Source: Pelagibacteraceae bacterium AG-313-A04
Lineage (GTDB): Bacteria; Pseudomonadota; Alphaproteobacteria; Pelagibacterales; Pelagibacteraceae
Direction: 5' to 3'
Assembly (NCBI GenBank): GCA_003284275.1
Contig: QBVU01000001.1
Coordinates: 186,001-250,000 of the forward strand
Length of the DNA stretch: 64,000 nucleotides
Shown here: in pieces, positions 1 to 64,000 of the stretch
How the letters are laid out: the number at the start of each line of letters is the position of its first letter
Numbering within the stretch: the stretch's first letter is position 1
Made by a program: the position numbers and the translations under genes
Notes under the pieces: generated by a model
What the model was told of the DNA's origin: nothing
What the model saw: only the letters and a program-made list of their open reading frames with translations
Database searches by the model: none

Positions 1-25
1 ATTTGTAAACTACTCATAAGTTCCT

Positions 26-1189
26 TTACTTAAGCATTTTTGATATTTTATCTAGTGCTTTTTGAATATTATCCTGAGAAGCTGCAAAGCTAAAACGAAC
101 AAAATCAACGGATGTCTTGCCAAAAGCCGTTCCTGGAACAATTGCCACACCAGCCTCATGCATACATTTTTTTGAAAATTCAGATCCGCTCATACCTGTT
201 CCGCTAACATTTGGAAAAGCATAAAAAGCACCTCCAGGCATGCTACAAGTAATCCCTGGCAAATCATTTAAACCTTTATGAATTAACTTTCTTCTTTGAT
301 CAAATTTTTCCATCATGTGATGAATAGAGTCATCAGGTCCATCCAATGCAGCTACCCCAGCAAATTGTGATGGTGCATTTACACAAGAAAAACTATTTAT
401 TGCTAATTTTGTAACATGTGGAATTAATTTTTCTGGCCACACACTCCAACCCATTCTCCAACCTGTCATAGAATAAGCTTTACTCCATCCATCAAGCACT
501 ATTAATCTTTCTTGTAAATCAGGATAATTAAAAAATGTAGGCATTTCTTTATCATCAAAAATTTGTCTGCTATAAATTTCATCACTTAATATAAAAACAT
601 GCGGATGTTTTTTTAAACCTTCAGCAAGAAAATCTATGGCAGGTTTTTCAACAAAACTTCCAGTTGGATTGTTTGGATTTATTAAAATTACTAATCTTGT
701 TTTGTCAGTTATTGAAGATAAAATTTTTTCTGGATCAAACTTTAAATCTTTTTCTTTTGTTAAATCATAAGGAACAGCTTTGGCTCCGGTATAATTTATC
801 ATGGATTCATAAATTGGGAATCCAGGTGTTGGATGAACTATTTCGGCACCAGGCTCGCCAATCATTTGAATAGCATAATACATTGTGGGTTTCCCTCCAG
901 GCATAATCATAATTCTCTCTGGATCTACATCTTTTTTGTATAGACTTTTAATTTTTCTAGAAACAGCTTGTCTGCATTCTGTAATACCGTTCGCTAAAAC
1001 ATATCCATGATGTCCATCATCGATTGCTTTTTTAGCTGCATCCATAATATGCTGAGGTGTTTTAAAATCAGGTTGACCCAACCCTAAGTGGATCATTTCT
1101 TTACCTTGAGCTTCAAGTTTCTTAGCTTCTGCTAGAACACTAAAAGCTGTTTCGGTTCCTAATCGTTCTAAATTTTTTGCTAGCTTCAT
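26..1189 (-). CDS. PLP-dependent class I/II aminotransferase (aspartate aminotransferase-like)
   Basis: A 387-aa fold-type I aminotransferase of the AspC/AAT Igamma type, expected in the cytoplasm to move amino groups between an amino acid and a 2-oxo acid. Visible hallmarks are NPNNPTG at about residue 172, the SDEIY segment near 204, and the PLP lysine in SKAYSMTGWRMGW at about Lys237. Length is normal for the family and the ATG start fits homologues. It lies 49 bp downstream of the lldD-like gene on the same strand, so the two may be co-transcribed. Exact substrate (aspartate, alanine or aromatic) cannot be read from the sequence. Confidence 0.9.
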   Translation of the reverse strand: MKLAKNLERLGTETAFSVLAEAKKLEAQGKEMIHLGLGQPDFKTPQHIMDAAKKAIDDGHHGYVLANGITECRQAVSRKIKSLYKKDVDPERIMIMPGGKPTMYYAIQMIGEPGAEIVHPTPGFPIYESMINYTGAKAVPYDLTKEKDLKFDPEKILSSITDKTRLVILINPNNPTGSFVEKPAIDFLAEGLKKHPHVFILSDEIYSRQIFDDKEMPTFFNYPDLQERLIVLDGWSKAYSMTGWRMGWSVWPEKLIPHVTKLAINSFSCVNAPSQFAGVAALDGPDDSIHHMMEKFDQRRKLIHKGLNDLPGITCSMPGGAFYAFPNVSGTGMSGSEFSKKCMHEAGVAIVPGTAFGKTSVDFVRFSFAASQDNIQKALDKISKMLK

Positions 1190-1238
1190 ATTAAAAATTT
1201 ATTAAAATTTTAAACATTTTTCAAACACCCAAATTGCA

Positions 1239-2387
1239 TCACCTATATGCAATTTTTGAACTATTTAGCTCTTTTATGTTTTTACAACCCAATAAAATCA
1301 TATCTCTTCTTATTTCTTCTCTCATTCTTTTTAAAATTTGCTCCACACCAGCTTGGCCGCCAGCACCTAAGGCAAATAAAAAACCTTTTCCAAAACTACA
1401 CGCTGTTGCACCTAATGACAACGCTTTTAAAACATGGGTGCCTCTTCTTATTCCTCCATCTAAAATTATTTCTAATTTATCTCCAACTGCTTCTTTTATT
1501 GCTGGCAGTTGATCGAAGGGTGATCGTGAACCATCAAGTTGTCTTCCACCGTGATTGGATAATAAAATTGCAGAAGCCCCAATATCAATTGCTTTTTTTG
1601 CATCTTCGACCGACATAACACCTTTTAATGCAAATGGTCCTCCCCATTTTTTCACAACATACTCAGCATCTTTCCAGCTCATCGCTGGATCATATTGTTC
1701 GTTGATATAATCCATTACTCCTTTTGCGATACTAGATCCTTTTTTCGTCCAATGAGAAACATTTGCTAACTCAAATTTTTTATTAGTCAAATAATTGAAT
1801 GCCCATTTAGGATGCATTGCAAAACTCATAATGCTTTTTAAAGTTAATTTTGGTGGCGTGGTAAAACCCCATTTGTGATCTCTTTCTCTATTTCCTGCTA
1901 CAACTGTATCAACAGTTAAGCACAAAGATTTAAATCCTGCTGTTTTACATCTATCTATTAAATTATCTGTTAAACCTTGATCTTTATGAATATAAAGTTG
2001 GAACATCTTAGGTCCGCTTGCAACATTGGCTATTTCCTCAATAGAAGAAGTTGCCATAGTCGACATACTGTAAAATGTTCCAAATTTTTCTGCAGCTCTT
2101 GCGGATGCTTTGTCTCCATCGTGATGATATAATCTTTGCATTGCAGTTGGTGCCAAAAATAAAGGCATATCAATTTTTTGACCAAAAACAGTTGTTGAAA
2201 GATCAGGCTCTCCAACGCTTGCCAGTATATTAGGCACCAAATCACATTTTAAAAATGACTCTGTATTTCTTTTTAAAGTAGTCTCATCATCAGAGCCTCC
2301 ATCGATGTAATGAAAAATTGGAGCCGGTAAATTTTTTTTTGCTAATCTTCTAAAATCCTCAAAATTATAACAATCTTCAAGACTCAT
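1239..2387 (-). CDS. lldD: FMN-dependent alpha-hydroxy acid dehydrogenase (L-lactate dehydrogenase-like)
   Basis: A 382-aa TIM-barrel flavoprotein of the LldD / glycolate oxidase family, oxidising a 2-hydroxy acid with FMN. The N-terminal FHYIDGGSDDE segment, the LSNHGGRQLDGS active-site stretch and the DGGIRRGTHVLKALSLGA phosphate-binding region are all present. Bacterial LldD passes electrons to the respiratory chain. Finding it in line with the ccm genes is compatible with a respiratory role, but that is inference. It starts 5 bp after the PagL-like gene, so co-transcription is likely. Lactate versus another 2-hydroxy acid is not decided by the sequence. Confidence 0.88.
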   Translation of the reverse strand: MSLEDCYNFEDFRRLAKKNLPAPIFHYIDGGSDDETTLKRNTESFLKCDLVPNILASVGEPDLSTTVFGQKIDMPLFLAPTAMQRLYHHDGDKASARAAEKFGTFYSMSTMATSSIEEIANVASGPKMFQLYIHKDQGLTDNLIDRCKTAGFKSLCLTVDTVVAGNRERDHKWGFTTPPKLTLKSIMSFAMHPKWAFNYLTNKKFELANVSHWTKKGSSIAKGVMDYINEQYDPAMSWKDAEYVVKKWGGPFALKGVMSVEDAKKAIDIGASAILLSNHGGRQLDGSRSPFDQLPAIKEAVGDKLEIILDGGIRRGTHVLKALSLGATACSFGKGFLFALGAGGQAGVEQILKRMREEIRRDMILLGCKNIKELNSSKIAYR

Positions 2388-2392
2388 TATTA

Positions 2393-2896
2393 TTAAAAGT
2401 TTTTTGAAAAAGTTATTTGTTGATTATCTGTTCCTGGATTAGTATCACCCCAGTCATTATTTGAAATATGACTGTAACTGTAACTTAATTTAGAATTTTC
2501 GAAAATATCCAGACCTATTTTAATTTCACTTTTAAATTCTAGTACACTGCCTAAATCTTTTCCTTCACCTTTCTCATAATAACCAGGAGTAAAACTTGGT
2601 AAAATTTTTAAGGGACCAATTCCATATTGCCCTTCTATACCTGTGTAAAGATAAACTGAACTATTTCCTGTCATAAAAGCTCCAGTAACAGGTTTGAACT
2701 TTCCAAGAAGAGTATTTCTAAATAAGTTTGGATTTTTGTGCTCTATTCCAAATAGAGTGGTTTGATCATCTCCCTCTTTATCTATTACATCAAAAGTACC
2801 AGTGTAAAATGAAATATCTGCATCTCCTTGTTCTGCTTGTGCATGAACAAAAATGATGAAAGTGGATAATAAACTTATTAGCAGTTTGAGTTTCAT
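2393..2896 (-). CDS. PagL-like lipid A deacylase / acyloxyacyl hydrolase family outer-membrane protein
   Basis: A 167-aa protein with a signal peptide (hydrophobic residues 4-18, likely cleavage after AQA near residue 21) and alternating polar/apolar strands typical of a small beta-barrel. The C-terminal SHISNNDWGDTNPG region resembles lipid A 3-O-deacylase PagL: His143 and Ser145 form the HxS of the catalytic site and the chain ends in Phe. At the place of the usual catalytic Glu (14 residues after the His) there is Asp157. It sits between ccmH and lldD on the same strand. The deacylase assignment rests on the short C-terminal motif only; a structural barrel without activity remains possible. 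Confidence 0.6.
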   Translation of the reverse strand: MKLKLLISLLSTFIIFVHAQAEQGDADISFYTGTFDVIDKEGDDQTTLFGIEHKNPNLFRNTLLGKFKPVTGAFMTGNSSVYLYTGIEGQYGIGPLKILPSFTPGYYEKGEGKDLGSVLEFKSEIKIGLDIFENSKLSYSYSHISNNDWGDTNPGTDNQQITFSKNF

Positions 2897-2945
2897 ATAA
2901 AAAAATACAACTAAATGTTTAATATGTACAGTTTCCTTTAAAGCT

Positions 2946-3305
2946 TTATTGCCTCTTTTTTAGAAAAGAAAAAATGAAAAAACCACCAAAAATTAAGACA
3001 ATATAAGGCAAAATCCACAATAGGGAATTTTGGATATTAAATTGAGGTTTAAACACGATCCAGTCTCCATATTTATCTGACATAAATGAATAAATTTCTT
3101 CCTCTGTTTTTCCCTCATCAATTAAATCTTCTACGACTAACTTAATTGTTTGAGCAAAATCAGAGTTTGAGTCTGAAATTGATTGTCCTTGGCAAACTAA
3201 ACAACGTAAATTTTTATGAATTTGATTTGGATCAACCGTCTTTTCTTTTGCAAAAGAAAATTCTGAAAAAAAAATAATTATAAATATAAATAAATTTAAT
3301 TTCAT
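2946..3305 (-). CDS. ccmH: Cytochrome c maturation protein CcmH
   Basis: A 119-aa membrane-anchored thiol protein of system I cytochrome c biogenesis. It has a signal peptide (residues 1-19), the LRCLVCQGQ redox motif with Cys35 and Cys38, and one C-terminal membrane span (about 90-112). CcmH keeps apocytochrome haem-binding cysteines reduced and presents them to CcmF. It follows ccmG by 2 bp. The CcmI domain fused to CcmH in enterobacteria is absent, as is usual in alphaproteobacteria, and no ccmI is in the window. Confidence 0.95.
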   Translation of the reverse strand: MKLNLFIFIIIFFSEFSFAKEKTVDPNQIHKNLRCLVCQGQSISDSNSDFAQTIKLVVEDLIDEGKTEEEIYSFMSDKYGDWIVFKPQFNIQNSLLWILPYIVLIFGGFFIFSFLKKRQ

Positions 3306-3307
3306 AA

Positions 3308-3823
3308 TTACTCTATAATTTTTATAATATTGTTATAATCCTCAAATGATAGTGGGCCTACAAATTTTTGAATTATCATTAAGTCTTTGTTAATCAATAT
3401 ACTTTCTGGAATACCGTAAACACCAAATCTAACTGATTGCTTACCATTTTTATCTTTTGCTAATAAATCATATGGATTACCTAACTCACTCAAAAAAGAT
3501 TTCGCTTGGGACTCTTTATCCTTAAAATTGATACCTAGTATCACTAAATTTTTAGTTTGAGATAATCTCATTAATATAGGATGCTCAATTTTGCAAGGTG
3601 CGCACCACGACGCCCAAAAGTTTATTAGTGTGTAATTATTTTTTTTTATATCATCTCTAGTATAGGAATTCGAATTATCAAAAGAAATAATCTTAAATTC
3701 AGGCGTCTCTTTATTTATTAAATTTGAGGTATTATAATTTGTGTCTCTTGTTAGACTTATATAAAATATGCCTATTACAAATAAAAAAATGAATAAAATT
3801 ATTATCTTAATGATTTTTTGCAT
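3308..3823 (-). CDS. ccmG: Thiol:disulfide interchange protein CcmG/DsbE
   Basis: A 171-aa periplasmic thioredoxin-fold protein with one N-terminal membrane anchor (residues 5-24). The active site is WCAPC with Cys74 and Cys77, and the cis-proline region is GVYGIPES. It passes reductant to CcmH or apocytochrome c during haem attachment. The start overlaps the end of ccmF by 17 nt, so translation is probably coupled within the ccm operon. Length matches other CcmG/DsbE proteins. Confidence 0.95.
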   Translation of the reverse strand: MQKIIKIIILFIFLFVIGIFYISLTRDTNYNTSNLINKETPEFKIISFDNSNSYTRDDIKKNNYTLINFWASWCAPCKIEHPILMRLSQTKNLVILGINFKDKESQAKSFLSELGNPYDLLAKDKNGKQSVRFGVYGIPESILINKDLMIIQKFVGPLSFEDYNNIIKIIE

Positions 3824-5687
3824 TACTAAATAGTCTTATAGAGCCACCAACAACAATCATGATTACCGATATCCAAATCCAAGTCATTAAAGGTTTTTTT
3901 TGAAACTTAATGTTATAATAATCTGATCTATCAATATTGCTCATGGTTAAATAATAATCTTTGATTAAACTGGTTTTAATGGCAGCTTCATAAGTTAAAG
4001 TTTTAGGATTTTCGTAAATTCTTATTTCTGGATTTAAAATATTTGTTTGATTTGAATTTATATTTTTTACTTCTAATTTTCCAATAACTGCCTGATAATT
4101 TTTATAATTTTTTAAATCTAAATTCTGTAATTGAATAGAGTAATTCTCAAATTTTTTTGTTTCCCCTAGTTTAATATTATAATCTTTTTCAAACGAGAAA
4201 ATATCATTCAATCCAATGAATAAAACTAGAAAACCAAAAGACGTATGTGAAATAATTCTAGCAAAATCTAATTTATTTTTTTTAAGAGCTTTTGCTATAT
4301 CCATTAAAGAGGAAATGATCAAAAATAGAGCACTGACAATAATAAAATTAGATAAGAGGGAATAGCTTTTTAAGAAAAATATTATTGCTAAATTCAAACC
4401 AATTGCACCAGTTAGTATTAGAAAATAAATTCTAATATTTTCAAATTTGTTTTTTATCCACTTTGCTTTAGGTCCTAGGGCCATAAATAGGAGAAATATA
4501 ACAACTACTGGAAATATAACTGCATTGTAAAAAGGTGGGCCTACTGAAATTTTGTTATCTGTTAAAGCATCAGTAAAAATTGGGTAAATAGTTCCTAGCA
4601 AAACGGTAATTAAGTAAAACATCATAAACCAGTTGTTAACTAAAATGAATGTTTCTTTACTGTTCCGATTTAAATCATAATTTTCTTTTTTATACTTTTG
4701 GAAGAGGAGAAAAATGGATCCAAATATCATTAAACTTAAAAATATTAATATATAAATCCCCCTAGTTGGATCGTTCGCAAATGTATGAACAGAATTTAAA
4801 ATGCCAGATCTTACTAAAAAGGTTCCTGTAACACTCAAAGTAAAAGTAATTAAACAAAGGATTATAACCCAAAAATAAAATAAATTTCTTTTTTCAAAAA
4901 CAATTAATGAATGAAATAAAGCTGTCATGGCAAACCAAGGTAACAAAGAGGCATTTTCTACTGGATCCCAAAACCAAAAGCCTCCCCAGCCCAATTCATA
5001 GTAAGCCCATATAGAACCAACGAGAATTCCAAGTGTTTGAAAACACCAAGAAATTAAAACCCAATTTTTTATAGAGAGAGAAAATGATTTTTCTGAATAA
5101 TTAGTAATTAGTGATGCTATTGCTGCTGAAAAATAAATAGATGCGCCAACAAAACCTACGTAAAGTAATGGAGGATGAATAGCTAAAGCGGGATCTTGTA
5201 ATATTGGATTTAAACCTAAGCCTTCTGATGGAATTGGAGAAATTCTACTAAATGGATTTGAATTAAAAATAATAAAAAAAAGGAAACCAAGGATTAATAT
5301 ATTTTGAATTATTAAAGTTAAAAGTCTAAATTTTTTTGGATGATTTTTGTTATAGACTAAAAATAAAAAAGAAAATATTGAGAGGATGATGGACCAAAGC
5401 AATAAGCTTCCTTCATGATTTCCCCATGTTCCTGCAATCTTATAAAATAAAGGCTTCGAAGAATGTGAGTTTTGGTAAACGGTGATTAAAGAAAAATCTG
5501 AGACAATAAAAGCAGCTATTAAAACAAAAAAGCAAATAATTATTGAAGTGCTCTGGATTAAACTTAGTTGATAAATTTTTTTATCTATTACATCAGATAT
5601 TTTAAGACTTCTGTTAGCAGTATAAATAATACTTAAACTTAAGATTGCGTTTAAAAATAATAATATATTTCCTAGATTACTTAGCAT
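3807..5687 (-). CDS. ccmF: Haem lyase subunit CcmF
   Basis: A 626-aa multi-spanning inner-membrane protein and core of the haem ligation complex with CcmH. The tryptophan-rich WWD-type motif reads GWGGFWFWDPVENASLLPWF, preceded by the PPLLYVG segment, and many hydrophobic spans are separated by short loops. It takes haem from holo-CcmE and attaches it to apocytochrome c in the periplasm. It overlaps ccmE by 11 nt upstream and ccmG by 17 nt downstream. Length is typical. Confidence 0.96.
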   Translation of the reverse strand: MLSNLGNILLFLNAILSLSIIYTANRSLKISDVIDKKIYQLSLIQSTSIIICFFVLIAAFIVSDFSLITVYQNSHSSKPLFYKIAGTWGNHEGSLLLWSIILSIFSFLFLVYNKNHPKKFRLLTLIIQNILILGFLFFIIFNSNPFSRISPIPSEGLGLNPILQDPALAIHPPLLYVGFVGASIYFSAAIASLITNYSEKSFSLSIKNWVLISWCFQTLGILVGSIWAYYELGWGGFWFWDPVENASLLPWFAMTALFHSLIVFEKRNLFYFWVIILCLITFTLSVTGTFLVRSGILNSVHTFANDPTRGIYILIFLSLMIFGSIFLLFQKYKKENYDLNRNSKETFILVNNWFMMFYLITVLLGTIYPIFTDALTDNKISVGPPFYNAVIFPVVVIFLLFMALGPKAKWIKNKFENIRIYFLILTGAIGLNLAIIFFLKSYSLLSNFIIVSALFLIISSLMDIAKALKKNKLDFARIISHTSFGFLVLFIGLNDIFSFEKDYNIKLGETKKFENYSIQLQNLDLKNYKNYQAVIGKLEVKNINSNQTNILNPEIRIYENPKTLTYEAAIKTSLIKDYYLTMSNIDRSDYYNIKFQKKPLMTWIWISVIMIVVGGSIRLFSNAKNH

Positions 5688-6105
5688 TTTGTTTCATCAT
5701 ATCTTTTAATTCTGGAGGCATATAGTTTTCATCATGTTTGGCTAAAATTCTATCAGCTATAAAAAAAGTCTTATCTTGTAATTTTCCTTCAGCAACAACA
5801 CCTTTTTCCTCTGAAAATAAATTTGGAACTGTCCCGCTGAAACTAATATTTAGTTCATTATTAAAATCAGTGATTACAAACTTTATTTCTTCTTCTTTAA
5901 TTATCAATGAATTTTTTTTCACCATTCCCCCTACTCTAATTTTTTTATCAAAATTAATATTTTGATTATTTTTTATATCTGTGGGAGATTTAAAATATAA
6001 AATATTTTTGTTTAATGATTGAAGTATGAAAAATATTCCTATTACTGATAATAGCAACATCAAGGCTAAGAGTGATGCTCTTTTTTTTACTTTTTTTGGA
6101 AGCAT
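5677..6105 (-). CDS. ccmE: Cytochrome c maturation haem chaperone CcmE
   Basis: A 142-aa periplasmic haem chaperone with an N-terminal membrane anchor (about residues 10-30), an OB-fold beta domain, and the haem-binding histidine in LAKHDENYMPPE (His124), which binds haem covalently in this family. It receives haem through CcmC/CcmD and hands it to CcmF. It starts 8 bp downstream of ccmD and overlaps ccmF by 11 nt. Length is normal. Confidence 0.96.
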   Translation of the reverse strand: MLPKKVKKRASLLALMLLLSVIGIFFILQSLNKNILYFKSPTDIKNNQNINFDKKIRVGGMVKKNSLIIKEEEIKFVITDFNNELNISFSGTVPNLFSEEKGVVAEGKLQDKTFFIADRILAKHDENYMPPELKDMMKQNAK

Positions 6106-6113
6106 TTACTGCT

Positions 6114-6347
6114 TTAAATAGTTTTACTAAATGAGGATAAAACTTGCGAAGCTATTTTTGAATTCTCTATAACTATTTTTTTTCTCTCAAAAGAAAGCTC
6201 GTTAATCTCTTTCGCAAATTCTCTTTCGTACTTTTTAAGTGTTTTGTGTGTTCTGTAATAAAGTAATCCACATGCAACAAAAGTAATTACAAAGGATCCC
6301 CATACGAATAAACCATAACCATTCATAGATAAAAAATTTTGTATCAT
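6114..6347 (-). CDS. ccmD: Haem exporter/adaptor protein CcmD
   Basis: A 77-aa protein with one N-terminal membrane span (about residues 10-28) followed by a charged, probably helical tail. CcmD is a small adaptor that helps release holo-CcmE from CcmABC. The identification rests on topology and on its position between ccmC (4-nt overlap) and ccmE (8-bp gap), since CcmD sequences diverge widely. The tail is longer than in many CcmD proteins, which are often 50-70 aa. Confidence 0.85.
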   Translation of the reverse strand: MIQNFLSMNGYGLFVWGSFVITFVACGLLYYRTHKTLKKYEREFAKEINELSFERKKIVIENSKIASQVLSSFSKTI

Positions 6348-7051
6348 ATTCTTTTAATGTTTTTTTTCTTTATTTTAATGATTTCTGTCTTGTATTTCAT
6401 TAGAAAAATTAGCGCACAATACAAGATAAAAACAAAAAACATTAACAATAATGGCATTAACATAGAAGAATGGATTGAACTTTCACCGATTAACTTGATA
6501 CTGGCAGGTTGATGGAGTGTGTTCCACCAATCAACAGAGTATTTAATTATTGGAATATTTATTAAACCTATTATTGCAATGATACTAGAAATTTTGTTTG
6601 CTTTATTTTCATTTGCAATCAATTTATGAGTGGAGATAAACCCAACATAAAAAAGAGCAAGAATAAACATAGATGTTATTCTTGCATCCCAAACCCACCA
6701 TGTTCCCCATGTTGGTTGGCCCCAAATTGATCCTGTGACCAATGCTAAGCATGTAAACATTAGACCTATTGGAGCGATGCTTTTAGTTATTAATCTAATA
6801 TTTTTAATTTTAAAAATAAAATGTGCAATGGATAATATAGAAATTGAAGAAAAAGAAGCCAATCCAATCCACGCGGAGGGAACGTGCACATACATTATCC
6901 TCACACTATCACCTTGTAAATAATCAGGCGGTGAAAAAATTAAAGCAAAAGAAAGTGCAACTAAGAGTAAAATAAAAAAGACTGAATTAATAAATCCAAT
7001 TAATTTTTCAATCCAATAAAATATATTGCTCAGGTTCAAAATTTTAAACAT
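6344..7051 (-). CDS. ccmC: Haem exporter protein CcmC
   Basis: A 235-aa six-span inner-membrane protein that loads haem onto CcmE. The WWD-type periplasmic motif is seen as WGQPTWGTWWVWDARITS, and conserved His residues occur in the MYVHVPSAW and LHQPAS segments. It is the first gene of the visible ccmCDEFGH operon; ccmA and ccmB are not adjacent. Its leader contains a strong hairpin (7099-7155). The start codon follows a TATTATAG stretch, so a promoter close to the gene is possible. Confidence 0.95.
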   Translation of the reverse strand: MFKILNLSNIFYWIEKLIGFINSVFFILLLVALSFALIFSPPDYLQGDSVRIMYVHVPSAWIGLASFSSISILSIAHFIFKIKNIRLITKSIAPIGLMFTCLALVTGSIWGQPTWGTWWVWDARITSMFILALFYVGFISTHKLIANENKANKISSIIAIIGLINIPIIKYSVDWWNTLHQPASIKLIGESSIHSSMLMPLLLMFFVFILYCALIFLMKYKTEIIKIKKKNIKRI

Positions 7052-7098
7052 TAGACTTTAACTACTATAATATTTTTTTTATGTGAAGTTATATTATA

Positions 7099-7155
7099 AG
7101 CCCAACTGAGAATTAGGAGGGAGTATAACTAAAGAAGTTCATCCTCAATTGGGCT
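7099..7155 (-). ncRNA. Candidate structured RNA: 12-bp stem with C-rich loop between hspQ and ccmC
   Basis: The arms at 7099-7110 and 7144-7155 pair over 12 positions. Read on the minus strand the one imperfect pair is G-U; on the plus strand it is C-A, so the minus strand is favoured. The 33-nt loop can form a small inner stem (AACU/AGUU) and leaves CUCCCUCC exposed, which is complementary to Shine-Dalgarno sequences. A weak promoter (TTCAAA, 18 nt, TATACA at about 7172-7167) would start transcription near the stem base. There is no T-run, so it is not an intrinsic terminator. It could be an sRNA or a leader element of the ccm operon. The rest of 7052-7228 shows nothing I recognise. Confidence 0.4.
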
Positions 7156-7228
7156 AAAACATTAAAATTGTATAATTCCTCTGTGTCTGAGGTTTGAATA
7201 AAAATTGTTAAATTTTAGGCAGTAATTG

Positions 7229-7552
7229 TTAATTTGATACTTTGTGGTAACTTGAGCCTTTTTTTCCTGTAAAGATCTCTTCTATAAGCGGGTGCTTCAC
7301 AGGTTCTTTTGATAAGTCTATTAAAAGATTTTGTTCAGAAACATAGGCTTCGTAGGTGACGTCATTACTCTCGGCAAGTAAATGATAAAACGGTTGATCT
7401 TTTCTCGGTCTAACTTCCTTTGGGATAGACTGATACCATTCCTCTGAATTATTAAATTCAAAATCAACATCATAAATCACACCCCTAAAATCGAAGTGTC
7501 TATGTTTAACAACTTCACCAATGGAAAATTTAGCTATATTACTTGTGCCCAT
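7229..7552 (-). CDS. hspQ: Heat shock protein HspQ (YccV-like hemimethylated-DNA-binding fold)
   Basis: A 107-aa cytoplasmic protein of the YccV/HspQ family. Recognisable features are KFSIGEVVKHRHFDFRGVIYDVD at the start, WYQSIP, the RPRKDQPFYHLLAE core and YVSEQNLL near the end. In enterobacteria HspQ is a heat-induced specificity factor for the Lon protease and binds hemimethylated DNA in vitro; here its role is inferred from family only. It is a lone gene upstream of the structured-RNA candidate and the ccm operon. Confidence 0.9.
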   Translation of the reverse strand: MGTSNIAKFSIGEVVKHRHFDFRGVIYDVDFEFNNSEEWYQSIPKEVRPRKDQPFYHLLAESNDVTYEAYVSEQNLLIDLSKEPVKHPLIEEIFTGKKGSSYHKVSN

Positions 7553-7628
7553 ATCAAATAATTAATAATTTTTATTCATAAATCAATATCTAATTTAATA
7601 AAATTTTAATATATGCTAATAATTGTTT

Positions 7629-8174
7629 GTGAATAAGTCGTTTTTAAAATTTATTACAGACTTTGGCCCATTATTAATCTTTTTTACTATTTACTATAAA
7701 AGTGGCAACAACTTAAGTGTAGCTATCCCCCCGCTAATAATTTCAACATTAATAGCAGTCGCGATCATGTACTTTATTGAAAAAAAAATTCCATATGTGC
7801 CATTAATTGGTGCAATAGTGATCTCATTATTTGGTGGTTTAACATTATATTTTAATAATCCTATTTTTATTTACATGAAACCAACAATAGTAAATTTGAT
7901 ATTTGCGGCTATTCTTCTTGTTAGTAAATCATTTTTTAATAAGAATTTTTTAAAATTTTTTTTACAGACAGCATTCCAATTGAATGAGGAAGGATGGGGA
8001 AAACTTAATTCAAGATGGGCTTATTTTTTTATATTTTTAGCTTTGCTAAACGAGGCTGTTTGGCGTACTCAACCAGAAACAACTTGGGTTAACTTTAAAG
8101 TTTGGGGTATGCTACCAATTACAATAATTTTCACAGCGATGCAGTTGCCTCTAATAAATAGGTACAAGTTATGA
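7629..8174 (+). CDS. yciB: Intracellular septation protein A family (YciB/IspZ)
   Basis: An approximately 181-aa integral membrane protein with five or six hydrophobic segments. The family signatures are the N-terminal DFGPLLIFF, LFGGLTLYFNNPIFIYMKPT in the middle, and FKVWGMLPITIIF near the C-terminus. YciB contributes to cell-envelope integrity and septation; the mechanism is unclear. I choose the GTG at 7629 because it gives an N-terminus like other family members; an in-frame TTG lies at 7623. Neither has a good ribosome binding site. It overlaps the next gene by 4 nt. Confidence 0.9.
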   Translation: MNKSFLKFITDFGPLLIFFTIYYKSGNNLSVAIPPLIISTLIAVAIMYFIEKKIPYVPLIGAIVISLFGGLTLYFNNPIFIYMKPTIVNLIFAAILLVSKSFFNKNFLKFFLQTAFQLNEEGWGKLNSRWAYFFIFLALLNEAVWRTQPETTWVNFKVWGMLPITIIFTAMQLPLINRYKL

Positions 8175-8518
8175 ATAAAATACAACTGATAGTTAATAAT
8201 GAAGCAAAAAAAAATGAAAGAGAAAAATTTTTTATAAAAAAAGAATTGCAAAGTATATTAAATTTATATGCAAAAATGGTTTCAAATGGTTCATGGAAAG
8301 ATTATTCGTTTACTTCTGGTATAAAAGAAGTGTCATTCAACATTTACCAAAGAGCATCTGAGAAACCTGTCCTGAGAATTTTAAAGAATTTTAAACCAAA
8401 TTATTTTAATGAAAAATATATTATTAAGGACAAGAACGGAACAATTCTAAAAAAATCTGAAAATTTAAATCAATTGATAAATAAAACTAGTTGGAATAGA
8501 ATAAAATTAGTGAAGTAA
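8171..8518 (+). CDS. DUF2794 family protein
   Basis: A 115-aa soluble protein matching the alphaproteobacterial DUF2794 family: a basic helix, then a segment like L..LY.KMV..G.WKDY (residues 29-46), an F.IYQRASEKPVLRI strand pair, and a conserved C-terminal region around NGTILKKSENL. No function is established. The ATG overlaps the stop of yciB (ATGA), so the two are translationally linked. It ends directly at the stop of the convergent Bax-inhibitor gene with no spacer. Confidence 0.8.
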   Translation: MNKIQLIVNNEAKKNEREKFFIKKELQSILNLYAKMVSNGSWKDYSFTSGIKEVSFNIYQRASEKPVLRILKNFKPNYFNEKYIIKDKNGTILKKSENLNQLINKTSWNRIKLVK

Positions 8519-9271
8519 TTATCTTCTTTGACCGAAAAGTCTTAAAAGCATTATAAACAGATTTATAAAGTCTAAGTATAACGTTAAAGCGCCCATCACA
8601 GCTTTTTTACCCATCATCTCTCCGCTATCACTTACTAAATACATGTTCTTTATTTTTTGAGTGTCATACGCTGTTAAACCTACGAAAACTAAGACCCCAA
8701 TTATAGAAATAACAAAGTACATCATTGTAGATTTCATAAAAATGTTTACTAATGATGCAATTATAATTCCGAAAAGGCCCATCATTAAAAAAGATCCTAA
8801 CTTAGTTAGATCTCTCTTAGTCGTGTAACCATAAATGCTCATTGCGCCAAATGTTCCAGCTGTTATGAAGAAAACTCTTGTTATACTTGCTCCCGTGTAA
8901 ATTAAAAATATTGATGAAAGCGAGGCACCCATTAATGCTGCGAATATCCAAAAAGTAGTTTGTGCTTTTGCTGCAGACATCTTTGCAATTCCAAAACTCA
9001 TATAAAAAACTACTGCTAGAGGAGCCAGCATGATCACCCATTTAAGTCCTGAAGCGTAAATGGTATTTCCAAAGTTTGTTAAACCAATTATTTGTCCTTC
9101 GCTTGAAGTTACAACGGCCATTTTAAAAAATGCCAAAGCTATAAAACCTGTCAATAAAACACCGGAAGCCATGTAGTTATATACTTTAAGCATATAAGAA
9201 CGTAAGCCCTGATCTATAATTGCTTCAGAAGCTGACGATCTAACGGTTGATGTTTGTTTGTTAAATTCCAT
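8519..9271 (-). CDS. Bax inhibitor-1/YccA family membrane protein
   Basis: A 250-aa protein with seven hydrophobic spans and a cytoplasmic N-terminus of about 30 residues. Family marks include the YNYMASGVLLTG first helix, the GYTTKRDLTKLG loop after the fourth span and LTAYDTQKIK before the last helices, with Asp residues typical of the pH/Ca2+-sensing pocket. Bacterial members act as proton-dependent Ca2+ leak channels or interact with FtsH. The gene stands alone, divergent from the aldo/keto reductase. Confidence 0.92.
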   Translation of the reverse strand: MEFNKQTSTVRSSASEAIIDQGLRSYMLKVYNYMASGVLLTGFIALAFFKMAVVTSSEGQIIGLTNFGNTIYASGLKWVIMLAPLAVVFYMSFGIAKMSAAKAQTTFWIFAALMGASLSSIFLIYTGASITRVFFITAGTFGAMSIYGYTTKRDLTKLGSFLMMGLFGIIIASLVNIFMKSTMMYFVISIIGVLVFVGLTAYDTQKIKNMYLVSDSGEMMGKKAVMGALTLYLDFINLFIMLLRLFGQRR

Positions 9272-9315
9272 ACTTTATATATATGTTTTTTTAAAAACTT
9301 TTCAATAGTCAAAAA

Positions 9316-9344
9316 TTGACCTAAAAAAGAGCCATAAATATTAA
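9316..9344 (+). promoter_or_regulatory. Probable sigma-70 promoter giving a near-leaderless mRNA
   Basis: TTGACC at 9316-9321, a 17-bp spacer and TATTAA at 9339-9344. The expected transcription start, 6-7 nt after the -10, coincides with the ATG at 9350, and no Shine-Dalgarno is visible upstream of that ATG. The -35 is part of an inverted repeat (GTCAA-AAA-TTGAC). Confidence 0.45.
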
Positions 9345-9349
9345 TTTTT

Positions 9350-10387
9350 ATGAAATTTAGAAAACTTGGAACCACAGATATTGATGTAAGTTTAATTTGC
9401 CTCGGTACAATGACATGGGGAACTCAGAATACTGAAAAAGATGCTTTTGAGCAGATGGACTTTGCTGTATCGCAAGGAATAAATTTTTTTGATACTGCAG
9501 AAATTTACTCTGTACCACCAACTTCTGACTCTTACGGTAAAACAGAGGTAATGATTGGCAATTGGTTCGAAAAAAGAAAAAATAGAGATAAAATTATTTT
9601 AGCTTCTAAAGTTGCTGGCCCAGGATGTGGCTGGATAAGAGGGGGAGGAAACAATTTTGAAGAAAAAAAAATTGGTGAAGCAATTGATGGTAGTCTAAAA
9701 AGATTGAAAACAGATTATATAGATTTATATCAATTGCATTGGCCTGAACGTTCTACAAATTTTTTTGGAAGAAGAGATTATCTGTTCAACAATAAAGAGG
9801 GGAATTGGAATAGTTTTGAAAGTATACTTGAGGCTTTAGAAAAATACATAAAAAGTGGAAAGATTAGGCATATCGGTATGTCTAATGAAACACCATATGG
9901 ATTATCAAGGTATCTTGAAATTTCAAAAAATAAAGGTGCCCCAAGGATGATGTCAGTGCAAAATCCGTACAACTTAGTAAACAGAACTTATGAGATAGGT
10001 ATGTCAGAAATTTCTATTAGGGAAAAATGTGGTTTGCTTGTTTACTATCCTCTTGCAGCTGGAGGGTTATCTGGCAAATATAGGAATGGTGAGATGCCTA
10101 AAGATTCAAGAATGGCTCTCTTTAAAGGATGGGAGAGACATTTAAATCCTTTAGCAATGGAAGCCTATGATAAATATTTTGAACTTGCTAAAGATTTTAA
10201 TCTAACAATGGTTCAGTTAGCTCAATCCTTTGTTAATTCAAGACCTTTTGTAACAAGTAATATTATTGGAGCAACAACAATGAATCAACTTAAAGAAAAT
10301 GTGGAAAGCATTAACATAGAATTTACGGATGAAATGATGGAAAGAGTGAATGAAATTCACAACAACAACCCAAATCCATCACCATAA
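9350..10387 (+). CDS. Aldo/keto reductase (Tas/YajO-like)
   Basis: A 345-aa (alpha/beta)8 NADPH-dependent oxidoreductase. The catalytic tetrad is visible: Asp in FFDTAEIYS (about residue 49), Tyr in the same segment, Lys in ILASKVAG (about 87) and His in LYQLHWPER (about 126). The C-terminal part has the NADP-binding region with IIGATTMNQLKENV. Length and the CLGTMTWG start fit the Tas/YajO subgroup. Substrate unknown. It is a single-gene unit with a promoter immediately upstream. Confidence 0.92.
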   Translation: MKFRKLGTTDIDVSLICLGTMTWGTQNTEKDAFEQMDFAVSQGINFFDTAEIYSVPPTSDSYGKTEVMIGNWFEKRKNRDKIILASKVAGPGCGWIRGGGNNFEEKKIGEAIDGSLKRLKTDYIDLYQLHWPERSTNFFGRRDYLFNNKEGNWNSFESILEALEKYIKSGKIRHIGMSNETPYGLSRYLEISKNKGAPRMMSVQNPYNLVNRTYEIGMSEISIREKCGLLVYYPLAAGGLSGKYRNGEMPKDSRMALFKGWERHLNPLAMEAYDKYFELAKDFNLTMVQLAQSFVNSRPFVTSNIIGATTMNQLKENVESINIEFTDEMMERVNEIHNNNPNPSP

Positions 10388-10428
10388 TCGATCGTTGAAT
10401 TCAAATTAATTTAGTATAAAAACAAATT

Positions 10429-10929
10429 ATGGTGGTCAAAAAAATATTTCTTTTTACTGTTCTTTTAATCTTTTCTTTTAATGCTTTTGCAAATACACCT
10501 CGTTCAACTGGTAAATACAAAAATTGGGAAAGTTTTATAGCAGAGACAGATCAAGGAAAAATATGTTTCGCTCAAACAACTCCTACCAAAAGAGCTCCTG
10601 GAGCTATTAAAAGAAACCAATCAAAATTATTTGTTACTTTTAGACCCGCAGAAAGCATTAAAGATGAAGTTAGTATAACAAGTGGGCACGAATACAAAAG
10701 TTCGAGTGTTACAGCCAGCTCAGGAAAAAGAAAATACTCTTTTTTTTCTCAAAAAGATTTTGCTTGGTTGTTAGATGATCAAGAAGAGAAAAAATTTATC
10801 AAACTAATGAAACGAGCTACTGATTTGATTGTTAAAGCTAGAACTGTTAAGGGTGCAGAAACAACCGACCATTATTCTATGATGGGATTTACTAAAGCTT
10901 ACAATACGGCTAAGAAAACCTGCAGCTAA
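10429..10929 (+). CDS. IalB (invasion-associated locus B) family-like secreted protein
   Basis: A 166-aa protein with a clear signal peptide (hydrophobic residues 5-18, cleavage after FANA near residue 22). The mature part has two cysteines, in GKICFAQ near the start and at the penultimate residue, which could form a disulfide. The layout (W near the N-terminus, a Cys-containing strand, a C-terminal Cys) resembles the IalB family common in alphaproteobacteria, whose molecular role is unsettled. Its stop directly abuts the ATG of argG. Confidence 0.6.
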   Translation: MVVKKIFLFTVLLIFSFNAFANTPRSTGKYKNWESFIAETDQGKICFAQTTPTKRAPGAIKRNQSKLFVTFRPAESIKDEVSITSGHEYKSSSVTASSGKRKYSFFSQKDFAWLLDDQEEKKFIKLMKRATDLIVKARTVKGAETTDHYSMMGFTKAYNTAKKTCS

Positions 10930-12114
10930 ATGAAAAAAATCCTATTAGCTTACTCAGGAGGTTTGGATACCTCTATTATTCTAAGATGGTTGCAAGAAAA
11001 TTACAAAGCAGAGGTAATTGCTTATACATCGGATATTGGTCAAGAAATTAATAGGAAAAAAATTATTACCAACGCGAAAAATCTTGGTGTAAAAAAAATA
11101 ATTATCGAAGATTTAAAAAATATCTTTGTAAAAGATTATGTGTTTCCAATGATTAGAGCTCATGCTGTTTATGAAGGTGTTTATTTGCTTGGCACTTCAA
11201 TTGCCAGGCCTTTGATTGCTAAGAGACAAATAGCCATCGCAAAAAAATTTAAGGCTTATGCAGTATCTCATGGAGCAACAGGTAAGGGTAATGATCAAGT
11301 TAGATTCGAGCTTGGTTATGCTTTTTTTGGTGGAAAAAAAATTAAAACCATCGCACCATGGAGAGAGTGGAAATTACAATCTAGGGCAGACTTAATTAAA
11401 TATGCAAAAAAAAATAATATTCCAATTCCAAAAGATAAAAAAGGCGCACCACCTTTCTCTGTTGATGATAATATTTTTCATACCTCTACTGAGGGTAAGG
11501 TTTTAGAAAATCCAAAAAATTCTGCACCAGAATTTATTTTTCAAAGAACTGTTTCACCGGAAAAAGCTCCAAACAAAAAAACGAAAGTGAAAATTACTTT
11601 TAGAAATAGTGATCCAATTGCTGTAAATGGAAAAAGACTAAGGCCTGATAAACTTTTAAATAAATTGAATATTCTTGCTGGGAAAAATGGCGTTGGAAGA
11701 GTAGATCTTGTTGAAAATAGATTTATTGGTATTAAATCAAGAGGTGTTTACGAAACACCTGGTGGGACTTTGTTATATTTTGCACATAGAGCGATTGAAT
11801 CAGTGACTTTAGACAAGAAAACAGCTCATGAAAAAGAAAGAGTAATGCCAGAGTATGCTGAATTAGTTTACAATGGATATTGGTTTTCAAAAAAAAGAAT
11901 TAAACTTCAAAAAATAATTGATAAAAAAAGAAATCAAGTTTCTGGCGAAATAGTTTTGAGTTTATACAAGGGAAATATTACAATTCTTTCAAGGAAAACA
12001 AAAAACAAAGCCTATTCAATGAAAAAAGTTTCTTTTGAGGAAAACAAAACCTTTAATAAGAAAAAAGTTGAAAATTTTATCAAATTTCATTCTAAACAGT
12101 TAAATAAAGGTTAA
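10930..12114 (+). CDS. argG: Argininosuccinate synthase
   Basis: A 394-aa cytoplasmic ligase joining citrulline and aspartate with ATP to give argininosuccinate, the penultimate step of arginine synthesis. The PP-loop motif AYSGGLDTS lies at residues 7-15, SHGATGKGNDQVRFE at about 113-127 and IAPWREW near 140. Length is normal. The start ATG immediately follows the IalB-like stop, so the two are likely co-transcribed. No argH is in the window. Confidence 0.97.
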   Translation: MKKILLAYSGGLDTSIILRWLQENYKAEVIAYTSDIGQEINRKKIITNAKNLGVKKIIIEDLKNIFVKDYVFPMIRAHAVYEGVYLLGTSIARPLIAKRQIAIAKKFKAYAVSHGATGKGNDQVRFELGYAFFGGKKIKTIAPWREWKLQSRADLIKYAKKNNIPIPKDKKGAPPFSVDDNIFHTSTEGKVLENPKNSAPEFIFQRTVSPEKAPNKKTKVKITFRNSDPIAVNGKRLRPDKLLNKLNILAGKNGVGRVDLVENRFIGIKSRGVYETPGGTLLYFAHRAIESVTLDKKTAHEKERVMPEYAELVYNGYWFSKKRIKLQKIIDKKRNQVSGEIVLSLYKGNITILSRKTKNKAYSMKKVSFEENKTFNKKKVENFIKFHSKQLNKG

Positions 12115-12136
12115 ATTTTTGATAGTAATATATTAA

Positions 12137-12523
12137 ATGAACAATTCGATTCGAAATATTCAACTAGTTGCTGTTGTAGTTGTCCTAATCTCAACAATCA
12201 TTGCTTTCTTTTTAGAGATAAGAGAAATGTACGAGAATAGAGATATTACATTAGCAGATCTGCTTTTGATGTTCATCTATATAGAGGTCATCGGATTAGT
12301 AAGATCTTATTGGGAAACAAGAGCAGTTAGAATTACCTATCCTTTAGTAATTGCAATAACAGCTTTAGCACGATTTATTATATTGCAAGATAAAGAGAGT
12401 GACCCATCAAACTTAATTTACATTTCTGTTGCAATATTAATTGTGGCTTTAGCAACTGTAATAATTAGATTTAGAAATAGTAAATACTTAAAAATTGATA
12501 AATCAAAGTCTAACGAGCTTTAA
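12137..12523 (+). CDS. PsiE-like phosphate-starvation-inducible membrane protein
   Basis: A 128-aa protein with four predicted membrane helices, matching the PsiE family by length, by the FYIEV-like segment (FIYIEVIGLVRSYW) and by the RFIIL span. In E. coli psiE responds to phosphate and carbon limitation, with unknown molecular role. It lies 22 bp after argG on the same strand. The 3' end overlaps the convergent folD gene by 14 nt. Confidence 0.75.
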   Translation: MNNSIRNIQLVAVVVVLISTIIAFFLEIREMYENRDITLADLLLMFIYIEVIGLVRSYWETRAVRITYPLVIAITALARFIILQDKESDPSNLIYISVAILIVALATVIIRFRNSKYLKIDKSKSNEL

Positions 12524-13349
12524 AACAATCTAAGGTATTTTTAAGTAAACAAGCAATAGTCATTGGTCCTACCCCGCCAGGAACTGGAGTTATAGCTTTA
12601 GATTTTTCTTTTACAGCATCAAAATCGACATCCCCTACTATTTTATCTCCCACTTTATTTATTCCTACGTCAATAACTATTGAGTTTTTTTTTACCCAAT
12701 CTTCTTTTACTAATTTAGCTACTCCAACAGCAGCAACTAGGATATCAGCCTTTAAACACTCTTGTTTTAAATCTTTCGTTTTTGAGTGAACAATTGTAAC
12801 TGTACAATTTTCTTTTAAAAGTAATTGAGCCATAGGTTTGCCATTTAAATTTGATCTTCCAATTATAACTGCGTGTTTTCCTGATAAATTTTTTTCAACT
12901 TTTTTTATCAAATACAAACATCCTAGAGGTGTACAAGGAACTAAAGCATTGTAACCAGATGAAAGGTTACCAACATTTATGGGATTAAACCCGTCTACAT
13001 CCTTTTTAGGACTTACAGCATTAATAATTTTTTCTTTATTAATTTGAGGAGGCAAAGGTAACTGAACTAGTATACCTGAAACATCGGTATCATTATTAAG
13101 ATCTTCAATCTTTTTTAAAACTTCCTCCTCTGTTACCTCTTTTGAATATCTAACAACATCAGAATTGATCCCGACCTCTTTGGCACTTTTTTCTTTATTC
13201 TTAACGTAAATCTGGCTTGGGGCAAAATCACCAATTAATATGACGGTTAATCCAGGAACTTTATTATCTTTAGATTTTAATGATTCAATTTCTTTTTTAA
13301 TCTCTTGTCTTAAAATTTCAGCTTCTTTTTTTCCATCAATAATCATCAT
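12510..13349 (-). CDS. folD: Bifunctional methylenetetrahydrofolate dehydrogenase/cyclohydrolase FolD
   Basis: A 279-aa enzyme interconverting methylene-, methenyl- and formyl-tetrahydrofolate. Motifs include YVKNKEKSAKEVGI with the catalytic Lys (residue about 54), GILVQLPLPPQ, the PCTPLG segment, the IIGRSNLNGKP nucleotide-binding turn and TPVPGGVGPMT near the C-terminus. Adjacent ATGs at 13349 and 13346 are both possible. It overlaps the yggT-like stop by one base and forms an operon with yggT and mscS. Confidence 0.97.
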   Translation of the reverse strand: MMIIDGKKEAEILRQEIKKEIESLKSKDNKVPGLTVILIGDFAPSQIYVKNKEKSAKEVGINSDVVRYSKEVTEEEVLKKIEDLNNDTDVSGILVQLPLPPQINKEKIINAVSPKKDVDGFNPINVGNLSSGYNALVPCTPLGCLYLIKKVEKNLSGKHAVIIGRSNLNGKPMAQLLLKENCTVTIVHSKTKDLKQECLKADILVAAVGVAKLVKEDWVKKNSIVIDVGINKVGDKIVGDVDFDAVKEKSKAITPVPGGVGPMTIACLLKNTLDCFKAR

Positions 13350-13639
13350 TAAAATAGACTTGGGGCAAACATTTCAAAAATAAAATTTCTTAAAAACATT
13401 AGTGCTAAAATTAATATTACAGGAGAAATATCTATCGAGCCTAAGTTGGGCAGAAATCTTCTTATATAGTTTAAAGGTGGAGCAGTTAATCTGTAAGAAA
13501 AATCAAGAACTGCATAAACAAACCTATTACCAGTGTTTAAGATGTTAAATGCAACTAACCAACTTATAACTGCGTTGATGATTAATATCCAAATGTAAAG
13601 AGTAATTACATTATCAAATAATATTAAAACTGACTTCAT
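13349..13639 (-). CDS. YggT family membrane protein
   Basis: A 96-aa protein with two hydrophobic spans and the family motif around LTAPPLNYIRRFLPNLGSIDISPV. YggT proteins are inner-membrane proteins linked to osmotic stress and envelope organisation, without a defined activity. It overlaps the MscS gene by 4 nt and folD by 1 nt, so it is translationally coupled on both sides. Confidence 0.85.
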   Translation of the reverse strand: MKSVLILFDNVITLYIWILIINAVISWLVAFNILNTGNRFVYAVLDFSYRLTAPPLNYIRRFLPNLGSIDISPVILILALMFLRNFIFEMFAPSLF

Positions 13640-14730
13640 GAATTTTTCTCCACATAAACCGATGTGCTTGGAAATGCAAATGAAGCTTTATTTTTTTCTA
13701 CAATGTTTTTAATCTCTAAAGCTAAAGTATCTTTAACATTAAGCCATTCTTGAAAGTGCCTTGTTTTTGTAAAACAAATAAGTCTAATATCTATAGAGCT
13801 TGCAGCAAATTGATCTACTTTAACTGATAACAAAGTATCTTTGGATTTAACAAAATCATCACTTTTTTTAATATAGTCTTCAATTTCTTTCTTAATATTT
13901 TTTAATTGTTCGCTAGTAGTTCGATATTCCAAACCAATCATCCAATTAATTCTTCTGTTTGTCGTTTGAGTATTATTAATCACTGCATTTTCAGCAAATT
14001 GAAAATTTGGAATTGTTGCAAGAGATTTATCAAATCTTCTTACTACAGTTGATCTAAAGCCGATGCTCTCTACAGTTCCCTCAATTACTCCCTCTACGTA
14101 AATCCAGTCGCCAACTTGAAATCTTCTTTCGACTAAAACCAATATGCCTGAAATTAAGTTTTTAAATAGATCTTGAGCTCCAAGTGCAACCGCTACACCA
14201 AATAAACCTAAACCAGCGATGATAGGGCCGATTTTTATTCCCCAAAGTTCGAGAACGGCTGCGGCTCCCAAAATAAAAATTAAAACTTTAATAGCTTTTA
14301 TAATCCAATTGATTAAATCTTTTGAAAGTAAGCCTCCAACCGATTTGATAACTACTGACAAAGGTCCAATAACTTGATGGAATGTCCAAAATATTAAAAT
14401 AGTTATTAAGGATCGATTGATAGTTTCTAAAAATTCAGCCGCTTGTGTTTCAACAGTTAAATAACTTGTAGAAACAAAAAATCCTAAAACCACTGGAAAA
14501 AACTTTGCTGGTCCCTCCATTGAAAAAACAAGAGAGTTATCAAAATTATTTGTAGATTTTGATACGTAATTTTCTAATCTTTTGACTACAAACTTAGAAA
14601 AAACACCTCTTAAAAATAGAAAAAATAAAAAAATAAGTAATGCAATTATTATCTCTGAAATATTAACTCCAGATATGCCTTTATTCCAAACATCAAAAAA
14701 CAAATTTTTAAAATTTTGCAGCACTTCCAT
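13636..14730 (-). CDS. Small-conductance mechanosensitive channel (MscS family)
   Basis: A 364-aa membrane protein with about four to five spans, the last being the pore helix (IIAGLGLFGVAVALGAQDLFKNLISG, residues about 167-192), followed by the beta domain QVGDWIYVEGVIEGTVESIGFRSTVV and a C-terminal alpha/beta domain. Such channels open on hypo-osmotic swelling. It is the first gene of the mscS-yggT-folD unit and begins 4 bp after the hemD start region on the same strand, so it may be read from the hemC promoter. Confidence 0.9.
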   Translation of the reverse strand: MEVLQNFKNLFFDVWNKGISGVNISEIIIALLIFLFFLFLRGVFSKFVVKRLENYVSKSTNNFDNSLVFSMEGPAKFFPVVLGFFVSTSYLTVETQAAEFLETINRSLITILIFWTFHQVIGPLSVVIKSVGGLLSKDLINWIIKAIKVLIFILGAAAVLELWGIKIGPIIAGLGLFGVAVALGAQDLFKNLISGILVLVERRFQVGDWIYVEGVIEGTVESIGFRSTVVRRFDKSLATIPNFQFAENAVINNTQTTNRRINWMIGLEYRTTSEQLKNIKKEIEDYIKKSDDFVKSKDTLLSVKVDQFAASSIDIRLICFTKTRHFQEWLNVKDTLALEIKNIVEKNKASFAFPSTSVYVEKNS

Positions 14731-14734
14731 TTGT

Positions 14735-15433
14735 TTAAACTTTCAATTTTTCTAACTCTTCTCCTGGTTGGAAAACTTCTAATTTTTTCCATCCCGAATT
14801 TTTTAACACACTTAAAACTTTTTCACTTATACATAATACTCTAGACTCTGTCATCAACCCATTGAGAGAGTATTTTTTTACAATTTCAATAAAGCTTTCA
14901 GCACTTCTTTTAGAATAAATAAAAATTATGTCAGGAGGATGATTGTTAATTATTTTGTTATTTTCCTCGTTAAGATCGGTAATTTTTTCAGAAGTATAGT
15001 TGATAATCTTATCAATCTGAAATCCATCATTTTTAAGTTCGATATCTAGATTTGAAGATATGTAATCCCCGCAAAAATAAGCAATAGATTTTTTTTTATC
15101 AATTTGATCTGAATTTAAAATAATATTTTTTAAAGCATTTACAGTTCCACCTGCAGAAATTGTATTATTATATCCTTTTTGCCTTACAATCTTTTCCGTA
15201 ATAGAGCCCACACAAAAACATATTTTATTATTGTCTTGATTGTTCAACTTTAAATTTCTAATAGCGTTAGCACTTGTAAAAATAAATGCATCATATTTTT
15301 TTGCATCTACTGGACTGGTATTGGCTGCTGAGATCTTTAGAGTTGGGATGTGAACAATCTTATGTCCTAAAGAAAAAAGCTTTCCCATTAAATCCTCTGA
15401 GTCTATTAAAGGTCTTGTAATTAAAATATTCAT
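14735..15433 (-). CDS. hemD: Uroporphyrinogen-III synthase
   Basis: A 232-aa two-domain protein cyclising hydroxymethylbilane to uroporphyrinogen III. The family is weakly conserved; I see the N-terminal ITRP start, FTSANAIRNL near residue 52, YFCGDYIS and the IFIYSKRSAESF segment, all typical. It overlaps the end of hemC by 4 nt, which strongly supports the assignment. Downstream is the MscS gene. Confidence 0.88.
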   Translation of the reverse strand: MNILITRPLIDSEDLMGKLFSLGHKIVHIPTLKISAANTSPVDAKKYDAFIFTSANAIRNLKLNNQDNNKICFCVGSITEKIVRQKGYNNTISAGGTVNALKNIILNSDQIDKKKSIAYFCGDYISSNLDIELKNDGFQIDKIINYTSEKITDLNEENNKIINNHPPDIIFIYSKRSAESFIEIVKKYSLNGLMTESRVLCISEKVLSVLKNSGWKKLEVFQPGEELEKLKV

Positions 15434-16350
15434 TTTTTTTTAAATTCTGATCCTGCAAGTTTTAATAGTTCTTTCCCTACTGATTTTCCAATGTTTACAG
15501 CTTCATTGGTTTTGCCCGTCATCTCATACTCGTAACTTTTCATTCCTGAGTCTGAAAATAATTGAGCTGTAAATTTAAGATTATTATTTTCTATAATTGC
15601 TAAGCCGCCAACAGCCGTTTCGCAATCACCTTCGATTGCTTGTAGCATTGCACGTTCAGATTTTGCACATGCTTCAGTTTCTGGATCGTTAATATTTCTC
15701 AAAAGATTTTTAACTACTTCATCATTTTTGTTACATTGAACAGCTATTACTCCTTGTCCCACTGCAGGCAAAACCTCATTTGTTTTAAAAATTAAACCTA
15801 TTTTTTTAGCTAAATTTAAACTTTTGACTCCTGCTGCAGCCAAGATTATTCCATCTAATTTACCTTCTTCAAGTTTTCTAATTCTAGTATCAATATTTCC
15901 TCTCATACTTGTTACATAAATATTTTTATTAATCTTTTTAAGTTGTAGCTCTCTTCTTTTAGAACTTGAGCCAATAACTATTTTACCTTTTAAATCTTCT
16001 AAACTTTTAATTTTATTGCTTATAATTACATCTCTATAATCATTTCTCTTAATATATGCGCCAATGATAAGGTTGCTATCTTCTACGGACTCCATATCTT
16101 TTAAGGAGTGAACAGCAATATCAATTTCTTTCTTTAGAAGTTTCTCTTCAATTTCTTTACAAAATAGATTTTTGCCGCCTATTTCAGATAATTTTACATT
16201 TTGATTAATATCACCAGAAGTTTTGATAGCTTTAAAATCTATACTTTCTTCTTTCAAATCATTATTTTTTTGAATTAAAAGCTCTTTCACTTTTTCAACA
16301 TAAGCAATTGAAAGCTTGCTTCCTCTGGCACCGATTGTAATTTTAGTCAT
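15430..16350 (-). CDS. hemC: Hydroxymethylbilane synthase (porphobilinogen deaminase)
   Basis: A 306-aa cytoplasmic enzyme polymerising four porphobilinogens into hydroxymethylbilane. The start IGARGSKLS, the HSLKDME motif and the cofactor-attachment cysteine in EGDCETAVGG (Cys243) are present. It heads the hemC-hemD pair and is divergent from tsaD across 57 bp of AT-rich DNA that must hold both promoters. Length is normal. Confidence 0.96.
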   Translation of the reverse strand: MTKITIGARGSKLSIAYVEKVKELLIQKNNDLKEESIDFKAIKTSGDINQNVKLSEIGGKNLFCKEIEEKLLKKEIDIAVHSLKDMESVEDSNLIIGAYIKRNDYRDVIISNKIKSLEDLKGKIVIGSSSKRRELQLKKINKNIYVTSMRGNIDTRIRKLEEGKLDGIILAAAGVKSLNLAKKIGLIFKTNEVLPAVGQGVIAVQCNKNDEVVKNLLRNINDPETEACAKSERAMLQAIEGDCETAVGGLAIIENNNLKFTAQLFSDSGMKSYEYEMTGKTNEAVNIGKSVGKELLKLAGSEFKKK

Positions 16351-16407
16351 AAATTGATTATATATTTGAAAGATCTAAATTATACTATTTAAATAATTAA
16401 ACATATT

Positions 16408-17484
16408 ATGGCAAAAAAAATAACTTTTCTTGGGATTGAAACTAGCTGTGATGAGACAGCTGCTGCTGTCATTAGAGAAAACGACAAAGGAACTGCGGAC
16501 ATCCTTTCCAACATAGTTTCAAGTCAAATAGAGGAACATAAAAAATTTGGTGGTATTGTACCTGAGTTGGCAGCTAGAGCTCACCTTGAAAATATTGAGT
16601 ACATTATTGATGCGGCTTTAAAAGAAAGTAAAATTTCTATTGATGAACTAGATGGTGTTGCGGCAACTGCTGGCCCTGGTTTGATTGTTTGTTTAACTGT
16701 TGGTTTAAATATTGGAAAATCAATCGCTGCATTTTCTAATAAACCTTTTATTGGAGTTAATCATTTAGAAGGGCATGCGTTAAGTCCTAGCTTAGAAAAG
16801 AAAATAAAATTTCCTTATTTATTATTATTAATCTCAGGAGGTCATACTCAATTTCTAATAGTTAAAGATGTAAATGAATATGAACAGTTAGGAACAACAA
16901 TCGATGATGCTTTAGGTGAAGCGTTTGATAAAACAGCTAAGATGCTGGATCTAGGTTATCCAGGTGGACCGAGTGTTGAAAAATTTGCAAAATTAGGAGA
17001 CAAAAACTTTTTTAAACTTCCTGAACCAATAATTAATAAAGCAGGTTGTAACTTATCATTTGCTGGTCTTAAAACAGCGGTGCTAAGAGAGTCTAAAAAA
17101 ATTAATGGAAATGATAAGATGAAATATAATTTAGCAGCCTCTTTTCAAAATACTATTAATAAAATTCTTTATAAAAAAACTAAAGCTGCTGTTGAAATGT
17201 TTAGACAGAAAACAAAAAAAGAAAATTTTAAATTAATAGTAGCTGGTGGTGTTGCAGCCAACGAAACTATTAGAAAAAATTTATCATCTTTATCTAATGA
17301 AATGGGCTTTAAAACTATTTACCCAGATATAAAGTTTTGTGGTGATAACGCCGCTATGATTGCTTGGGCAGGAATACAAAGATTTAAAAAAAATATGACC
17401 AATGATGTAGGTATATCAGCTAAGTCCAGATGGCCTTTAGATAAAAATGCTCCTTACATGAAAGGACCTGGATTAAAATTATAA
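16408..17484 (+). CDS. tsaD: tRNA N6-adenosine threonylcarbamoyltransferase TsaD
   Basis: A 358-aa ASKHA-fold enzyme transferring the threonylcarbamoyl group to A37 of ANN-decoding tRNAs, with TsaB/TsaE. The IETSCDETAAAV start, the metal-binding HLEGH motif (residues 119-123), ISGGHTQ and the C-terminal GDNAAMIAWAG segment are visible. The last base of its stop overlaps the next start. Adjacent hemC-hemD in divergent orientation is a common alphaproteobacterial layout. Confidence 0.97.
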   Translation: MAKKITFLGIETSCDETAAAVIRENDKGTADILSNIVSSQIEEHKKFGGIVPELAARAHLENIEYIIDAALKESKISIDELDGVAATAGPGLIVCLTVGLNIGKSIAAFSNKPFIGVNHLEGHALSPSLEKKIKFPYLLLLISGGHTQFLIVKDVNEYEQLGTTIDDALGEAFDKTAKMLDLGYPGGPSVEKFAKLGDKNFFKLPEPIINKAGCNLSFAGLKTAVLRESKKINGNDKMKYNLAASFQNTINKILYKKTKAAVEMFRQKTKKENFKLIVAGGVAANETIRKNLSSLSNEMGFKTIYPDIKFCGDNAAMIAWAGIQRFKKNMTNDVGISAKSRWPLDKNAPYMKGPGLKL

Positions 17485-17906
17485 TGCAATATTGGTTAAT
17501 GAAATCTGAACCTGACGTATGGTCAATTGAACAACAAAAAAAAGCTGGGAAAAAAGGAGTGGCTTGGGACGGCGTTAGAAACTATCAAGCAGCAAATAAT
17601 TTAAAAGACATGAAAACAGGTGATCTCTGTTTTTTTTATCATTCAAATATTGGGAAAGAAATTGTTGGCATAGTGAAAGTAATCAAAGAGGCATTTATTG
17701 ACAAAACTGATAAAAAAAAAAGATTTGTGGCCGTCCAGGTTAGGTTCGAAGAACATCTAAAATACCCTGTATCACTTGAAAAAATTAAAAAAACAAAGAC
17801 TATTTCTCATTTACCGCTTGTTAAACAAAGTAGATTATCAGTTATGCCTATTGATTTTAAAAGCTGGAAAATTATTTATAAGATGGGTAAAATAAATCCC
17901 AATTAG
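17484..17906 (+). CDS. EVE (PUA-like) domain protein
   Basis: A 140-aa single-domain protein with the EVE-domain hallmarks: [13 protein letters not shown] at the start, W-DGVRNYQA, the FFYHSN strand, and a C-terminal [20 protein letters not shown]-like domains bind modified nucleic-acid bases; the biological role of these stand-alone bacterial proteins is unclear. It overlaps tsaD by one base, and its stop overlaps the Shine-Dalgarno of acs. Confidence 0.9.
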
Positions 17907-17914
17907 GAGAAATT

Positions 17915-20074
17915 GTGGCTAAAAGAAAAAAGAAGAAAAAAAAATCAAAAAAGACAAAAAAGACTAGAAGAAAGAAGTCTAGAAAAATTATTAGATCAAA
18001 AAAAAAGAAGTCTAGAAAAATTAAAAAAGCAAAAAAATCAAAATCAAAAAGAAGAAAAAAATCAAAATCTAGACCAAGAAAATCAAAACCAAGAAAATTA
18101 AATTTTAAAGCGCCTAAGTTACTTGAAGATGGAGATGGGAAATCTTTAATTAAAGTTTCAGATAGTTGGGCAAATCATGCCTATGTTAATGAGTCAAAAT
18201 ATAAAAAGAAATACAAACTATCAATTAAAGAAAATGATAAGTTTTGGGCGAAAGAGGGAAAAAGAATTTCTTGGATTAAAAAATATTCAAAAATTAAAGA
18301 TATTAAATACAGCAAAGATGAAGTCAAAATTAAGTGGTTCTATGATGGTACATTGAATGCTTCAGCTAATTGTATTGATAGACACTTAAAAAAAAATCCT
18401 AGTAAGACTGCAATTATATGGGTAGGTGATGACCCAGCTGACTCTAAAAAAATTTCTTACAAAGAATTACATCAAAATGTATGTAAGGCGGCCAACGGAC
18501 TTAAAAGTTTAGGTGTTCAAAAAGGAGACCGAGTAACAATTTACTTAACTATGATACCCGAGCTAGCTTATATAATGCTTGCTTGTGCTAGAATAGGAGC
18601 TGTGCACTCTATAATTTTTGGCGGCTTCTCGCCTGACTCAATAGCTACAAGAATCACTGATTGTGAGTCGGAGTACTTAATTACAGCAGATGAAGGTGTA
18701 AGGGGTGGAAAAATAATTCCTCTAAAAAAAATAGCAGACGAAGCCTTAGATCAATGTCCAAACGTAAAAAAATGCGTTGTTGTTGAACGAACAGGTAATC
18801 AGGTTAATTGGAATGAGGAGAGGGACATTTCTTATAAAAAACTAATCTCTTCAGTTCCTACAAAGTGTGATCCTGAAGAAATGAGTGCTGAAGATCCATT
18901 GTTTATTCTTTATACATCTGGATCAACGGGTAAGCCGAAAGGAGTTTTACATACTACAGGTGGATACATGGTTTACGCCTCCATGACACATCAGTACATT
19001 TTTGATTACAAGCCAAATGATATTTACTGGTGCACTGCAGATATTGGTTGGGTAACTGGTCACAGTTATATTATTTATGGTCCATTAGCTAACGGCGCGA
19101 CTACAATTATGTTTGAAGGTGTTCCAAATTATCCCGATAATTCAAGATGGTGGCAAATCGTAGATAAATATAAAGTTAATACGTTCTATACAGCTCCCAC
19201 TGCAATTAGAGCATTGATGAGAGAAGGAGACAGTCCTGTTAAAAAAACCAGCAGAAAATCTTTAAAATTATTAGGAACAGTGGGTGAACCAATTAATCCT
19301 GAAGCTTGGATGTGGTATTACAAAACAGTTGGAGATGCTAGATGTCCAATTGTTGATACTTGGTGGCAAACTGAAACAGGAGGTATACTAATCGCTCCAC
19401 AACCTGGTGCTATTGATTTAAAACCAGGTTCAGCAACAAAACCTTTCTACGGCATTAAGCCTGTTTTAGTTGATAAGGATGGGAAGATTATTAAAGGTGA
19501 AGGTCAAGGAAGATTATGTATGGCTAATTCTTGGCCAGGACAAATGAGAACTGTTTATGGTGATCACCAAAGATTCATTGACACTTATTTTTCTCAATTT
19601 GATGGAAAATATTTTACTGGCGATGGCTGTAAAAGAGATAAAGACGGCTACTATTGGATAACAGGTAGAGTAGACGATGTTATTATTGTTTCAGGTCATA
19701 ATCTAGGAACAGCGGAAATCGAAAGTGCATTTGTTGCTCACCCTAAAGTCGCTGAGGCTGCAGTCGTTGGTTTTCCACATAGTATTAAGGGAAACGGTTT
19801 ATATTGTTACGTTACCTTGAATGCAGGTGAAAATCCTACAGGAGATTTAGAAAGAGATTTAAAACAGTGGGTTAGAAAACAAATTGGACCCATATGCTAT
19901 CCTGATGTAATTCAGTTTGCTCCTGGTTTGCCTAAAACCAGATCGGGAAAAATTATGAGAAGAATTTTAAGAAAAATTGCAGCTAATGAACCTAACAACC
20001 TTGGTGATACCACAACTTTAGCAGACCCAAGTGTTGTGGCTTCATTAGTTGAAAATAGATTAAATAGAGATTAA
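17915..20074 (+). CDS. acs: Acetyl-CoA synthetase with a long Lys/Arg-rich N-terminal tail
   Basis: A 719-aa acyl-adenylate-forming enzyme making acetyl-CoA from acetate, ATP and CoA. The core (from about residue 75) has [11 protein letters not shown], the P-loop [11 protein letters not shown], the [10 protein letters not shown] motif, [14 protein letters not shown] and the C-terminal acetylation-site region [10 protein letters not shown]. The first 66 or so residues are almost entirely Lys, Arg and Ser. The GTG start at 17915 has an AGGAG 5 nt upstream, and no in-frame ATG occurs between the tail and the core, so the tail is probably translated as part of the enzyme. Overall length exceeds the usual 650 aa by about that amount. 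The 3' end shares TTAA with the convergent gene. Confidence 0.95.
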
Positions 20075-20700
20075 TTAAAGCTTAAATTTTTTGTTAACTT
20101 TTTAAATTCGTCTATTTTTAAATTCCACTTTAATCTCATTGAATTTAAAACTATTTCTTTATCTAAAACTTTTAATTCATCTGCAATAGGTGCCCAGTTA
20201 TAAAGTGCGATGCAGCTCTCTTTAAATGGATTTTCTAAATAGTATTTACGAAAATCTATTTTTTCATACCTAATTAAAAATTCTTTTTTAGCTTTTTGGT
20301 AAACTTCATCACTTAAACCGTTTGATTTCTCTTTTTCTATAATATCTAAATATACTTCTTTACAATCATTCTTCTTGAGATTTTTTTCACTTATTAAGTA
20401 AGAAAAAGTATAAAAAGCACAGTCGGCTATAGCGATCACATAAATATTCCACTTCGCAATGTTAATTGATTTTGAAAAAACGTCATCATCTACCATAGCT
20501 GTAAATTTCACACCAATTCTTGTCTTTAGATAACCATACAATGTAGTTTGGGTAACATGAGCTGATCTTTGTTGAATGAATTTTTGTAAATCTTCTTTCG
20601 ATTTAATGCTGTTAAAATAACTTGTAACTTTTTCTACTGGGAATAAATATTCTCCCATAGTTTTGAGAGTTTCTCGCAATTTTTTTAGATTCAATTTCAC
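20071..20700 (-). CDS. Conserved alphaproteobacterial protein of unknown function
   Basis: A 209-aa soluble, mainly helical protein. Striking parts are [21 protein letters not shown] (residues 47-67), a [17 protein letters not shown] segment, a cysteine- and tyrosine-containing helix, and a C-terminal SRL-like region [18 protein letters not shown]. The [11 protein letters not shown]...NIAKWN pattern looks conserved in alphaproteobacterial homologues as I remember them, but I know no assigned function. It is a single gene, convergent with acs and divergent from the symporter operon. Confidence 0.75.
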
Positions 20701-20815
20701 GTTGTATTTTAAAAACCTTTATTTTATTGAATTTATAGCATTTCAAATTGGTTTCAGGGTCTTTTTTTCACTTTAAATTAAACTCATAATGGGTAAGCTC
20801 CGCACAACTAATAAT

Positions 20816-20833
20816 ACTTTTTACGTAAAAAGT
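20816..20833. promoter_or_regulatory. 18-bp perfect palindrome upstream of the symporter operon
   Basis: ACTTTTTACGTAAAAAGT is perfectly self-complementary and sits 21 bp before the start of the DUF4212 gene, just upstream of a G-rich Shine-Dalgarno (AGGGGG). It could be an operator for a dimeric regulator or a leader hairpin affecting translation. No protein binding is known. Confidence 0.5.
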
Positions 20834-20854
20834 TAAAAAAAAATAGGGGGAAAT

Positions 20855-21112
20855 ATGTCAAATAAAGACGCATATTGGGAAAAGACTAAGAACCACATGT
20901 TTGTAACATTGGGTCTTTGGGCTTTTTTCTCGTTAGTTATCTTCATGTTTGGTTCTGAACTGAACACGATGTCTTTTCTTGGTTATCCTTTAGCATATTA
21001 CATGACAGCGCAAGGTTCACTTCTTGCCTTTGTGATAATTTTGTTTTGGACAGCAAATAAACAAGAAAAAATCGACGAAGAACATGGATTCTCAGAAAGA
21101 GGGGATGACTAA
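20855..21112 (+). CDS. DUF4212 protein, small subunit of a sodium/solute symporter
   Basis: An 85-aa protein with two membrane helices (about residues 15-36 and 46-66) and the DUF4212 signature YWEKTKNHM...LWAFFS near the start. DUF4212 proteins occur immediately before VC_2705-type sodium:solute symporters and are taken to be an accessory subunit. An unusually strong ribosome binding site (AGGGGGAAAT) precedes the ATG. It overlaps the symporter start by one base. The C-rich third codon positions suggest high expression. Confidence 0.92.
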   Translation: MSNKDAYWEKTKNHMFVTLGLWAFFSLVIFMFGSELNTMSFLGYPLAYYMTAQGSLLAFVIILFWTANKQEKIDEEHGFSERGDD

Positions 21113-22965
21113 TGTTTAAAGGTGATTTTATAAAAAACCTTCCTAAAATATATGGGACCTACACTGGTGGTTTCTTAGTATTCATCATTTTGATGGCTAT
21201 TGCGGAACAAGCAGGTGTGTCAGCTAAAAACATCGGAGTGATGTTCGTAGCTTTCACGGTTTTGATTTATGCCTTAATCGGTTATTTATCACGAACCATT
21301 CAAGTAGATGCCTACTATGTTGCAGGAAGACAAGTGCCTACCGTATTTAACGGGATGGCAACAGCAGCTGACTGGATGTCAGGTGCTTCATTCGTAGCCT
21401 TAGCAGGTGGAGTTTACTATGGTGGTTATACTTATATGGCCTTCTTGGTAGGTTGGACAGGTGGATATGTACTTGTTGCAACTTTAATGGCTCCGTACCT
21501 AAGAAAATTTGGATGTTACACAGTTCCTGATTTTATCGGAACACGATACGGTGGTAATCTCGTAAGAGCTTGCGCTGTATTCGTGCTTTTCATAGCGTCA
21601 TTTACTTACGTAACTGCACAAATTAACGCTACGGGTACAATTGCTTCTAGAGCTCTTGGAATTCCGTTCGAAGCAGGCGTATGGGTAGGACTAATTAGTA
21701 TTCTTATCTGTTCAATGCTTGGAGGAATGAGAGCTGTAACTTGGACTCAGGTTGCTCAGTACATTGTATTAATCATTGCTTACTTACTACCAGTATTCTG
21801 GATAAGTAATAAAGTAGGTGGAGGTGTTTTCCCTCACTTGATGTTAGGTGATGAAGTTGCAAGACTTGGTGAACTTGAACAACAATTTGGACTAGTTAAA
21901 AACAGTGCCGCAGATATGAAAGCAGCTGGTGTACCGGGAGGATTGAAATATATCTCTGGAACTCACTCTGGAGTACCTGAAGGTGGAATGGCTGTCTGGA
22001 AATACTTATCGTTAGCGATTTGTATGATGGTGGGAACTGCATCGTTACCTCATATCTTAATGAGATACTTTACAACTCCTTCTGTTAGAGCAGCAAGAAA
22101 ATCAGTAGCTTGGTCGCTATTCTTTATTTTCTTACTTTACTCTTCAGCGCCTATGTTAGCGACATTGTCTAAGTTGGCATTAATGGATCCAAATCTACCA
22201 ACTGGAATTATTGGAAAATCTATTTCTGAAGTTCAGTCGATAGAGTGGGTACAAAGATGGTCTGAAGTTAAACAAGTATTTATCGCAGACTTTAATGGTG
22301 ACGGTATACTTCAGTTGAACGAATGGTTCATGAGAGGTGACGTTGTAGTATTAGCTACTCCAGAAGTAGCGGGACTACCGTTCGTAATCTCGGGACTAGT
22401 GTTTGCTGGAGGTATGGCTGCTGCCATGTCAACTGCTGACGGTCTTGTATTAGCGATATCAAATGCTTTATCTCATGATATTTACTACAAAATCATAGAT
22501 CCAAAAGCTGATACAGCTAAAAGACTTTTAGTTGCTCGTGTACTTCTAGTAATAATCGGAGCTGCTGGTGCTTACATAGCCTCTTTCAGGCTAACAAGTA
22601 TCTTAGGTTCGGTTGCTTGGGCATTCGACTTTGCAATGTCAGGCTTATTCTTCCCACTTGTACTTGGTGTATGGTGGAAGAGAGCTACTAGAGCTGGTGC
22701 AATCGCCGGAATAGTAACGGGAATTTTATCAGGATTATTCTACCTATTATGGGTATATCCTAAATTCTCAGTGCCAATTTTCGGTGGTGTAAACGAACCA
22801 TTCTTAGGTATCGACCACTTAAGATTTGGTTTAATCGGTGCACCTATCTGTTTAGTGGTAATGGTTGTAGTTAGTTTAATGACTAAAGAACCATCTCCAT
22901 CAATACAGAAAATGGTAGATGACACTAGAATACCAACGGGTAAACCAATCCTTGGTAAACAGTAG
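21112..22965 (+). CDS. VC_2705-family sodium/solute symporter (ActP-like)
   Basis: A 617-aa secondary transporter of the SSS family with about 13 membrane helices. The family motif region is VAGRQVPTVFNGMATAADWMSGASF (residues about 65-90), and GMAAAMSTADGLVLAISN lies near 440. The VC_2705 subgroup always pairs with DUF4212, as here. Related ActP carries acetate; the closeness of acs is suggestive, but the substrate is not proven. A loop at residues 393-404 reads DFNGDGILQLNE, a canonical EF-hand calcium-binding pattern. Codons are biased to NNC/NNT forms less common in neighbouring genes, consistent with strong expression. A rho-independent terminator follows. Confidence 0.93.
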   Translation: MFKGDFIKNLPKIYGTYTGGFLVFIILMAIAEQAGVSAKNIGVMFVAFTVLIYALIGYLSRTIQVDAYYVAGRQVPTVFNGMATAADWMSGASFVALAGGVYYGGYTYMAFLVGWTGGYVLVATLMAPYLRKFGCYTVPDFIGTRYGGNLVRACAVFVLFIASFTYVTAQINATGTIASRALGIPFEAGVWVGLISILICSMLGGMRAVTWTQVAQYIVLIIAYLLPVFWISNKVGGGVFPHLMLGDEVARLGELEQQFGLVKNSAADMKAAGVPGGLKYISGTHSGVPEGGMAVWKYLSLAICMMVGTASLPHILMRYFTTPSVRAARKSVAWSLFFIFLLYSSAPMLATLSKLALMDPNLPTGIIGKSISEVQSIEWVQRWSEVKQVFIADFNGDGILQLNEWFMRGDVVVLATPEVAGLPFVISGLVFAGGMAAAMSTADGLVLAISNALSHDIYYKIIDPKADTAKRLLVARVLLVIIGAAGAYIASFRLTSILGSVAWAFDFAMSGLFFPLVLGVWWKRATRAGAIAGIVTGILSGLFYLLWVYPKFSVPIFGGVNEPFLGIDHLRFGLIGAPICLVVMVVVSLMTKEPSPSIQKMVDDTRIPTGKPILGKQ

Positions 22966-22991
22966 TACCAATTAAATATTAAAAATTAAAA

Positions 22992-23019
22992 GGGGCGATT
23001 TATTCGCCCCTTTTTTTTT
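22992..23019 (+). terminator. Rho-independent terminator after the symporter
   Basis: GGGGCGA and TCGCCCC form a 7-bp GC-rich stem with a 5-nt loop, followed by nine T residues. It lies 26 bp after the symporter stop and 25 bp before the next gene. It is one of only two convincing intrinsic terminators in the window. Confidence 0.93.
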
Positions 23020-23044
23020 AACCAAATCATGCTATTTTAAAAAT

Positions 23045-23380
23045 ATGATACCTACTTGGGCTATTGTTTTAGATTATGTTCTTGGAACAATAATGTGGAC
23101 TCTCATAGGAAGAGCATTCATGAATATCTTTCAACGAGAAGACTCTACTTTCTTCTTTATGAGAGTTTTTGTAAAATATACCAATCCGATTATTAATTTG
23201 TTTAAATTTATCACGCCCAGTTTTTTATTTGGACCATTTATTGCCCTCTATGTAGCTTGGTTTTTCTACTTATTTAGATTTTATGCAATGCCATATTTAT
23301 TAGGGTATGATGTTTGGGGCATGTTAGCATTTCCCTTAGAAAGCGATTTTTCAAGACAACTTTACCAGTTATTCAATTAG
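23045..23380 (+). CDS. Small YggT-like membrane protein of unknown function
   Basis: A 111-aa protein with two or three hydrophobic segments (about 8-24, 55-80, 85-100). The pattern of an N-terminal span, a WRVF-like amphipathic region (FMRVFVKYTNPIINLFKFITPSF) and a second span is like YggT-type proteins, and similar short proteins are found in alphaproteobacteria. No function can be assigned. It lies between the symporter terminator and rpe. Confidence 0.65.
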   Translation: MIPTWAIVLDYVLGTIMWTLIGRAFMNIFQREDSTFFFMRVFVKYTNPIINLFKFITPSFLFGPFIALYVAWFFYLFRFYAMPYLLGYDVWGMLAFPLESDFSRQLYQLFN

Positions 23381-23427
23381 TCCTTTAATTTTTTTGACAA
23401 AGTTTTAGTTTAAAATATAAACAAAAT

Positions 23428-24090
23428 ATGAATGATCTAATTAAAATATCGCCTTCCATTTTATCAGCAGATTTTAGTAAATTGGGAAAGGAAGTAATTT
23501 CTTTAGAGAAAGCCGGAGCAGACTATATTCATATTGATGTTATGGATGGGCATTTCGTCCCAAACCTTACTATTGGACCAGAAGTAATAAAAAAACTTAG
23601 ACCTCTTACAAAAAAAGTATTTGATGTTCACTTGATGATTTCACCAGTCGACAATTTTATTCAAGAATTTGCCAACGCTGGTGCAGATATTATTACTTTT
23701 CACCCGGAGGCAACGTCAAATATTTCCAAAACTATAAAATTAATAAAAGAACAAGATAAAAAAGTTGGTATTTCTCTAAAACCAAAGTCAGAAATTAAAT
23801 TAATTGAGAATTATTTAGATCAAATAGACCTTGTATTAATTATGAGTGTGGAACCTGGTTTTGGTGGTCAAAAATTTATGCCAGAGGTTTTAGAAAAAAC
23901 CAAAGCAATAAGGGATTTAATAAATAAAAAAAAATTAAACATAGATGTTGAAATTGACGGTGGCATTAATTTTGAAAATTGTTCTAAAGCAAAAAGAGCA
24001 GGCGCAAATATTCTTGTATCAGGGTCTACTATCTTTAATGAAAATAAGGGTGACCTTAAAAAAAATATAGAAATACTCAGAAATAATTAA
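23428..24090 (+). CDS. rpe: Ribulose-phosphate 3-epimerase
   Basis: A 220-aa TIM-barrel enzyme of the pentose phosphate pathway, interconverting ribulose-5-P and xylulose-5-P. Metal/catalytic motifs are ISPSILSADFSKL, HIDVMDGHFVPNLTIGP, VHLMI, MSVEPGFGGQ and the C-terminal DGGIN. Length is normal. It is followed after 3 bp by the heparinase-like gene, an order also seen in other alphaproteobacteria (rpe-heparinase-purH). Confidence 0.96.
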   Translation: MNDLIKISPSILSADFSKLGKEVISLEKAGADYIHIDVMDGHFVPNLTIGPEVIKKLRPLTKKVFDVHLMISPVDNFIQEFANAGADIITFHPEATSNISKTIKLIKEQDKKVGISLKPKSEIKLIENYLDQIDLVLIMSVEPGFGGQKFMPEVLEKTKAIRDLINKKKLNIDVEIDGGINFENCSKAKRAGANILVSGSTIFNENKGDLKKNIEILRNN

Positions 24091-24093
24091 TAG

Positions 24094-25731
24094 ATGTTCG
24101 GCCTGAAAAGTGTCTACTTTTATTTAATTGCATGTCAAATTACATTAATCAAATTTTTCAAAAAAATTTATTTTTCTTCTAAAAACTATAATAAATCTTT
24201 AGAAACAAAAGTACCTCATCAAATTTACTACAACCCTAACCCATTTTTATTATCCATTATAACTTCTTATAACGGACAACCTTTCAAAATTAGTGAGATA
24301 GATCCCAATATATTTTGGATTGAAGATAAAAAAAATAAAACAGATATAATGCATAATTTTTTTTGGCTTAGTCTAATTGATAGAAAGGCTGATAGTAAAA
24401 AGTTAAAAAAGATCATTTATATTTGGATTCTAAGAAATTCTAAATATAAAAGAACAATTTGGGAAACTTCAACTTTGAGTGCAAGAGTTATCAGCTGGAT
24501 TTTAAATATTGATATAATTTTACATAATAGCACATTTGATTTTAAAAAAAATTTTTTAAGCTGCATTATAAGACAAACTAATCATTTAAAAAGAAACATA
24601 AGATTTGAAAAAGACCTTGCTAAGAAAATGGAAATCTTGACCGCTATAATTTTAACAGGACTTGTTTTTAAAGAATATGAGGAAAATTTTGATACTGGTA
24701 TAAAGCAATTGGAATTGCTTCTAAAAGATTTATTCGATAATAATGGATTCCCTTTATCTAGAAACCCTAGTGACTTAATTTTTTTTTCTAAATATTTAAT
24801 CTTCTGTAAAGAAGTGATTAAGGACAGTCAAAAGTACGTTCCTGAGTTTTTGGATGAGATTATTAACAAAAATCTAAATTGCATTAGTTACATCAAAACA
24901 CCAGATGAGCAAATGCCATTATTTAATGGGGCCTCCGTAATTGATTTAAAACCGATTGAAAAATATTTGAACTCATTTAAACCTGATAATAAAAGTAGCA
25001 GTCTTGGTGGTTTGTGTAAAATCAAGTTCAAAAATCATTTTTTAATTGTAGATATTGATAAACCACCAAAAAAAAATTTTTCAAAGTCTTATCAATCAGG
25101 TCCCTTATCTTTTGAATATTTTTTAGATGGAGTAAAAATTATCACTAATTCAGGATTTGGAGTTAATATTTCAAAAAAAGCAGAATTGTTAAGCAGGCTT
25201 ACAGCGTGTCAGTCAACTCTAAATATTAATGAAACTTCTGTAACTAAATTTGAAAAAAATGACATTATCAATAATATTTTTGGAAATTCAATTAGGGATA
25301 GCTTTAAGTCTTATGATTTTTTTTCAAAAAATGAAAATGTTCTTATAGGATGTACGGCAGCTAATAATGGTTATGAAAAAGAATTCGGTTGTACTCACAA
25401 AAGAGAAATTTATATTGATAAAGAGAATAATTTTCTAAAAGGCACTGATCATATATTTAAAGTTAAGGACGGATACCCCATCAGATATGATTTCAGATTT
25501 CATATCAACCCGGAGCTTAGTCTGGTTAAAACCATGAGTGGCAATAGTGCTCTAATTCAAATATCAAAAAATAAATCACTCATCTTTACTATTTATAATG
25601 AAAATTTAGAGATAGAAAAAAGTATATTTCTTGGTGGAAAAAAAATAATAGATAATGCTTGTATAACTGTCAGTGGTAATTTAGTTAATAAAAATAAAAT
25701 CTTTAACTGGGAAATTAGAAAAAATATTTAA
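24094..25731 (+). CDS. Heparinase II/III family protein
   Basis: A 545-aa protein. Residues about 60-300 are an alpha/alpha-toroid-like helical region (with WETSTLSARVISWILN), and residues about 310-545 are a beta-rich domain with the heparinase II/III-like GPLSFEYFLDGVKIITNSG stretch. No signal peptide is evident, though the N-terminus is hydrophobic. The true substrate of these alphaproteobacterial proteins is unknown. It sits tightly between rpe (3 bp) and purH (2 bp), implying co-transcription. Confidence 0.85.
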   Translation: MFGLKSVYFYLIACQITLIKFFKKIYFSSKNYNKSLETKVPHQIYYNPNPFLLSIITSYNGQPFKISEIDPNIFWIEDKKNKTDIMHNFFWLSLIDRKADSKKLKKIIYIWILRNSKYKRTIWETSTLSARVISWILNIDIILHNSTFDFKKNFLSCIIRQTNHLKRNIRFEKDLAKKMEILTAIILTGLVFKEYEENFDTGIKQLELLLKDLFDNNGFPLSRNPSDLIFFSKYLIFCKEVIKDSQKYVPEFLDEIINKNLNCISYIKTPDEQMPLFNGASVIDLKPIEKYLNSFKPDNKSSSLGGLCKIKFKNHFLIVDIDKPPKKNFSKSYQSGPLSFEYFLDGVKIITNSGFGVNISKKAELLSRLTACQSTLNINETSVTKFEKNDIINNIFGNSIRDSFKSYDFFSKNENVLIGCTAANNGYEKEFGCTHKREIYIDKENNFLKGTDHIFKVKDGYPIRYDFRFHINPELSLVKTMSGNSALIQISKNKSLIFTIYNENLEIEKSIFLGGKKIIDNACITVSGNLVNKNKIFNWEIRKNI

Positions 25732-25733
25732 TT

Positions 25734-27284
25734 ATGAATTTGAAGGTTAAAAACGCTTTGATATCAGTTTCTAATAAAGAGAATCTAGCATCCCTTCTTA
25801 AAACTCTTAAAAAATTTAATATTAATATCATAAGTTCAGGAGGAACCCATGCCTCAATTAGAAAACTTGGATATCAATGTACAGAGCTATCTAAGTACAC
25901 AGGTTTTAGGGAAATGTTAGATGGAAGAGTAAAAACTCTACATCCAAAAATTCACGCTGGCATACTTCACGATAGAGAAAGTAAAAAACATAAGAATGAA
26001 ATGTCAAAACAAAACTTTCCTTCAATTGATCTAATTATTGTTAATTTTTATCCATTTCAAAATATAGTTTTAGAAACAAAGAACCCAAAAAAAATTATCG
26101 AGAATATAGATATTGGTGGTCCTACAATGGTTAGAGCGGCCGCTAAAAATTTCAAAAATGTAACAATAGTTACAAATAAAAATGATTATAGCTCTCTTAT
26201 CGGAGAATTAGAATCTAACAAAGGTAAAACGACATTAAAATTCAGAGAATTAATGTCCTCTAAGGCATTTGGCCTTACTGCTTATTATGATGCTATGATT
26301 GCTAATTGGTTTAACAAAAAACTTAAAATTGAATTTCCGGAAAGAAAAACAATTTTTGGCAGAAAATTGCACAAATTACGATATGGTGAAAATCCGCATC
26401 AACGCAGTTCTATATATGTAAGTGATTATCAAGATCAGCAACTTGGGTTTAACCAAATTCATGGTAAAGAGCTAAGTTATAATAATTATAATGATATGTT
26501 TGCTTCTTTACAAATTTTAAATTCTTTAAAAAAAAATTCTGGAACTGTAATCATTAAGCACGCAAATCCTTGTGGTGTATCTGAAAACCGAGAACCGTTG
26601 ACTTCGTTTAAGAACGCTTATTCATCCGACCCTATAAGCGCTTTTGGTGGAGTTATAGCTTGTAATTATAAGATTAATAAGAAAATCGCTTTAGAAATTA
26701 ACAAAAATTTTTTAGAAGTCATACTGGCCAAGGGATTTGACAAAGAATCTTTAAAAACTTTAAAAAGAAAGAAAAATCTACGCATAATTGATATTACAAA
26801 TTTTAAATCTAAAAATCTAACTTCAATTAAATCATTTGACAGGTCTTTTTTGATACAAAGTAAAGATTTTATTGTAATAGATAAAAAGAAATTAAAATGT
26901 GTAACTAAGCTAAAACCTAATAAAAAAGATCTGGCTGAAATCCAATTCGCTTTTAATATTTGTAAACATGTAAAATCAAATGCAATCGTTTTATGTAATA
27001 ATTTTTCAACGATTGGAATTGGTGCTGGTCAGCCTAGTAGGTTAGATAGTTGTAAGATAGCAGTCCAAAAAGCAAAACAGTTTCAGCCCTCAAAAATTAA
27101 AAATTGTGTAGCTGCATCTGATGCTTTTTTCCCTTTCGCAGACGGCGTAAAAACCCTTATTAAAGCTGGTGTAAAAATTATAGTTCAGCCAGGGGGGTCA
27201 ATGAGAGACCAAGAAGTTATAAACACTGCTAACAAAGCTAAAATAAAAATGCTTTTTACTGGGGTTAGGCACTTCAATCATTAA
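25734..27284 (+). CDS. purH: Bifunctional AICAR formyltransferase/IMP cyclohydrolase
   Basis: A 516-aa enzyme for the last two steps of IMP synthesis. The N-terminal MGS-like cyclohydrolase domain (NALISVSNKENL, SSGGTHASIRKLG, DGRVKTLHPKIHAGIL) is followed by the AICARFT domain with LRYGENPHQ, KHANPCGVS, SDPISAFGGVIA and the C-terminal DAFFPFADGV. Length is typical. The stop shares the TTAA tetranucleotide with the convergent phhB gene. Confidence 0.97.
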   Translation: MNLKVKNALISVSNKENLASLLKTLKKFNINIISSGGTHASIRKLGYQCTELSKYTGFREMLDGRVKTLHPKIHAGILHDRESKKHKNEMSKQNFPSIDLIIVNFYPFQNIVLETKNPKKIIENIDIGGPTMVRAAAKNFKNVTIVTNKNDYSSLIGELESNKGKTTLKFRELMSSKAFGLTAYYDAMIANWFNKKLKIEFPERKTIFGRKLHKLRYGENPHQRSSIYVSDYQDQQLGFNQIHGKELSYNNYNDMFASLQILNSLKKNSGTVIIKHANPCGVSENREPLTSFKNAYSSDPISAFGGVIACNYKINKKIALEINKNFLEVILAKGFDKESLKTLKRKKNLRIIDITNFKSKNLTSIKSFDRSFLIQSKDFIVIDKKKLKCVTKLKPNKKDLAEIQFAFNICKHVKSNAIVLCNNFSTIGIGAGQPSRLDSCKIAVQKAKQFQPSKIKNCVAASDAFFPFADGVKTLIKAGVKIIVQPGGSMRDQEVINTANKAKIKMLFTGVRHFNH

Positions 27285-27619
27285 TTAATCTTATCTATTT
27301 TTGCGGCTAAAATAAAATCGCTCTCTGCTAAACCTTTGATAGCATGAGTAAAAATCCTCACTTTACAATATCCCCAGCCAAAAGAAATGTCTGGGTGGTG
27401 ATTTTCTTCTTCAGCTATATTGCCAACTTTATTTACAAATTTTTGACTTTCATCGAAATCTTTGAATTTAAAATCTTTGATTAAATAAAAACTCTTATCA
27501 TCGTTATTTTTTACTTCCCAGCCATCAACCTTTTTCAAGTATTTGTGGATTTCACTTGTATCAAATGGTGGAATATTTCCCTCACAAGGAATACATTTTT
27601 TTTTTGATAAATCGCTCAT
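27281..27619 (-). CDS. phhB: Pterin-4-alpha-carbinolamine dehydratase
   Basis: A 112-aa PCD/DCoH-fold protein. The catalytic histidine motif EENHHPDISFGWGYCKVRIFTHAIKGL is clear, with WEVKNND upstream. It dehydrates 4a-hydroxytetrahydrobiopterin; in bacteria without phenylalanine hydroxylase, members also help molybdopterin or other folate-type pathways. It lies just downstream of tRNA-Gly on the same strand (4-bp gap) and might be read through from the tRNA promoter. Confidence 0.9.
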   Translation of the reverse strand: MSDLSKKKCIPCEGNIPPFDTSEIHKYLKKVDGWEVKNNDDKSFYLIKDFKFKDFDESQKFVNKVGNIAEEENHHPDISFGWGYCKVRIFTHAIKGLAESDFILAAKIDKIN

Positions 27620-27623
27620 AATT

Positions 27624-27698
27624 TGGAGCGGGCAAAGGGGTTCGAACCCTCGACCTTCTCGTTGGCAACGAGACGCTCTACCACTGAGCTATGCCCGC
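27624..27698 (-). tRNA. tRNA-Gly (anticodon GCC)
   Basis: The minus strand folds into a standard cloverleaf: 7-bp acceptor GCGGGCA/TGCCCGC, D-arm with AGCTCAGTGGTAGAGC, anticodon stem CTCGT/ACGAG with loop TTGCCAA, and T-arm containing GGTTCGAACCC. The anticodon is GCC (Gly, GGC/GGU codons). The discriminator is T and the CCA end is encoded (27624-27626). Confidence 0.97.
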
Positions 27699-27707
27699 AA
27701 TAAAATT

Positions 27708-27737
27708 AGTATAATATAAGCAACAACGGGAGGTCAA
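27708..27737 (-). promoter_or_regulatory. Sigma-70 promoter of tRNA-Gly
   Basis: On the minus strand, TTGACC (27737-27732), an 18-bp spacer and TATACT (27713-27708). Transcription would start near 27700, right at the tRNA 5' end. Both boxes match the consensus at five of six positions. Confidence 0.7.
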
Positions 27738-27788
27738 CCATTATAAAATGACGCTATCGGCAAACAGATTTTTTTTATATAATGACTT

Positions 27789-28406
27789 ATGAATAATTTT
27801 CCTAAAACTTTACCAGTGTTTCCTTTGAGCGGTGTAATTTATTTTCCAAAAACAAACCTCCCATTAAACATATTCGAACAAAGATATTTGAATTTAGTTA
27901 AAGATGTATACGACAAAGATAAATTAATGGGAATGGTCCAATCTAAAAAGGAGGGCAAAAGTGTTTATCAAGTAGGATGTTTGGGAAAAATAAGTGATTA
28001 CCAGAAAAGTAAAGATGGAAGGATTTTAATAAACCTTACGGGTATTTCTAGATTTAGAATTTTAGAAGAAATTTCTAATAATAAATTATATCGAGAATTT
28101 AGAGTTGATTACAAAGACTTCACTGAGGACACCAAAGATATTAAAAGTGAAATAGATACTAAATCTTTAATGGATCAAGTGAAAAAATTTTTCGAGAAAA
28201 ACGGACTTTTACTCAATTGGAAAGAATTTGAAAAGTTAGATCAGTCGCAAAGAATAAATACTTTAGCTATGATTGCTCCTGTAACGAATGAAGAAAAACA
28301 AAAGTTACTAGAATCTGTATCAATTAGAGATAAAATTAATACACTTGAAAGTATTATTAGTTTCTATTTTCATGAAACTGGCTCATATAACCAAACTATT
28401 CAGTAG
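27789..28406 (+). CDS. Lon N-terminal (LON substrate-binding) domain protein
   Basis: A 205-aa protein containing only the N-terminal domain of Lon, without ATPase or protease parts. It shows the family start LPVFPLSGVIYFPKTNLPLNIFEQRY, MGMVQ, and GCLGKI / GISRFRI strands, then a helical half. Such stand-alone proteins are widespread in alphaproteobacteria with no settled role; substrate recruitment is only a suggestion. Its 3' end is 2 bp from the convergent rho stop. Confidence 0.9.
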   Translation: MNNFPKTLPVFPLSGVIYFPKTNLPLNIFEQRYLNLVKDVYDKDKLMGMVQSKKEGKSVYQVGCLGKISDYQKSKDGRILINLTGISRFRILEEISNNKLYREFRVDYKDFTEDTKDIKSEIDTKSLMDQVKKFFEKNGLLLNWKEFEKLDQSQRINTLAMIAPVTNEEKQKLLESVSIRDKINTLESIISFYFHETGSYNQTIQ

Positions 28407-28408
28407 TT

Positions 28409-29683
28409 TTAATTAGCAGATTTATTCATAGAGTCAAAAAAATCAGCATTGTTTTTTGTGTTCTTTAATTTTGCAATCAGAAACTCTATTCCATCCATTG
28501 TTCCCATTGGACTAATTATTCTTCTTAAAACGTTCATTTTTGAAAGGTCATCTTTTTCAAATAACAGCTCTTCTCTTCTCGTTCCAGATCTTGTTATATC
28601 AAGCGCAGGATAAATTCTCTTATCTGCAACTTTTCTATCAAGAATGAGCTCTGAATTTCCCGTTCCTTTAAATTCTTCAAAAATAACCTCATCCATTCTA
28701 CTACCTGTATCAATTAGTGCAGTTGAAATTATAGTTAATGATCCACCTTCTTCAACGTTACGTGCTGCTCCAAAAAATCTTTTAGGTCTTTGAAGGGCAT
28801 TTGCGTCTACACCTCCTGTTAAAACTTTACCTGAACTTGGTATAACAGCATTATAAGCTCTTCCTAATCTTGTGATCGAGTCCAACAAAATTACTACATC
28901 TTTTTTATGCTCTACTAATCTTTTTGCTTTTTCGATTACCATTTCTGCTACCGCAACATGCCTTGATGCAGGTTCATCAAAAGTTGATGCAACCACCTCG
29001 CCTTTAACAGATCGCTGCATGTCTGTTACCTCTTCTGGTCTCTCATCGATTAAAAGCACCATTAAATAGCACTCAGGATGATTGGCAGTTATAGATTGTG
29101 CAATATTTTGAAGAATTATAGTTTTGCCTGCTCTAGGAGGTGAAACTATTAATGATCGTTGTCCCTTGCCAATGGGGCTAACTAAATCTATCAGCCTGGC
29201 TGTGTTGTCTGGTTTTTTTTCAATTTTTGTACTTTCAACCTCTAACTTAATTCTCTCATTTGGATAAAGCGGCGTTAGGTTGTCAAAGGCAATTTTATTT
29301 TTCCCTTTCTCTGGCTCATCAAAGTTAATTTTATTTACTTTCAATAAAGCAAAATATCTCTCAGCGTCTTTTGGTCCTCTTATTTCACCCTCAACAGAAT
29401 CTCCAGTTCTTAACCCAAATCTTCTAATTTGACTTGGGCTAACGTATATATCATCTGGTCCGGGTAGATAATTTGACTCTATTGCTCTTAAAAAACCAAA
29501 ACCGTCTTGCAAAACTTCTAGCACTCCTGTTGCGGTAATCTGTTCATTTTTTTCCGCTAATTTTTTTAAGATAGCAAATAATATTTCTTGCTTTCTTAAT
29601 GTGCTTGGATTTTCTATGCCAAGTTTTTCAGCCTCATTAATAAGCTCTGCTGGGTTCTTTTGCTTTAATTCTTGTAAATTCAT
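28409..29683 (-). CDS. rho: Transcription termination factor Rho
   Basis: A 424-aa hexameric RNA helicase ending transcription. There is an N-terminal helical domain ([17 protein letters not shown]), an RNA-binding cold-shock domain ([30 protein letters not shown]), Walker [11 protein letters not shown]-loop [13 protein letters not shown] and the secondary RNA-binding GGVDANAL loop. Length is typical. It is last in the hemE-hemH-hemJ-rho strand, with a 65-bp leader. Its importance may be raised here because few intrinsic terminators are visible. Confidence 0.97.
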
Positions 29684-29748
29684 GAGATTTGTTAATTAAT
29701 AGGAAAGTTCTAAAAATATATGGTTTTTTTTAAAAAATTCAAGACTTT

Positions 29749-30180
29749 TTATAAAGGTTTAAATACCACAAGAAATATGACGACAATAAGTATTATTGTG
29801 GGTATTTCATTAATAATTCTGAAAAATTTTGAAGATTTACTATTATTTTCTAATGCAAATTCCCCAAGATACTTTCCAAGCAAGAAGTGATAAAAAGTCA
29901 AAATTATAACTAATGTTGTTTTTAGTTGCATCCATAGTTCTAAAAAAACACTAAATCCTAGATTGTGAACTAATAGTAAACCAAATAACCAAGATAACAG
30001 CATCGCTGGCATCATGATATAGTTGTAAAGCTTTCTCTCCATAACTTTAAAAACTGTTCTTTGGGAATCGTGAGTTGCCTCAGAATGGTAAACAAATATA
30101 CGAGGTAAATACAACAATCCAGCCATCCAAGAAATAACCGCTATCAAATGAAGAGATTTGAATAAGAGGTAAGAATTCAT
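29749..30180 (-). CDS. hemJ: Protoporphyrinogen IX oxidase HemJ
   Basis: A 143-aa integral membrane protein with four helices, matching HemJ (UPF0093): HLIAVISWMAGLLYLPRIFVYH near the start with the conserved His, a central helix with MERKLYNYIMMPAM, and Lys/His near HFLLGKYLGEF. HemJ is the haem-containing enzyme oxidising protoporphyrinogen in bacteria lacking HemG/HemY. It directly follows hemH (1-bp gap), as expected for haem synthesis. Confidence 0.92.
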   Translation of the reverse strand: MNSYLLFKSLHLIAVISWMAGLLYLPRIFVYHSEATHDSQRTVFKVMERKLYNYIMMPAMLLSWLFGLLLVHNLGFSVFLELWMQLKTTLVIILTFYHFLLGKYLGEFALENNSKSSKFFRIINEIPTIILIVVIFLVVFKPL

Positions 30181-30181
30181 T

Positions 30182-31174
30182 TTAAATATATTTTTTAACT
30201 AACTTTACAAATAAATTGATATGATCAGAATTATCGTTAAGACATGGTATTAAGTCAAAATTTTTACCGCCATTTTCTATAAAAGTCTCTCGGCCCTGAA
30301 TATCTATTTCTTCTAAAGTTTCTACACAATCTGAAGCAAAACCCGGGCATATCACTAATAAGTTTTTTACTCCCTCTCCTGGTAATCTCTCGAAAGTTTT
30401 GTCGGTATATGGCGTCAACCATTCTTGAGGGCCGAACCTTGACTGAAAAGTTGTCCGAATATCTACCTCGTTGAAACTTTCCTTCATTAATCTTGTCGTT
30501 TTATGACAATAACAATGATAAGGATCTCCTTTGTCAAAATATTTTTTTGGTATTCCATGATATGATGAAATAATTAAATCTGGTTTCCATTTTAAGCTAT
30601 CTAGCTTTCTTTTTATACTTTTGATAAGTGCGTCTATGTATATTGGTTCGCTTTCATAATGAGGAATGACCTGCAAACTTGGTTGCCATCTCATGCCCAT
30701 TAACGATCTATAAACTTCATCACAAACTGTTGCTGTTGTTGCTGCTGCATATTGAGGATACAAAGGTAAAATAACTATATTTTCACACCCGACGCTTTTA
30801 AGATGAACTAGCTTAGATCTTATACTGGGGTTTCCATATCTCATTGCAAAATCTACTATAATTTTTTCATTACTAATTTTATCTTTTAATCTCTCAGCTT
30901 GATTTCTTGTGAAATAGAGAAGAGGAGACTCGTTAGACTCTTTTCTCCAAATTTTTTTATAAGCATGCGCAGTTTTAGAAGGTCTAAATGTGAGTATAAA
31001 TAAATTTAGAATTATTTGCCACAAAACAGGGTTTACTTCTATCACCCTCCTATCAGATAAAAATTCTTTTAGGTATTTTCTTATATCCCACCAACTAGTT
31101 GAATCTGGTGTCCCTAAATTTATTAGTAAAACGCCTGTTTTACCGAATTTTACCTCTGGATGATCTTTCTGCAT
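30182..31174 (-). CDS. hemH: Ferrochelatase
   Basis: A 330-aa enzyme inserting Fe2+ into protoporphyrin IX. Motifs are GVLLINLGTPDS at the start, YPQYAAATTA, the iron/proton-abstraction segment SSYHGIPKKYFDKGDPY with the catalytic His, and PGFASDCVETLEEI with the catalytic Glu. It overlaps hemE by one base. Length is normal for proteobacteria. Confidence 0.97.
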   Translation of the reverse strand: MQKDHPEVKFGKTGVLLINLGTPDSTSWWDIRKYLKEFLSDRRVIEVNPVLWQIILNLFILTFRPSKTAHAYKKIWRKESNESPLLYFTRNQAERLKDKISNEKIIVDFAMRYGNPSIRSKLVHLKSVGCENIVILPLYPQYAAATTATVCDEVYRSLMGMRWQPSLQVIPHYESEPIYIDALIKSIKRKLDSLKWKPDLIISSYHGIPKKYFDKGDPYHCYCHKTTRLMKESFNEVDIRTTFQSRFGPQEWLTPYTDKTFERLPGEGVKNLLVICPGFASDCVETLEEIDIQGRETFIENGGKNFDLIPCLNDNSDHINLFVKLVKKYI

Positions 31175-32181
31175 TACGCGTATTCCCTATAAAATTTTAC
31201 CAACATACTAACTTTAGCTGGGTCTGTCTCTGGGAGCATACCATGCCCAAGATTGAAAACATAAGGCAATCCTTTAAATGCGTCTAAATATTTTTTAGTG
31301 TTATTACAAATTTCCTCATCTGATAAAGATAAGATTTTCGGATCTAATCCCCCTTGAATTACAGTTTCTTTGAGATTTTCTTTGGCCCAATTGGGATCAA
31401 CATTATAATCTATGTTTATCCCATCTGGTTTGACCAGATTATTAAAATCTTTATAGCTTTCTTTTATTCCTCTAGGAAAGCAAATTACAGGAATATTTTT
31501 AGATTTGCAAAAATTTACGATTTTAGAATTTGGGGTATAACAAAAATTATTAAGATGATTATTTGGTATTAATCCTGCCCAAGAATCAAAGACCTGAACT
31601 ACATCAGCGCCGGCTTTCATTTGATTTTCGATATGTAGACAGAGATAATCATTTAACTCATTCAAAATTATTTCTACCTCATCCATTTTTTTTTCTATTA
31701 TCTCAAAGTTAATATCTTTCTTGTTTAATTTTGCTCCAATCATATAAACCAATAATGTCCATGGAGCCCCTACAAAAGATATTAATGTTTTTTTCTTTTC
31801 TAATTTTTTTCTAGTTATTTCTATTGCTTTGTAGATAGGTGTAAGTTTTTTTGTAAAATTATTTTTATTATTTTTTAAAAATTTTTTAATATCAAATTTA
31901 TCTAATATTGGTCCCTGATTTTTTAAAAATTCTACTTTTTGATCAAGAGCAAATGGCACCATCAATATGTCTGAAAAAATTATAGCTGAGTCTAAATCAA
32001 ATCTTTTAATGGGTTGAATTGTGATTTCGGAACTTAAATCACTATTAAGACAAAGTTTAATAAAATCTTGATTTTGTGATCTAATTTTTCTAAATTCAGG
32101 CAAGTATCTACCTGCTTGTCTCATAAACCATACGGATTTACAAATTTTCTTATTTACTAAGATCTCTTTTAAATTACTCAT
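31174..32181 (-). CDS. hemE: Uroporphyrinogen decarboxylase
   Basis: A 335-aa TIM-barrel enzyme converting uroporphyrinogen III to coproporphyrinogen III. The signatures are VWFMRQAGRYLPEFR (residues 18-32) and SFVGAPWTL, with the FDSWAG segment further on and FNLGHGMLPETDP near the C-terminus. It is the gene immediately left of the predicted origin, the same place hemE occupies next to oriC in Caulobacter and Rickettsia. Confidence 0.97.
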   Translation of the reverse strand: MSNLKEILVNKKICKSVWFMRQAGRYLPEFRKIRSQNQDFIKLCLNSDLSSEITIQPIKRFDLDSAIIFSDILMVPFALDQKVEFLKNQGPILDKFDIKKFLKNNKNNFTKKLTPIYKAIEITRKKLEKKKTLISFVGAPWTLLVYMIGAKLNKKDINFEIIEKKMDEVEIILNELNDYLCLHIENQMKAGADVVQVFDSWAGLIPNNHLNNFCYTPNSKIVNFCKSKNIPVICFPRGIKESYKDFNNLVKPDGINIDYNVDPNWAKENLKETVIQGGLDPKILSLSDEEICNNTKKYLDAFKGLPYVFNLGHGMLPETDPAKVSMLVKFYREYA

Positions 32182-32243
32182 TAAATAATATAGTTTTTTA
32201 AATATGTTAATTGCTTTAGGTTCTGTTGATTAGTTATATAACG

Positions 32244-32265
32244 ATTTATACATTATTTATACATT
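32244..32265. repeat. Tandem 11-bp repeat in the predicted origin
   Basis: ATTTATACATT occurs twice back to back (32244-32254 and 32255-32265). Each copy contains TTATACA, seven bases of the relaxed DnaA box TTATNCACA. It may be a DnaA-binding pair or part of the unwinding element. Confidence 0.65.
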
Positions 32266-32370
32266 TTGAGGTTTATAAGTATGGTTGATATTAATGAATT
32301 TTTTAATTTTAGTAGTTTTATAACCATCTAAAAAACCATATTATCAACAATCAATAAAATGTTTAAAAAG

Positions 32371-32390
32371 TGTTAGTTAATGTTAGTTAT
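32371..32390. repeat. Tandem 10-bp repeat in the predicted origin
   Basis: TGTTAGTTAA and TGTTAGTTAT are adjacent direct repeats, and the core TTAGTTAT recurs at 32230-32237. On the opposite strand they read TAACTAACA, distantly related to a DnaA box. The regular 10-bp spacing places both copies on one face of the helix. Confidence 0.6.
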
Positions 32391-32451
32391 TTTTTCTAAA
32401 TTTCAAAAGAAGTGTAAAATATTAATTAATTAAAGCTTTATTAACAAGGTT

Positions 32452-33270
32452 ATGAACGAAAAATACAATGTATATCTTGTGTCTGACTCAACGGGTGAAA
32501 CCCTAGATAGAATCTTTTTATCTCTTAAATCACAGTTTGAAAACTTCGATTATGAGAAAAAAGAGTTTGCGTTTGTTAGAACCGAACAACAAATTAATAA
32601 GATTATGAAAGAATGTAACAAAATAGAAAACGCTATAGTGCTATATACAATTGTTGAAACAAAATTAGCTAAGTATCTTGCAAATCAAAGTGAGAAATTT
32701 TCTGTGCCTTGTTTTGGGGTTTTAGGAAATTTAATATTAAGCTTTTCAAAACTACTCAATCAAAAAGCGATTCATAAACCGAGCGCGCAGCATGTATTAG
32801 ATGATGATTATTATAAAAGAATTGAAGCTATACAATTCACGATGTCACATGACGATGGCAAAAAAGTCGATGATTTAAACAATGCAGATGTAATTTTATT
32901 AGGAGTAAGTCGAACAAGTAAAACACCAACTTCAATTTATTTAGCGAATAGAGGTTATAAAACTGTAAATATACCTTTAGTTTTAGATCAAACAATTCCA
33001 AGCGAACTTAAATCAAACAAAACATCTTGTATAGTTGGATTGGTCGCAGACCCAGAAAGACTGTCTGATATAAGACGAAACAGATTAGCCATAATGAAAG
33101 AGCAAACTCTTAAAAATTATACAGATTTGAACTCTATAAAAAAAGAAGTTGAAGATTCAAAAAAGCTTTTTAAAAAAAATAATTGGCCAATAATTGATGT
33201 AACCAGAAAATCTGTAGAAGAAACAGCAGCTTCGATTTTAAAGATAATTGATATTAAAAAAAATAGATGA
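32452..33270 (+). CDS. ppsR: Pyruvate, phosphate dikinase regulatory protein family (DUF299)
   Basis: A 272-aa bifunctional serine/threonine kinase/phosphorylase of the PPSR/PDRP family, which switches PEP synthase or pyruvate phosphate dikinase on and off. The start LVSDSTGETL, the P-loop GVSRTSKTPTSIYLA (about residues 151-165) and the LVADPERLSDIRRNRL segment are family marks. It is the first gene right of the predicted origin and overlaps maf by 4 nt. Which dikinase it controls cannot be told from this window. Confidence 0.93.
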   Translation: MNEKYNVYLVSDSTGETLDRIFLSLKSQFENFDYEKKEFAFVRTEQQINKIMKECNKIENAIVLYTIVETKLAKYLANQSEKFSVPCFGVLGNLILSFSKLLNQKAIHKPSAQHVLDDDYYKRIEAIQFTMSHDDGKKVDDLNNADVILLGVSRTSKTPTSIYLANRGYKTVNIPLVLDQTIPSELKSNKTSCIVGLVADPERLSDIRRNRLAIMKEQTLKNYTDLNSIKKEVEDSKKLFKKNNWPIIDVTRKSVEETAASILKIIDIKKNR

Positions 33271-33851
33271 AAATAATTTTAGCTTCTCAAAGTGGAGTAA
33301 GAAAACAAATTTTAGATAAATATAAAATTGATAATGAGGTCATAATTTCTAATGTAGATGAAGATGAAGTAAAAGAATCTCTTATTGCCGAAGGTGCAAA
33401 CCCATCAATAATTTCTAAAAACTTAGCTGAAATTAAATCTATAAAAGTAAGTAATAAAAATCCCAATCGATTGGTGCTTGGTGCCGATAGCGTTCTTTCT
33501 TTGAACAATGAATTAATTAACAAACCAAAATCCAGAGAGGAAGCTCTGCTCATTTTAAAAAAACTTAATAATTCGGTACACTATTTGATTAGTTCTGTAT
33601 GTATTTCAAAGAATGGATCAATGATATGGAATTACACTGACACTTCAGAATTAAAGATGAAAAATTTAACAGACGCTCTGTTGTCTAAATATTTAGATAC
33701 AATTGAAACTGAAACTTTGTTAGCTTATGGTGTTTATCAAATCGAGGCAGGTGGTTTGGAGTTATTTGAATATGTTAAGGGTGATACAGATTCTATAATG
33801 GGTCTACCAATAAAAAAAATAATCGACTATGTGAGTCAACTGAAAGAATGA
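33267..33851 (+). CDS. maf: Maf family nucleoside triphosphate pyrophosphatase
   Basis: A 194-aa house-cleaning pyrophosphatase acting on dTTP/UTP or modified nucleotides. The start LASQSGVRKQIL, the central GADSVLSLN with the catalytic Asp and the C-terminal GDTDSIMGLPI are typical. It overlaps both ppsR and aroE by 4 nt, within the ppsR-maf-aroE-coaE-dnaQ unit. Confidence 0.94.
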   Translation: MKIILASQSGVRKQILDKYKIDNEVIISNVDEDEVKESLIAEGANPSIISKNLAEIKSIKVSNKNPNRLVLGADSVLSLNNELINKPKSREEALLILKKLNNSVHYLISSVCISKNGSMIWNYTDTSELKMKNLTDALLSKYLDTIETETLLAYGVYQIEAGGLELFEYVKGDTDSIMGLPIKKIIDYVSQLKE

Positions 33852-34666
33852 AAAAAAAATTTGGCATTATTGGAAAACCTATAAAACACTCTTTATCGCC
33901 CATATTACACAAATATTGGTTTGATAAATATGGTTTAGACGCTACTTACTCAGTTATAGAAGCTGAGGAAAGCAATTTAAAAGATATTATTAAAAAAATA
34001 AGAGATAGCGAATTAATTGGTATTAATGTCACCCTGCCTTTCAAACAAAAAATTATTAATCAAATTGACAAAATTGTTAATGATGCAGAGTCAACTGGTT
34101 CAGTAAATACTATTTTCCTTGATAATGGCAAAGTCATCGGTGAAAACACTGATGTTTTTGGTCTACAGGCCGCATATTTAAAAGAAATTGATAACTGTAA
34201 AAACAAGAATGCATTGGTTATAGGAGCAGGCGGTGTATCTCCTTCCGTCATCTTGTCTCTCCAAAAATCAGGTGTTAAGCAAATCTCAATAACCAACAGA
34301 ACTAATGAAAAATGTATATTTATTAAAAAAAGGTTTGCTTATTTAAACATCCTACCCTGGGAAGAACTGGAAAATGAAATAAAAAATTATGATATAATTA
34401 TTAACGCTACGAGTTTAGGTTTAAAAAATGGAGATGACTTCAATTTCAATTTTTTGAGCACTAAACAAAATGTAATTTATATTGATACAATTTATAATCC
34501 ATTAGAGACAAAAACATATAAATTTTTAAAAGAAGAGGGAAAAAAAGTTTTTAATGGCCTAGATATGTTTATTTATCAGGGACAAAAATCCTTTTATTTA
34601 TGGAATAAGATTAATCCAGAAATAGATAATGGGATAATCGAACTGCTAAATTCAAAACTTAAATGA
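33848..34666 (+). CDS. aroE: Shikimate dehydrogenase
   Basis: A 272-aa NADPH-dependent enzyme reducing 3-dehydroshikimate. The shikimate pocket motifs GKPIKHSLSPILH and NVTLPFKQKI (with the catalytic Lys) are followed by the nucleotide-binding GAGGVSPSVI and the C-terminal GLDMFIYQGQKSF. It overlaps its neighbours by 4 nt on both sides. Confidence 0.96.
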   Translation: MKKKFGIIGKPIKHSLSPILHKYWFDKYGLDATYSVIEAEESNLKDIIKKIRDSELIGINVTLPFKQKIINQIDKIVNDAESTGSVNTIFLDNGKVIGENTDVFGLQAAYLKEIDNCKNKNALVIGAGGVSPSVILSLQKSGVKQISITNRTNEKCIFIKKRFAYLNILPWEELENEIKNYDIIINATSLGLKNGDDFNFNFLSTKQNVIYIDTIYNPLETKTYKFLKEEGKKVFNGLDMFIYQGQKSFYLWNKINPEIDNGIIELLNSKLK

Positions 34667-35229
34667 TTAAAATCGGGATAACAGGTTCATTGGCATCAGG
34701 CAAAACTACAGCTAGTAAATTTTTGTCTAATAAAAGAGGGCCATTATTTAGCGCTGATAAAACAGTCAAAGATCTATACGGAAAAGCAAGCTTCAGAAGC
34801 TTAATTAGCAAAAAGTTCAATATAAAGAACGATAATCAGATTAAAAAAAATCTGAAAAAATTAATTTTTAATAACATTAACAATCTAAAAAAATTAGAAA
34901 AAATAATCCATCCACTAGTTAGAAAAAAAATGAAACATTTTACGAACAAATATAAAAATAAAAAAACTCTTTTTTATGAAATTCCACTTTTAGTTGAGAG
35001 TAAATTAATGAAATATTTTAATGTAATAATATTTATTAAGTCCAAAAAAAAAATAAGGTTTAAAAGATTTAAATTAAAACAAGGAGACAAAAAACTATTT
35101 AACTTACTTGATAGCAAACAATTTGACGATAAAAAAAAAGTTAAATTTTGTGATTATGTTGTTGTGAATGATAAAAATATAATCATTTTAAAAAAAAAAC
35201 TTAAAGCTATAATAGTGAATTATGAATGA
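34663..35229 (+). CDS. coaE: Dephospho-CoA kinase
   Basis: A 188-aa P-loop kinase catalysing the last step of CoA synthesis. The P-loop is GITGSLASGKTTA (residues 4-16), with DKTVKDLY and the EIPLLVE segment of the CoA domain. It is rich in Lys and slightly shorter than most. It overlaps aroE by 4 nt and dnaQ by 8 nt. Confidence 0.93.
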   Translation: MIKIGITGSLASGKTTASKFLSNKRGPLFSADKTVKDLYGKASFRSLISKKFNIKNDNQIKKNLKKLIFNNINNLKKLEKIIHPLVRKKMKHFTNKYKNKKTLFYEIPLLVESKLMKYFNVIIFIKSKKKIRFKRFKLKQGDKKLFNLLDSKQFDDKKKVKFCDYVVVNDKNIIILKKKLKAIIVNYE

Positions 35230-35881
35230 AATCTTTTTGGATACAGAAACTACGGGTTTGTCATTTAAAGAAGGCCATAAAATCGTTGAGATTGCCTGTA
35301 TCGAAACAAAAGATTTAATTCCGACAGGAAAAGTATTTCATAAACTGATTAATCCGAAAAGAGATATGCCAGACCAAGCTTTTAAAGTGCATGGTTTTTC
35401 TGATGATTTTTTAAAAAACAAAGAAACTTTTGAAAAGGTGGCCGATGAATTTTTAAATTTTATTAAGGGAAAAAAAATAATAATTCATAATGCAGCATTT
35501 GATTTAAGTTTTTTAGACGGCGAATTAAGTCTAATTAAAAGAGATAAGATTGAAAAAAAATTTGTAATAGACTCATTGGAAGTTGCCAGAAATAAGTTTC
35601 CAGGAACATCTAATTCATTAGATGCATTATGTAAAAAATTTAACATAGATTTATCAAGAAGAGTCAAACACAATGCTTTGTTAGATTGTGAATTACTAAG
35701 AGAAGTTTATATAAATTTGTTGGATGTAAGGGAGCCCAAATTTAATCTTTCTAATAATATTTCAGAAAAAAATGTTAATGAAATAAAAGATTACAATAAA
35801 GCGATTATTAAGATCACAGATGATGAACTTAAGAAGCATGAAGAATTTTTAAAATCTGAATTGAGAAAAAACTTTTACTGA
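35222..35881 (+). CDS. dnaQ: DNA polymerase III epsilon subunit (3'-5' proofreading exonuclease)
   Basis: A 219-aa DEDDh exonuclease. Exo I is LDTETTGL (residues 6-13), Exo II is in HNAAFDLSFLD (about 91-101), and Exo III is RVKHNALLDCELL with the catalytic His and Asp. The C-terminal tail is expected to contact the polymerase alpha subunit. Its last 7 nt overlap the convergent secB. Confidence 0.95.
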   Translation: MNEIFLDTETTGLSFKEGHKIVEIACIETKDLIPTGKVFHKLINPKRDMPDQAFKVHGFSDDFLKNKETFEKVADEFLNFIKGKKIIIHNAAFDLSFLDGELSLIKRDKIEKKFVIDSLEVARNKFPGTSNSLDALCKKFNIDLSRRVKHNALLDCELLREVYINLLDVREPKFNLSNNISEKNVNEIKDYNKAIIKITDDELKKHEEFLKSELRKNFY

Positions 35882-36294
35882 ATTTTTCTCATTTCATACA
35901 ATTTCTCAAAATCTACTGTTTCGTTTATTTTAATATCTTTAAAGCCTGAGTTCTCAAATAAAAAAATAAAAATTTGTCTTAACTCTAAATAAATTTCATT
36001 TGGAACATTGATAAGAATAATTTTCTCCATTTCACTTTTCTCAATTTTATTATTTCCCAGTTCTATAATAGTGGAATAAATTATTTTGGTTTCTATCTTT
36101 TCAGAACTTTCTTTAGTCGTTGTAAGACTCAAGCTTGTTAATACCTCAATTATGTTCTGTTTAACTTGAGCGCTTTCGATGTCAATATTTATCTTGTAAT
36201 TCGATATATCTTTTGAGAGAAGAAAAAAAGTTTTTGGATTTGGGATATTAAACTTGAGATCCTTTATGTACTTTCCAATAATTTTATAGTTCAT
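35875..36294 (-). CDS. secB: Protein-export chaperone SecB
   Basis: A 139-aa homotetrameric chaperone keeping preproteins unfolded for SecA. The similarity is divergent but recognisable: YIKDLKFNIPNPKTFF at the start, then alternating strands around INIDIESAQ and a C-terminal helix region after NVPNEIYLELRQIF. Location beside dnaQ and fxsA is the usual alphaproteobacterial setting and supports the call. It overlaps fxsA by 11 nt. Confidence 0.85.
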   Translation of the reverse strand: MNYKIIGKYIKDLKFNIPNPKTFFLLSKDISNYKINIDIESAQVKQNIIEVLTSLSLTTTKESSEKIETKIIYSTIIELGNNKIEKSEMEKIILINVPNEIYLELRQIFIFLFENSGFKDIKINETVDFEKLYEMRKIQ

Positions 36295-36703
36295 CCTTTT
36301 TATTTTCTACTATTTCTCCATCAATAGTTTTATTTTGATCTTTTGTGTTAGAATAAGATTTATTTTTTAGTGTAAGGCTAAATATTATTTTTCTTGTAAA
36401 TGGAATTAATAACAAGAAACCAATCAGATCTGTAAAAAAACCTGGTATCATGAGTAAAAGTGCTGCTATAGCTATGGACGCCCCAGATACGATTTCATAT
36501 AACGGCATTTTGTTCTGATACAAATTAATCATTCCTGATTTTAAAGTCTGAACACCTTGTAATTTTGCAAAGTAAACGCCAATTATTGCGGTGAGAAAAA
36601 TGAGCGCTACAGTATTTAAAGCACCAACTTGCCCCCCTATTTTAATCATTAGGAATATTTCTAGCGCAGGAAGACCAATAAATAATATAAAAAATGGGTT
36701 CAT
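36284..36703 (-). CDS. fxsA: FxsA family membrane protein
   Basis: A 139-aa inner-membrane protein with three or four helices and the FxsA signature FIGLPALEIFLMIKIGGQVG near the start, then GVYFAKLQGVQTL and LMIPGFFTDLIGFLLLIPFTR. FxsA in E. coli relieves F-plasmid exclusion of phage T7; the normal role is unknown. It is divergent from the Tim44 gene and overlaps secB. Confidence 0.93.
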   Translation of the reverse strand: MNPFFILFIGLPALEIFLMIKIGGQVGALNTVALIFLTAIIGVYFAKLQGVQTLKSGMINLYQNKMPLYEIVSGASIAIAALLLMIPGFFTDLIGFLLLIPFTRKIIFSLTLKNKSYSNTKDQNKTIDGEIVENKKDEL

Positions 36704-36747
36704 TTGTCTGATACAAAAATATATGATTAATGTATATTTATCAAATT

Positions 36748-37350
36748 ATGAGTAATAGTTTCGGGTATATAGATATTATTTTATTAGGAATGATCGCAGG
36801 ATTTATTATTTTGCGACTTAGGAGTATACTAGGAAGAAAAACAGGCCATGAGTCTAAAGTATACCCGGGTTTTGCTGAGAAAGAATTTAATATACCTAAA
36901 AATGAAGTTAAGCCAACTAAACAAAATCTAGACATTTTAGAAGGTAAAGACAAAAAAGAATTTCTTAGAGGTGCAGAAATTGCTTACGAAAGTATTTTAA
37001 CTTCTTTCGCGCAAGGAGATTTGATAAAATTAAAAAACTTATTGTCAGCTAATATGTTCACAAATTTTTCTGACGCTATTAAATCAAGAAACAAAGAAGG
37101 AATAAAATCAGAATTTACATTTATTGGTATTAAAGAGTCGTCTGTAGAAAATTATGAAAAAATTAAAGATAATCTATTTGCAACAGTAAAATTTGTTGCT
37201 GAAGTTATTTCTGTTAAGAAAGATAAAAATAACAAAATAATAGAGGGAAATCCTGATAAAATTAAATTTGTAACAGATAGTTGGAAATTTACTAAAAATA
37301 TAAATCAAAAAAGCCCTAATTGGTACTTGTCTGAAATTATCAGTAAGTGA
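36748..37350 (+). CDS. Tim44/TimA domain protein
   Basis: A 200-aa protein with one N-terminal membrane helix (DIILLGMIAGFIILRLRSILGRKTG, residues 8-32) and a C-terminal Tim44-like alpha/beta domain including EFLRGAEIAYESILTSFAQGD. Bacterial TimA is related to the mitochondrial import motor component Tim44. I choose the ATG at 36748, matching alphaproteobacterial homologues, over the in-frame ATG at 36730. It overlaps the Smr gene by 4 nt. Confidence 0.88.
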   Translation: MSNSFGYIDIILLGMIAGFIILRLRSILGRKTGHESKVYPGFAEKEFNIPKNEVKPTKQNLDILEGKDKKEFLRGAEIAYESILTSFAQGDLIKLKNLLSANMFTNFSDAIKSRNKEGIKSEFTFIGIKESSVENYEKIKDNLFATVKFVAEVISVKKDKNNKIIEGNPDKIKFVTDSWKFTKNINQKSPNWYLSEIISK

Positions 37351-37766
37351 TAAAAAAAAAAGATTCCAATCAAGAAGATAAAAAAACTTGGGAAGAATAT
37401 ATCAAAAACCCATCTGATATTTACGACAAAGATCAAGGTAATTCAAACAGCATCCAGAGAAGGGAACGTTATAAATTCGATCTACATGGTTTTACTTTAG
37501 ATGACGCCAATGATAAGGTGAAAGAAATTATAAAACACTGTGTTAAAAATAAATTTAAAGAAATATTACTTATTACCGGCAAAGGCATACATTCAACTAA
37601 TGAAGAAGATACTTATGTTTCAAAAAATTTAGGAAAATTGAAATATTCTGTACCTGAATTTATAAGTACCAACTCAGATTTGAATAAACTTATTATTTCA
37701 ATAAATGATGCTGAAAAAAAAGATGGTGGTGAGGGAGCGTTAATAATTAAGTTGAAAAATTTATAA
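37347..37766 (+). CDS. Smr (MutS2-type nuclease) domain protein
   Basis: A 139-aa protein with a C-terminal Smr domain: [15 protein letters not shown] contains the LDLHG-like motif, ITGKGIHS the GxGxHS loop, and [10 protein letters not shown] the final strand. Smr domains nick or cleave nucleic acids, recently linked to cleavage of collided-ribosome mRNA in some bacteria. The GTG start at 37347 overlaps the preceding stop. The TAA shares a TTATAA palindrome with the hslU stop. Confidence 0.9.
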
Positions 37767-39134
37767 AATGAATTTAGATAAATCAGTATCTTTTACTAAG
37801 TTCCCTAAATTATCTTGCACGTATTTTTGATCAACTGTAATTATTTCTCCCGCTCTATCGGTTGCATTAAAACTAATATCATCCAAGACTTTTTCAATAA
37901 TCGTGTGAAGTCTTCTGGCCCCTATATTTTCAACTGATGAGTTTACCTCTGCTGAAATTTTAGCAAGCATATCAATACCGTCATCTGTAAATTCAAGATT
38001 TACGTTTTCAGTCTTTAGCAATTCTTTATATTGTTTTATTAAGCTGTTATCTGGCTCTTTAAGAATTCTTTTGAAATCTTCTTCTTTAAGTGCATCTAAT
38101 TCAACTCTAATTGGTAATCTGCCTTGTAACTCAGGTAACAAATCCGAGGGTTTTGCCAATTGAAAAGCCCCTGAAGCGATAAATAAAATATGATCCGTTT
38201 TAATTGGACCGTGTTTGGTGCTTACAGTTGTACCCTCTATAAGTGGCAATAGATCTCTTTGAACTCCTTCTCTTGAAACATCGCCTCCAACCCTATCACT
38301 TCTTGCAGAAACTTTGTCAATTTCGTCAAGAAAAACAATTCCATTTTCCTCAGTTGCTTTTTTTGCTTCAGAAATAATCTTATCTTCCTCGATCATTTTG
38401 TCCGACTCTTGTGCAACTAGAATGTCGTGAGATTCTTTCACGGTCATTTTTTTCTTTTTACCTTTTTTTCCACCCATAGATTTCCCAAGAATGTCTCCAA
38501 GATTCACCATTCCAACATTTCCTCCAGGCATTCCAGGTATTTCGAAACTTTGAAGTGGATTAGAAGAATTTTGAACCTCTATTTCAATTTCATTATTATC
38601 TAAGTCGCCGGTTCTTAATCTTTTTCTAAAACTCTCTCTTGTTGCGACACTGGCTTTATTACCAACAAGTGCATCTAATACTTTTTCCTCTGCTTTTAAT
38701 TCAGCCTTAGCTTTAACTTCTTTTCTCTTCTTCTCTCTTTCCATTGCTATAGCTATCTCAATTAAATCTCTTATGATTTGTTCCACATCTCTTCCAACAT
38801 AACCAACTTCTGTAAATCTTGTCGCTTCAACTTTTATAAAAGGAGCCTCTGCTAATTTAGAAAGTCTTCTAGATATTTCCGTTTTACCAACCCCCGTTGG
38901 CCCAATCATTAATATATTTTTTGGAAGAACTTCATCTTTCATTTCATCTGATAAAGCTTGTCTTCTCCATCTGTTTCTTAATGCAACCGCTACAGCTTTT
39001 TTTGCATCTTTTTGGCCAATTACATATCTGTCCAACTCTGACACAATCTCTCTTGGAGATAGAGCGCTTACTTTGGAACTTCCTTTATCTTTTTTTACTA
39101 CTTTTAAATTTGTAACTTTATTTGTTGGTGCCAT
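37761..39134 (-). CDS. hslU: ATP-dependent protease ATPase subunit HslU
   Basis: A 457-aa AAA+ unfoldase that feeds HslV. Walker A is [10 protein letters not shown], the pore segment is [13 protein letters not shown], Walker B is VFLDEIDK and the sensor region is [13 protein letters not shown]. The I-domain (about residues 130-260) includes a Lys-rich [10 protein letters not shown] stretch. The N-terminus is about 20 residues longer than in many HslU proteins (basic, [10 protein letters not shown]). It begins 1 bp after hslV. Confidence 0.97.
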
Positions 39135-39135
39135 G

Positions 39136-39675
39136 TTAAACTTTTTCTACTGTAACGTTATTATTAGTAAAGACACATATGTCTGACGCAACTTTAATAG
39201 ATTTTCTAGCTATTTCTTCAGCGTTCATATCAGTTTCAGCTAGTACCTTTGCAGCTGCTAGTGCGTAGTTACCACCCGATCCAATTCCAATTATTCCGTC
39301 TTCTGGTTCCAAAACATCTCCTGTTCCAGAAATTATAAAACTATGTTTCTTATCTGCCACAGCCATTAAAGCTTCTAATCTTCTTAAAAATTTATCACTT
39401 CTCCAATCTTTCGCTAGTTCAACAGCAGCTCTTTGTAAATTGCCCGCATGTTTTTCAAGTTTAGCCTCAAGCCTTTCAAATAAAGTAAGAGCATCTGCAG
39501 TTGAACCTGCAAATCCTGCTATTACTCCTCTGCTTTCAATTTTTCTTACTTTCTTAGCCTTACTTTTTAAAACAGTATTGCCTAAACTTACTTGCCCGTC
39601 CCCGGCTACTACAGTTTCACCATTCTTTCTAAGTAAGACAATTGTTGTTCCATGCCATTTTTCAGCTGTATTCAT
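39136..39675 (-). CDS. hslV: ATP-dependent protease peptidase subunit HslV
   Basis: A 179-aa threonine peptidase forming two stacked hexamers. The catalytic Thr follows a short propeptide in WHGTTIVLL (Thr10 or Thr11), and [15 protein letters not shown] and [12 protein letters not shown] are family marks. It is translated just before hslU. It is divergent from the his operon. Confidence 0.97.
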
Positions 39676-39726
39676 AACGTTATATGTGGAGATTATTTTT
39701 AGATCTTCAATAGTAAATCTGATTTA

Positions 39727-39755
39727 TTGATAAAATGACCGATTATATATATATC
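39727..39755 (+). promoter_or_regulatory. Possible promoter of the hisBHAFE operon
   Basis: TTGATA (39727-39732), a 17-bp spacer and TATATC (39750-39755), giving a start near 39762 and a leader of about 16 nt before hisB. A matching inverted TTGATA on the other strand could serve hslV. The -10 is weak, so this is tentative. Confidence 0.35.
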
Positions 39756-39777
39756 AAAGATAACCCAGAGATAATTT

Positions 39778-40368
39778 ATGGCAAGAAAAGCAAAAATTAG
39801 TAGAAAAACAAAAGAAACTAGCATTTCTGTTTCCGTAAATTTAGACGGTAAAGGTAAATATAAAATTAAAACTGGAATAGGTTTCTTAGACCACATGCTG
39901 GAACAATTATCCAAACATTCACTTATCGACTTAGAAGTAAATGCTAAAGGTGATACGCACATTGATTTACACCACACAACCGAGGATACAGGTATTGCTA
40001 TTGGTGAAGCTATTAAAAAAGCTGCAGGCAATCGAAAAGGAATTACAAGATATGCTTCAACTATGATCCCGATGGATGAAACGCTCAGCCGTGTTTCTAT
40101 AGATGTATCAAATAGACCTTACCTTATTTGGAAGGTAAATTTACCAGTAGAAAAATTAGGTGAGATGGACACAGAATTATTTAAGGAGTGGTTCCAAGCT
40201 TTTTCACAATCGGCTGGGGTTACTTTACACATAGAAAATATTTACGGTGAAAATAGTCACCACAAGATTGAGTCATGTTATAAAGGTTTAGCTAGATCAT
40301 TAAAGGATGCTTTAGCGATTGATAAAAGAATTAAAAACTCAATACCTTCGACTAAAGGCTCTATTTAA
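39778..40368 (+). CDS. hisB: Imidazoleglycerol-phosphate dehydratase
   Basis: A 196-aa monofunctional enzyme of histidine synthesis (no phosphatase domain). The metal-binding motifs [21 protein letters not shown] and [18 protein letters not shown] are all present. It heads the hisB-H-A-F-E cluster next to hslV, the usual alphaproteobacterial arrangement. Confidence 0.97.
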
Positions 40369-40373
40369 ATTTG

Positions 40374-41000
40374 ATGAACGTCACAATTGTTGACTACCAA
40401 TCGGGCAATATAAGCTCAGTCATTAACTCTTTTACAGAGGTCGCTAAAGGCAAAGTTAACCTAAAGGTTACATCAGACATTAAAAAAATTATTAAAAGTG
40501 ACAAAATCGTTTTACCTGGACAAGGATCATTTAAAAGATGCCTAGATTCCTTAAATAGTATTAATGGATTAGTAGATACTCTAAAAGAATTTGCAATCAC
40601 AAATAAAAAACCGTTATTAGGCATTTGTGTTGGCTTACAAATGCTTGCTGACGTTGGCTATGAAGAAGAAGAAACAAAAGGATTAGGTTGGATTTCTGGT
40701 AAAGTTTCTAAAATAGATAATCAGAATGGAAAATTTAAACTTCCTCACATTGGCTGGAACGAAATTGAAATTCAAAAAGAAAGCAAAATATTTAAAGACA
40801 TAAAAAATAAATCTCATATGTATTTCGTACACAGCTATGAATTTATCCCCAAAGATAAATCAGTCATTTCAGCTACAACAGATTATTCATCAAAGATTGT
40901 CTGTTCAGTCGAAAGAGACAATATATTTGGAACACAATTTCACCCTGAGAAAAGTGATAAAACTGGATTAAAAATAATTGATAACTTTATAAAACTATAA
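40374..41000 (+). CDS. hisH: Imidazole glycerol phosphate synthase, glutaminase subunit HisH
   Basis: A 208-aa class I glutamine amidotransferase supplying ammonia to HisF. The nucleophile is in LLGICVGLQML, the oxyanion strand is LPGQGSF, and the catalytic His/Glu are in GTQFHPEKSD. I start it at the ATG 40374; a TTG lies one codon upstream. It overlaps hisA by one base. Confidence 0.96.
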   Translation: MNVTIVDYQSGNISSVINSFTEVAKGKVNLKVTSDIKKIIKSDKIVLPGQGSFKRCLDSLNSINGLVDTLKEFAITNKKPLLGICVGLQMLADVGYEEEETKGLGWISGKVSKIDNQNGKFKLPHIGWNEIEIQKESKIFKDIKNKSHMYFVHSYEFIPKDKSVISATTDYSSKIVCSVERDNIFGTQFHPEKSDKTGLKIIDNFIKL

Positions 41001-41725
41001 TGAAAATATTTCCTGCAATAGACATTAAAGATAAGAAATGTGTGAGATTGATCAAAGGAGATTTTGAAAATAAAACTGAATATGAAACTTCACCTATTGA
41101 CCAAGCTGGCAAATATAAGGATCACGGTTTTAAAAATTTACACATTGTTGATTTAGATGGAGCTCTAACTGGAAAGACAGTTAACCTAGATGTTATTAAA
41201 GAAATAGTAAGTAAGTATGATTTGAAGATTGAAATAGGTGGTGGCGTTAGATCTCTTGATAGTATTAAAAAGTATATCGATACAGGTGTTGAAAAAGTAA
41301 TTTTAGGAAGTGGTGCTATAAAAAATAAAGTATTTTTAAAAGAAGCGTGTCAAAAATATAAAAATCAAATTGCTTTAGGATTAGATGCAAAGGATGGAAA
41401 TCTTTATGTGTCTGGTTGGAAAGAAAATCTAAATGTTAAAACCATAGACTTTCTCAAAGATGTAAATAATTATGGAGTGAGCCGAATTATTTACACAGAT
41501 ATTAATAGAGATGGAATGAAGAATAGCCCCAACTTTGATGAGACAGTTAAAATTGCAGAGTTATCTAATTGTCCCGTCGTTATTTCTGGGGGCGTTTCTT
41601 CATTAAACGACATTAAGAAAGCTAAAGAGCTAAACAATAATAAGATTGAGGGTATTATTGTTGGTAAAGCTATTTATGATGGTGATATTAAACTTAATGA
41701 GCTAGCGAAGGAGATCAGTGCTTAA
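41000..41725 (+). CDS. hisA: Phosphoribosylformimino-5-aminoimidazole carboxamide ribotide isomerase HisA
   Basis: A 241-aa half-barrel-duplicated TIM barrel. The catalytic Asp residues lie in [14 protein letters not shown] and YTDINRDGM, with two phosphate loops [10 protein letters not shown] and VISGGVSSL. It overlaps hisF by 8 nt. Length is normal. Confidence 0.97.
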
Positions 41726-42476
41726 AAATAGAATTATACCTTGTTTAGATGTTAAGAATGGAAGAGTAGTTAAAGGCATTAACTTTGTTGAATTAAAAGA
41801 TGCTGGAGATCCAGTTGAACAAGCTAAGATTTATAGCGATGGCGGCGCTGATGAGATTTGTTTTTTAGATATTACCGCATCGAATGAAAATAGAGAGACA
41901 ATTATTGATATTGTAAGAAAAACTGCAAAAGAATGTTTTGTTCCTTTAACTGTCGGTGGTGGTGTTAGAACTATTCAAAATATAACTGATTTATTATTAG
42001 CTGGTGCAGATAAAGTTTCTATTAATACAGCAGCAGTTAAAGACGTTAGTTTTGTTAAAGAAGCGTCTAAAAAATTTGGTTCTCAATGTATTGTTGTAGC
42101 TATCGATGCTAAAAAAGTTTCAGATAATAAATGGGAAGTTTTTACGCACGGAGGAAGAAATAAAACAGGTATTGACGCTGTAGAATTTGCTAAACAAGTA
42201 GAAACAAATGGAGCAGGAGAAATTTTATTAACTTCTATGGATAGAGATGGAACTAAGTCTGGATATGATGTTGATTTATTAAAAGTAATTACAGATAGTA
42301 CTAATATTCCTGTCATTGCTTCTGGCGGTGTAGGAACTTTAGATCATATGTACGATGGCATAGTTAAAGGTGGAGCGAGCGCAGTTCTAGCAGCTTCTAT
42401 TTTTCACTATGGAGAATATAAAATTAAAGAAGCTAAAGAATATTTGAATTCTAAGAATGTATCGGTAAGATTATAA
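41718..42476 (+). CDS. hisF: Imidazole glycerol phosphate synthase, cyclase subunit HisF
   Basis: A 252-aa TIM barrel that closes the imidazole ring with ammonia from HisH. Signatures are [36 protein letters not shown] and [13 protein letters not shown]. The GTG start at 41718 overlaps the end of hisA. It is homologous to HisA by family. One base separates its stop from hisE. Confidence 0.97.
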
Positions 42477-42477
42477 A

Positions 42478-42750
42478 ATGTTTGAAAATCTAGAACAGTT
42501 AATGCAAACCATTAGAGAGAGAAAAAATGCCTCTCCTGATAAATCCTATACCAATAAACTTCTCAACGATAAGAGCTTAAGTGTTGCAAAAGTAAAAGAG
42601 GAAATAGGAGAATTAATCGATGCTGTTGAACAAAACTCTAATAAAATACACGAGGCGGCGGATGTGATTTATCATTTGATGGTTTATCTGGAGGCCAATA
42701 ATATCAAGGTTGAAGATGTTATGAGTGAACTAAAAAAAAGACAAAAATGA
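42478..42750 (+). CDS. hisE: Phosphoribosyl-ATP pyrophosphatase
   Basis: A 90-aa all-alpha MazG-like pyrophosphatase. The metal-binding pattern is KVKEEIGELIDAVE (residues 38-51) and HEAADVIYHLMVYLE (58-72). It is not fused to HisI, and no hisI is nearby. It overlaps the HIT gene by 4 nt. Confidence 0.95.
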   Translation: MFENLEQLMQTIRERKNASPDKSYTNKLLNDKSLSVAKVKEEIGELIDAVEQNSNKIHEAADVIYHLMVYLEANNIKVEDVMSELKKRQK

Positions 42751-43103
42751 GCTACGATAAAAATAATATATTCGCAAAAATTCTTAGAGGAGAAATTCCT
42801 TGCAAGAAAGTTTATGAAAACGACCATGTTTTAGCTTTTCATGATATTAATCCTCAAAAGAAAGTGCATGTATTAGTAATTCCAAAAGGTGAATATGTTG
42901 ATCTAGATGATTTCAATAATAAAGCATCTGATAAAGAGATTGTTGAATTGAATAAAGCCGTTACACACGTATCAAACTTAATGGGCTCAAAAGATAAAGG
43001 TTACAGAGCTCTTACAAATATCGGTAGCGACGGAGGACAAGAAGTTCCTCATCTACATTTTCATATTTTTGCAGGCGAAAAGATAGGAAAGATGGTCAGT
43101 TAA
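42747..43103 (+). CDS. hinT: HIT family purine nucleoside phosphoramidase HinT
   Basis: A 118-aa histidine-triad protein. NNIFAKILRGEIPCKKVYE is the typical N-terminus, and the catalytic triad is PHLHFHIFAG (His98, His100, His102). HinT hydrolyses adenosine phosphoramidates. It is the gene after hisE in many alphaproteobacteria. Its stop overlaps the GNAT start (TAATG). Confidence 0.95.
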   Translation: MSYDKNNIFAKILRGEIPCKKVYENDHVLAFHDINPQKKVHVLVIPKGEYVDLDDFNNKASDKEIVELNKAVTHVSNLMGSKDKGYRALTNIGSDGGQEVPHLHFHIFAGEKIGKMVS

Positions 43104-43609
43104 TGGTTTCAAGAGTTAAAAGATATTTTTTAGAGATTAAAGATTTTTCAAACACAATTGATTTAAATCTACCAGAGAATTATAAAATTATTTTAGATGG
43201 TAAAAATGATTTTCAATTAAACAAATTTTTTTACAAACAAATAGGTCTTGATCATTATTGGAGGGATAGACTTCTTTGGTCCGACAAGGAATGGATCAAG
43301 TATGTAACAAATAAAAATTTAGAAACACATGTTTTAAAAAAAGGTGAAGATCTCGTTGGCTATTATGAACAAGAATATCATCCAAGTTCCAATGAAGTAG
43401 AATTAATAAATATGGGAGTATTAAAAGAATTTAGAGGCCTAAAACTAGGGGCAACTCTTGTTAATCACGCTATTGCTAGTGCATCAAGAAAGAATCCAGA
43501 AAGAATGTGGGTTCATACTTGTAGCTTAGACCACAAACACGCGCTGCAAAATTATAAGTCAAAAGGTTTCGAAATTTTTAAAGAAGAAGAAATCGATTTC
43601 GTAGCTTAA
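43103..43609 (+). CDS. GNAT family N-acetyltransferase
   Basis: A 168-aa acetyltransferase with the acetyl-CoA-binding motif A in INMGVLKEFRGLKLGATLVNHAI (about residues 111-133), and the preceding strand YYEQEYHPSSNEVEL. The N-terminal region with FYKQIGLDHYWRDRLLWSD is conserved among alphaproteobacterial relatives. The acceptor is unknown. Its stop shares TTAA with the convergent lolA. Confidence 0.9.
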   Translation: MVSRVKRYFLEIKDFSNTIDLNLPENYKIILDGKNDFQLNKFFYKQIGLDHYWRDRLLWSDKEWIKYVTNKNLETHVLKKGEDLVGYYEQEYHPSSNEVELINMGVLKEFRGLKLGATLVNHAIASASRKNPERMWVHTCSLDHKHALQNYKSKGFEIFKEEEIDFVA

Positions 43610-44166
43610 TTCATCTCAGGAATTTTAAAAGTTCCTTTTTTAAAGACATCATTTTTAGCAACAATGTTCAAAGAGAAATTTATATTGTTGTTGTACTGGT
43701 CAATTATTTGCCAACCTTTTAAATCTAATGTTTTCTTGTCGAAGAAAACTGTTATCTCGTTCTCTTCTAAATAAACTAACTTTATAACTCGATCAGATAA
43801 ATCTAACTTTCCAGATTTTACTATTTCTAAGAGTTTATCTTTATATAAAATATTTAAAAATGGAGATTTTGAAATGGGATAATAGTAAGTTTTATTATAC
43901 CTCTTTTGTGTAATTGCTAATCTTCTCTCATTTATTATTAATTCTTTTTTTTTATCATCAAAATAATCACATTTTAATTTTCCAGGAAATTCTAAAAGAC
44001 AACTTCCCTTTTCAGTTTTGTCATTAATTATCTGATCAAAAGTAAATTCTAAAGAATTTAAATTATTTAATTGACTGACTATTTGATCTTTTTCATCAGC
44101 AGAAAGATTTACTGATAATAAAATAAATATTGTGAAAACTTTATAGAACTTCACGTTTACCAACAT
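43606..44166 (-). CDS. lolA: Outer-membrane lipoprotein carrier protein LolA
   Basis: A 186-aa periplasmic chaperone with a signal peptide (residues 5-22, cleavage near LSA-DEK). The family shows low identity; the beta-strand pattern with LEFTFDQII, GSCLLEFPGKLKCDY, YYYPISKSPF and LKGWQIIDQYNN is typical of LolA. It moves lipoproteins from LolCDE to the outer membrane. It overlaps ftsK by 26 nt; an alternative GTG start at 44154 would shorten it by four residues. ftsK-lolA is a common alphaproteobacterial order. Confidence 0.88.
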   Translation of the reverse strand: MLVNVKFYKVFTIFILLSVNLSADEKDQIVSQLNNLNSLEFTFDQIINDKTEKGSCLLEFPGKLKCDYFDDKKKELIINERRLAITQKRYNKTYYYPISKSPFLNILYKDKLLEIVKSGKLDLSDRVIKLVYLEENEITVFFDKKTLDLKGWQIIDQYNNNINFSLNIVAKNDVFKKGTFKIPEMN

Positions 44167-46237
44167 GATTTGCTTTACTTACAATACCTTTTTCTTCCAT
44201 CATATCAATAATTCTAGCAGCTCTATTATAGCCAATTTGTAATTTTCTTTGTAAGAAACTTGTTGAAGCTTTTCCCTCTGATTTAATAATATCAACTGCT
44301 TGCGAATATAGTTCGTCTTCATCGCCGTCTCCATCTGCAGCGGAAGAAGTTTCATTACTTGTATGTGCAGTTATTTCATCCATATAATCGGGCTCACCTT
44401 GTGCTCTAATGGAGTTAACAATTTTTTCTATCTCATTTTCTGAAACAAACGGACCGTGAATTCTAACAATTCTGTTTGCTGAAGACATGAACAACATATC
44501 ACCTTTACCCAACAATTGTTCTGCACCCTGCTCTCCTAATATTGTTCTACTATCTATTTTAGAACTTACTTGAAAAGAAACTCTTGTTGGAAAGTTTGCT
44601 TTGATTGTACCCGTAATGACATCAACACTTGGTCTTTGCGTTGCCATAATAATGTGAATTCCTGCAGCTCTTGCCATTTGTGATAATTTTTGAATATAGT
44701 TTTCTATTTCTTTGCCAGCAACAAGCATTAAATCTGACATCTCATCAACTACTACTACAATGTAAGGCATTTTTAATTTATGTTTGGCATTGTAACCATC
44801 GATGTTTCTCACCCCAACTTTGCTCATAAGTTTGTATCTGCTATTCATTTCTTTTACTGTCCAAGCTAAAGCAGATGTTGCTTTTTTTGCATCGGTGATT
44901 ACTGGAGTTAATAAATGAGGAATGCCTTCGTAAGTTGATAATTCCAACATCTTAGGATCAATTAAAATAAATTTACAAAGATCAGGATTTAGTTTGTAAA
45001 GTAACGAAACAATAATCGTATTAATACAAACCGACTTACCTGAACCTGTAGTCCCAGCAATTAATAAATGTGGCATTGAAGTAAGATCTCCAACTATCGG
45101 CATACCAGATATACTTTTTCCAAGTGCTATAGGTAATTTTACGTCTTTCTTTTGAAATTTTTCATAAGAGATAATTTCTCGAAGTGATACACTTTCCCTT
45201 GTCTCGTTTGGTATCTCGATACCTACTGTATTTTTACCAGGAATTACTGAAACTCTTGCTGATGTTGAACTTGTATTACGTGCTAAATCTTCAGATAAAT
45301 TTATTATTTTTGAAACTTTAACACCTGGTGCTGGTTCAAATTCATATAAACTAACAACAGGACCATTATTGATAGCTTTAATTTTTCCATCAATACCAAA
45401 ATCTAAAAGAATTTTTTCCATAAACTCACCATCAGGACGATTTTTATTTAATTCTGATGCACTAAGTTTTGTAGAGCTTTTGTCTAAATAATCTATTGCT
45501 GGAAGTTTATATTTTGATCTTAAGCTAGTTTTTTGTTTTTCTGATTGAGTTAATTCACCAAAAGAAAATGATTGTTGGGGTCTTTCAATGATTTCACTTT
45601 TCTCTTCTATAGGATCTGCTTCTAAATTTACATCAGGAATAGTATTTTCTTTTCTTTTAAATAATGAAGCAATTATAGAAAAAGTCCCAGTAATTATTTT
45701 CTTTATATTTAAATCAGCTGAAAAAATAAAAAAGATTAAAGTAAGCAATAACAAACCATAAGCAGAGTAAGTATTATCAATATATGGAAACCATGTACTT
45801 AAAAACTCATAGCCAATCTTGCCAACAAAACCCGAGTTGCCATTATCGATAAGCCAGAACGAATTATTAAAGGTAATATAAATAAAAATTGTACCTAAGA
45901 CCAAATATGAAACTACAAGAAATAATTTTAAAACTATTCTTTTGATTTCTTTTTGAATGATTAAATTAATTCCCCAAAATAAAAAATTAGCCAAAATTAA
46001 AAATGAAACGAGACCAAAACTCTGCAAGAGAAAATCAGCAATACTACTGCCATAAATTCCAAAGAAATTCTTGATCTCAAATTCCCTATCACCATAGACA
46101 AATGACGGATCTTCTGGCGAATATGTTGTAAAAGCTATTGCTAGACCGATACTCGTTGAAATTAAGATTAATCCTATAAATTCAAAGGTTCGTTTTTTTA
46201 AAAAATTTGTTAAACTATCTAAAAAGTTTGTATTCAT
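44141..46237 (-). CDS. ftsK: DNA translocase FtsK
   Basis: A 698-aa septal DNA pump resolving chromosome dimers with XerCD. Four N-terminal membrane helices span residues 15-175, then a short linker (about 80 residues, much shorter than in E. coli), the RecA-like motor with Walker A GTTGSGKS (395-402) and Walker B VVVVDEMSDLM, and a winged-helix gamma domain (last 60 residues, SFLQRKLQIGYNRAARIIDMME). It is divergent from the Ubi hydroxylase across 56 bp. Confidence 0.96.
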   Translation of the reverse strand: MNTNFLDSLTNFLKKRTFEFIGLILISTSIGLAIAFTTYSPEDPSFVYGDREFEIKNFFGIYGSSIADFLLQSFGLVSFLILANFLFWGINLIIQKEIKRIVLKLFLVVSYLVLGTIFIYITFNNSFWLIDNGNSGFVGKIGYEFLSTWFPYIDNTYSAYGLLLLTLIFFIFSADLNIKKIITGTFSIIASLFKRKENTIPDVNLEADPIEEKSEIIERPQQSFSFGELTQSEKQKTSLRSKYKLPAIDYLDKSSTKLSASELNKNRPDGEFMEKILLDFGIDGKIKAINNGPVVSLYEFEPAPGVKVSKIINLSEDLARNTSSTSARVSVIPGKNTVGIEIPNETRESVSLREIISYEKFQKKDVKLPIALGKSISGMPIVGDLTSMPHLLIAGTTGSGKSVCINTIIVSLLYKLNPDLCKFILIDPKMLELSTYEGIPHLLTPVITDAKKATSALAWTVKEMNSRYKLMSKVGVRNIDGYNAKHKLKMPYIVVVVDEMSDLMLVAGKEIENYIQKLSQMARAAGIHIIMATQRPSVDVITGTIKANFPTRVSFQVSSKIDSRTILGEQGAEQLLGKGDMLFMSSANRIVRIHGPFVSENEIEKIVNSIRAQGEPDYMDEITAHTSNETSSAADGDGDEDELYSQAVDIIKSEGKASTSFLQRKLQIGYNRAARIIDMMEEKGIVSKANHVGKREVL

Positions 46238-46293
46238 ATCGAATCGTTTTACGTACTTTTTACCATTTTTATGAAAGTGAGAAAAATTTTAAT

Positions 46294-47391
46294 ATGAAAA
46301 AACAGAGAATTTGTATAGTTGGAGACGGTCTTTCAGGTTTAATGACTGCTTCAGCTTTAAACAAATTAGAAGGCTTAGAAGTCCACCTAATATCAAGAAA
46401 AAACAAGCACTCTAAAGATAGACGAACTACAGCTATTTCTGCCTCCAATCATGAGTTTTTTAATAAAGTCATAAGTAAACTCGACAATAAATTATTTTGG
46501 CCTTCAAAAAAGATCGATCTGTTTTACGAAACAAAAGATCAGACCATGAACTTCTTAAACTTTAATGAAGATAGCAAAAATCTCATGTACGTTTTTGAGA
46601 ATGACAAAGTCAAAGAAATTTTAATTAAAGAAATTAAAAAGAATAAAGTCAAAACTCTTCAAAAAAATATTAATTCATTAAAAGATTTAGATGGATATGA
46701 CTTAAAAATATTATGTTTAGGAAGATCCTCAAAAATCTATCAAAGTATAGTTGATAAAAGATCGTTAAATAAAGATTATAAAGAAATCGCAATAACAGGT
46801 TACGTTAAACACAATTTAAAAAATTTGAATACTGCTCAATATTTTTTAAAAGATGGGCCGTTAGCTATACTTCCTTTTTCAAAAAATAATTTTTCTTTTG
46901 TGTGGAGTGTAGATAAAAAGTTTCCAAAAAAAAACATTAATTCAGTTGTTAAATCAAAAATTTGTGAAGTTTTAAACACAAATAAAATACAGATTTCAAA
47001 TCAGCAATCATATCCATTGATGCTCAATTTAAAACGAACTTATTATAAAAATGATATTCTCATCTTAGGTGAAGGACTGCATACAGTTCATCCTGTAGCT
47101 GGTCAAGGCTTTAATCTTGTATTAAGAGATATAAATAAATTACAAGAGATTCTTAAATATTATACAGAGTTAGGCATGTCCTTAAAAAGTACTCCTGCTC
47201 TTCAAGATTTTACTAATAGCAGAAAATCTGAAAATATAATTACTGGTATAGGTATTGATCTAACTCATAATTTTTTTAAACAAAATAAATTATTAGATCC
47301 ATTTAAAGAAACAATTTTAAAAAATATTTCAAAAAATAATACTCTTAAAAAAATAAGTAAATTTATCTCTAATCAAGGTTTATCAATTTGA
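46294..47391 (+). CDS. UbiH/UbiF-type FAD-dependent hydroxylase (ubiquinone synthesis)
   Basis: A 365-aa flavoprotein monooxygenase. The FAD-binding CIVGDGLSGLMTASALN is at residues 5-21, the second FAD motif is LILGEGLHTVHPVAGQGFNLVLRD, and DRRTTAISASNHEF is the substrate-domain start. Family members hydroxylate the ubiquinone ring; which position is not evident. I use the ATG at 46294 because an upstream in-frame start at 46207 would run into ftsK and add 29 residues before the Rossmann fold. It is followed by mnmE after 4 bp. Confidence 0.88.
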   Translation: MKKQRICIVGDGLSGLMTASALNKLEGLEVHLISRKNKHSKDRRTTAISASNHEFFNKVISKLDNKLFWPSKKIDLFYETKDQTMNFLNFNEDSKNLMYVFENDKVKEILIKEIKKNKVKTLQKNINSLKDLDGYDLKILCLGRSSKIYQSIVDKRSLNKDYKEIAITGYVKHNLKNLNTAQYFLKDGPLAILPFSKNNFSFVWSVDKKFPKKNINSVVKSKICEVLNTNKIQISNQQSYPLMLNLKRTYYKNDILILGEGLHTVHPVAGQGFNLVLRDINKLQEILKYYTELGMSLKSTPALQDFTNSRKSENIITGIGIDLTHNFFKQNKLLDPFKETILKNISKNNTLKKISKFISNQGLSI

Positions 47392-47395
47392 TTTA

Positions 47396-48724
47396 ATGAA
47401 CATTTATGCACTTTCATCAGGCAGAGGTCCGTCAGGAATAGCTATTGTCAGAATTTCAGGCAAAGATACTCTTAAAGTTTGTAAGAATTTAACTAAACTA
47501 AAAGACATTAATGCTAACGAGGTGAATTATTGCAAATTTTATGATCCAAATAACAATAAAGTAATAGATCCAGAGGCTTTATTATTGTGGTTTCCTGGGC
47601 CTAATAGCTACACTGGCGATGATTTAGCCGAGTTTCAGGTCCATGGAAGTAATGCTATTATTAATGCTTTATTAAAGGCACTATCAGAACAAGATAATTG
47701 TAGATTAGCTGAACCTGGTGAATTTACAAAAATAGCTTTTCAAAATGATAAAATAGATCTTTTGAAAGCAGAAAGTATTGGTGATTTAATTCATGCCGAA
47801 ACAGAAATTCAAAGAGATCAAGCTGTTAAATTAGTTCAAGGTAATGCCTCTGATTATTATAATAATTTAAGAGAAAAACTTATAAAATCTCTATCTTACA
47901 TCGAGGCAAAAATAGATTTTGCCGAGGATGATTTGCCAGAAAAAGTTTTAAAAGAAGTACAAAACTCTATTAAAGAAATCCATAAAGATATTCATAAGAT
48001 AATTGAGGATAATAAAATTGGAGAAAAAATTAGAGATGGATTTAGAGTTTCTATAACGGGCGAAGTAAATGCAGGTAAATCATCTCTTTTAAATTTAATA
48101 GCAAAAAGAGATGTTGCAATTGTTTCAGATGAAGCTGGAACTACAAGAGATGTAATCGAGACATATTTAAATATTGATGGTTATCCTGTAATTTTAGCTG
48201 ATACTGCAGGTATTAGAGATGCTAAAAATGAGGTTGAAAAAAAAGGTATATCTTTAGCGTTAGGAAAATCAAAAGAAGCTGATTTAAATATTGTTGTCAT
48301 AGATAATTCAACAAAAAATATAAATAATGACATCAAAAAAATGATTAATAAAGATACAATAGTTTTGCTAAATAAATCAGACGTACTAGATAAACAAAAT
48401 CATAAATTTGATGCAGATACAGTTTTAGCGTCAGTCAAAGATAATACAAATATCGATAAATTGATAAATAAGATAAAAGAAAAATTAAGTAAAAAATTTA
48501 CATCAAATAATACTGCTTTAATTACAAGAGAAAGACATAGAGTTAAACTTAATGAATGCCTAAAAGAAATAGATAACTTTCTTAAAAAAGATCAAAATAA
48601 AAATTTAGAATTAGCAGCCGAAGATCTAAGATTGGCTACCCGACATCTTGGAAGTATCGTAGGTAAGGTTGATGTTGAGGAAATTCTGGGATCGATATTT
48701 AAAGACTTCTGCATAGGTAAATAA
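47396..48724 (+). CDS. mnmE: tRNA modification GTPase MnmE
   Basis: A 442-aa GTPase that, with MnmG, installs the cmnm5 group on wobble uridines. The N-terminal tetrahydrofolate-binding domain starts IYALSSGRGPSGIAIVRISG. The G domain is inserted in a helical domain, with G1 GEVNAGKSS from residue 222, switch DEAGTTRD, and NKSD. The C-terminal CIGK with its catalytic-type Cys is intact. It is followed 42 bp on by its partner mnmG. Confidence 0.97.
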   Translation: MNIYALSSGRGPSGIAIVRISGKDTLKVCKNLTKLKDINANEVNYCKFYDPNNNKVIDPEALLLWFPGPNSYTGDDLAEFQVHGSNAIINALLKALSEQDNCRLAEPGEFTKIAFQNDKIDLLKAESIGDLIHAETEIQRDQAVKLVQGNASDYYNNLREKLIKSLSYIEAKIDFAEDDLPEKVLKEVQNSIKEIHKDIHKIIEDNKIGEKIRDGFRVSITGEVNAGKSSLLNLIAKRDVAIVSDEAGTTRDVIETYLNIDGYPVILADTAGIRDAKNEVEKKGISLALGKSKEADLNIVVIDNSTKNINNDIKKMINKDTIVLLNKSDVLDKQNHKFDADTVLASVKDNTNIDKLINKIKEKLSKKFTSNNTALITRERHRVKLNECLKEIDNFLKKDQNKNLELAAEDLRLATRHLGSIVGKVDVEEILGSIFKDFCIGK

Positions 48725-48766
48725 AATACCTCTTGTATTCTTAATATTGCGCGTTACATTCATTTC

Positions 48767-50635
48767 ATGACAAAACAAAGCTATGATGTAGTAGTAATAG
48801 GTGGTGGACATGCTGGATGTGAGGCAGCTGCAGCATCCGCTAGAATTGGCGTAAATACTGCACTTTTTACACATAAAATAGAAACAATTGGTGAGATGTC
48901 GTGCAATCCTGCTATTGGAGGTCTTGGAAAAGGACATCTTGTAAGAGAAATAGATGCTTTAGATGGTGTAATGGGCATTGTAGCCGACAAATCAGGTATT
49001 CAATTCAGATTATTAAATAGAAGCAGAGGACCAGCAGTGCAGGGGCCACGTACTCAGTCAGATAGAGCTCTTTATAAAGAACATATGCAAGAAATTTTAC
49101 TTAATTATAAAAATTTGGAGGTAATAGCAGATCCTGTCATTAAATTTTTATTTGAGGGTGATAAAGTTATAGGTTTCGTATGCCAAAGTGGAAATGAAGT
49201 GAGGACTAAAGAGCTAATCTTAACTACTGGTACATTTCTTAATGGATTAATACATATAGGGGAAACTCAAATCCCAGCGGGTAGGTACGATGAGAAACCA
49301 TCTACTGGTTTAAGTGAACAATTAGCAAAATTTAAAATGCAGATAGGAAGATTAAAAACAGGAACGCCACCTAGACTTGATGGCAGTACAATAAACTATG
49401 ATGATCTAGAAATGCAACCAGCTGATGATGATCATTACTATTTCTCTTTCCTTACGAACAAAATTGAAAACAAACAGATTAAGTGTGGAATGACTTATAC
49501 TAATAATGAAGTCCACAAAATCATTAGTGACAATATCTCTCGCAGTGCAATGTATTCGGGAAACATTAAAGGTGTAGGACCTCGTTATTGTCCCTCGATC
49601 GAAGATAAAATTGTAAAATTTAAAGAGAAACAACAGCATCAAATATTTCTTGAGCCAGAGGGATTAAAGGACAATACTATTTACCCAAATGGTATATCTA
49701 CTTCCCTTCCAGAAGAGATTCAGCTCAAAATACTCGCTAAAATCAAAGGTTTAGAGCATGTTAAAATGAAAAGAGCTGGGTATGCCATAGAGTACGATTA
49801 TGTGGATCCTAGAGAGTTAAAAATAACCCTTGAGACAAAAAAAATAAAATCTTTGTTCCTCGCAGGTCAAATTAATGGAACGACAGGTTATGAGGAGGCT
49901 GCAGCTCAAGGCTTGATCGCTGGTGTTAATGCTGCACTTAAAGTTAAAAATAAAAAAGAATTTATATTGAATAGAAGTGACTCTTATATAGGTGTCATGA
50001 TTGATGATCTTATAACCAAAGGAGTTAGTGAGCCTTATAGGATGTTTACATCTAGAGCAGAGTATAGATTAACCTTAAGGGCCGATAACGCAGATCAAAG
50101 ATTAACAAATTTAGGTATTAAAAAAGAATTAATATCTGTCTATAGAAAGAAAATCTTTGTTGAAAAAAGTAAAAAACTTTTAAATATTAAAAGACATCTT
50201 ATGTCTAATTTCATTACTCCTAATGAAGCTAGAGATCATTCTATTAAAATAGCAATGGACGGCGTTAGAAGATCTTGTATGGAGGTCATAGGCCAAAGAA
50301 ATGTAAAATTATCAAAATTAAGAGAGATTTTTCCTTCTTTACCTGCTTATGAGGAGTCACTTGATTTACAGGTTGAAATCGATGCACACTATGCTGGATA
50401 CCTAGCTAGACAAGAAAGAGATATCAGGGCTTTCAATAAAGACGAAGCTTTACAGATACCCTTAAAATTTGATTATGACAATATCAGTGGTCTTTCGAAT
50501 GAAGTTAGAAGTAAATTGAACAAAATCAGGCCTAGAACGGTAGGTCAAGCAAGCAGAATAGACGGTATTACTCCATCTGCTATAATTCTTATTCTCTCAA
50601 AGATAAAAAAGGCGAGATCAAAGCAATCCGCTTAA
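48767..50635 (+). CDS. mnmG: tRNA uridine-5-carboxymethylaminomethyl modification enzyme MnmG
   Basis: A 622-aa FAD/NADH enzyme partnering MnmE. The FAD motif [13 protein letters not shown] lies at residues 9-21, with [24 protein letters not shown] after it, [11 protein letters not shown] with a conserved Cys, [16 protein letters not shown] and the C-terminal helical domain ending around [17 protein letters not shown]. It overlaps rsmG by one base. Confidence 0.97.
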
Positions 50636-51252
50636 TGGAATCATCAAAAATAAAGAAATTTCTCAAGAATAGTCTCAATTTCTCCGATGTCAAACTGGTA
50701 AAAATAAGCTCATACGTAGAGCTGCTGCTTAGCTATAACAAAAAATATAATCTGATAGGCAAAAATACCGAAAAAGATGTATGGAATAGACATATTCTTG
50801 ACTGTGCCCAAATAATTAAGTTTTTAAATTTTAATAATGATCAAGTTTTATCTGATTTTGGATCTGGTGCAGGCCTGCCAGGAATTGTTATCTCCATAGC
50901 TAACGATAATCCAAAATTTCACGTGAAATTGTATGAAAAATCTCCTGTAAAAAGGAGATTTTTAAAAGAAATACAGAAAATTACAAAATTTGAAATTAAG
51001 AAAAATATTTATGATTATGATTTAATCAAATCTGACTACATTGTATGTAGAGCTTTTAAAAAATTAGAGCCTATTTTAGATATTTCACGTGAAAAAGTGA
51101 AAAATCCACATAAAATAATAATACTTAAAGGAAAAAACGCAATTAATGAGCTAAAAAAACTTCCAAAAGACAATAATTACAGATATAAAACGGCTAATAG
51201 CATTACTGATAGAGATTCGAAAATAATTATTGCTATAAGAAATGAAAAATAA
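50635..51252 (+). CDS. rsmG: 16S rRNA (guanine-N7)-methyltransferase RsmG
   Basis: A 205-aa SAM-dependent enzyme methylating G527 of 16S rRNA. The motifs are KKYNLIGK, WNRHILDCAQI, the SAM-binding DFGSGAGLPGIVI (about residues 79-91) and ICRAFKKLEPIL. Two ParB-binding palindromes lie inside this coding sequence, so the gene doubles as the probable centromere. It overlaps mnmG by 1 nt and parA by 11 nt. Confidence 0.95.
   Translation: MESSKIKKFLKNSLNFSDVKLVKISSYVELLLSYNKKYNLIGKNTEKDVWNRHILDCAQIIKFLNFNNDQVLSDFGSGAGLPGIVISIANDNPKFHVKLYEKSPVKRRFLKEIQKITKFEIKKNIYDYDLIKSDYIVCRAFKKLEPILDISREKVKNPHKIIILKGKNAINELKKLPKDNNYRYKTANSITDRDSKIIIAIRNEK
50915..50930. other. parS centromere site 1 (inside rsmG)
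   Basis: AATTTCACGTGAAATT is a perfect 16-bp palindrome. It matches the ParB-binding consensus TGTTTCACGTGAAACA at the central 12 positions, with only the outer two bases on each side different. It lies 0.3 kb upstream of parA. Confidence 0.85.
51083..51094. other. parS centromere site 2 (inside rsmG)
   Basis: TTTCACGTGAAA, the 12-bp core of parS, lies 0.16 kb after site 1 and upstream of parA. The flanking bases (TA on the left, AA on the right) are not symmetric. Confidence 0.75.
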
Positions 51253-52036
51253 AATTATTGCAGTCATAAATCAAAAAGGAGGAGTTGGAAAAACAACTAC
51301 GGTCTTAAATCTTGCTGCATCACTGTCCATAATGGGTCTAAAAACACTAGTTATCGATTTGGACCCTCAAGGAAACGCTACTACTGGATTAGGAAAATCA
51401 AACACAAATGAAGAAGATAATATCTATAACCTTTTAATAGGAAACATTGATCTAGACCAAGCTATTAAAAATACCAATATTAAAAATTTAGATCTAATAA
51501 GTTCGACAGTAAATTTATCAGGTTTAGAAGTTGAGACAGCTAGTAATGCAGATCGAGCTTTTACGTTAAAAAAAATTTTCGATGAATCTAAGTCAAATAT
51601 TTTAAATAATTACGATTATATATTTATTGATTGTCCACCCTCTCTTAGTCTTCTGACAGTAATTGCTTTGGTAGGTTCAGATGAATTAGTGGTTCCATTA
51701 CAAACTGAATTTTTTGCCTTAGAAGGCATTACACAATTAATAAAGACCATTGATAGAATCAAAGAAAGTCTAAATCCTCAATTATCAGTTAGAGGAATTC
51801 TACTGACCATGTTTGACAAAAGAAATAAATTATCAGGCGAAGTTGATAATGAGGCTAGAAATCATTTTAAATCTAAAGTTTACAATACAGTTATACCAAG
51901 AAATGTTAGACTTTCTGAAGCTCCCTCACACGGTCTACCATGTGTTATCTATGATAGGGCCTGTGTTGGCAGTAAAGCTTATTTTGATTTAGCAAACGAA
52001 TTTATATCTTCAACTAAAGGAGCCTCTGCTGCATGA
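51242..52036 (+). CDS. parA: Chromosome partitioning ATPase ParA
   Basis: A 264-aa deviant-Walker ATPase driving origin segregation with ParB. NQKGGVGKTTT (residues 10-20) is the P-loop with the signature Lys12, and DLDPQGNATTGLG and FIDCPPSLSLL follow. Length is normal for the chromosomal Soj type. It overlaps rsmG by 11 nt and parB by 4 nt. Confidence 0.97.
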   Translation: MKNKIIAVINQKGGVGKTTTVLNLAASLSIMGLKTLVIDLDPQGNATTGLGKSNTNEEDNIYNLLIGNIDLDQAIKNTNIKNLDLISSTVNLSGLEVETASNADRAFTLKKIFDESKSNILNNYDYIFIDCPPSLSLLTVIALVGSDELVVPLQTEFFALEGITQLIKTIDRIKESLNPQLSVRGILLTMFDKRNKLSGEVDNEARNHFKSKVYNTVIPRNVRLSEAPSHGLPCVIYDRACVGSKAYFDLANEFISSTKGASAA

Positions 52037-52899
52037 GTAAATCTAAAAAAAAGGGATTAGGTCGAGGATTATCCGCTTTATTTGGAGATGAAAAAAATCA
52101 AGTCAACAACAATGTTGATAATTATTCAAAAAATTCTACAGCCTCGATAGGTGATTTAATAAGAAATCCCTACCAACCACGACAATCTTTCAATGATAAA
52201 AAATTAGATGAATTATCTGACTCGATAAAAAAAAATGGTGTAATTCAGCCTATAGCAGTAAGACCAGATAGGTCTGGTAAAGGCAAATATCAAATAGTAG
52301 CTGGAGAGAGAAGATGGTTGGCTGCGCAAAAAGCAGGTTTGCATAATATACCAATTACTATTTTAGATTTAGACGACAATGAAACCTTAGAGGTAGCGAT
52401 TGTTGAAAATATTCAAAGAGATGATCTAAACCCTGTCGAAGAGGCAAATGCTTATAAAAGATTAAATAAAGAATTTAATTATGATCATGACAAAATAGCT
52501 ACATTGATGTCAAAAAGCAGAAGTCATGTAAGTAATACCTTAAGATTGTTAACCCTTCCTTCAGATGTTTTAGGACTTATAGAAGAAGGTCTTTTAACTG
52601 CCGGGCAAGCTAGACCTTTGATAGGCATTCCCAATTCCTCAAGTATTGCTGAAGAAATAATTTCAAAGAAACTAAGCGCTAGAAGTGTTGAATATTTAGT
52701 AAGACAAAAAAAATCACCACAGAAAGTCGGTCTATATAGAGTTGACTCAAATATTTTAGAGGAGCAAAGACAGATGGAAGAAAATTTAGGTATGAAAGTC
52801 GATATATATAATAAAAAAAATAATTCAGGTAAATTAACAGTAAATTACAATAATTTAGAGCAATTTGAATTAGTTTCTAAACTTCTCAAGAAGCATTAG
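52033..52899 (+). CDS. parB: Chromosome partitioning CTPase/DNA-binding protein ParB
   Basis: A 288-aa protein that loads on parS. It has the N-terminal ParA-contact segment KKKGLGRGLSALFGDE, the ParB/Srx CTP-binding box with NPYQPR and GERRWLAAQKAGL, the NIQRDDLNPVEEA box, the helix-turn-helix KIATLMSKSRSHVSNTLRLL and a C-terminal dimerisation region. The 3' end overlaps the convergent holA by 14 nt. Confidence 0.97.
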   Translation: MSKSKKKGLGRGLSALFGDEKNQVNNNVDNYSKNSTASIGDLIRNPYQPRQSFNDKKLDELSDSIKKNGVIQPIAVRPDRSGKGKYQIVAGERRWLAAQKAGLHNIPITILDLDDNETLEVAIVENIQRDDLNPVEEANAYKRLNKEFNYDHDKIATLMSKSRSHVSNTLRLLTLPSDVLGLIEEGLLTAGQARPLIGIPNSSSIAEEIISKKLSARSVEYLVRQKKSPQKVGLYRVDSNILEEQRQMEENLGMKVDIYNKKNNSGKLTVNYNNLEQFELVSKLLKKH

Positions 52900-53875
52900 C
52901 GAGATTACAAATATCAACTAGTAGTTTCTTTATAATAACCTGTTTGTCCAAGTTAGAGTTAGTTTTAATTATTAACTCTACATTGTAGGTGTTTTTCATT
53001 GCTCTATTTAATTTGTTCGAATTCCACAACTTTGCTTGCTCTATGAAATTTGGTTTATCTTTCCAAAAAACTGGTGGCTTAAGCCCATTAATTGCAGTTT
53101 CAAGATTGATATTTTGTTTGTTTGTTACTTGTTTAAGTCTTGTTAATCTTTGATTAATAGTTGCCAGATAATAAATAGATTTCTCTGGTTCTATAATAGT
53201 GTTGTTTAATAATGAATTTGTTTTAATTTTGTTTCCATTTAATGCAAAGTCTTTAATTAAATTAAAATCATCATTTTGTCTTATATTTAAAAGTTTATTT
53301 AATTCGCTGAGGATAATTTTCTTTTTAGAAAAAAATGTTTTAATTTTTCCTACTTCATTTTTTAGTTTTACTCTATCATTGTCACAGGACTCAATAATAG
53401 TGTTCACGACTTGATTATCTACACCGGTAAAATCTTTCAAATTACTAGTAATTATCTTTCTTATAGATAATTCATTGTCTTGATAACACGGTATAATATC
53501 CGCCTCTTTGTTTTTCTCAAAAAAACTTCTTAATTTTGATTTTTTATCTAATAAAGATGTAAATAAAAATAATTTATTTTTTCCTATTACAGGAATTATT
53601 TCCTCTAACAATTTTAAAATTTTGTCACTAGCATCTTGAATAAATATAATTTTTTGCTCATCAAATAATGAAATATTCTTTATTTCATCCAAAAAAATGT
53701 CTTCATTTTTTAAAATTTCATCTTGTGTAAAACGTACGAGTAAACTTTTTTTATTCGATAAAATTATTTTTTCTTTGAATTGATTAATTAAACCTAAATT
53801 TTCCCCATAAAATAAGGCTAAGTTATTTTTTAAAATTGATAAATTATCCTCAATTAAGTAGCTTTTATGTATCAT
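52886..53875 (-). CDS. holA: DNA polymerase III delta subunit
   Basis: A 329-aa clamp-loader subunit. The assignment rests on the start region FYGENLGLINQFKEKI, the AAA+-like fold without Walker A, the LFLFTSLLDKKSKLRSFFEK segment and the C-terminal collar around ALNGNKIKTNSLLNN. It overlaps lptE by 4 nt, and the order leuS-lptE-holA is standard in alphaproteobacteria. Sequence conservation is low, as usual for HolA. Confidence 0.9.
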   Translation of the reverse strand: MIHKSYLIEDNLSILKNNLALFYGENLGLINQFKEKIILSNKKSLLVRFTQDEILKNEDIFLDEIKNISLFDEQKIIFIQDASDKILKLLEEIIPVIGKNKLFLFTSLLDKKSKLRSFFEKNKEADIIPCYQDNELSIRKIITSNLKDFTGVDNQVVNTIIESCDNDRVKLKNEVGKIKTFFSKKKIILSELNKLLNIRQNDDFNLIKDFALNGNKIKTNSLLNNTIIEPEKSIYYLATINQRLTRLKQVTNKQNINLETAINGLKPPVFWKDKPNFIEQAKLWNSNKLNRAMKNTYNVELIIKTNSNLDKQVIIKKLLVDICNLANAS

Positions 53876-54321
53876 TTTATCTTAAATGATAAATTTTCCA
53901 GAATTTCTTCAGCTAGATCATTAATTAGCGTTTTTGTTAAACTCTTCTCATTGTTTAAAGTGCCTGAATATTTAGAAGAGACATTGTAATCTCCTCTTTT
54001 AACAATTGTGAATTTATCACTAGTTCCACTATTTAAAAGTTTGTAATTAACAGCTGCCTTTATGCTTAGTGAATATTTTGTAACCTCATTCTTAATATTT
54101 TTTTCTTTAATATCTTTAGTTTTTTTACTAATGATCTTTATTTCGATTTGGTTAATTGCGCTATCGCTTGAACTTTTTAAAATTTCATTTTTTAGCTTAT
54201 AGTTTACTCTTTGGTCTCCAGAGGTATCTATTGATAAAATATTATAGTTTGTTTCAAGGTTAGATACCTGGAAACCACAGCTTATTAAAAATAGAAAAGG
54301 AATTATTAATTTAAATTTCAT
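53872..54321 (-). CDS. lptE: LPS-assembly lipoprotein LptE
   Basis: A 149-aa lipoprotein with a short signal peptide and a lipobox (FLISC, Cys15). The mature part has two alpha/two-beta LptE-like elements, with YKLKNEIL and RGDYNVSSKYSGTLNNEKS. LptE plugs LptD during lipopolysaccharide insertion. The main evidence is the position between leuS and holA plus the lipobox, since LptE proteins are very divergent. Confidence 0.8.
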   Translation of the reverse strand: MKFKLIIPFLFLISCGFQVSNLETNYNILSIDTSGDQRVNYKLKNEILKSSSDSAINQIEIKIISKKTKDIKEKNIKNEVTKYSLSIKAAVNYKLLNSGTSDKFTIVKRGDYNVSSKYSGTLNNEKSLTKTLINDLAEEILENLSFKIK

Positions 54322-56825
54322 TATTTAATAATATAATTTATAATTTTATCTTTGACATAAATAGTTTTAAAAATCTTCTTATTATCTATAAACTTACTAG
54401 CTTTAGAATTATTTAAAACCATTTTGTGGATTTCATTTTCAGTTATCCCTTTTTTTACTGAAATCACATCTCTAGTTTTACCATTTATTTGAATAGCGAA
54501 TTTGACATTTTCAATTAAATTATTCTTAATAACTGGCCACTTTTCGGTAGTCTTGCATTTTAAAACCTCCAAGCACTCGTGTGCTAAATGTGGTGTAAAT
54601 GGTATCATCAGTTTAATAATTTTTGTAATACTGTCTTTTAAACATTTGTTACTAAGGTCTTCGTTAATGTTTTTATTAAATAAGTTAAACGTTTCGTAAA
54701 AAAGAGCTATACTTACATTAAACTTAAATTCATCTATTGATTTATCAATTTTACTTATCACCTCATTAATTTGATGATTGAACTGTTCTTCTGTTGTTTT
54801 ATTAATTTTTTTTTCTTTTCTATTAATAATAATATCTTTTAGATTCCAAATTTTTTGTAAAAATTTATTAGATGAAATAACACCTGCATCTGACCATTGA
54901 ATATCTTTTTCAGGAGGACTATCAGATAAAATAAACCATCTTACAGAGTCAGCACCATATTGTTTAATCATTAGTTCAGGGTCTACAGTGTTTTTCTTAG
55001 ACTTAGACATTGACTCAGCTGGTCCAACAACTACTTTTTTTTTATCATTTTTTTTTATAAATCCACTTGGCGTTTTTTCTACTTGGTCTGGATAAAGCCA
55101 ATTACCATCTTCATCTTTATAAGATTCGTGACAAACCATTCCTTGAGTGAAAAGATTTTTAAAGGGTTCGCTTAAACTGAAATTTTTATTAATAGTGTTA
55201 ATACTTTTAGTGAAAAAACGTGAATATAATAGGTGTAATATAGCATGTTCAATTCCTCCAATGTATTGATCAACTGGCATCCAATATTTTACTTTATCGT
55301 TATCAAATGGGGCTGATTTTTTAGTGGGAGAGCAAAATCTGAGAAAATACCAAGAAGAATCCACGAAAGTATCTAAGGTATCCGTCTCTCTTATAGCTTT
55401 CCTTCCTGTTGATTTATGTACGGTTTTTTTCCAATTTGGATGAGTCTCAAGCGGATTTCCTTTGGATGTTAAATCGACATTTTTTGGAAGCAAAACAGGT
55501 AGTTCACTTTTTTCTACAGGAACAACACTTCCATCCTCTAGATAAATCATTGGTATGGGACATCCCCAATATCTTTGTCTAGAAATACCCCAGTCCTTTA
55601 ATCTATACAAGGTTTCACGCTTACCAAAATTATTATTTTCTATTTCATTTATTATTTTTTCTTTGGCTTTAACAATATCTAAGCCATTTAAAAAACTGGA
55701 ATTTATAATTTTACCATCACCCGTGTACGCTTCTTTTAAATCATTTTCTTTACCGTCAGAGACAACTTTAATGATTTCAAGATTATATTTCTTTGCAAAT
55801 TCAAAATCTCTTTGGTCATGTGCAGGACATCCGAAAATTGCCCCCGTTCCATAGTCCATTAAAACAAAATTTGCAAAATAAATAGGTATTTTTTTATTTG
55901 CAATAAAGGGATGATCGGCAAAAAGTTTAGTATCAAACCCAATCTTTTCAGCATTAGCTAGAGCTTCTTCGGTAGTTCCAGTCTTGTTAGTTTCTTTTTT
56001 AAATAAATCAAAACTTTTTGAATTTAAAAATCTTTTACTTAAAGGATGATCACTAGATAGAGCAATGAAACTAGCGCCAAAAATAGTATCAGGTCTTGTT
56101 GTGAATATTTTAATCTTTTCTTTAGTGTCTGATATTTTAAAATCTATTTCACAACCAAAAGATTTCCCAATCCAATTTTTTTGCATCAATTTAACTTTTT
56201 CAGGCCACCCATCTAAATTAGTCAAATCTTTTAGCAAAGAGTCAGCAAATTTTGTAATATTAAAAAACCATTGAGATAATTTCTTTCTTTCTACTAGGGC
56301 ATTTGATCTCCAACCTCGACCATTTATTACCTGTTCGTTAGCTAAAACAGTATTTTCTATTGGATCCCAATTTACATAAGTTTCTTTTCTTGAAACCAGG
56401 CCATTGTTAAAAAAATCTATGAATAATTCTTGTTGATGCTTGTAATAATTTTCATCGCAAGTAGATATTTCCTGGTCCCAATCAATTGATAAACCAAGCA
56501 TTTTTAACTGTTTTCTCATAGTATTAATATTTTGTAGTGTCCATTCAGCTGGATGTAAGTTATTTAATTTAGAAGCGTTTTCAGCAGGTAAACCAAAGGC
56601 ATCCCAACCCATAGGGTGTAAAACATTGAAACCTTTTAAAAATTTATACCGTGCTATAACATCTCCAATTGTATAATTTCTTACATGACCCATGTGTATT
56701 TTTCCAGATGGGTAGGGAAACATCTCTAGACAATAAAATTTTTTACCCTTTTTGTTATAAAGTTTTTTTTTGGCAAATTCATTCTGCCATTTTTTTTCAA
56801 TTAAATGAAAATTAACTCTTTCCAT
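54321..56825 (-). CDS. leuS: Leucyl-tRNA synthetase
   Basis: An 834-aa class I synthetase. The HIGH motif appears as [11 protein letters not shown] (HMGH 44-47) and the KMSKS motif as SMSKSKK (MSKSK about 606-610). The CP1 editing domain is present ([12 protein letters not shown]) and the anticodon-binding region is intact. I begin at the ATG 56825; a TTG two codons upstream is less likely. It shares its last base with the lptE start. The preceding DUF3576 gene ends 6 bp upstream. Confidence 0.97.
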
Positions 56826-56831
56826 TAACAA

Positions 56832-57377
56832 CTATTTTTTTTTATCTTTTTTATCTTTATCCATTAAAGATGCTTTTTTGAGGATAGTTCTATGTAATTC
56901 CTCTTGAATATTAGAATTATTTAAAAGTTTTATTTTGCAGTTATTTGAGGCCTTACAAATTCTTTGGTGCACCGTCACCTTTAAACTTTCGCTTCTTATA
57001 TCATTCGATAAAAATCTAATTGCTATTTTAATGGATTCATCCGAACTACCTGATGAGTCATAATACCAGTCTGTGATAATAATCCCTCCAGAATAATCAA
57101 CAGTGGTAAGTGGTAAAAAATCTAAAGTCTCTAAAGAAGCTCTCCACATTGGATTAGCTGTACTAAATTCGTAAGTTGTTCCTCCTTTTAAACCTTTTAC
57201 AGCTCCGCCTAAAGATACACCTCTTCCTTCTTCAATATTTTTACGGGCTTTTTCTGGTCCAGAAAGAGGTTCAGATTTTTGGAATTTCACACATGAAAGT
57301 GTAAGACAGGCAAGCATGAAGAACAAAAAGAAATGCTTTAAATGCGTTCGCCATAAGTATTTTGAATTGTATTTCAT
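56832..57377 (-). CDS. DUF3576 lipoprotein
   Basis: A 181-aa protein with a signal peptide and lipobox (LTLSC, Cys29 from this start), so likely a lipid-anchored envelope protein. The DUF3576 core includes GVSLGGAVKGL, MWRASLETLDFLPLTTVDYSGGIIITDWY and a C-terminal RICKASNNCKIK with two cysteines. Function unknown. An in-frame ATG at 57398 would add seven residues. It precedes leuS, the typical alphaproteobacterial order. The end is Lys/Asp-rich. Confidence 0.85.
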   Translation of the reverse strand: MKYNSKYLWRTHLKHFFLFFMLACLTLSCVKFQKSEPLSGPEKARKNIEEGRGVSLGGAVKGLKGGTTYEFSTANPMWRASLETLDFLPLTTVDYSGGIIITDWYYDSSGSSDESIKIAIRFLSNDIRSESLKVTVHQRICKASNNCKIKLLNNSNIQEELHRTILKKASLMDKDKKDKKK

Positions 57378-57443
57378 TGTTTTAAGTGAAAGATACATTT
57401 AACTTTAATATTTTAAGTTTTAAACAAAAAAATGGCAAATTCA

Positions 57444-57472
57444 TTGGCTTTTTTAGGTGTTACAAATATATC
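57444..57472 (+). promoter_or_regulatory. Possible porin promoter
   Basis: TTGGCT (57444-57449), a 17-bp spacer and TATATC (57467-57472). This would leave a 5' leader of about 94 nt before the porin ATG, long for this genome. The rest of 57399-57572 shows no clear riboswitch or operator. Confidence 0.3.
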
Positions 57473-57572
57473 ACACTAGTCACTTTAATGAGCTAAAACC
57501 CCAGAAATATGAGCGAAATCTATATGAAAGTTGTAAAAAGTGATGTTTTTTAAATTTAACAAAAGGAAAACA

Positions 57573-58661
57573 ATGAAAAACGTACTAAAAACAGCAGTAG
57601 TATTATTTACTGCATTATCTTTTTCATTTGCTAATGCTGGTGAGTTATCTGTAACAGGTAACGCAAAAGCTTCTTACGTAATCGTAAGCAGTGATTCTCC
57701 AACAGGTACTCAAGAGCAACCAAATTCTCTTGGTGTAGCGAATGAATTCACATTAAGCGCTGGTGGTGAGTTAGACAACGGAATGACTTTTGGTTACAAC
57801 ATCGATATCGATGGTGCAACAGTTCAGGACGATGGTAGCTTATTTTTAGACACTGGTTCTATGGGTAAAATTATGATCAGTATTTCTGAAGGTGGATTAG
57901 AGACATCTAAAAAAGGTGCTTTATCTGCAACAGGAGATAGAGGATCAGACTCAGCATTCAACGAAGGTATGTTCGAAGAGTGGTCAGTAGGAGATGCAAA
58001 TAACGTATCTTACCACTTACCTGCAGACTTATTACCATATGGTATTAAAGCTTCAATAGCATACGCTCCGTCAACAGTTGCTGATGCAGATCAATCAGTA
58101 AACAACCTAGTAGCAGCTAACACTGGTGCGATTACAGCTCCTAACGATTCAGGAAATGTATACACAACAGGTTCATTAGCTAACGCTGGTAGAACATTCA
58201 CACAATATCAAGTATCAGCTGCTCCAATCGATGGATTAGCAATAGGTGCTTCATACGGTGACTTTGGTGGTGCTACAGGCGACACAGGTCAAAATGCTGA
58301 AGGTGGTGCATACTATGCAACTTACCAACTTGGTAATACTAAATTAGGTTACAGTAAATCATACGTAGCTTTACCAACTGCTAAAACTGCAACAACTTAT
58401 GAATCAGTATTTGGTCATAAGTATTCAGCTTTAATCGCGGTAAATGACGACTTATCAATATCTTACGGTGTTGAGAAATCAGAAGCTACGCACATGTTAG
58501 CAACAACTGCAGATGTTGAGCAAGAAGTGACACAAATCGCTGCTGCTTACACTACAGGTGGTTTAACATTAGCTGTATCAATGAATGACTTCGAAAACGC
58601 GTCTTACACAGCAAACAAAGATGTAACTGCTACTGTATTCAACGTGTCAATGGCATTCTAA
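57573..58661 (+). CDS. Gram-negative porin-like outer-membrane protein
   Basis: A 362-aa protein with a signal peptide (MKNVLKTAVVLFTALSFSFA, cleavage near ANA-GEL) and a Gly/Ala/Thr-rich beta-strand repeat pattern ending in Phe, as in porins. The GELDNGMTFGYNIDIDGA and SAAPIDGLAIGASYGDFG stretches resemble Rhodobacter-type porins. I start at ATG 57573 after an AAAGGAAA site; an upstream GTG/ATG (57540/57543) would precede the signal peptide. Codons favour NNC and the GC is higher than in neighbours, which suggests very high expression. A bidirectional terminator follows. Confidence 0.88.
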   Translation: MKNVLKTAVVLFTALSFSFANAGELSVTGNAKASYVIVSSDSPTGTQEQPNSLGVANEFTLSAGGELDNGMTFGYNIDIDGATVQDDGSLFLDTGSMGKIMISISEGGLETSKKGALSATGDRGSDSAFNEGMFEEWSVGDANNVSYHLPADLLPYGIKASIAYAPSTVADADQSVNNLVAANTGAITAPNDSGNVYTTGSLANAGRTFTQYQVSAAPIDGLAIGASYGDFGGATGDTGQNAEGGAYYATYQLGNTKLGYSKSYVALPTAKTATTYESVFGHKYSALIAVNDDLSISYGVEKSEATHMLATTADVEQEVTQIAAAYTTGGLTLAVSMNDFENASYTANKDVTATVFNVSMAF

Positions 58662-58682
58662 TTTAAATTTTATTTAAATTAT

Positions 58683-59255
58683 TTAAAAAAGCCGGTTAAT
58701 TATATTAGCCGGCTTTTTTTTTATCTCAGACATTAAAGCAAAGCCATTACACTTGATTAAATTTAAATTGTTTAAATTCTTCAAATTTATACCACCCAGT
58801 GGTATTAAGTTTTTGTTAATTTTCAAATAATTATTGAACTTTATAACTCCTAGAAAAGTAGCGTTTTTATCGTAACTAACTGAAAATAATTTTGAAAATA
58901 TTATTATTTTGCATCCTTGTTTAATCTTATTATAGATTTCTTTTTGGGAATGAGCAGATCCAATTATATCAAAATTTGATTTTTTTTGTGACAATGCTTT
59001 AAACGATTTATTATATGAAGATAGATAAATTCCATCCGAGCAAAGATTAGTTGCTAGTCTTAAGTTATTAGCTACATAAAAATCTATAGACTTTAATTTA
59101 CACCTTTTTCTAAATTTTAATAATTCTGATTTTTTTTCAAATTTATCTGGATTTCTGTAAATAATTGAAAATTTTTGAAGTTTTTTTATTTTATCTAAAT
59201 TTATATCTTTTATACTTTCAATTATTAAATAATATTTTTTTTTTACGATAAACAT
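58683..59255 (-). CDS. ThiE/TenI-like protein (thiamine phosphate synthase fold)
   Basis: A 190-aa TIM-barrel-like protein. It keeps the general ThiE/TenI pattern: a YRNPD strand, VANNLRLATNLCSDGIYLSS, IGSAHSQKEIYNKIKQGC, and the phosphate-loop-like LIPLGGINLKNL. The Mg-binding NDR-x-D motif of true ThiE reads NNLRLA, so the metal Asp is missing. It may be a TenI-type or other paralogue rather than an active ThiE. Its stop lies in the arm of the porin terminator, and its start is back to back with yggS. Confidence 0.6.
   Translation of the reverse strand: MFIVKKKYYLIIESIKDINLDKIKKLQKFSIIYRNPDKFEKKSELLKFRKRCKLKSIDFYVANNLRLATNLCSDGIYLSSYNKSFKALSQKKSNFDIIGSAHSQKEIYNKIKQGCKIIIFSKLFSVSYDKNATFLGVIKFNNYLKINKNLIPLGGINLKNLNNLNLIKCNGFALMSEIKKKPANIINRLF
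58685..58722. terminator. Bidirectional rho-independent terminator between porin and thiE-like gene
   Basis: AAAAAAGCCGG and CCGGCTTTTTT, extended inward by TTAAT/ATTAG, form a long stem with a 3-nt loop, followed on the plus strand by a T-run. The A-run on the other side gives a T-run for the minus strand too. It overlaps the stop codon of the convergent gene. Confidence 0.92.
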
Positions 59256-59906
59256 ATGAGTACAATAATAGAAAGATTTGATAAAATAAAATTGAATATT
59301 GCTTCAGCTAAGCCAGTTCAAAAGGTAAATATAATTGCTGTAAGCAAAACCTTCGCTATAGATCATATAAATCCTTTAATAGAATATGGCCACCATCATT
59401 TCGGTGAAAATAAAGTTCAAGAAGCTTTATCAAAGTGGTCTGAAACTGTGAGAAAAAATGAGAGTATAAAACTGCATATGATAGGCAAACTTCAAAGTAA
59501 TAAAGCAAAAGATGCTGTTAAAATTTTTGATTATATACATTCTTTAGATAATCAAAAACTAGCAGATACTTTAGCAAAGCAGCAAATGAGTCTTAAAAAA
59601 AATCTCAAATATTTTATTCAAGTAAATATAGGAAACGAAATACAAAAGTCTGGTATATCGGTTGATGAGCTAGATCCATTTTATAATTATTGCAAGTATG
59701 AAATAAATTTAAATATTATAGGTTTAATGATTATTCCACCTAATGATAATAATACTCAAAAATATTTCAAATCATTAAGTGAGTTGAACAAGTCACTTGC
59801 TTTACAAGAACTTAGTATGGGTATGTCAGCTGATTATATTGAGGCAGTAAATCACGGAGCTACTTTTGTAAGAGTCGGAAGTTCTATCTTTGGAGAGAGA
59901 TCTTAA
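59256..59906 (+). CDS. YggS/PLPBP family pyridoxal-phosphate-binding protein
   Basis: A 216-aa alanine-racemase-like TIM barrel that buffers PLP. The PLP lysine is in IIAVSKTF (about residue 31), with HFGENKVQEAL, HMIGKLQSNKAK, and SMGMSADYIEAVNHGATFVRVGSSIFG near the end. The ATG directly abuts the start codon of the divergent ThiE-like gene (CATATG). The last 23 nt overlap the convergent YkuD gene. Confidence 0.94.
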   Translation: MSTIIERFDKIKLNIASAKPVQKVNIIAVSKTFAIDHINPLIEYGHHHFGENKVQEALSKWSETVRKNESIKLHMIGKLQSNKAKDAVKIFDYIHSLDNQKLADTLAKQQMSLKKNLKYFIQVNIGNEIQKSGISVDELDPFYNYCKYEINLNIIGLMIIPPNDNNTQKYFKSLSELNKSLALQELSMGMSADYIEAVNHGATFVRVGSSIFGERS

Positions 59907-60381
59907 CTTTCGTTCTTGGTTTTATTTGTTGAATAATTTTTAACAAATCTTTTTTTCTTATAGCGACACACCCCTCTGTCTTTTTAAAATTATTTTTTGC
60001 GACATGAATAAAAATAGCGCTACCTTTATTTTTTTTGACAGGATCCATGTTGTAACTGAGTACTAATATAATATCATATATATTCTCTTTTTTATAAAGT
60101 CTTTCATGACTGTATTTAAATGGTAATTTAATAAGCCTATTGTATTTTTTAGATTTAGGGTCATTACACCAACCCATATTTTTTGTAATCACTGCATTTT
60201 TTATGTGTGTTTGTATTTTAACCCTGTCTTTTCTATATAAAATGCATTTTATTTTAAATTGTCCTTTTGGTGTAATTAAATCACCTTCTTTCTTTTTAAA
60301 GCCAATTCCTCTTTTACCTACAGCGCATTTTGCTTTATAATTTTTATAAGTAAGATAATTTTTATTTATTATAATATGCAT
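59884..60381 (-). CDS. L,D-transpeptidase (YkuD) family protein
   Basis: A 165-aa protein with the YkuD catalytic region: KGSAIFIHVAK containing the conserved His, then TEGCVAIRKKDL with the nucleophilic Cys. The N-terminal KRGIGFKKKEGDLITPKGQF is also typical. YkuD enzymes cross-link peptidoglycan or attach proteins to it, but no signal peptide is visible, so its site is unclear. The start is taken at ATG 60381; a TTG one codon upstream is possible. Its ATG overlaps the start of the divergent regulator in the palindrome ATGCAT. Confidence 0.85.
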   Translation of the reverse strand: MHIIINKNYLTYKNYKAKCAVGKRGIGFKKKEGDLITPKGQFKIKCILYRKDRVKIQTHIKNAVITKNMGWCNDPKSKKYNRLIKLPFKYSHERLYKKENIYDIILVLSYNMDPVKKNKGSAIFIHVAKNNFKKTEGCVAIRKKDLLKIIQQIKPRTKVKISLQR

Positions 60382-60981
60382 CAATTAAATGTATTAATTT
60401 TAGGCCCAAATTCTTTTACATCTACCCTAAATGAACTTAAACCTTTTTTAAAGTTTAATTCTTTAACTGAGATAAAAAACTTAAAGCTCGATGTTATATT
60501 GTTTCACGTAGATGCGCTTTTAGACAAAAAAAACAATGAAATTTTAAATGATAATAATTGCTTAAAAGTTTGCACTTCTAATACAAAAAAATTATCTAGT
60601 GATTATGATGCGTATTTATATTTACCAGCCTCACTTAAAGAGATTAATGATACAGTTGAAAACATTGCTGCAAAAAAAATTTTTTCTAACAATTCATCAA
60701 TTCAAATAAAAAAATATATTTTAAATAAAAATGAAAAGAAATTATATAAGAATAATGACCAAATTATTCTTACCGAAAAAGAAATTCAATTACTTGAATT
60801 ATTTCTTGGCAATAAAAAACCCATCTCTAAAGATAAAATATTATCATCAGTCTGGAATTATTCAACAGATGCAGACACACATACTGTTGAAACACATATC
60901 TATAGATTAAGAAAAAAAATTAATGAAAAATTCTCAGATGAAAACTTTATAATGAATACTAAGGACGGTTATTCATTATGA
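60376..60981 (+). CDS. Winged-helix (OmpR/PhoB-type) regulator with degenerate receiver domain
   Basis: A 201-aa protein. Residues about 125-200 are an OmpR-type DNA-binding domain: LTEKEIQLLELFLGNKKPISKDKIL, then THTVETHIYRLRKKI and the C-terminal wing TKDGYSL. Residues 1-105 look like a receiver domain that has lost its acidic pocket (LILGPNSF), and the conserved Lys-Pro is replaced by YLPASL, so phosphorylation is unlikely. Regulators are few in such genomes; targets are unknown. The start overlaps the ykuD start. The stop overlaps the ArfA-like start (ATGA). Confidence 0.8.
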   Translation: MHQLNVLILGPNSFTSTLNELKPFLKFNSLTEIKNLKLDVILFHVDALLDKKNNEILNDNNCLKVCTSNTKKLSSDYDAYLYLPASLKEINDTVENIAAKKIFSNNSSIQIKKYILNKNEKKLYKNNDQIILTEKEIQLLELFLGNKKPISKDKILSSVWNYSTDADTHTVETHIYRLRKKINEKFSDENFIMNTKDGYSL

Positions 60982-61103
60982 AGAAAAGAAATAAAATAGC
61001 AAAAGACCTTTTTACAACTAAATATAGGAAAAGAGTCGTAAAGCCCAAAAAAGGCAAAGGGAGTTTTAAAAGAAGAAAAAAATTAACTAATTATTCAGTC
61101 TAG
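60978..61103 (+). CDS. arfA: ArfA-like alternative ribosome-rescue factor (41 aa)
   Basis: A very basic 41-aa ORF starting in the stop of the upstream regulator (ATGA). Residues 15-30 (KYRKRVVKPKKGKGSF) align with the E. coli ArfA core LFRQRVEKNKKGKGSY, including the invariant KKGKGS. ArfA recruits RF2 to ribosomes stalled without a stop codon. The protein ends soon after the core and lacks the hydrophobic C-terminus of full-length E. coli ArfA, resembling the truncated active form. The last 17 nt overlap the convergent adenosine kinase gene. Confidence 0.7.
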   Translation: MKKRNKIAKDLFTTKYRKRVVKPKKGKGSFKRRKKLTNYSV

Positions 61104-62019
61104 CACCTATGATTTGAATTACTCTAGAAGACATTTTTGTTCCAGTTTCTAGACTTTCTTTGATGGATTTATTATTTATTAAACCATGCAAGAAGCCGCT
61201 AGCAAACAAATCACCAGCACCCGTCAAATCTTTAATTTTTAGATTTTTTATTGCTGAACATTCTACTACCTCATTTTTACTTATTGCAACTGCTCCCTTT
61301 TCACCACGTGTAATTAAAGTTAATTTATTAATTTCTTTAGCAAAATTGATCACATCATCAAACTTATTGACATCGATTAATGACATAAATTCTTGTTCAT
61401 TCGCAAAAGTTATATCTAATTTATTTTTTACTAATTCTAAAAAATGAGCCTTATGTCTTTCCACACAAAATAAGTCAGATAATGACATTGCAACTTTATT
61501 TGAATTATTTATCGCCTTTTCAAATGCCTTTTTAGGCTCACCTTCATCCCAAAGATAGCCTTCTAAAAATAAAATTTCACTATTTTTTACTGCATTTGCG
61601 TCAATATCATTATCATTAATTTTTCCTGCTGTTCCAAGAAAAGTTACCATTGTCCTTTCAGAGTCAGGTGTAATTAATATCAAGCAAGTACCAGTTGATA
61701 TGGTTTCTTTTTTTTTTGAATAAAAATACTGCACATTTTCTTTTTTTAAGCCCTCTTCATATTTGTTACCTAAATCATCATCGCTTACTTTACCTATAAA
61801 GCCCACTTTATTCCCAAGTTGTGAAAGACCTACTATTGAGTTAGCTACAGATCCACCTGAAACAGTTTCTTCTATTTTAAGCGTAGATAATATTTTTTTA
61901 AATTCATATTCATTGACAAGTTTCATTGTACTTTTTGTTAAGTTGTTTTGATCGATAAATTTATCTTCGACTTTACAAATTACATCAACGATAGCGTTGC
62001 CAATTCCCAAGATTTTCAT
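61087..62019 (-). CDS. PfkB family carbohydrate kinase (adenosine kinase-like)
   Basis: A 310-aa ribokinase-fold kinase. It has the N-terminal GIGNAIVDVICKV, the PfkB signature 1 region GGSVANSIVGLSQLG, and signature 2 with the anion hole DLTGAGDLFASGFLHG. Alphaproteobacterial members next to nth or dnaJ are generally called adenosine kinases; the actual substrate is unproven. It abuts nth with no gap, and its 3' end overlaps the ArfA-like gene. Confidence 0.88.
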   Translation of the reverse strand: MKILGIGNAIVDVICKVEDKFIDQNNLTKSTMKLVNEYEFKKILSTLKIEETVSGGSVANSIVGLSQLGNKVGFIGKVSDDDLGNKYEEGLKKENVQYFYSKKKETISTGTCLILITPDSERTMVTFLGTAGKINDNDIDANAVKNSEILFLEGYLWDEGEPKKAFEKAINNSNKVAMSLSDLFCVERHKAHFLELVKNKLDITFANEQEFMSLIDVNKFDDVINFAKEINKLTLITRGEKGAVAISKNEVVECSAIKNLKIKDLTGAGDLFASGFLHGLINNKSIKESLETGTKMSSRVIQIIGARLNN

Positions 62020-62673
62020 TTAAGCTTTTTTTACCTTAATTGGTTTTTTTCTATTTGGATAACAGCTTTTGCAAATTTTACAAGTTATTCCATAACAATC
62101 CCGAGCTTTACAATATTCTCTACCATACCAAATTATTTGAAGGTGAAGCTTGTTCCAATATTTTTTAGGAAAAACTTTTTTTAAATCTTTTTCAGTTTGT
62201 GTAACGTTTTTTCCATTTGTTAAACCCCATCTTTGAGCTAGTCTATGAATATGTGTATCTACTGGAAAAGCAGGGAAGCCGAAACCTTGAGACATGACAA
62301 CACTTGCAGTCTTGTGTCCAACACCAGGTAATTGTTCGAGCTCCTCATAAGTTTTTGGTACTTTACCTTTATATTTTTCTACTAAAGTTTTTGACAAATA
62401 AAAAATACTTTTAGCTTTGACTCTGAATATTCCTATTCTTTTTATTAATCTTTCGATTTTTTTTCTGCCAAGTTTCACAAAATGAGTTGGTTTATTATAT
62501 TTTGGGTAGATTTCTTTAGTAACATTATTTACATTTACATCGGTACATTGTGCTGAAAGTAAAACAGAGACTAAAAGAGTAAAAGTGTTTTTATAATTAA
62601 GTGGTATAGGAACTTTAGGATAAGTTTTATTTAATATCCTTAAAATAATTTTGGCTTTTTCTCTATTGGTCAC
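62020..62673 (-). CDS. nth: Endonuclease III (DNA glycosylase/AP lyase)
   Basis: A 217-aa base-excision enzyme for oxidised pyrimidines. The helix-hairpin-helix is LEQLPGVGHKTASVV with the catalytic Lys, and the catalytic Asp is in FPVDTHIHRLAQRWG. The C-terminal Fe-S cluster region has cysteines at relative spacing 0, 5, 10, 13, 16 (YCKARDCYGITCKICKSC), unlike the usual C-x6-C-x2-C-x5-C. It overlaps dapB by 4 nt. Confidence 0.95.
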   Translation of the reverse strand: MTNREKAKIILRILNKTYPKVPIPLNYKNTFTLLVSVLLSAQCTDVNVNNVTKEIYPKYNKPTHFVKLGRKKIERLIKRIGIFRVKAKSIFYLSKTLVEKYKGKVPKTYEELEQLPGVGHKTASVVMSQGFGFPAFPVDTHIHRLAQRWGLTNGKNVTQTEKDLKKVFPKKYWNKLHLQIIWYGREYCKARDCYGITCKICKSCYPNRKKPIKVKKA

Positions 62674-63446
62674 TTAAAGTTAAGAAGATCTCTCATCGAA
62701 TAAAGACCCGCTTTTTTTGACATTAACCAAGCAGCAGCTGTGAGGGCGCCTTCAGAATATAAAGCTCTATCAAAGGACTCGTGATTAAGTTTAATAATTT
62801 CTTTTCCACTAGAAAATTTAACTTCATGTTCACCAATAACCTCTCCTCTACGAATAGAATTGAAGTTAATTTTTTTTGCATAGGGAAAAGATTTTTTATT
62901 TAAATATTTTTTACCAATTAGATTATAAAAATTTTTATTTTTTCCATCTGCTATTCCTTTCCCCAGCATTAAGGCTGTGCCAGATGGATAATCAATTTTG
63001 TGTCTATGATGCACTTCATAGACCTTGCTTAAAAAATTATTTCCAAGAGATTTCGATGTTATTTCAGTTAAATATATAAGCAAATTCACCCCCAAGCTCA
63101 TATTGCCAGCTTTAAGGATCGGAATTTTTTTAGAAAATTTTTTAATTAAATTTTCCTCTTGTTTCGAAAAACCAGTTGTTCCAATAACAACTCTTTTTTT
63201 TAATTTAGACGCAATTTTAAGCACTTCAAATGTGCATCTAGGAACCGTAAAGTCTATTATTACATTTGATTTTTTAAATGCGTCAACACTATTTTTGTAA
63301 GGTTTTAACCCAGCAATTTTTTTATTTATCAATCTATTTTCAGTTAAAGAAACTAATTTAAAATTTTTATGCTTTTTTGAAGATTTAATCAGCTGTTGAC
63401 CCATTCTTCCCAAACATCCTGAAATAGATAAATTTATTTTTTTCAT
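62670..63446 (-). CDS. dapB: 4-hydroxy-tetrahydrodipicolinate reductase
   Basis: A 258-aa NAD(P)H-dependent enzyme of the lysine/diaminopimelate pathway. The N-terminal dinucleotide motif ISGCLGRMGQQL, IDFTVP, VIGTTGFS, and the substrate-binding EVHHRHKIDYPSGTAL are all seen. It starts in the stop of a 56-aa membrane protein (ATGA overlap). The dnaJ-dapB-nth order is frequent in alphaproteobacteria. Confidence 0.96.
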   Translation of the reverse strand: MKKINLSISGCLGRMGQQLIKSSKKHKNFKLVSLTENRLINKKIAGLKPYKNSVDAFKKSNVIIDFTVPRCTFEVLKIASKLKKRVVIGTTGFSKQEENLIKKFSKKIPILKAGNMSLGVNLLIYLTEITSKSLGNNFLSKVYEVHHRHKIDYPSGTALMLGKGIADGKNKNFYNLIGKKYLNKKSFPYAKKINFNSIRRGEVIGEHEVKFSSGKEIIKLNHESFDRALYSEGALTAAAWLMSKKAGLYSMRDLLNFK

Positions 63447-63613
63447 AAACTAATAAAATAAATGATTACAATAATAACTAACGTAATTATAGCCCAAATA
63501 GATAAATTTTTTAAAAATTCTTTTAATTTATAATTTGTAGATAGAAAACTGGGTAAAATTAAAATTAACACTGCAATAAGAAAAATTGCAGACATTATTT
63601 GATCAGTACTCAT
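63443..63613 (-). CDS. Small two-span membrane protein (56 aa)
   Basis: A 56-aa ORF between dnaJ and dapB. It has two hydrophobic helices (about residues 7-24 and 37-55) joined by a Lys-containing loop (STNYKLKEF). The start ATG at 63613 is 6 bp after the dnaJ stop, and its TGA overlaps the dapB ATG. It resembles the N-terminal membrane part of some alphaproteobacterial membrane-anchored proteins, such as TIGR02281-type aspartic proteases, but without the protease domain. Function unknown. Confidence 0.7.
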   Translation of the reverse strand: MSTDQIMSAIFLIAVLILILPSFLSTNYKLKEFLKNLSIWAIITLVIIVIIYFISL

Positions 63614-63619
63614 TTAAAA

Positions 63620-64000
63620 CTAGGAATTTTTCCAAAACTTTTTAGCTTTTTCAAAGAAACTTTTAATTACAGGATCAGGTTTATTGCTTTCGATTTCATT
63701 AAATTCTTCAAGTATTTCTTTTTGTTTTTTTGTCAATGACGTAGGAACCTGTGTGTTTATTCTAATGTACAAATCACCAAAAATATTCCCCCTCAGAACT
63801 GGCATTCCTTTTCCTCTAAGTCTAAACTGTTTACCATGTTGTGTGCCTGAAGGAATTTTAATTTTAGATTTTCCGCCATCAATAGAGGGCACTTCAACTG
63901 AAGTTCCAAGTGCAGCGTCAGTAAATGAAATAGGTAGCTCATAATATAAATTTTCATCAGCCCTTTTGAAAATATCGTGATTGTCAATGGATATAAATAA
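63620..64000 (-). CDS. dnaJ: Chaperone protein DnaJ, C-terminal part (cut by the window edge)
   Basis: The reading frame stays open to the window end, so 127 C-terminal residues are seen. They cover the C-terminal substrate-binding domains: HDIFKRADENLYYELPISF, AALGTSVEVPSIDGG, IPSGTQHGKQFRLRGKGMP and GDLYIRINTQVP. DnaJ stimulates DnaK and delivers unfolded substrates. The J domain and zinc-finger region lie beyond the window. It is the upstream gene of the dapB-nth unit. Confidence 0.93.
   Translation of the reverse strand, partial: LFISIDNHDIFKRADENLYYELPISFTDAALGTSVEVPSIDGGKSKIKIPSGTQHGKQFRLRGKGMPVLRGNIFGDLYIRINTQVPTSLTKKQKEILEEFNEIESNKPDPVIKSFFEKAKKFWKNS

Follow-up and report, generated by a model that had tools for sequence, protein, structure and literature searches.

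The hairpin at positions 7099-7155 (minus strand) of the 64,000-nucleotide stretch analysed here (the window) belongs, judged by covariation among its relatives, to a genuine family of structured RNAs in SAR11, and this family looks new as far as the literature was searched. The reading preferred here, with a probability of roughly 0.55, is that the hairpin is part of a small RNA gene that stands by itself in the SAR11 family, is about 60-70 nt long and has a predicted activator-type promoter of its own. The window comes from a SAR11-type genome; its relatives bear the names Pelagibacter, Pelagibacteraceae or Pelagibacterales. The hairpin is flanked by two minus-strand genes that we take, by their protein families, to be hspQ-like (7229-7552, upstream of the RNA) and ccmC, the first gene of the ccm cluster (6344-7051, starting 47 nt after the hairpin).

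In the minus-strand RNA, a 15-bp stem (AGCCCAAUUGAGGAU / AUUCUCAGUUGGGCU; 5′ arm at 7141-7155, 3′ arm at 7099-7113), supported by folding, covariation and a model match, closes a 27-nt loop (7114-7140) whose core, CUCCCUCC at 7116-7123, is recognized by its conservation among homologues. A 76-nt minus-strand segment folds with a minimum free energy of -23.1 kcal/mol (z -5.2) that none of 200 dinucleotide shuffles equals, and the plus-strand fold is weaker (-15.6, z -1.8; equalled by 10 of 200 shuffles). A sequence-only reading of this DNA had described a minus-strand hairpin with a 12-bp stem, a C-rich loop and no following T-run in a 177-bp spacer. The sequence at 7099-7155 agrees with that description: the C-rich loop core is present and conserved in homologues, the distance from the hspQ stop to the ccmC start is 177 bp (27.7% G+C), no T-run follows the stem in the window, and the 12 bp stand as the outer part of a stem that has three further inner pairs, including a second G-U, and is therefore 15 bp long. 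A run of at least five T within 12 nt of the stem occurs in only 12 of 101 distinct homologues; as judged from these sequences a conserved terminator after the stem is absent. The covariance model of the hairpin scores 54.8 bits in its own genome, where the runner-up has 17.2 and the window sequence is itself among the 53 that built the model, and as a rule there is one strong match per genome.

For the comparison among relatives, 53 sequences less than 93% alike were chosen from 103 and aligned with plain MAFFT. Pairing is kept in 94.7% of the 847 cells of this alignment, for which the sequences had been pre-cut by the folding script with a resulting bias towards a stem at those ends, and structures slid along it as controls are 32.7-50.8% paired. 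Two-sided changes are seen in 14 of the 16 pairs, so that the compensatory stem changes on which the sequence-only reading had staked the hairpin are indeed found. The cells changed on both sides number 147 versus 49.8 in shuffles, and the covariation score of 0.601 versus 0.341 is reached by none of 500 shuffles; the bare number of pairs with two-sided change is equalled by 26 of the 500. The alignment contains 106 G-U cells and 12 A-C cells, nine of the latter in the innermost pair, which identifies the minus strand as the RNA strand, as had been proposed.

The loop keeps CCCUC, mostly as CUCCCUC, which is found in 94 of 103 distinct homologues, with CUCCCCUC in seven and a longer C-run in two. 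The core is not absolute, since two further genomes deviate from it, with UCCCUC in G200 and ACCCUC in G318. Loop length ranges from 21 to 36 nt and is shorter in some genera. As the lengths are not multiples of three (40, 31 and 30 of 101 in the three classes modulo three) and an ATG occurs in the arm plus loop of only 22 of 103 homologues, a conserved peptide is unlikely.

Of the 169 genomes in the genus, 104 match the spacer DNA at E<=1e-6 and all 169 do so somewhere at E<=10; among the 65 that miss the stricter threshold, several, for example G003 and G142, carry the hairpin according to the covariance model. All 80 named hspQ loci among the matches listed have the word CTCCC(C)TC on the right strand. 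These 80 loci together with 30 genome loci gave 110 spacers, 104 of them distinct; the script found the hairpin in 103, with the stem set by hand in two where it had taken the wrong one (L026, L104), and the last, L039, has the hairpin further down. Applied to 34 more loci, the script proposed a plausible hairpin for 31; it missed that of G318 and miscalled those of G200 and G177, which were identified separately. Most spacers, when measured to ccmC, have a length of 159-184 bp, even where CcmC is near 55% identical.

The covariance search across SAR11 that the sequence-only reading had named as a check gives matches at E<=0.1 in 183 of the 247 genomes of the family and 12 of its 14 genera, a tally that includes some matches other than the RNA, such as a weak one to another hairpin elsewhere in G189. 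The model also misses divergent copies: in genera g5, g7, g9 and g12, where it finds nothing or a weak match (as in G187), all seven complete spacers inspected have a hairpin whose stem sequence is largely different and whose CUCCCU loop and location are the same. The model match in g12 is not the RNA, although g12 does have the RNA, and the G185 contig breaks off at the spacer. Among the 64 family genomes without a match, hspQ and ccmC were sought in eight (G137, G098, G124, G251, G280, G288, G307 and G327) and neither gene was found in any, so that these eight are uninformative on loss of the RNA. At the level of the order 137 of 197 genomes match, and at the level of the class 5 of 240, comprising two SAR11 genomes, one contig of G585 and two weak matches. 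The G585 contig (L158/L172) has a SAR11-like hspQ-RNA-ccmC arrangement in a genome of another family, with an hspQ 85% identical to that of the window, and is probably misassigned or misbinned. In the sister family f2, 13 genomes match at E 0.008-0.1; six of these were inspected (L161-L166), none lies by hspQ or ccmC, and they represent about three unrelated sequences that were taken as chance. One f2 genome, G343, has hspQ and ccmC on separate contigs, and CTCCCT was not found at its ccmC locus. As far as this model sees, then, the RNA appears confined to the SAR11 family. One exact pattern had no match in viral contigs. In contig C12 of G094 the spacer is present twice, at 3225 and 22835 in opposite orientations, possibly as an assembly artefact.

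Upstream of the hairpin is an operator-like block (7180-7220, minus), recognized by alignment and matrix score, in which four nearly invariant C columns lie 11 bp apart, followed by a predicted -10 element, TACAAT (7167-7172, minus), whose TA keeps a constant distance in 98% of 51 sequences; transcription would start at about 7160, at the hairpin base. These 51 non-redundant sequences were aligned on a word-search anchor demanding CAAA and a GACA-like word, with L041 and L044, which have no anchor, excluded. The block is ungapped, with C at -31 (100% of 50), AACA at -22 to -19 (96-100%), TT at -15 (98-100%), CAAA at -9 to -6 (96-100%), C at +2 (100%), A at +5 (96%) and TA at +15/+16 (98%), the constancy of the CAAA and GACA columns being partly by construction, as the anchor requires those words. 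The hairpin base falls at +25 to +34 in 47 of 51. For a plain sigma-70 promoter the GACA word and the TA are too close to form a -35/-10 pair, and an activator would sit over the -35 region. The four most constant C columns are in exact 11-bp steps; with L026, L077 and L104 (stem or anchor miscalled) kept out of the scoring matrix and periodicity sets, the periodicity test gives p values of 0.016 for lag 11 and 0.021 for lag 22, and of 0.39 for the best lag overall, which leaves the 11-bp periodicity only suggestive. The block scores 41.3 in the window and the next place 2.7, with a matrix built from homologues of the same site. Searched with the operator pattern, 7 of 12 family genomes have their own site at 0-1 mismatches, each without another site that good; the own site has two mismatches in G200 and three in G168, G204 and G207, and was not found by the pattern in G176. 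Other sites comprise one with two mismatches (G126) and the rest with three, near the control level. By these searches the operator block seems nearly private to the RNA.

The 11-bp half-sites and their spacing to the -10 element, which may resemble that of E. coli phoA, suggested PhoB as the regulator, but this candidate is not favoured. Nine pstS upstream regions score from -3.2 to -23.9, eight of them in the random range under its 95% line (-8.3) and the ninth (L226, -3.2) above that line and below the 99% line (1.8) of random window stretches, and neither PhoB nor pstS was found in the window's own genome, which is 87% complete. No copy of the operator was found at 30 response-regulator loci. 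ChvI was considered as another candidate regulator, as its S. meliloti motif, N-GCC-N8-GCC, likewise has an 11-bp period (PMC9731502). Two observations were made in passing. The regions upstream of pstS in L230, L231 and L233 contain TGTAA(C/T) repeats with a spacing of about 11 bp, which may be a SAR11 pho box. The window also has, at 60376-60981 (plus), an open reading frame of 201 amino acids that by inspection resembles a winged-helix response regulator with a degenerate-looking receiver part, and similar short ones occur in other SAR11 genomes.

A scan of 300-400-kb parts of three genomes provides a lead to a second, weak operator before a small open reading frame. The second-best operator scores of G184 (10.0) and G171 (12.4) fall at the same orthologous place, before a 38-codon frame between lipoyl enzyme and thiolase genes, and G233 (13.5) and G236 (-2.6, where the likeness was judged by eye) share this arrangement. 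In all four genomes the distance from the start of the site to the ATG is 60 nt, and the conserved frame encodes 37-38 amino acids. The support for this putative site comes from its recurrence and not from its score, because scores near 10 also occur elsewhere (10.0 inside an open reading frame in G172; 10.2 at another place in G233). The TA of the -10 element is not kept at the same distance there, and the lipoyl-enzyme-gene stretches of L327, L332, L338, L339 and L342 contain no match to the small frame at E<1.

The position of the hairpin could also be explained by a leader of the ccm operon, whose promoter would drive ccmC and whose 5′ UTR hairpin would set the stability or translation of ccmC in cis, the first of two roles that the sequence-only reading had offered. 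Among the matches listed, ccmC follows the hairpin in 78 of 80 named loci, and it does so in L039 too. Between the hairpin end and the beginning of ccmC there are 30-53 nt (median 47, quartiles 45-48, n=90), and this near-constant spacing keeps the leader reading alive. Microarrays of ‘Ca. P. ubique’ showed ccmC (SAR11_0287) mRNA to be 10.35-fold up in sulfur-limited and 2.18-fold up in control stationary phase; the 23 genes listed from those arrays include no second ccm gene, and the authors read the rise of ccmC as compensating for scarce heme c (PMC5069961). This array signal may arise from the promoter of the hairpin. Against the leader stand two of three loci in which a neighbour is displaced or missing and the operator and hairpin are nevertheless retained. 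In L077 and L111, which may represent one event, ccmC is not in the locus, the downstream gene resembles one for an outer-membrane protein, and the operator (29.8 and 32.5) and hairpin remain by hspQ. In the third, L039, a methyltransferase-like gene (2378-3082, by inspection) is inserted after hspQ, and the operator (39.4) and hairpin remain by ccmC. The hairpin is thus not always placed before ccmC, and control in cis is weakened by the persistence of the unit in its absence and sustained by the constant distance; the leader takes second place among the readings and is rather unlikely. L039 bears equally on the idea of a hairpin or terminator in the hspQ 3′ UTR, which would fit a hairpin located 3′ of hspQ on the same strand. 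With another gene intervening there, a promoter-like block belonging to the hairpin itself, and the T-run missing in most homologues, that idea is very improbable. As the block and hairpin are inherited together where one neighbour is displaced or missing, a self-standing small RNA is favoured.

How such an RNA would act is a separate matter, and a trans-acting small RNA, the second role offered by the sequence-only reading, is favoured as the most likely answer on the independence of the unit from its neighbours, with target pairing that does not rise beyond controls. A role of the loop as a general blocker of ribosome-binding sites, suggested by its anti-Shine-Dalgarno character, is not supported: against the start regions of 75 window open reading frames its pairing is equalled by 29 of 60 shuffled loops, and the mean is weaker for start regions than for internal coding stretches (-6.8 versus -7.8 kcal/mol). 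When 178 of 279 ortholog groups (in at least three genomes) were ranked by duplex energy, the first place went to the start region of a gene that by inspection is of the solute:sodium symporter type (21112-22965, plus), with the DUF4212 and acs genes of the same cluster third and fourth. The best real target group, at -16.2, is matched by 4 of 40 shuffled loops, and with the core kept (-18.0) 3 of 40 shuffles are as good, so that these controls are not beaten. Any C-rich loop will pair with start regions rich in G. A comparison of cognate with non-cognate loops in 17 genomes, in which the row of G200 was left in with a wrong script-picked hairpin, gives p 0.03 for the symporter, with which 9 of the 17 cognate loops pair better, and 0.09 for DUF4212. 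The symporter is therefore a lead only, not beyond the shuffled-loop controls. In the same cluster, the acetyl-CoA synthetase-like frame at 17915-20074 (plus; by inspection) has a very lysine/arginine-rich N-terminus of about 65 residues, and its G184 orthologue starts similarly. A conserved loop core with no evident targets would also suit an RNA whose pyrimidine-rich loop is the binding site of a protein, such as a cold-shock protein or a ribosomal or ribonuclease factor. A single copy of the motif is unusual for a sponge, and such a function is distinctly unlikely.

Under the favoured trans-acting reading, an OmpR/PhoB-type winged-helix response regulator would bind the half-sites spaced 11 bp apart and activate the promoter, and the transcript would start at the hairpin base. 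The stem would protect the RNA and display the pyrimidine-rich loop, which could repress the translation of one or a few mRNAs by pairing with their G-rich start regions, and part of the transcription may continue into ccmC.

To our knowledge no trans-acting small RNA has been defined for SAR11, and none was seen in the literature searched; nor was a description of the present RNA seen there, in a search that covered few subscription papers. Comparison of the window with Rfam 15 returned tRNA as the only match, and at E<=10 the best hit in the spacer has 22.2 bits against a cut-off of 94.4, so that the check for 6S, suhB or other known families found none for the hairpin. The closest likeness is with the SmelA075 and SmelA099 families of Rhizobiales, which have anti-Shine-Dalgarno loops (CCUCCUCCC) on more variable stems (PMC3927594). 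These RNAs are described with three or four hairpins each, whereas the SAR11 RNA has one hairpin and as a rule one copy per genome: a single motif-bearing hairpin lies in the spacer, the genome yields one strong match, and the loop reads CUCCCUC, or the same with extra C, and not CCUCCUCCC, in 103 of 103 homologues. ChvR of Caulobacter, an 84-nt small RNA regulated by the ChvI-ChvG two-component system and located before recF (PMC6237742), is also an alphaproteobacterial small RNA but has more than one stem-loop, in contrast to the single hairpin at the hspQ-ccmC locus. Candidate structured RNAs reported for ‘Ca. Pelagibacter ubique’ come from the same organism group and likewise from long conserved spacers; Table 1 of that report, which covers spacers longer than 100 bp with a G+C content of at least about 26%, names no hspQ or ccmC spacer, and none of the four further motifs in that report lies in such a spacer (PMC2704228).

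A wider but quite unlikely possibility is a SAR11 stress circuit made of one response regulator, one unusual operator and little more than the small RNA and the protein of 37-38 residues, in which the RNA would tune organic-acid uptake through the acs-DUF4212-symporter cluster of the window, some 14 kb from the hairpin. With a hairpin in every complete hspQ spacer inspected and a tightly conserved promoter-like block, the RNA is a strong candidate for a core regulator in these abundant marine bacteria. It offers a defined candidate gene of about 60 nt for work in cultures, and may be relevant to the lone induction of ccmC when sulfur is limiting.
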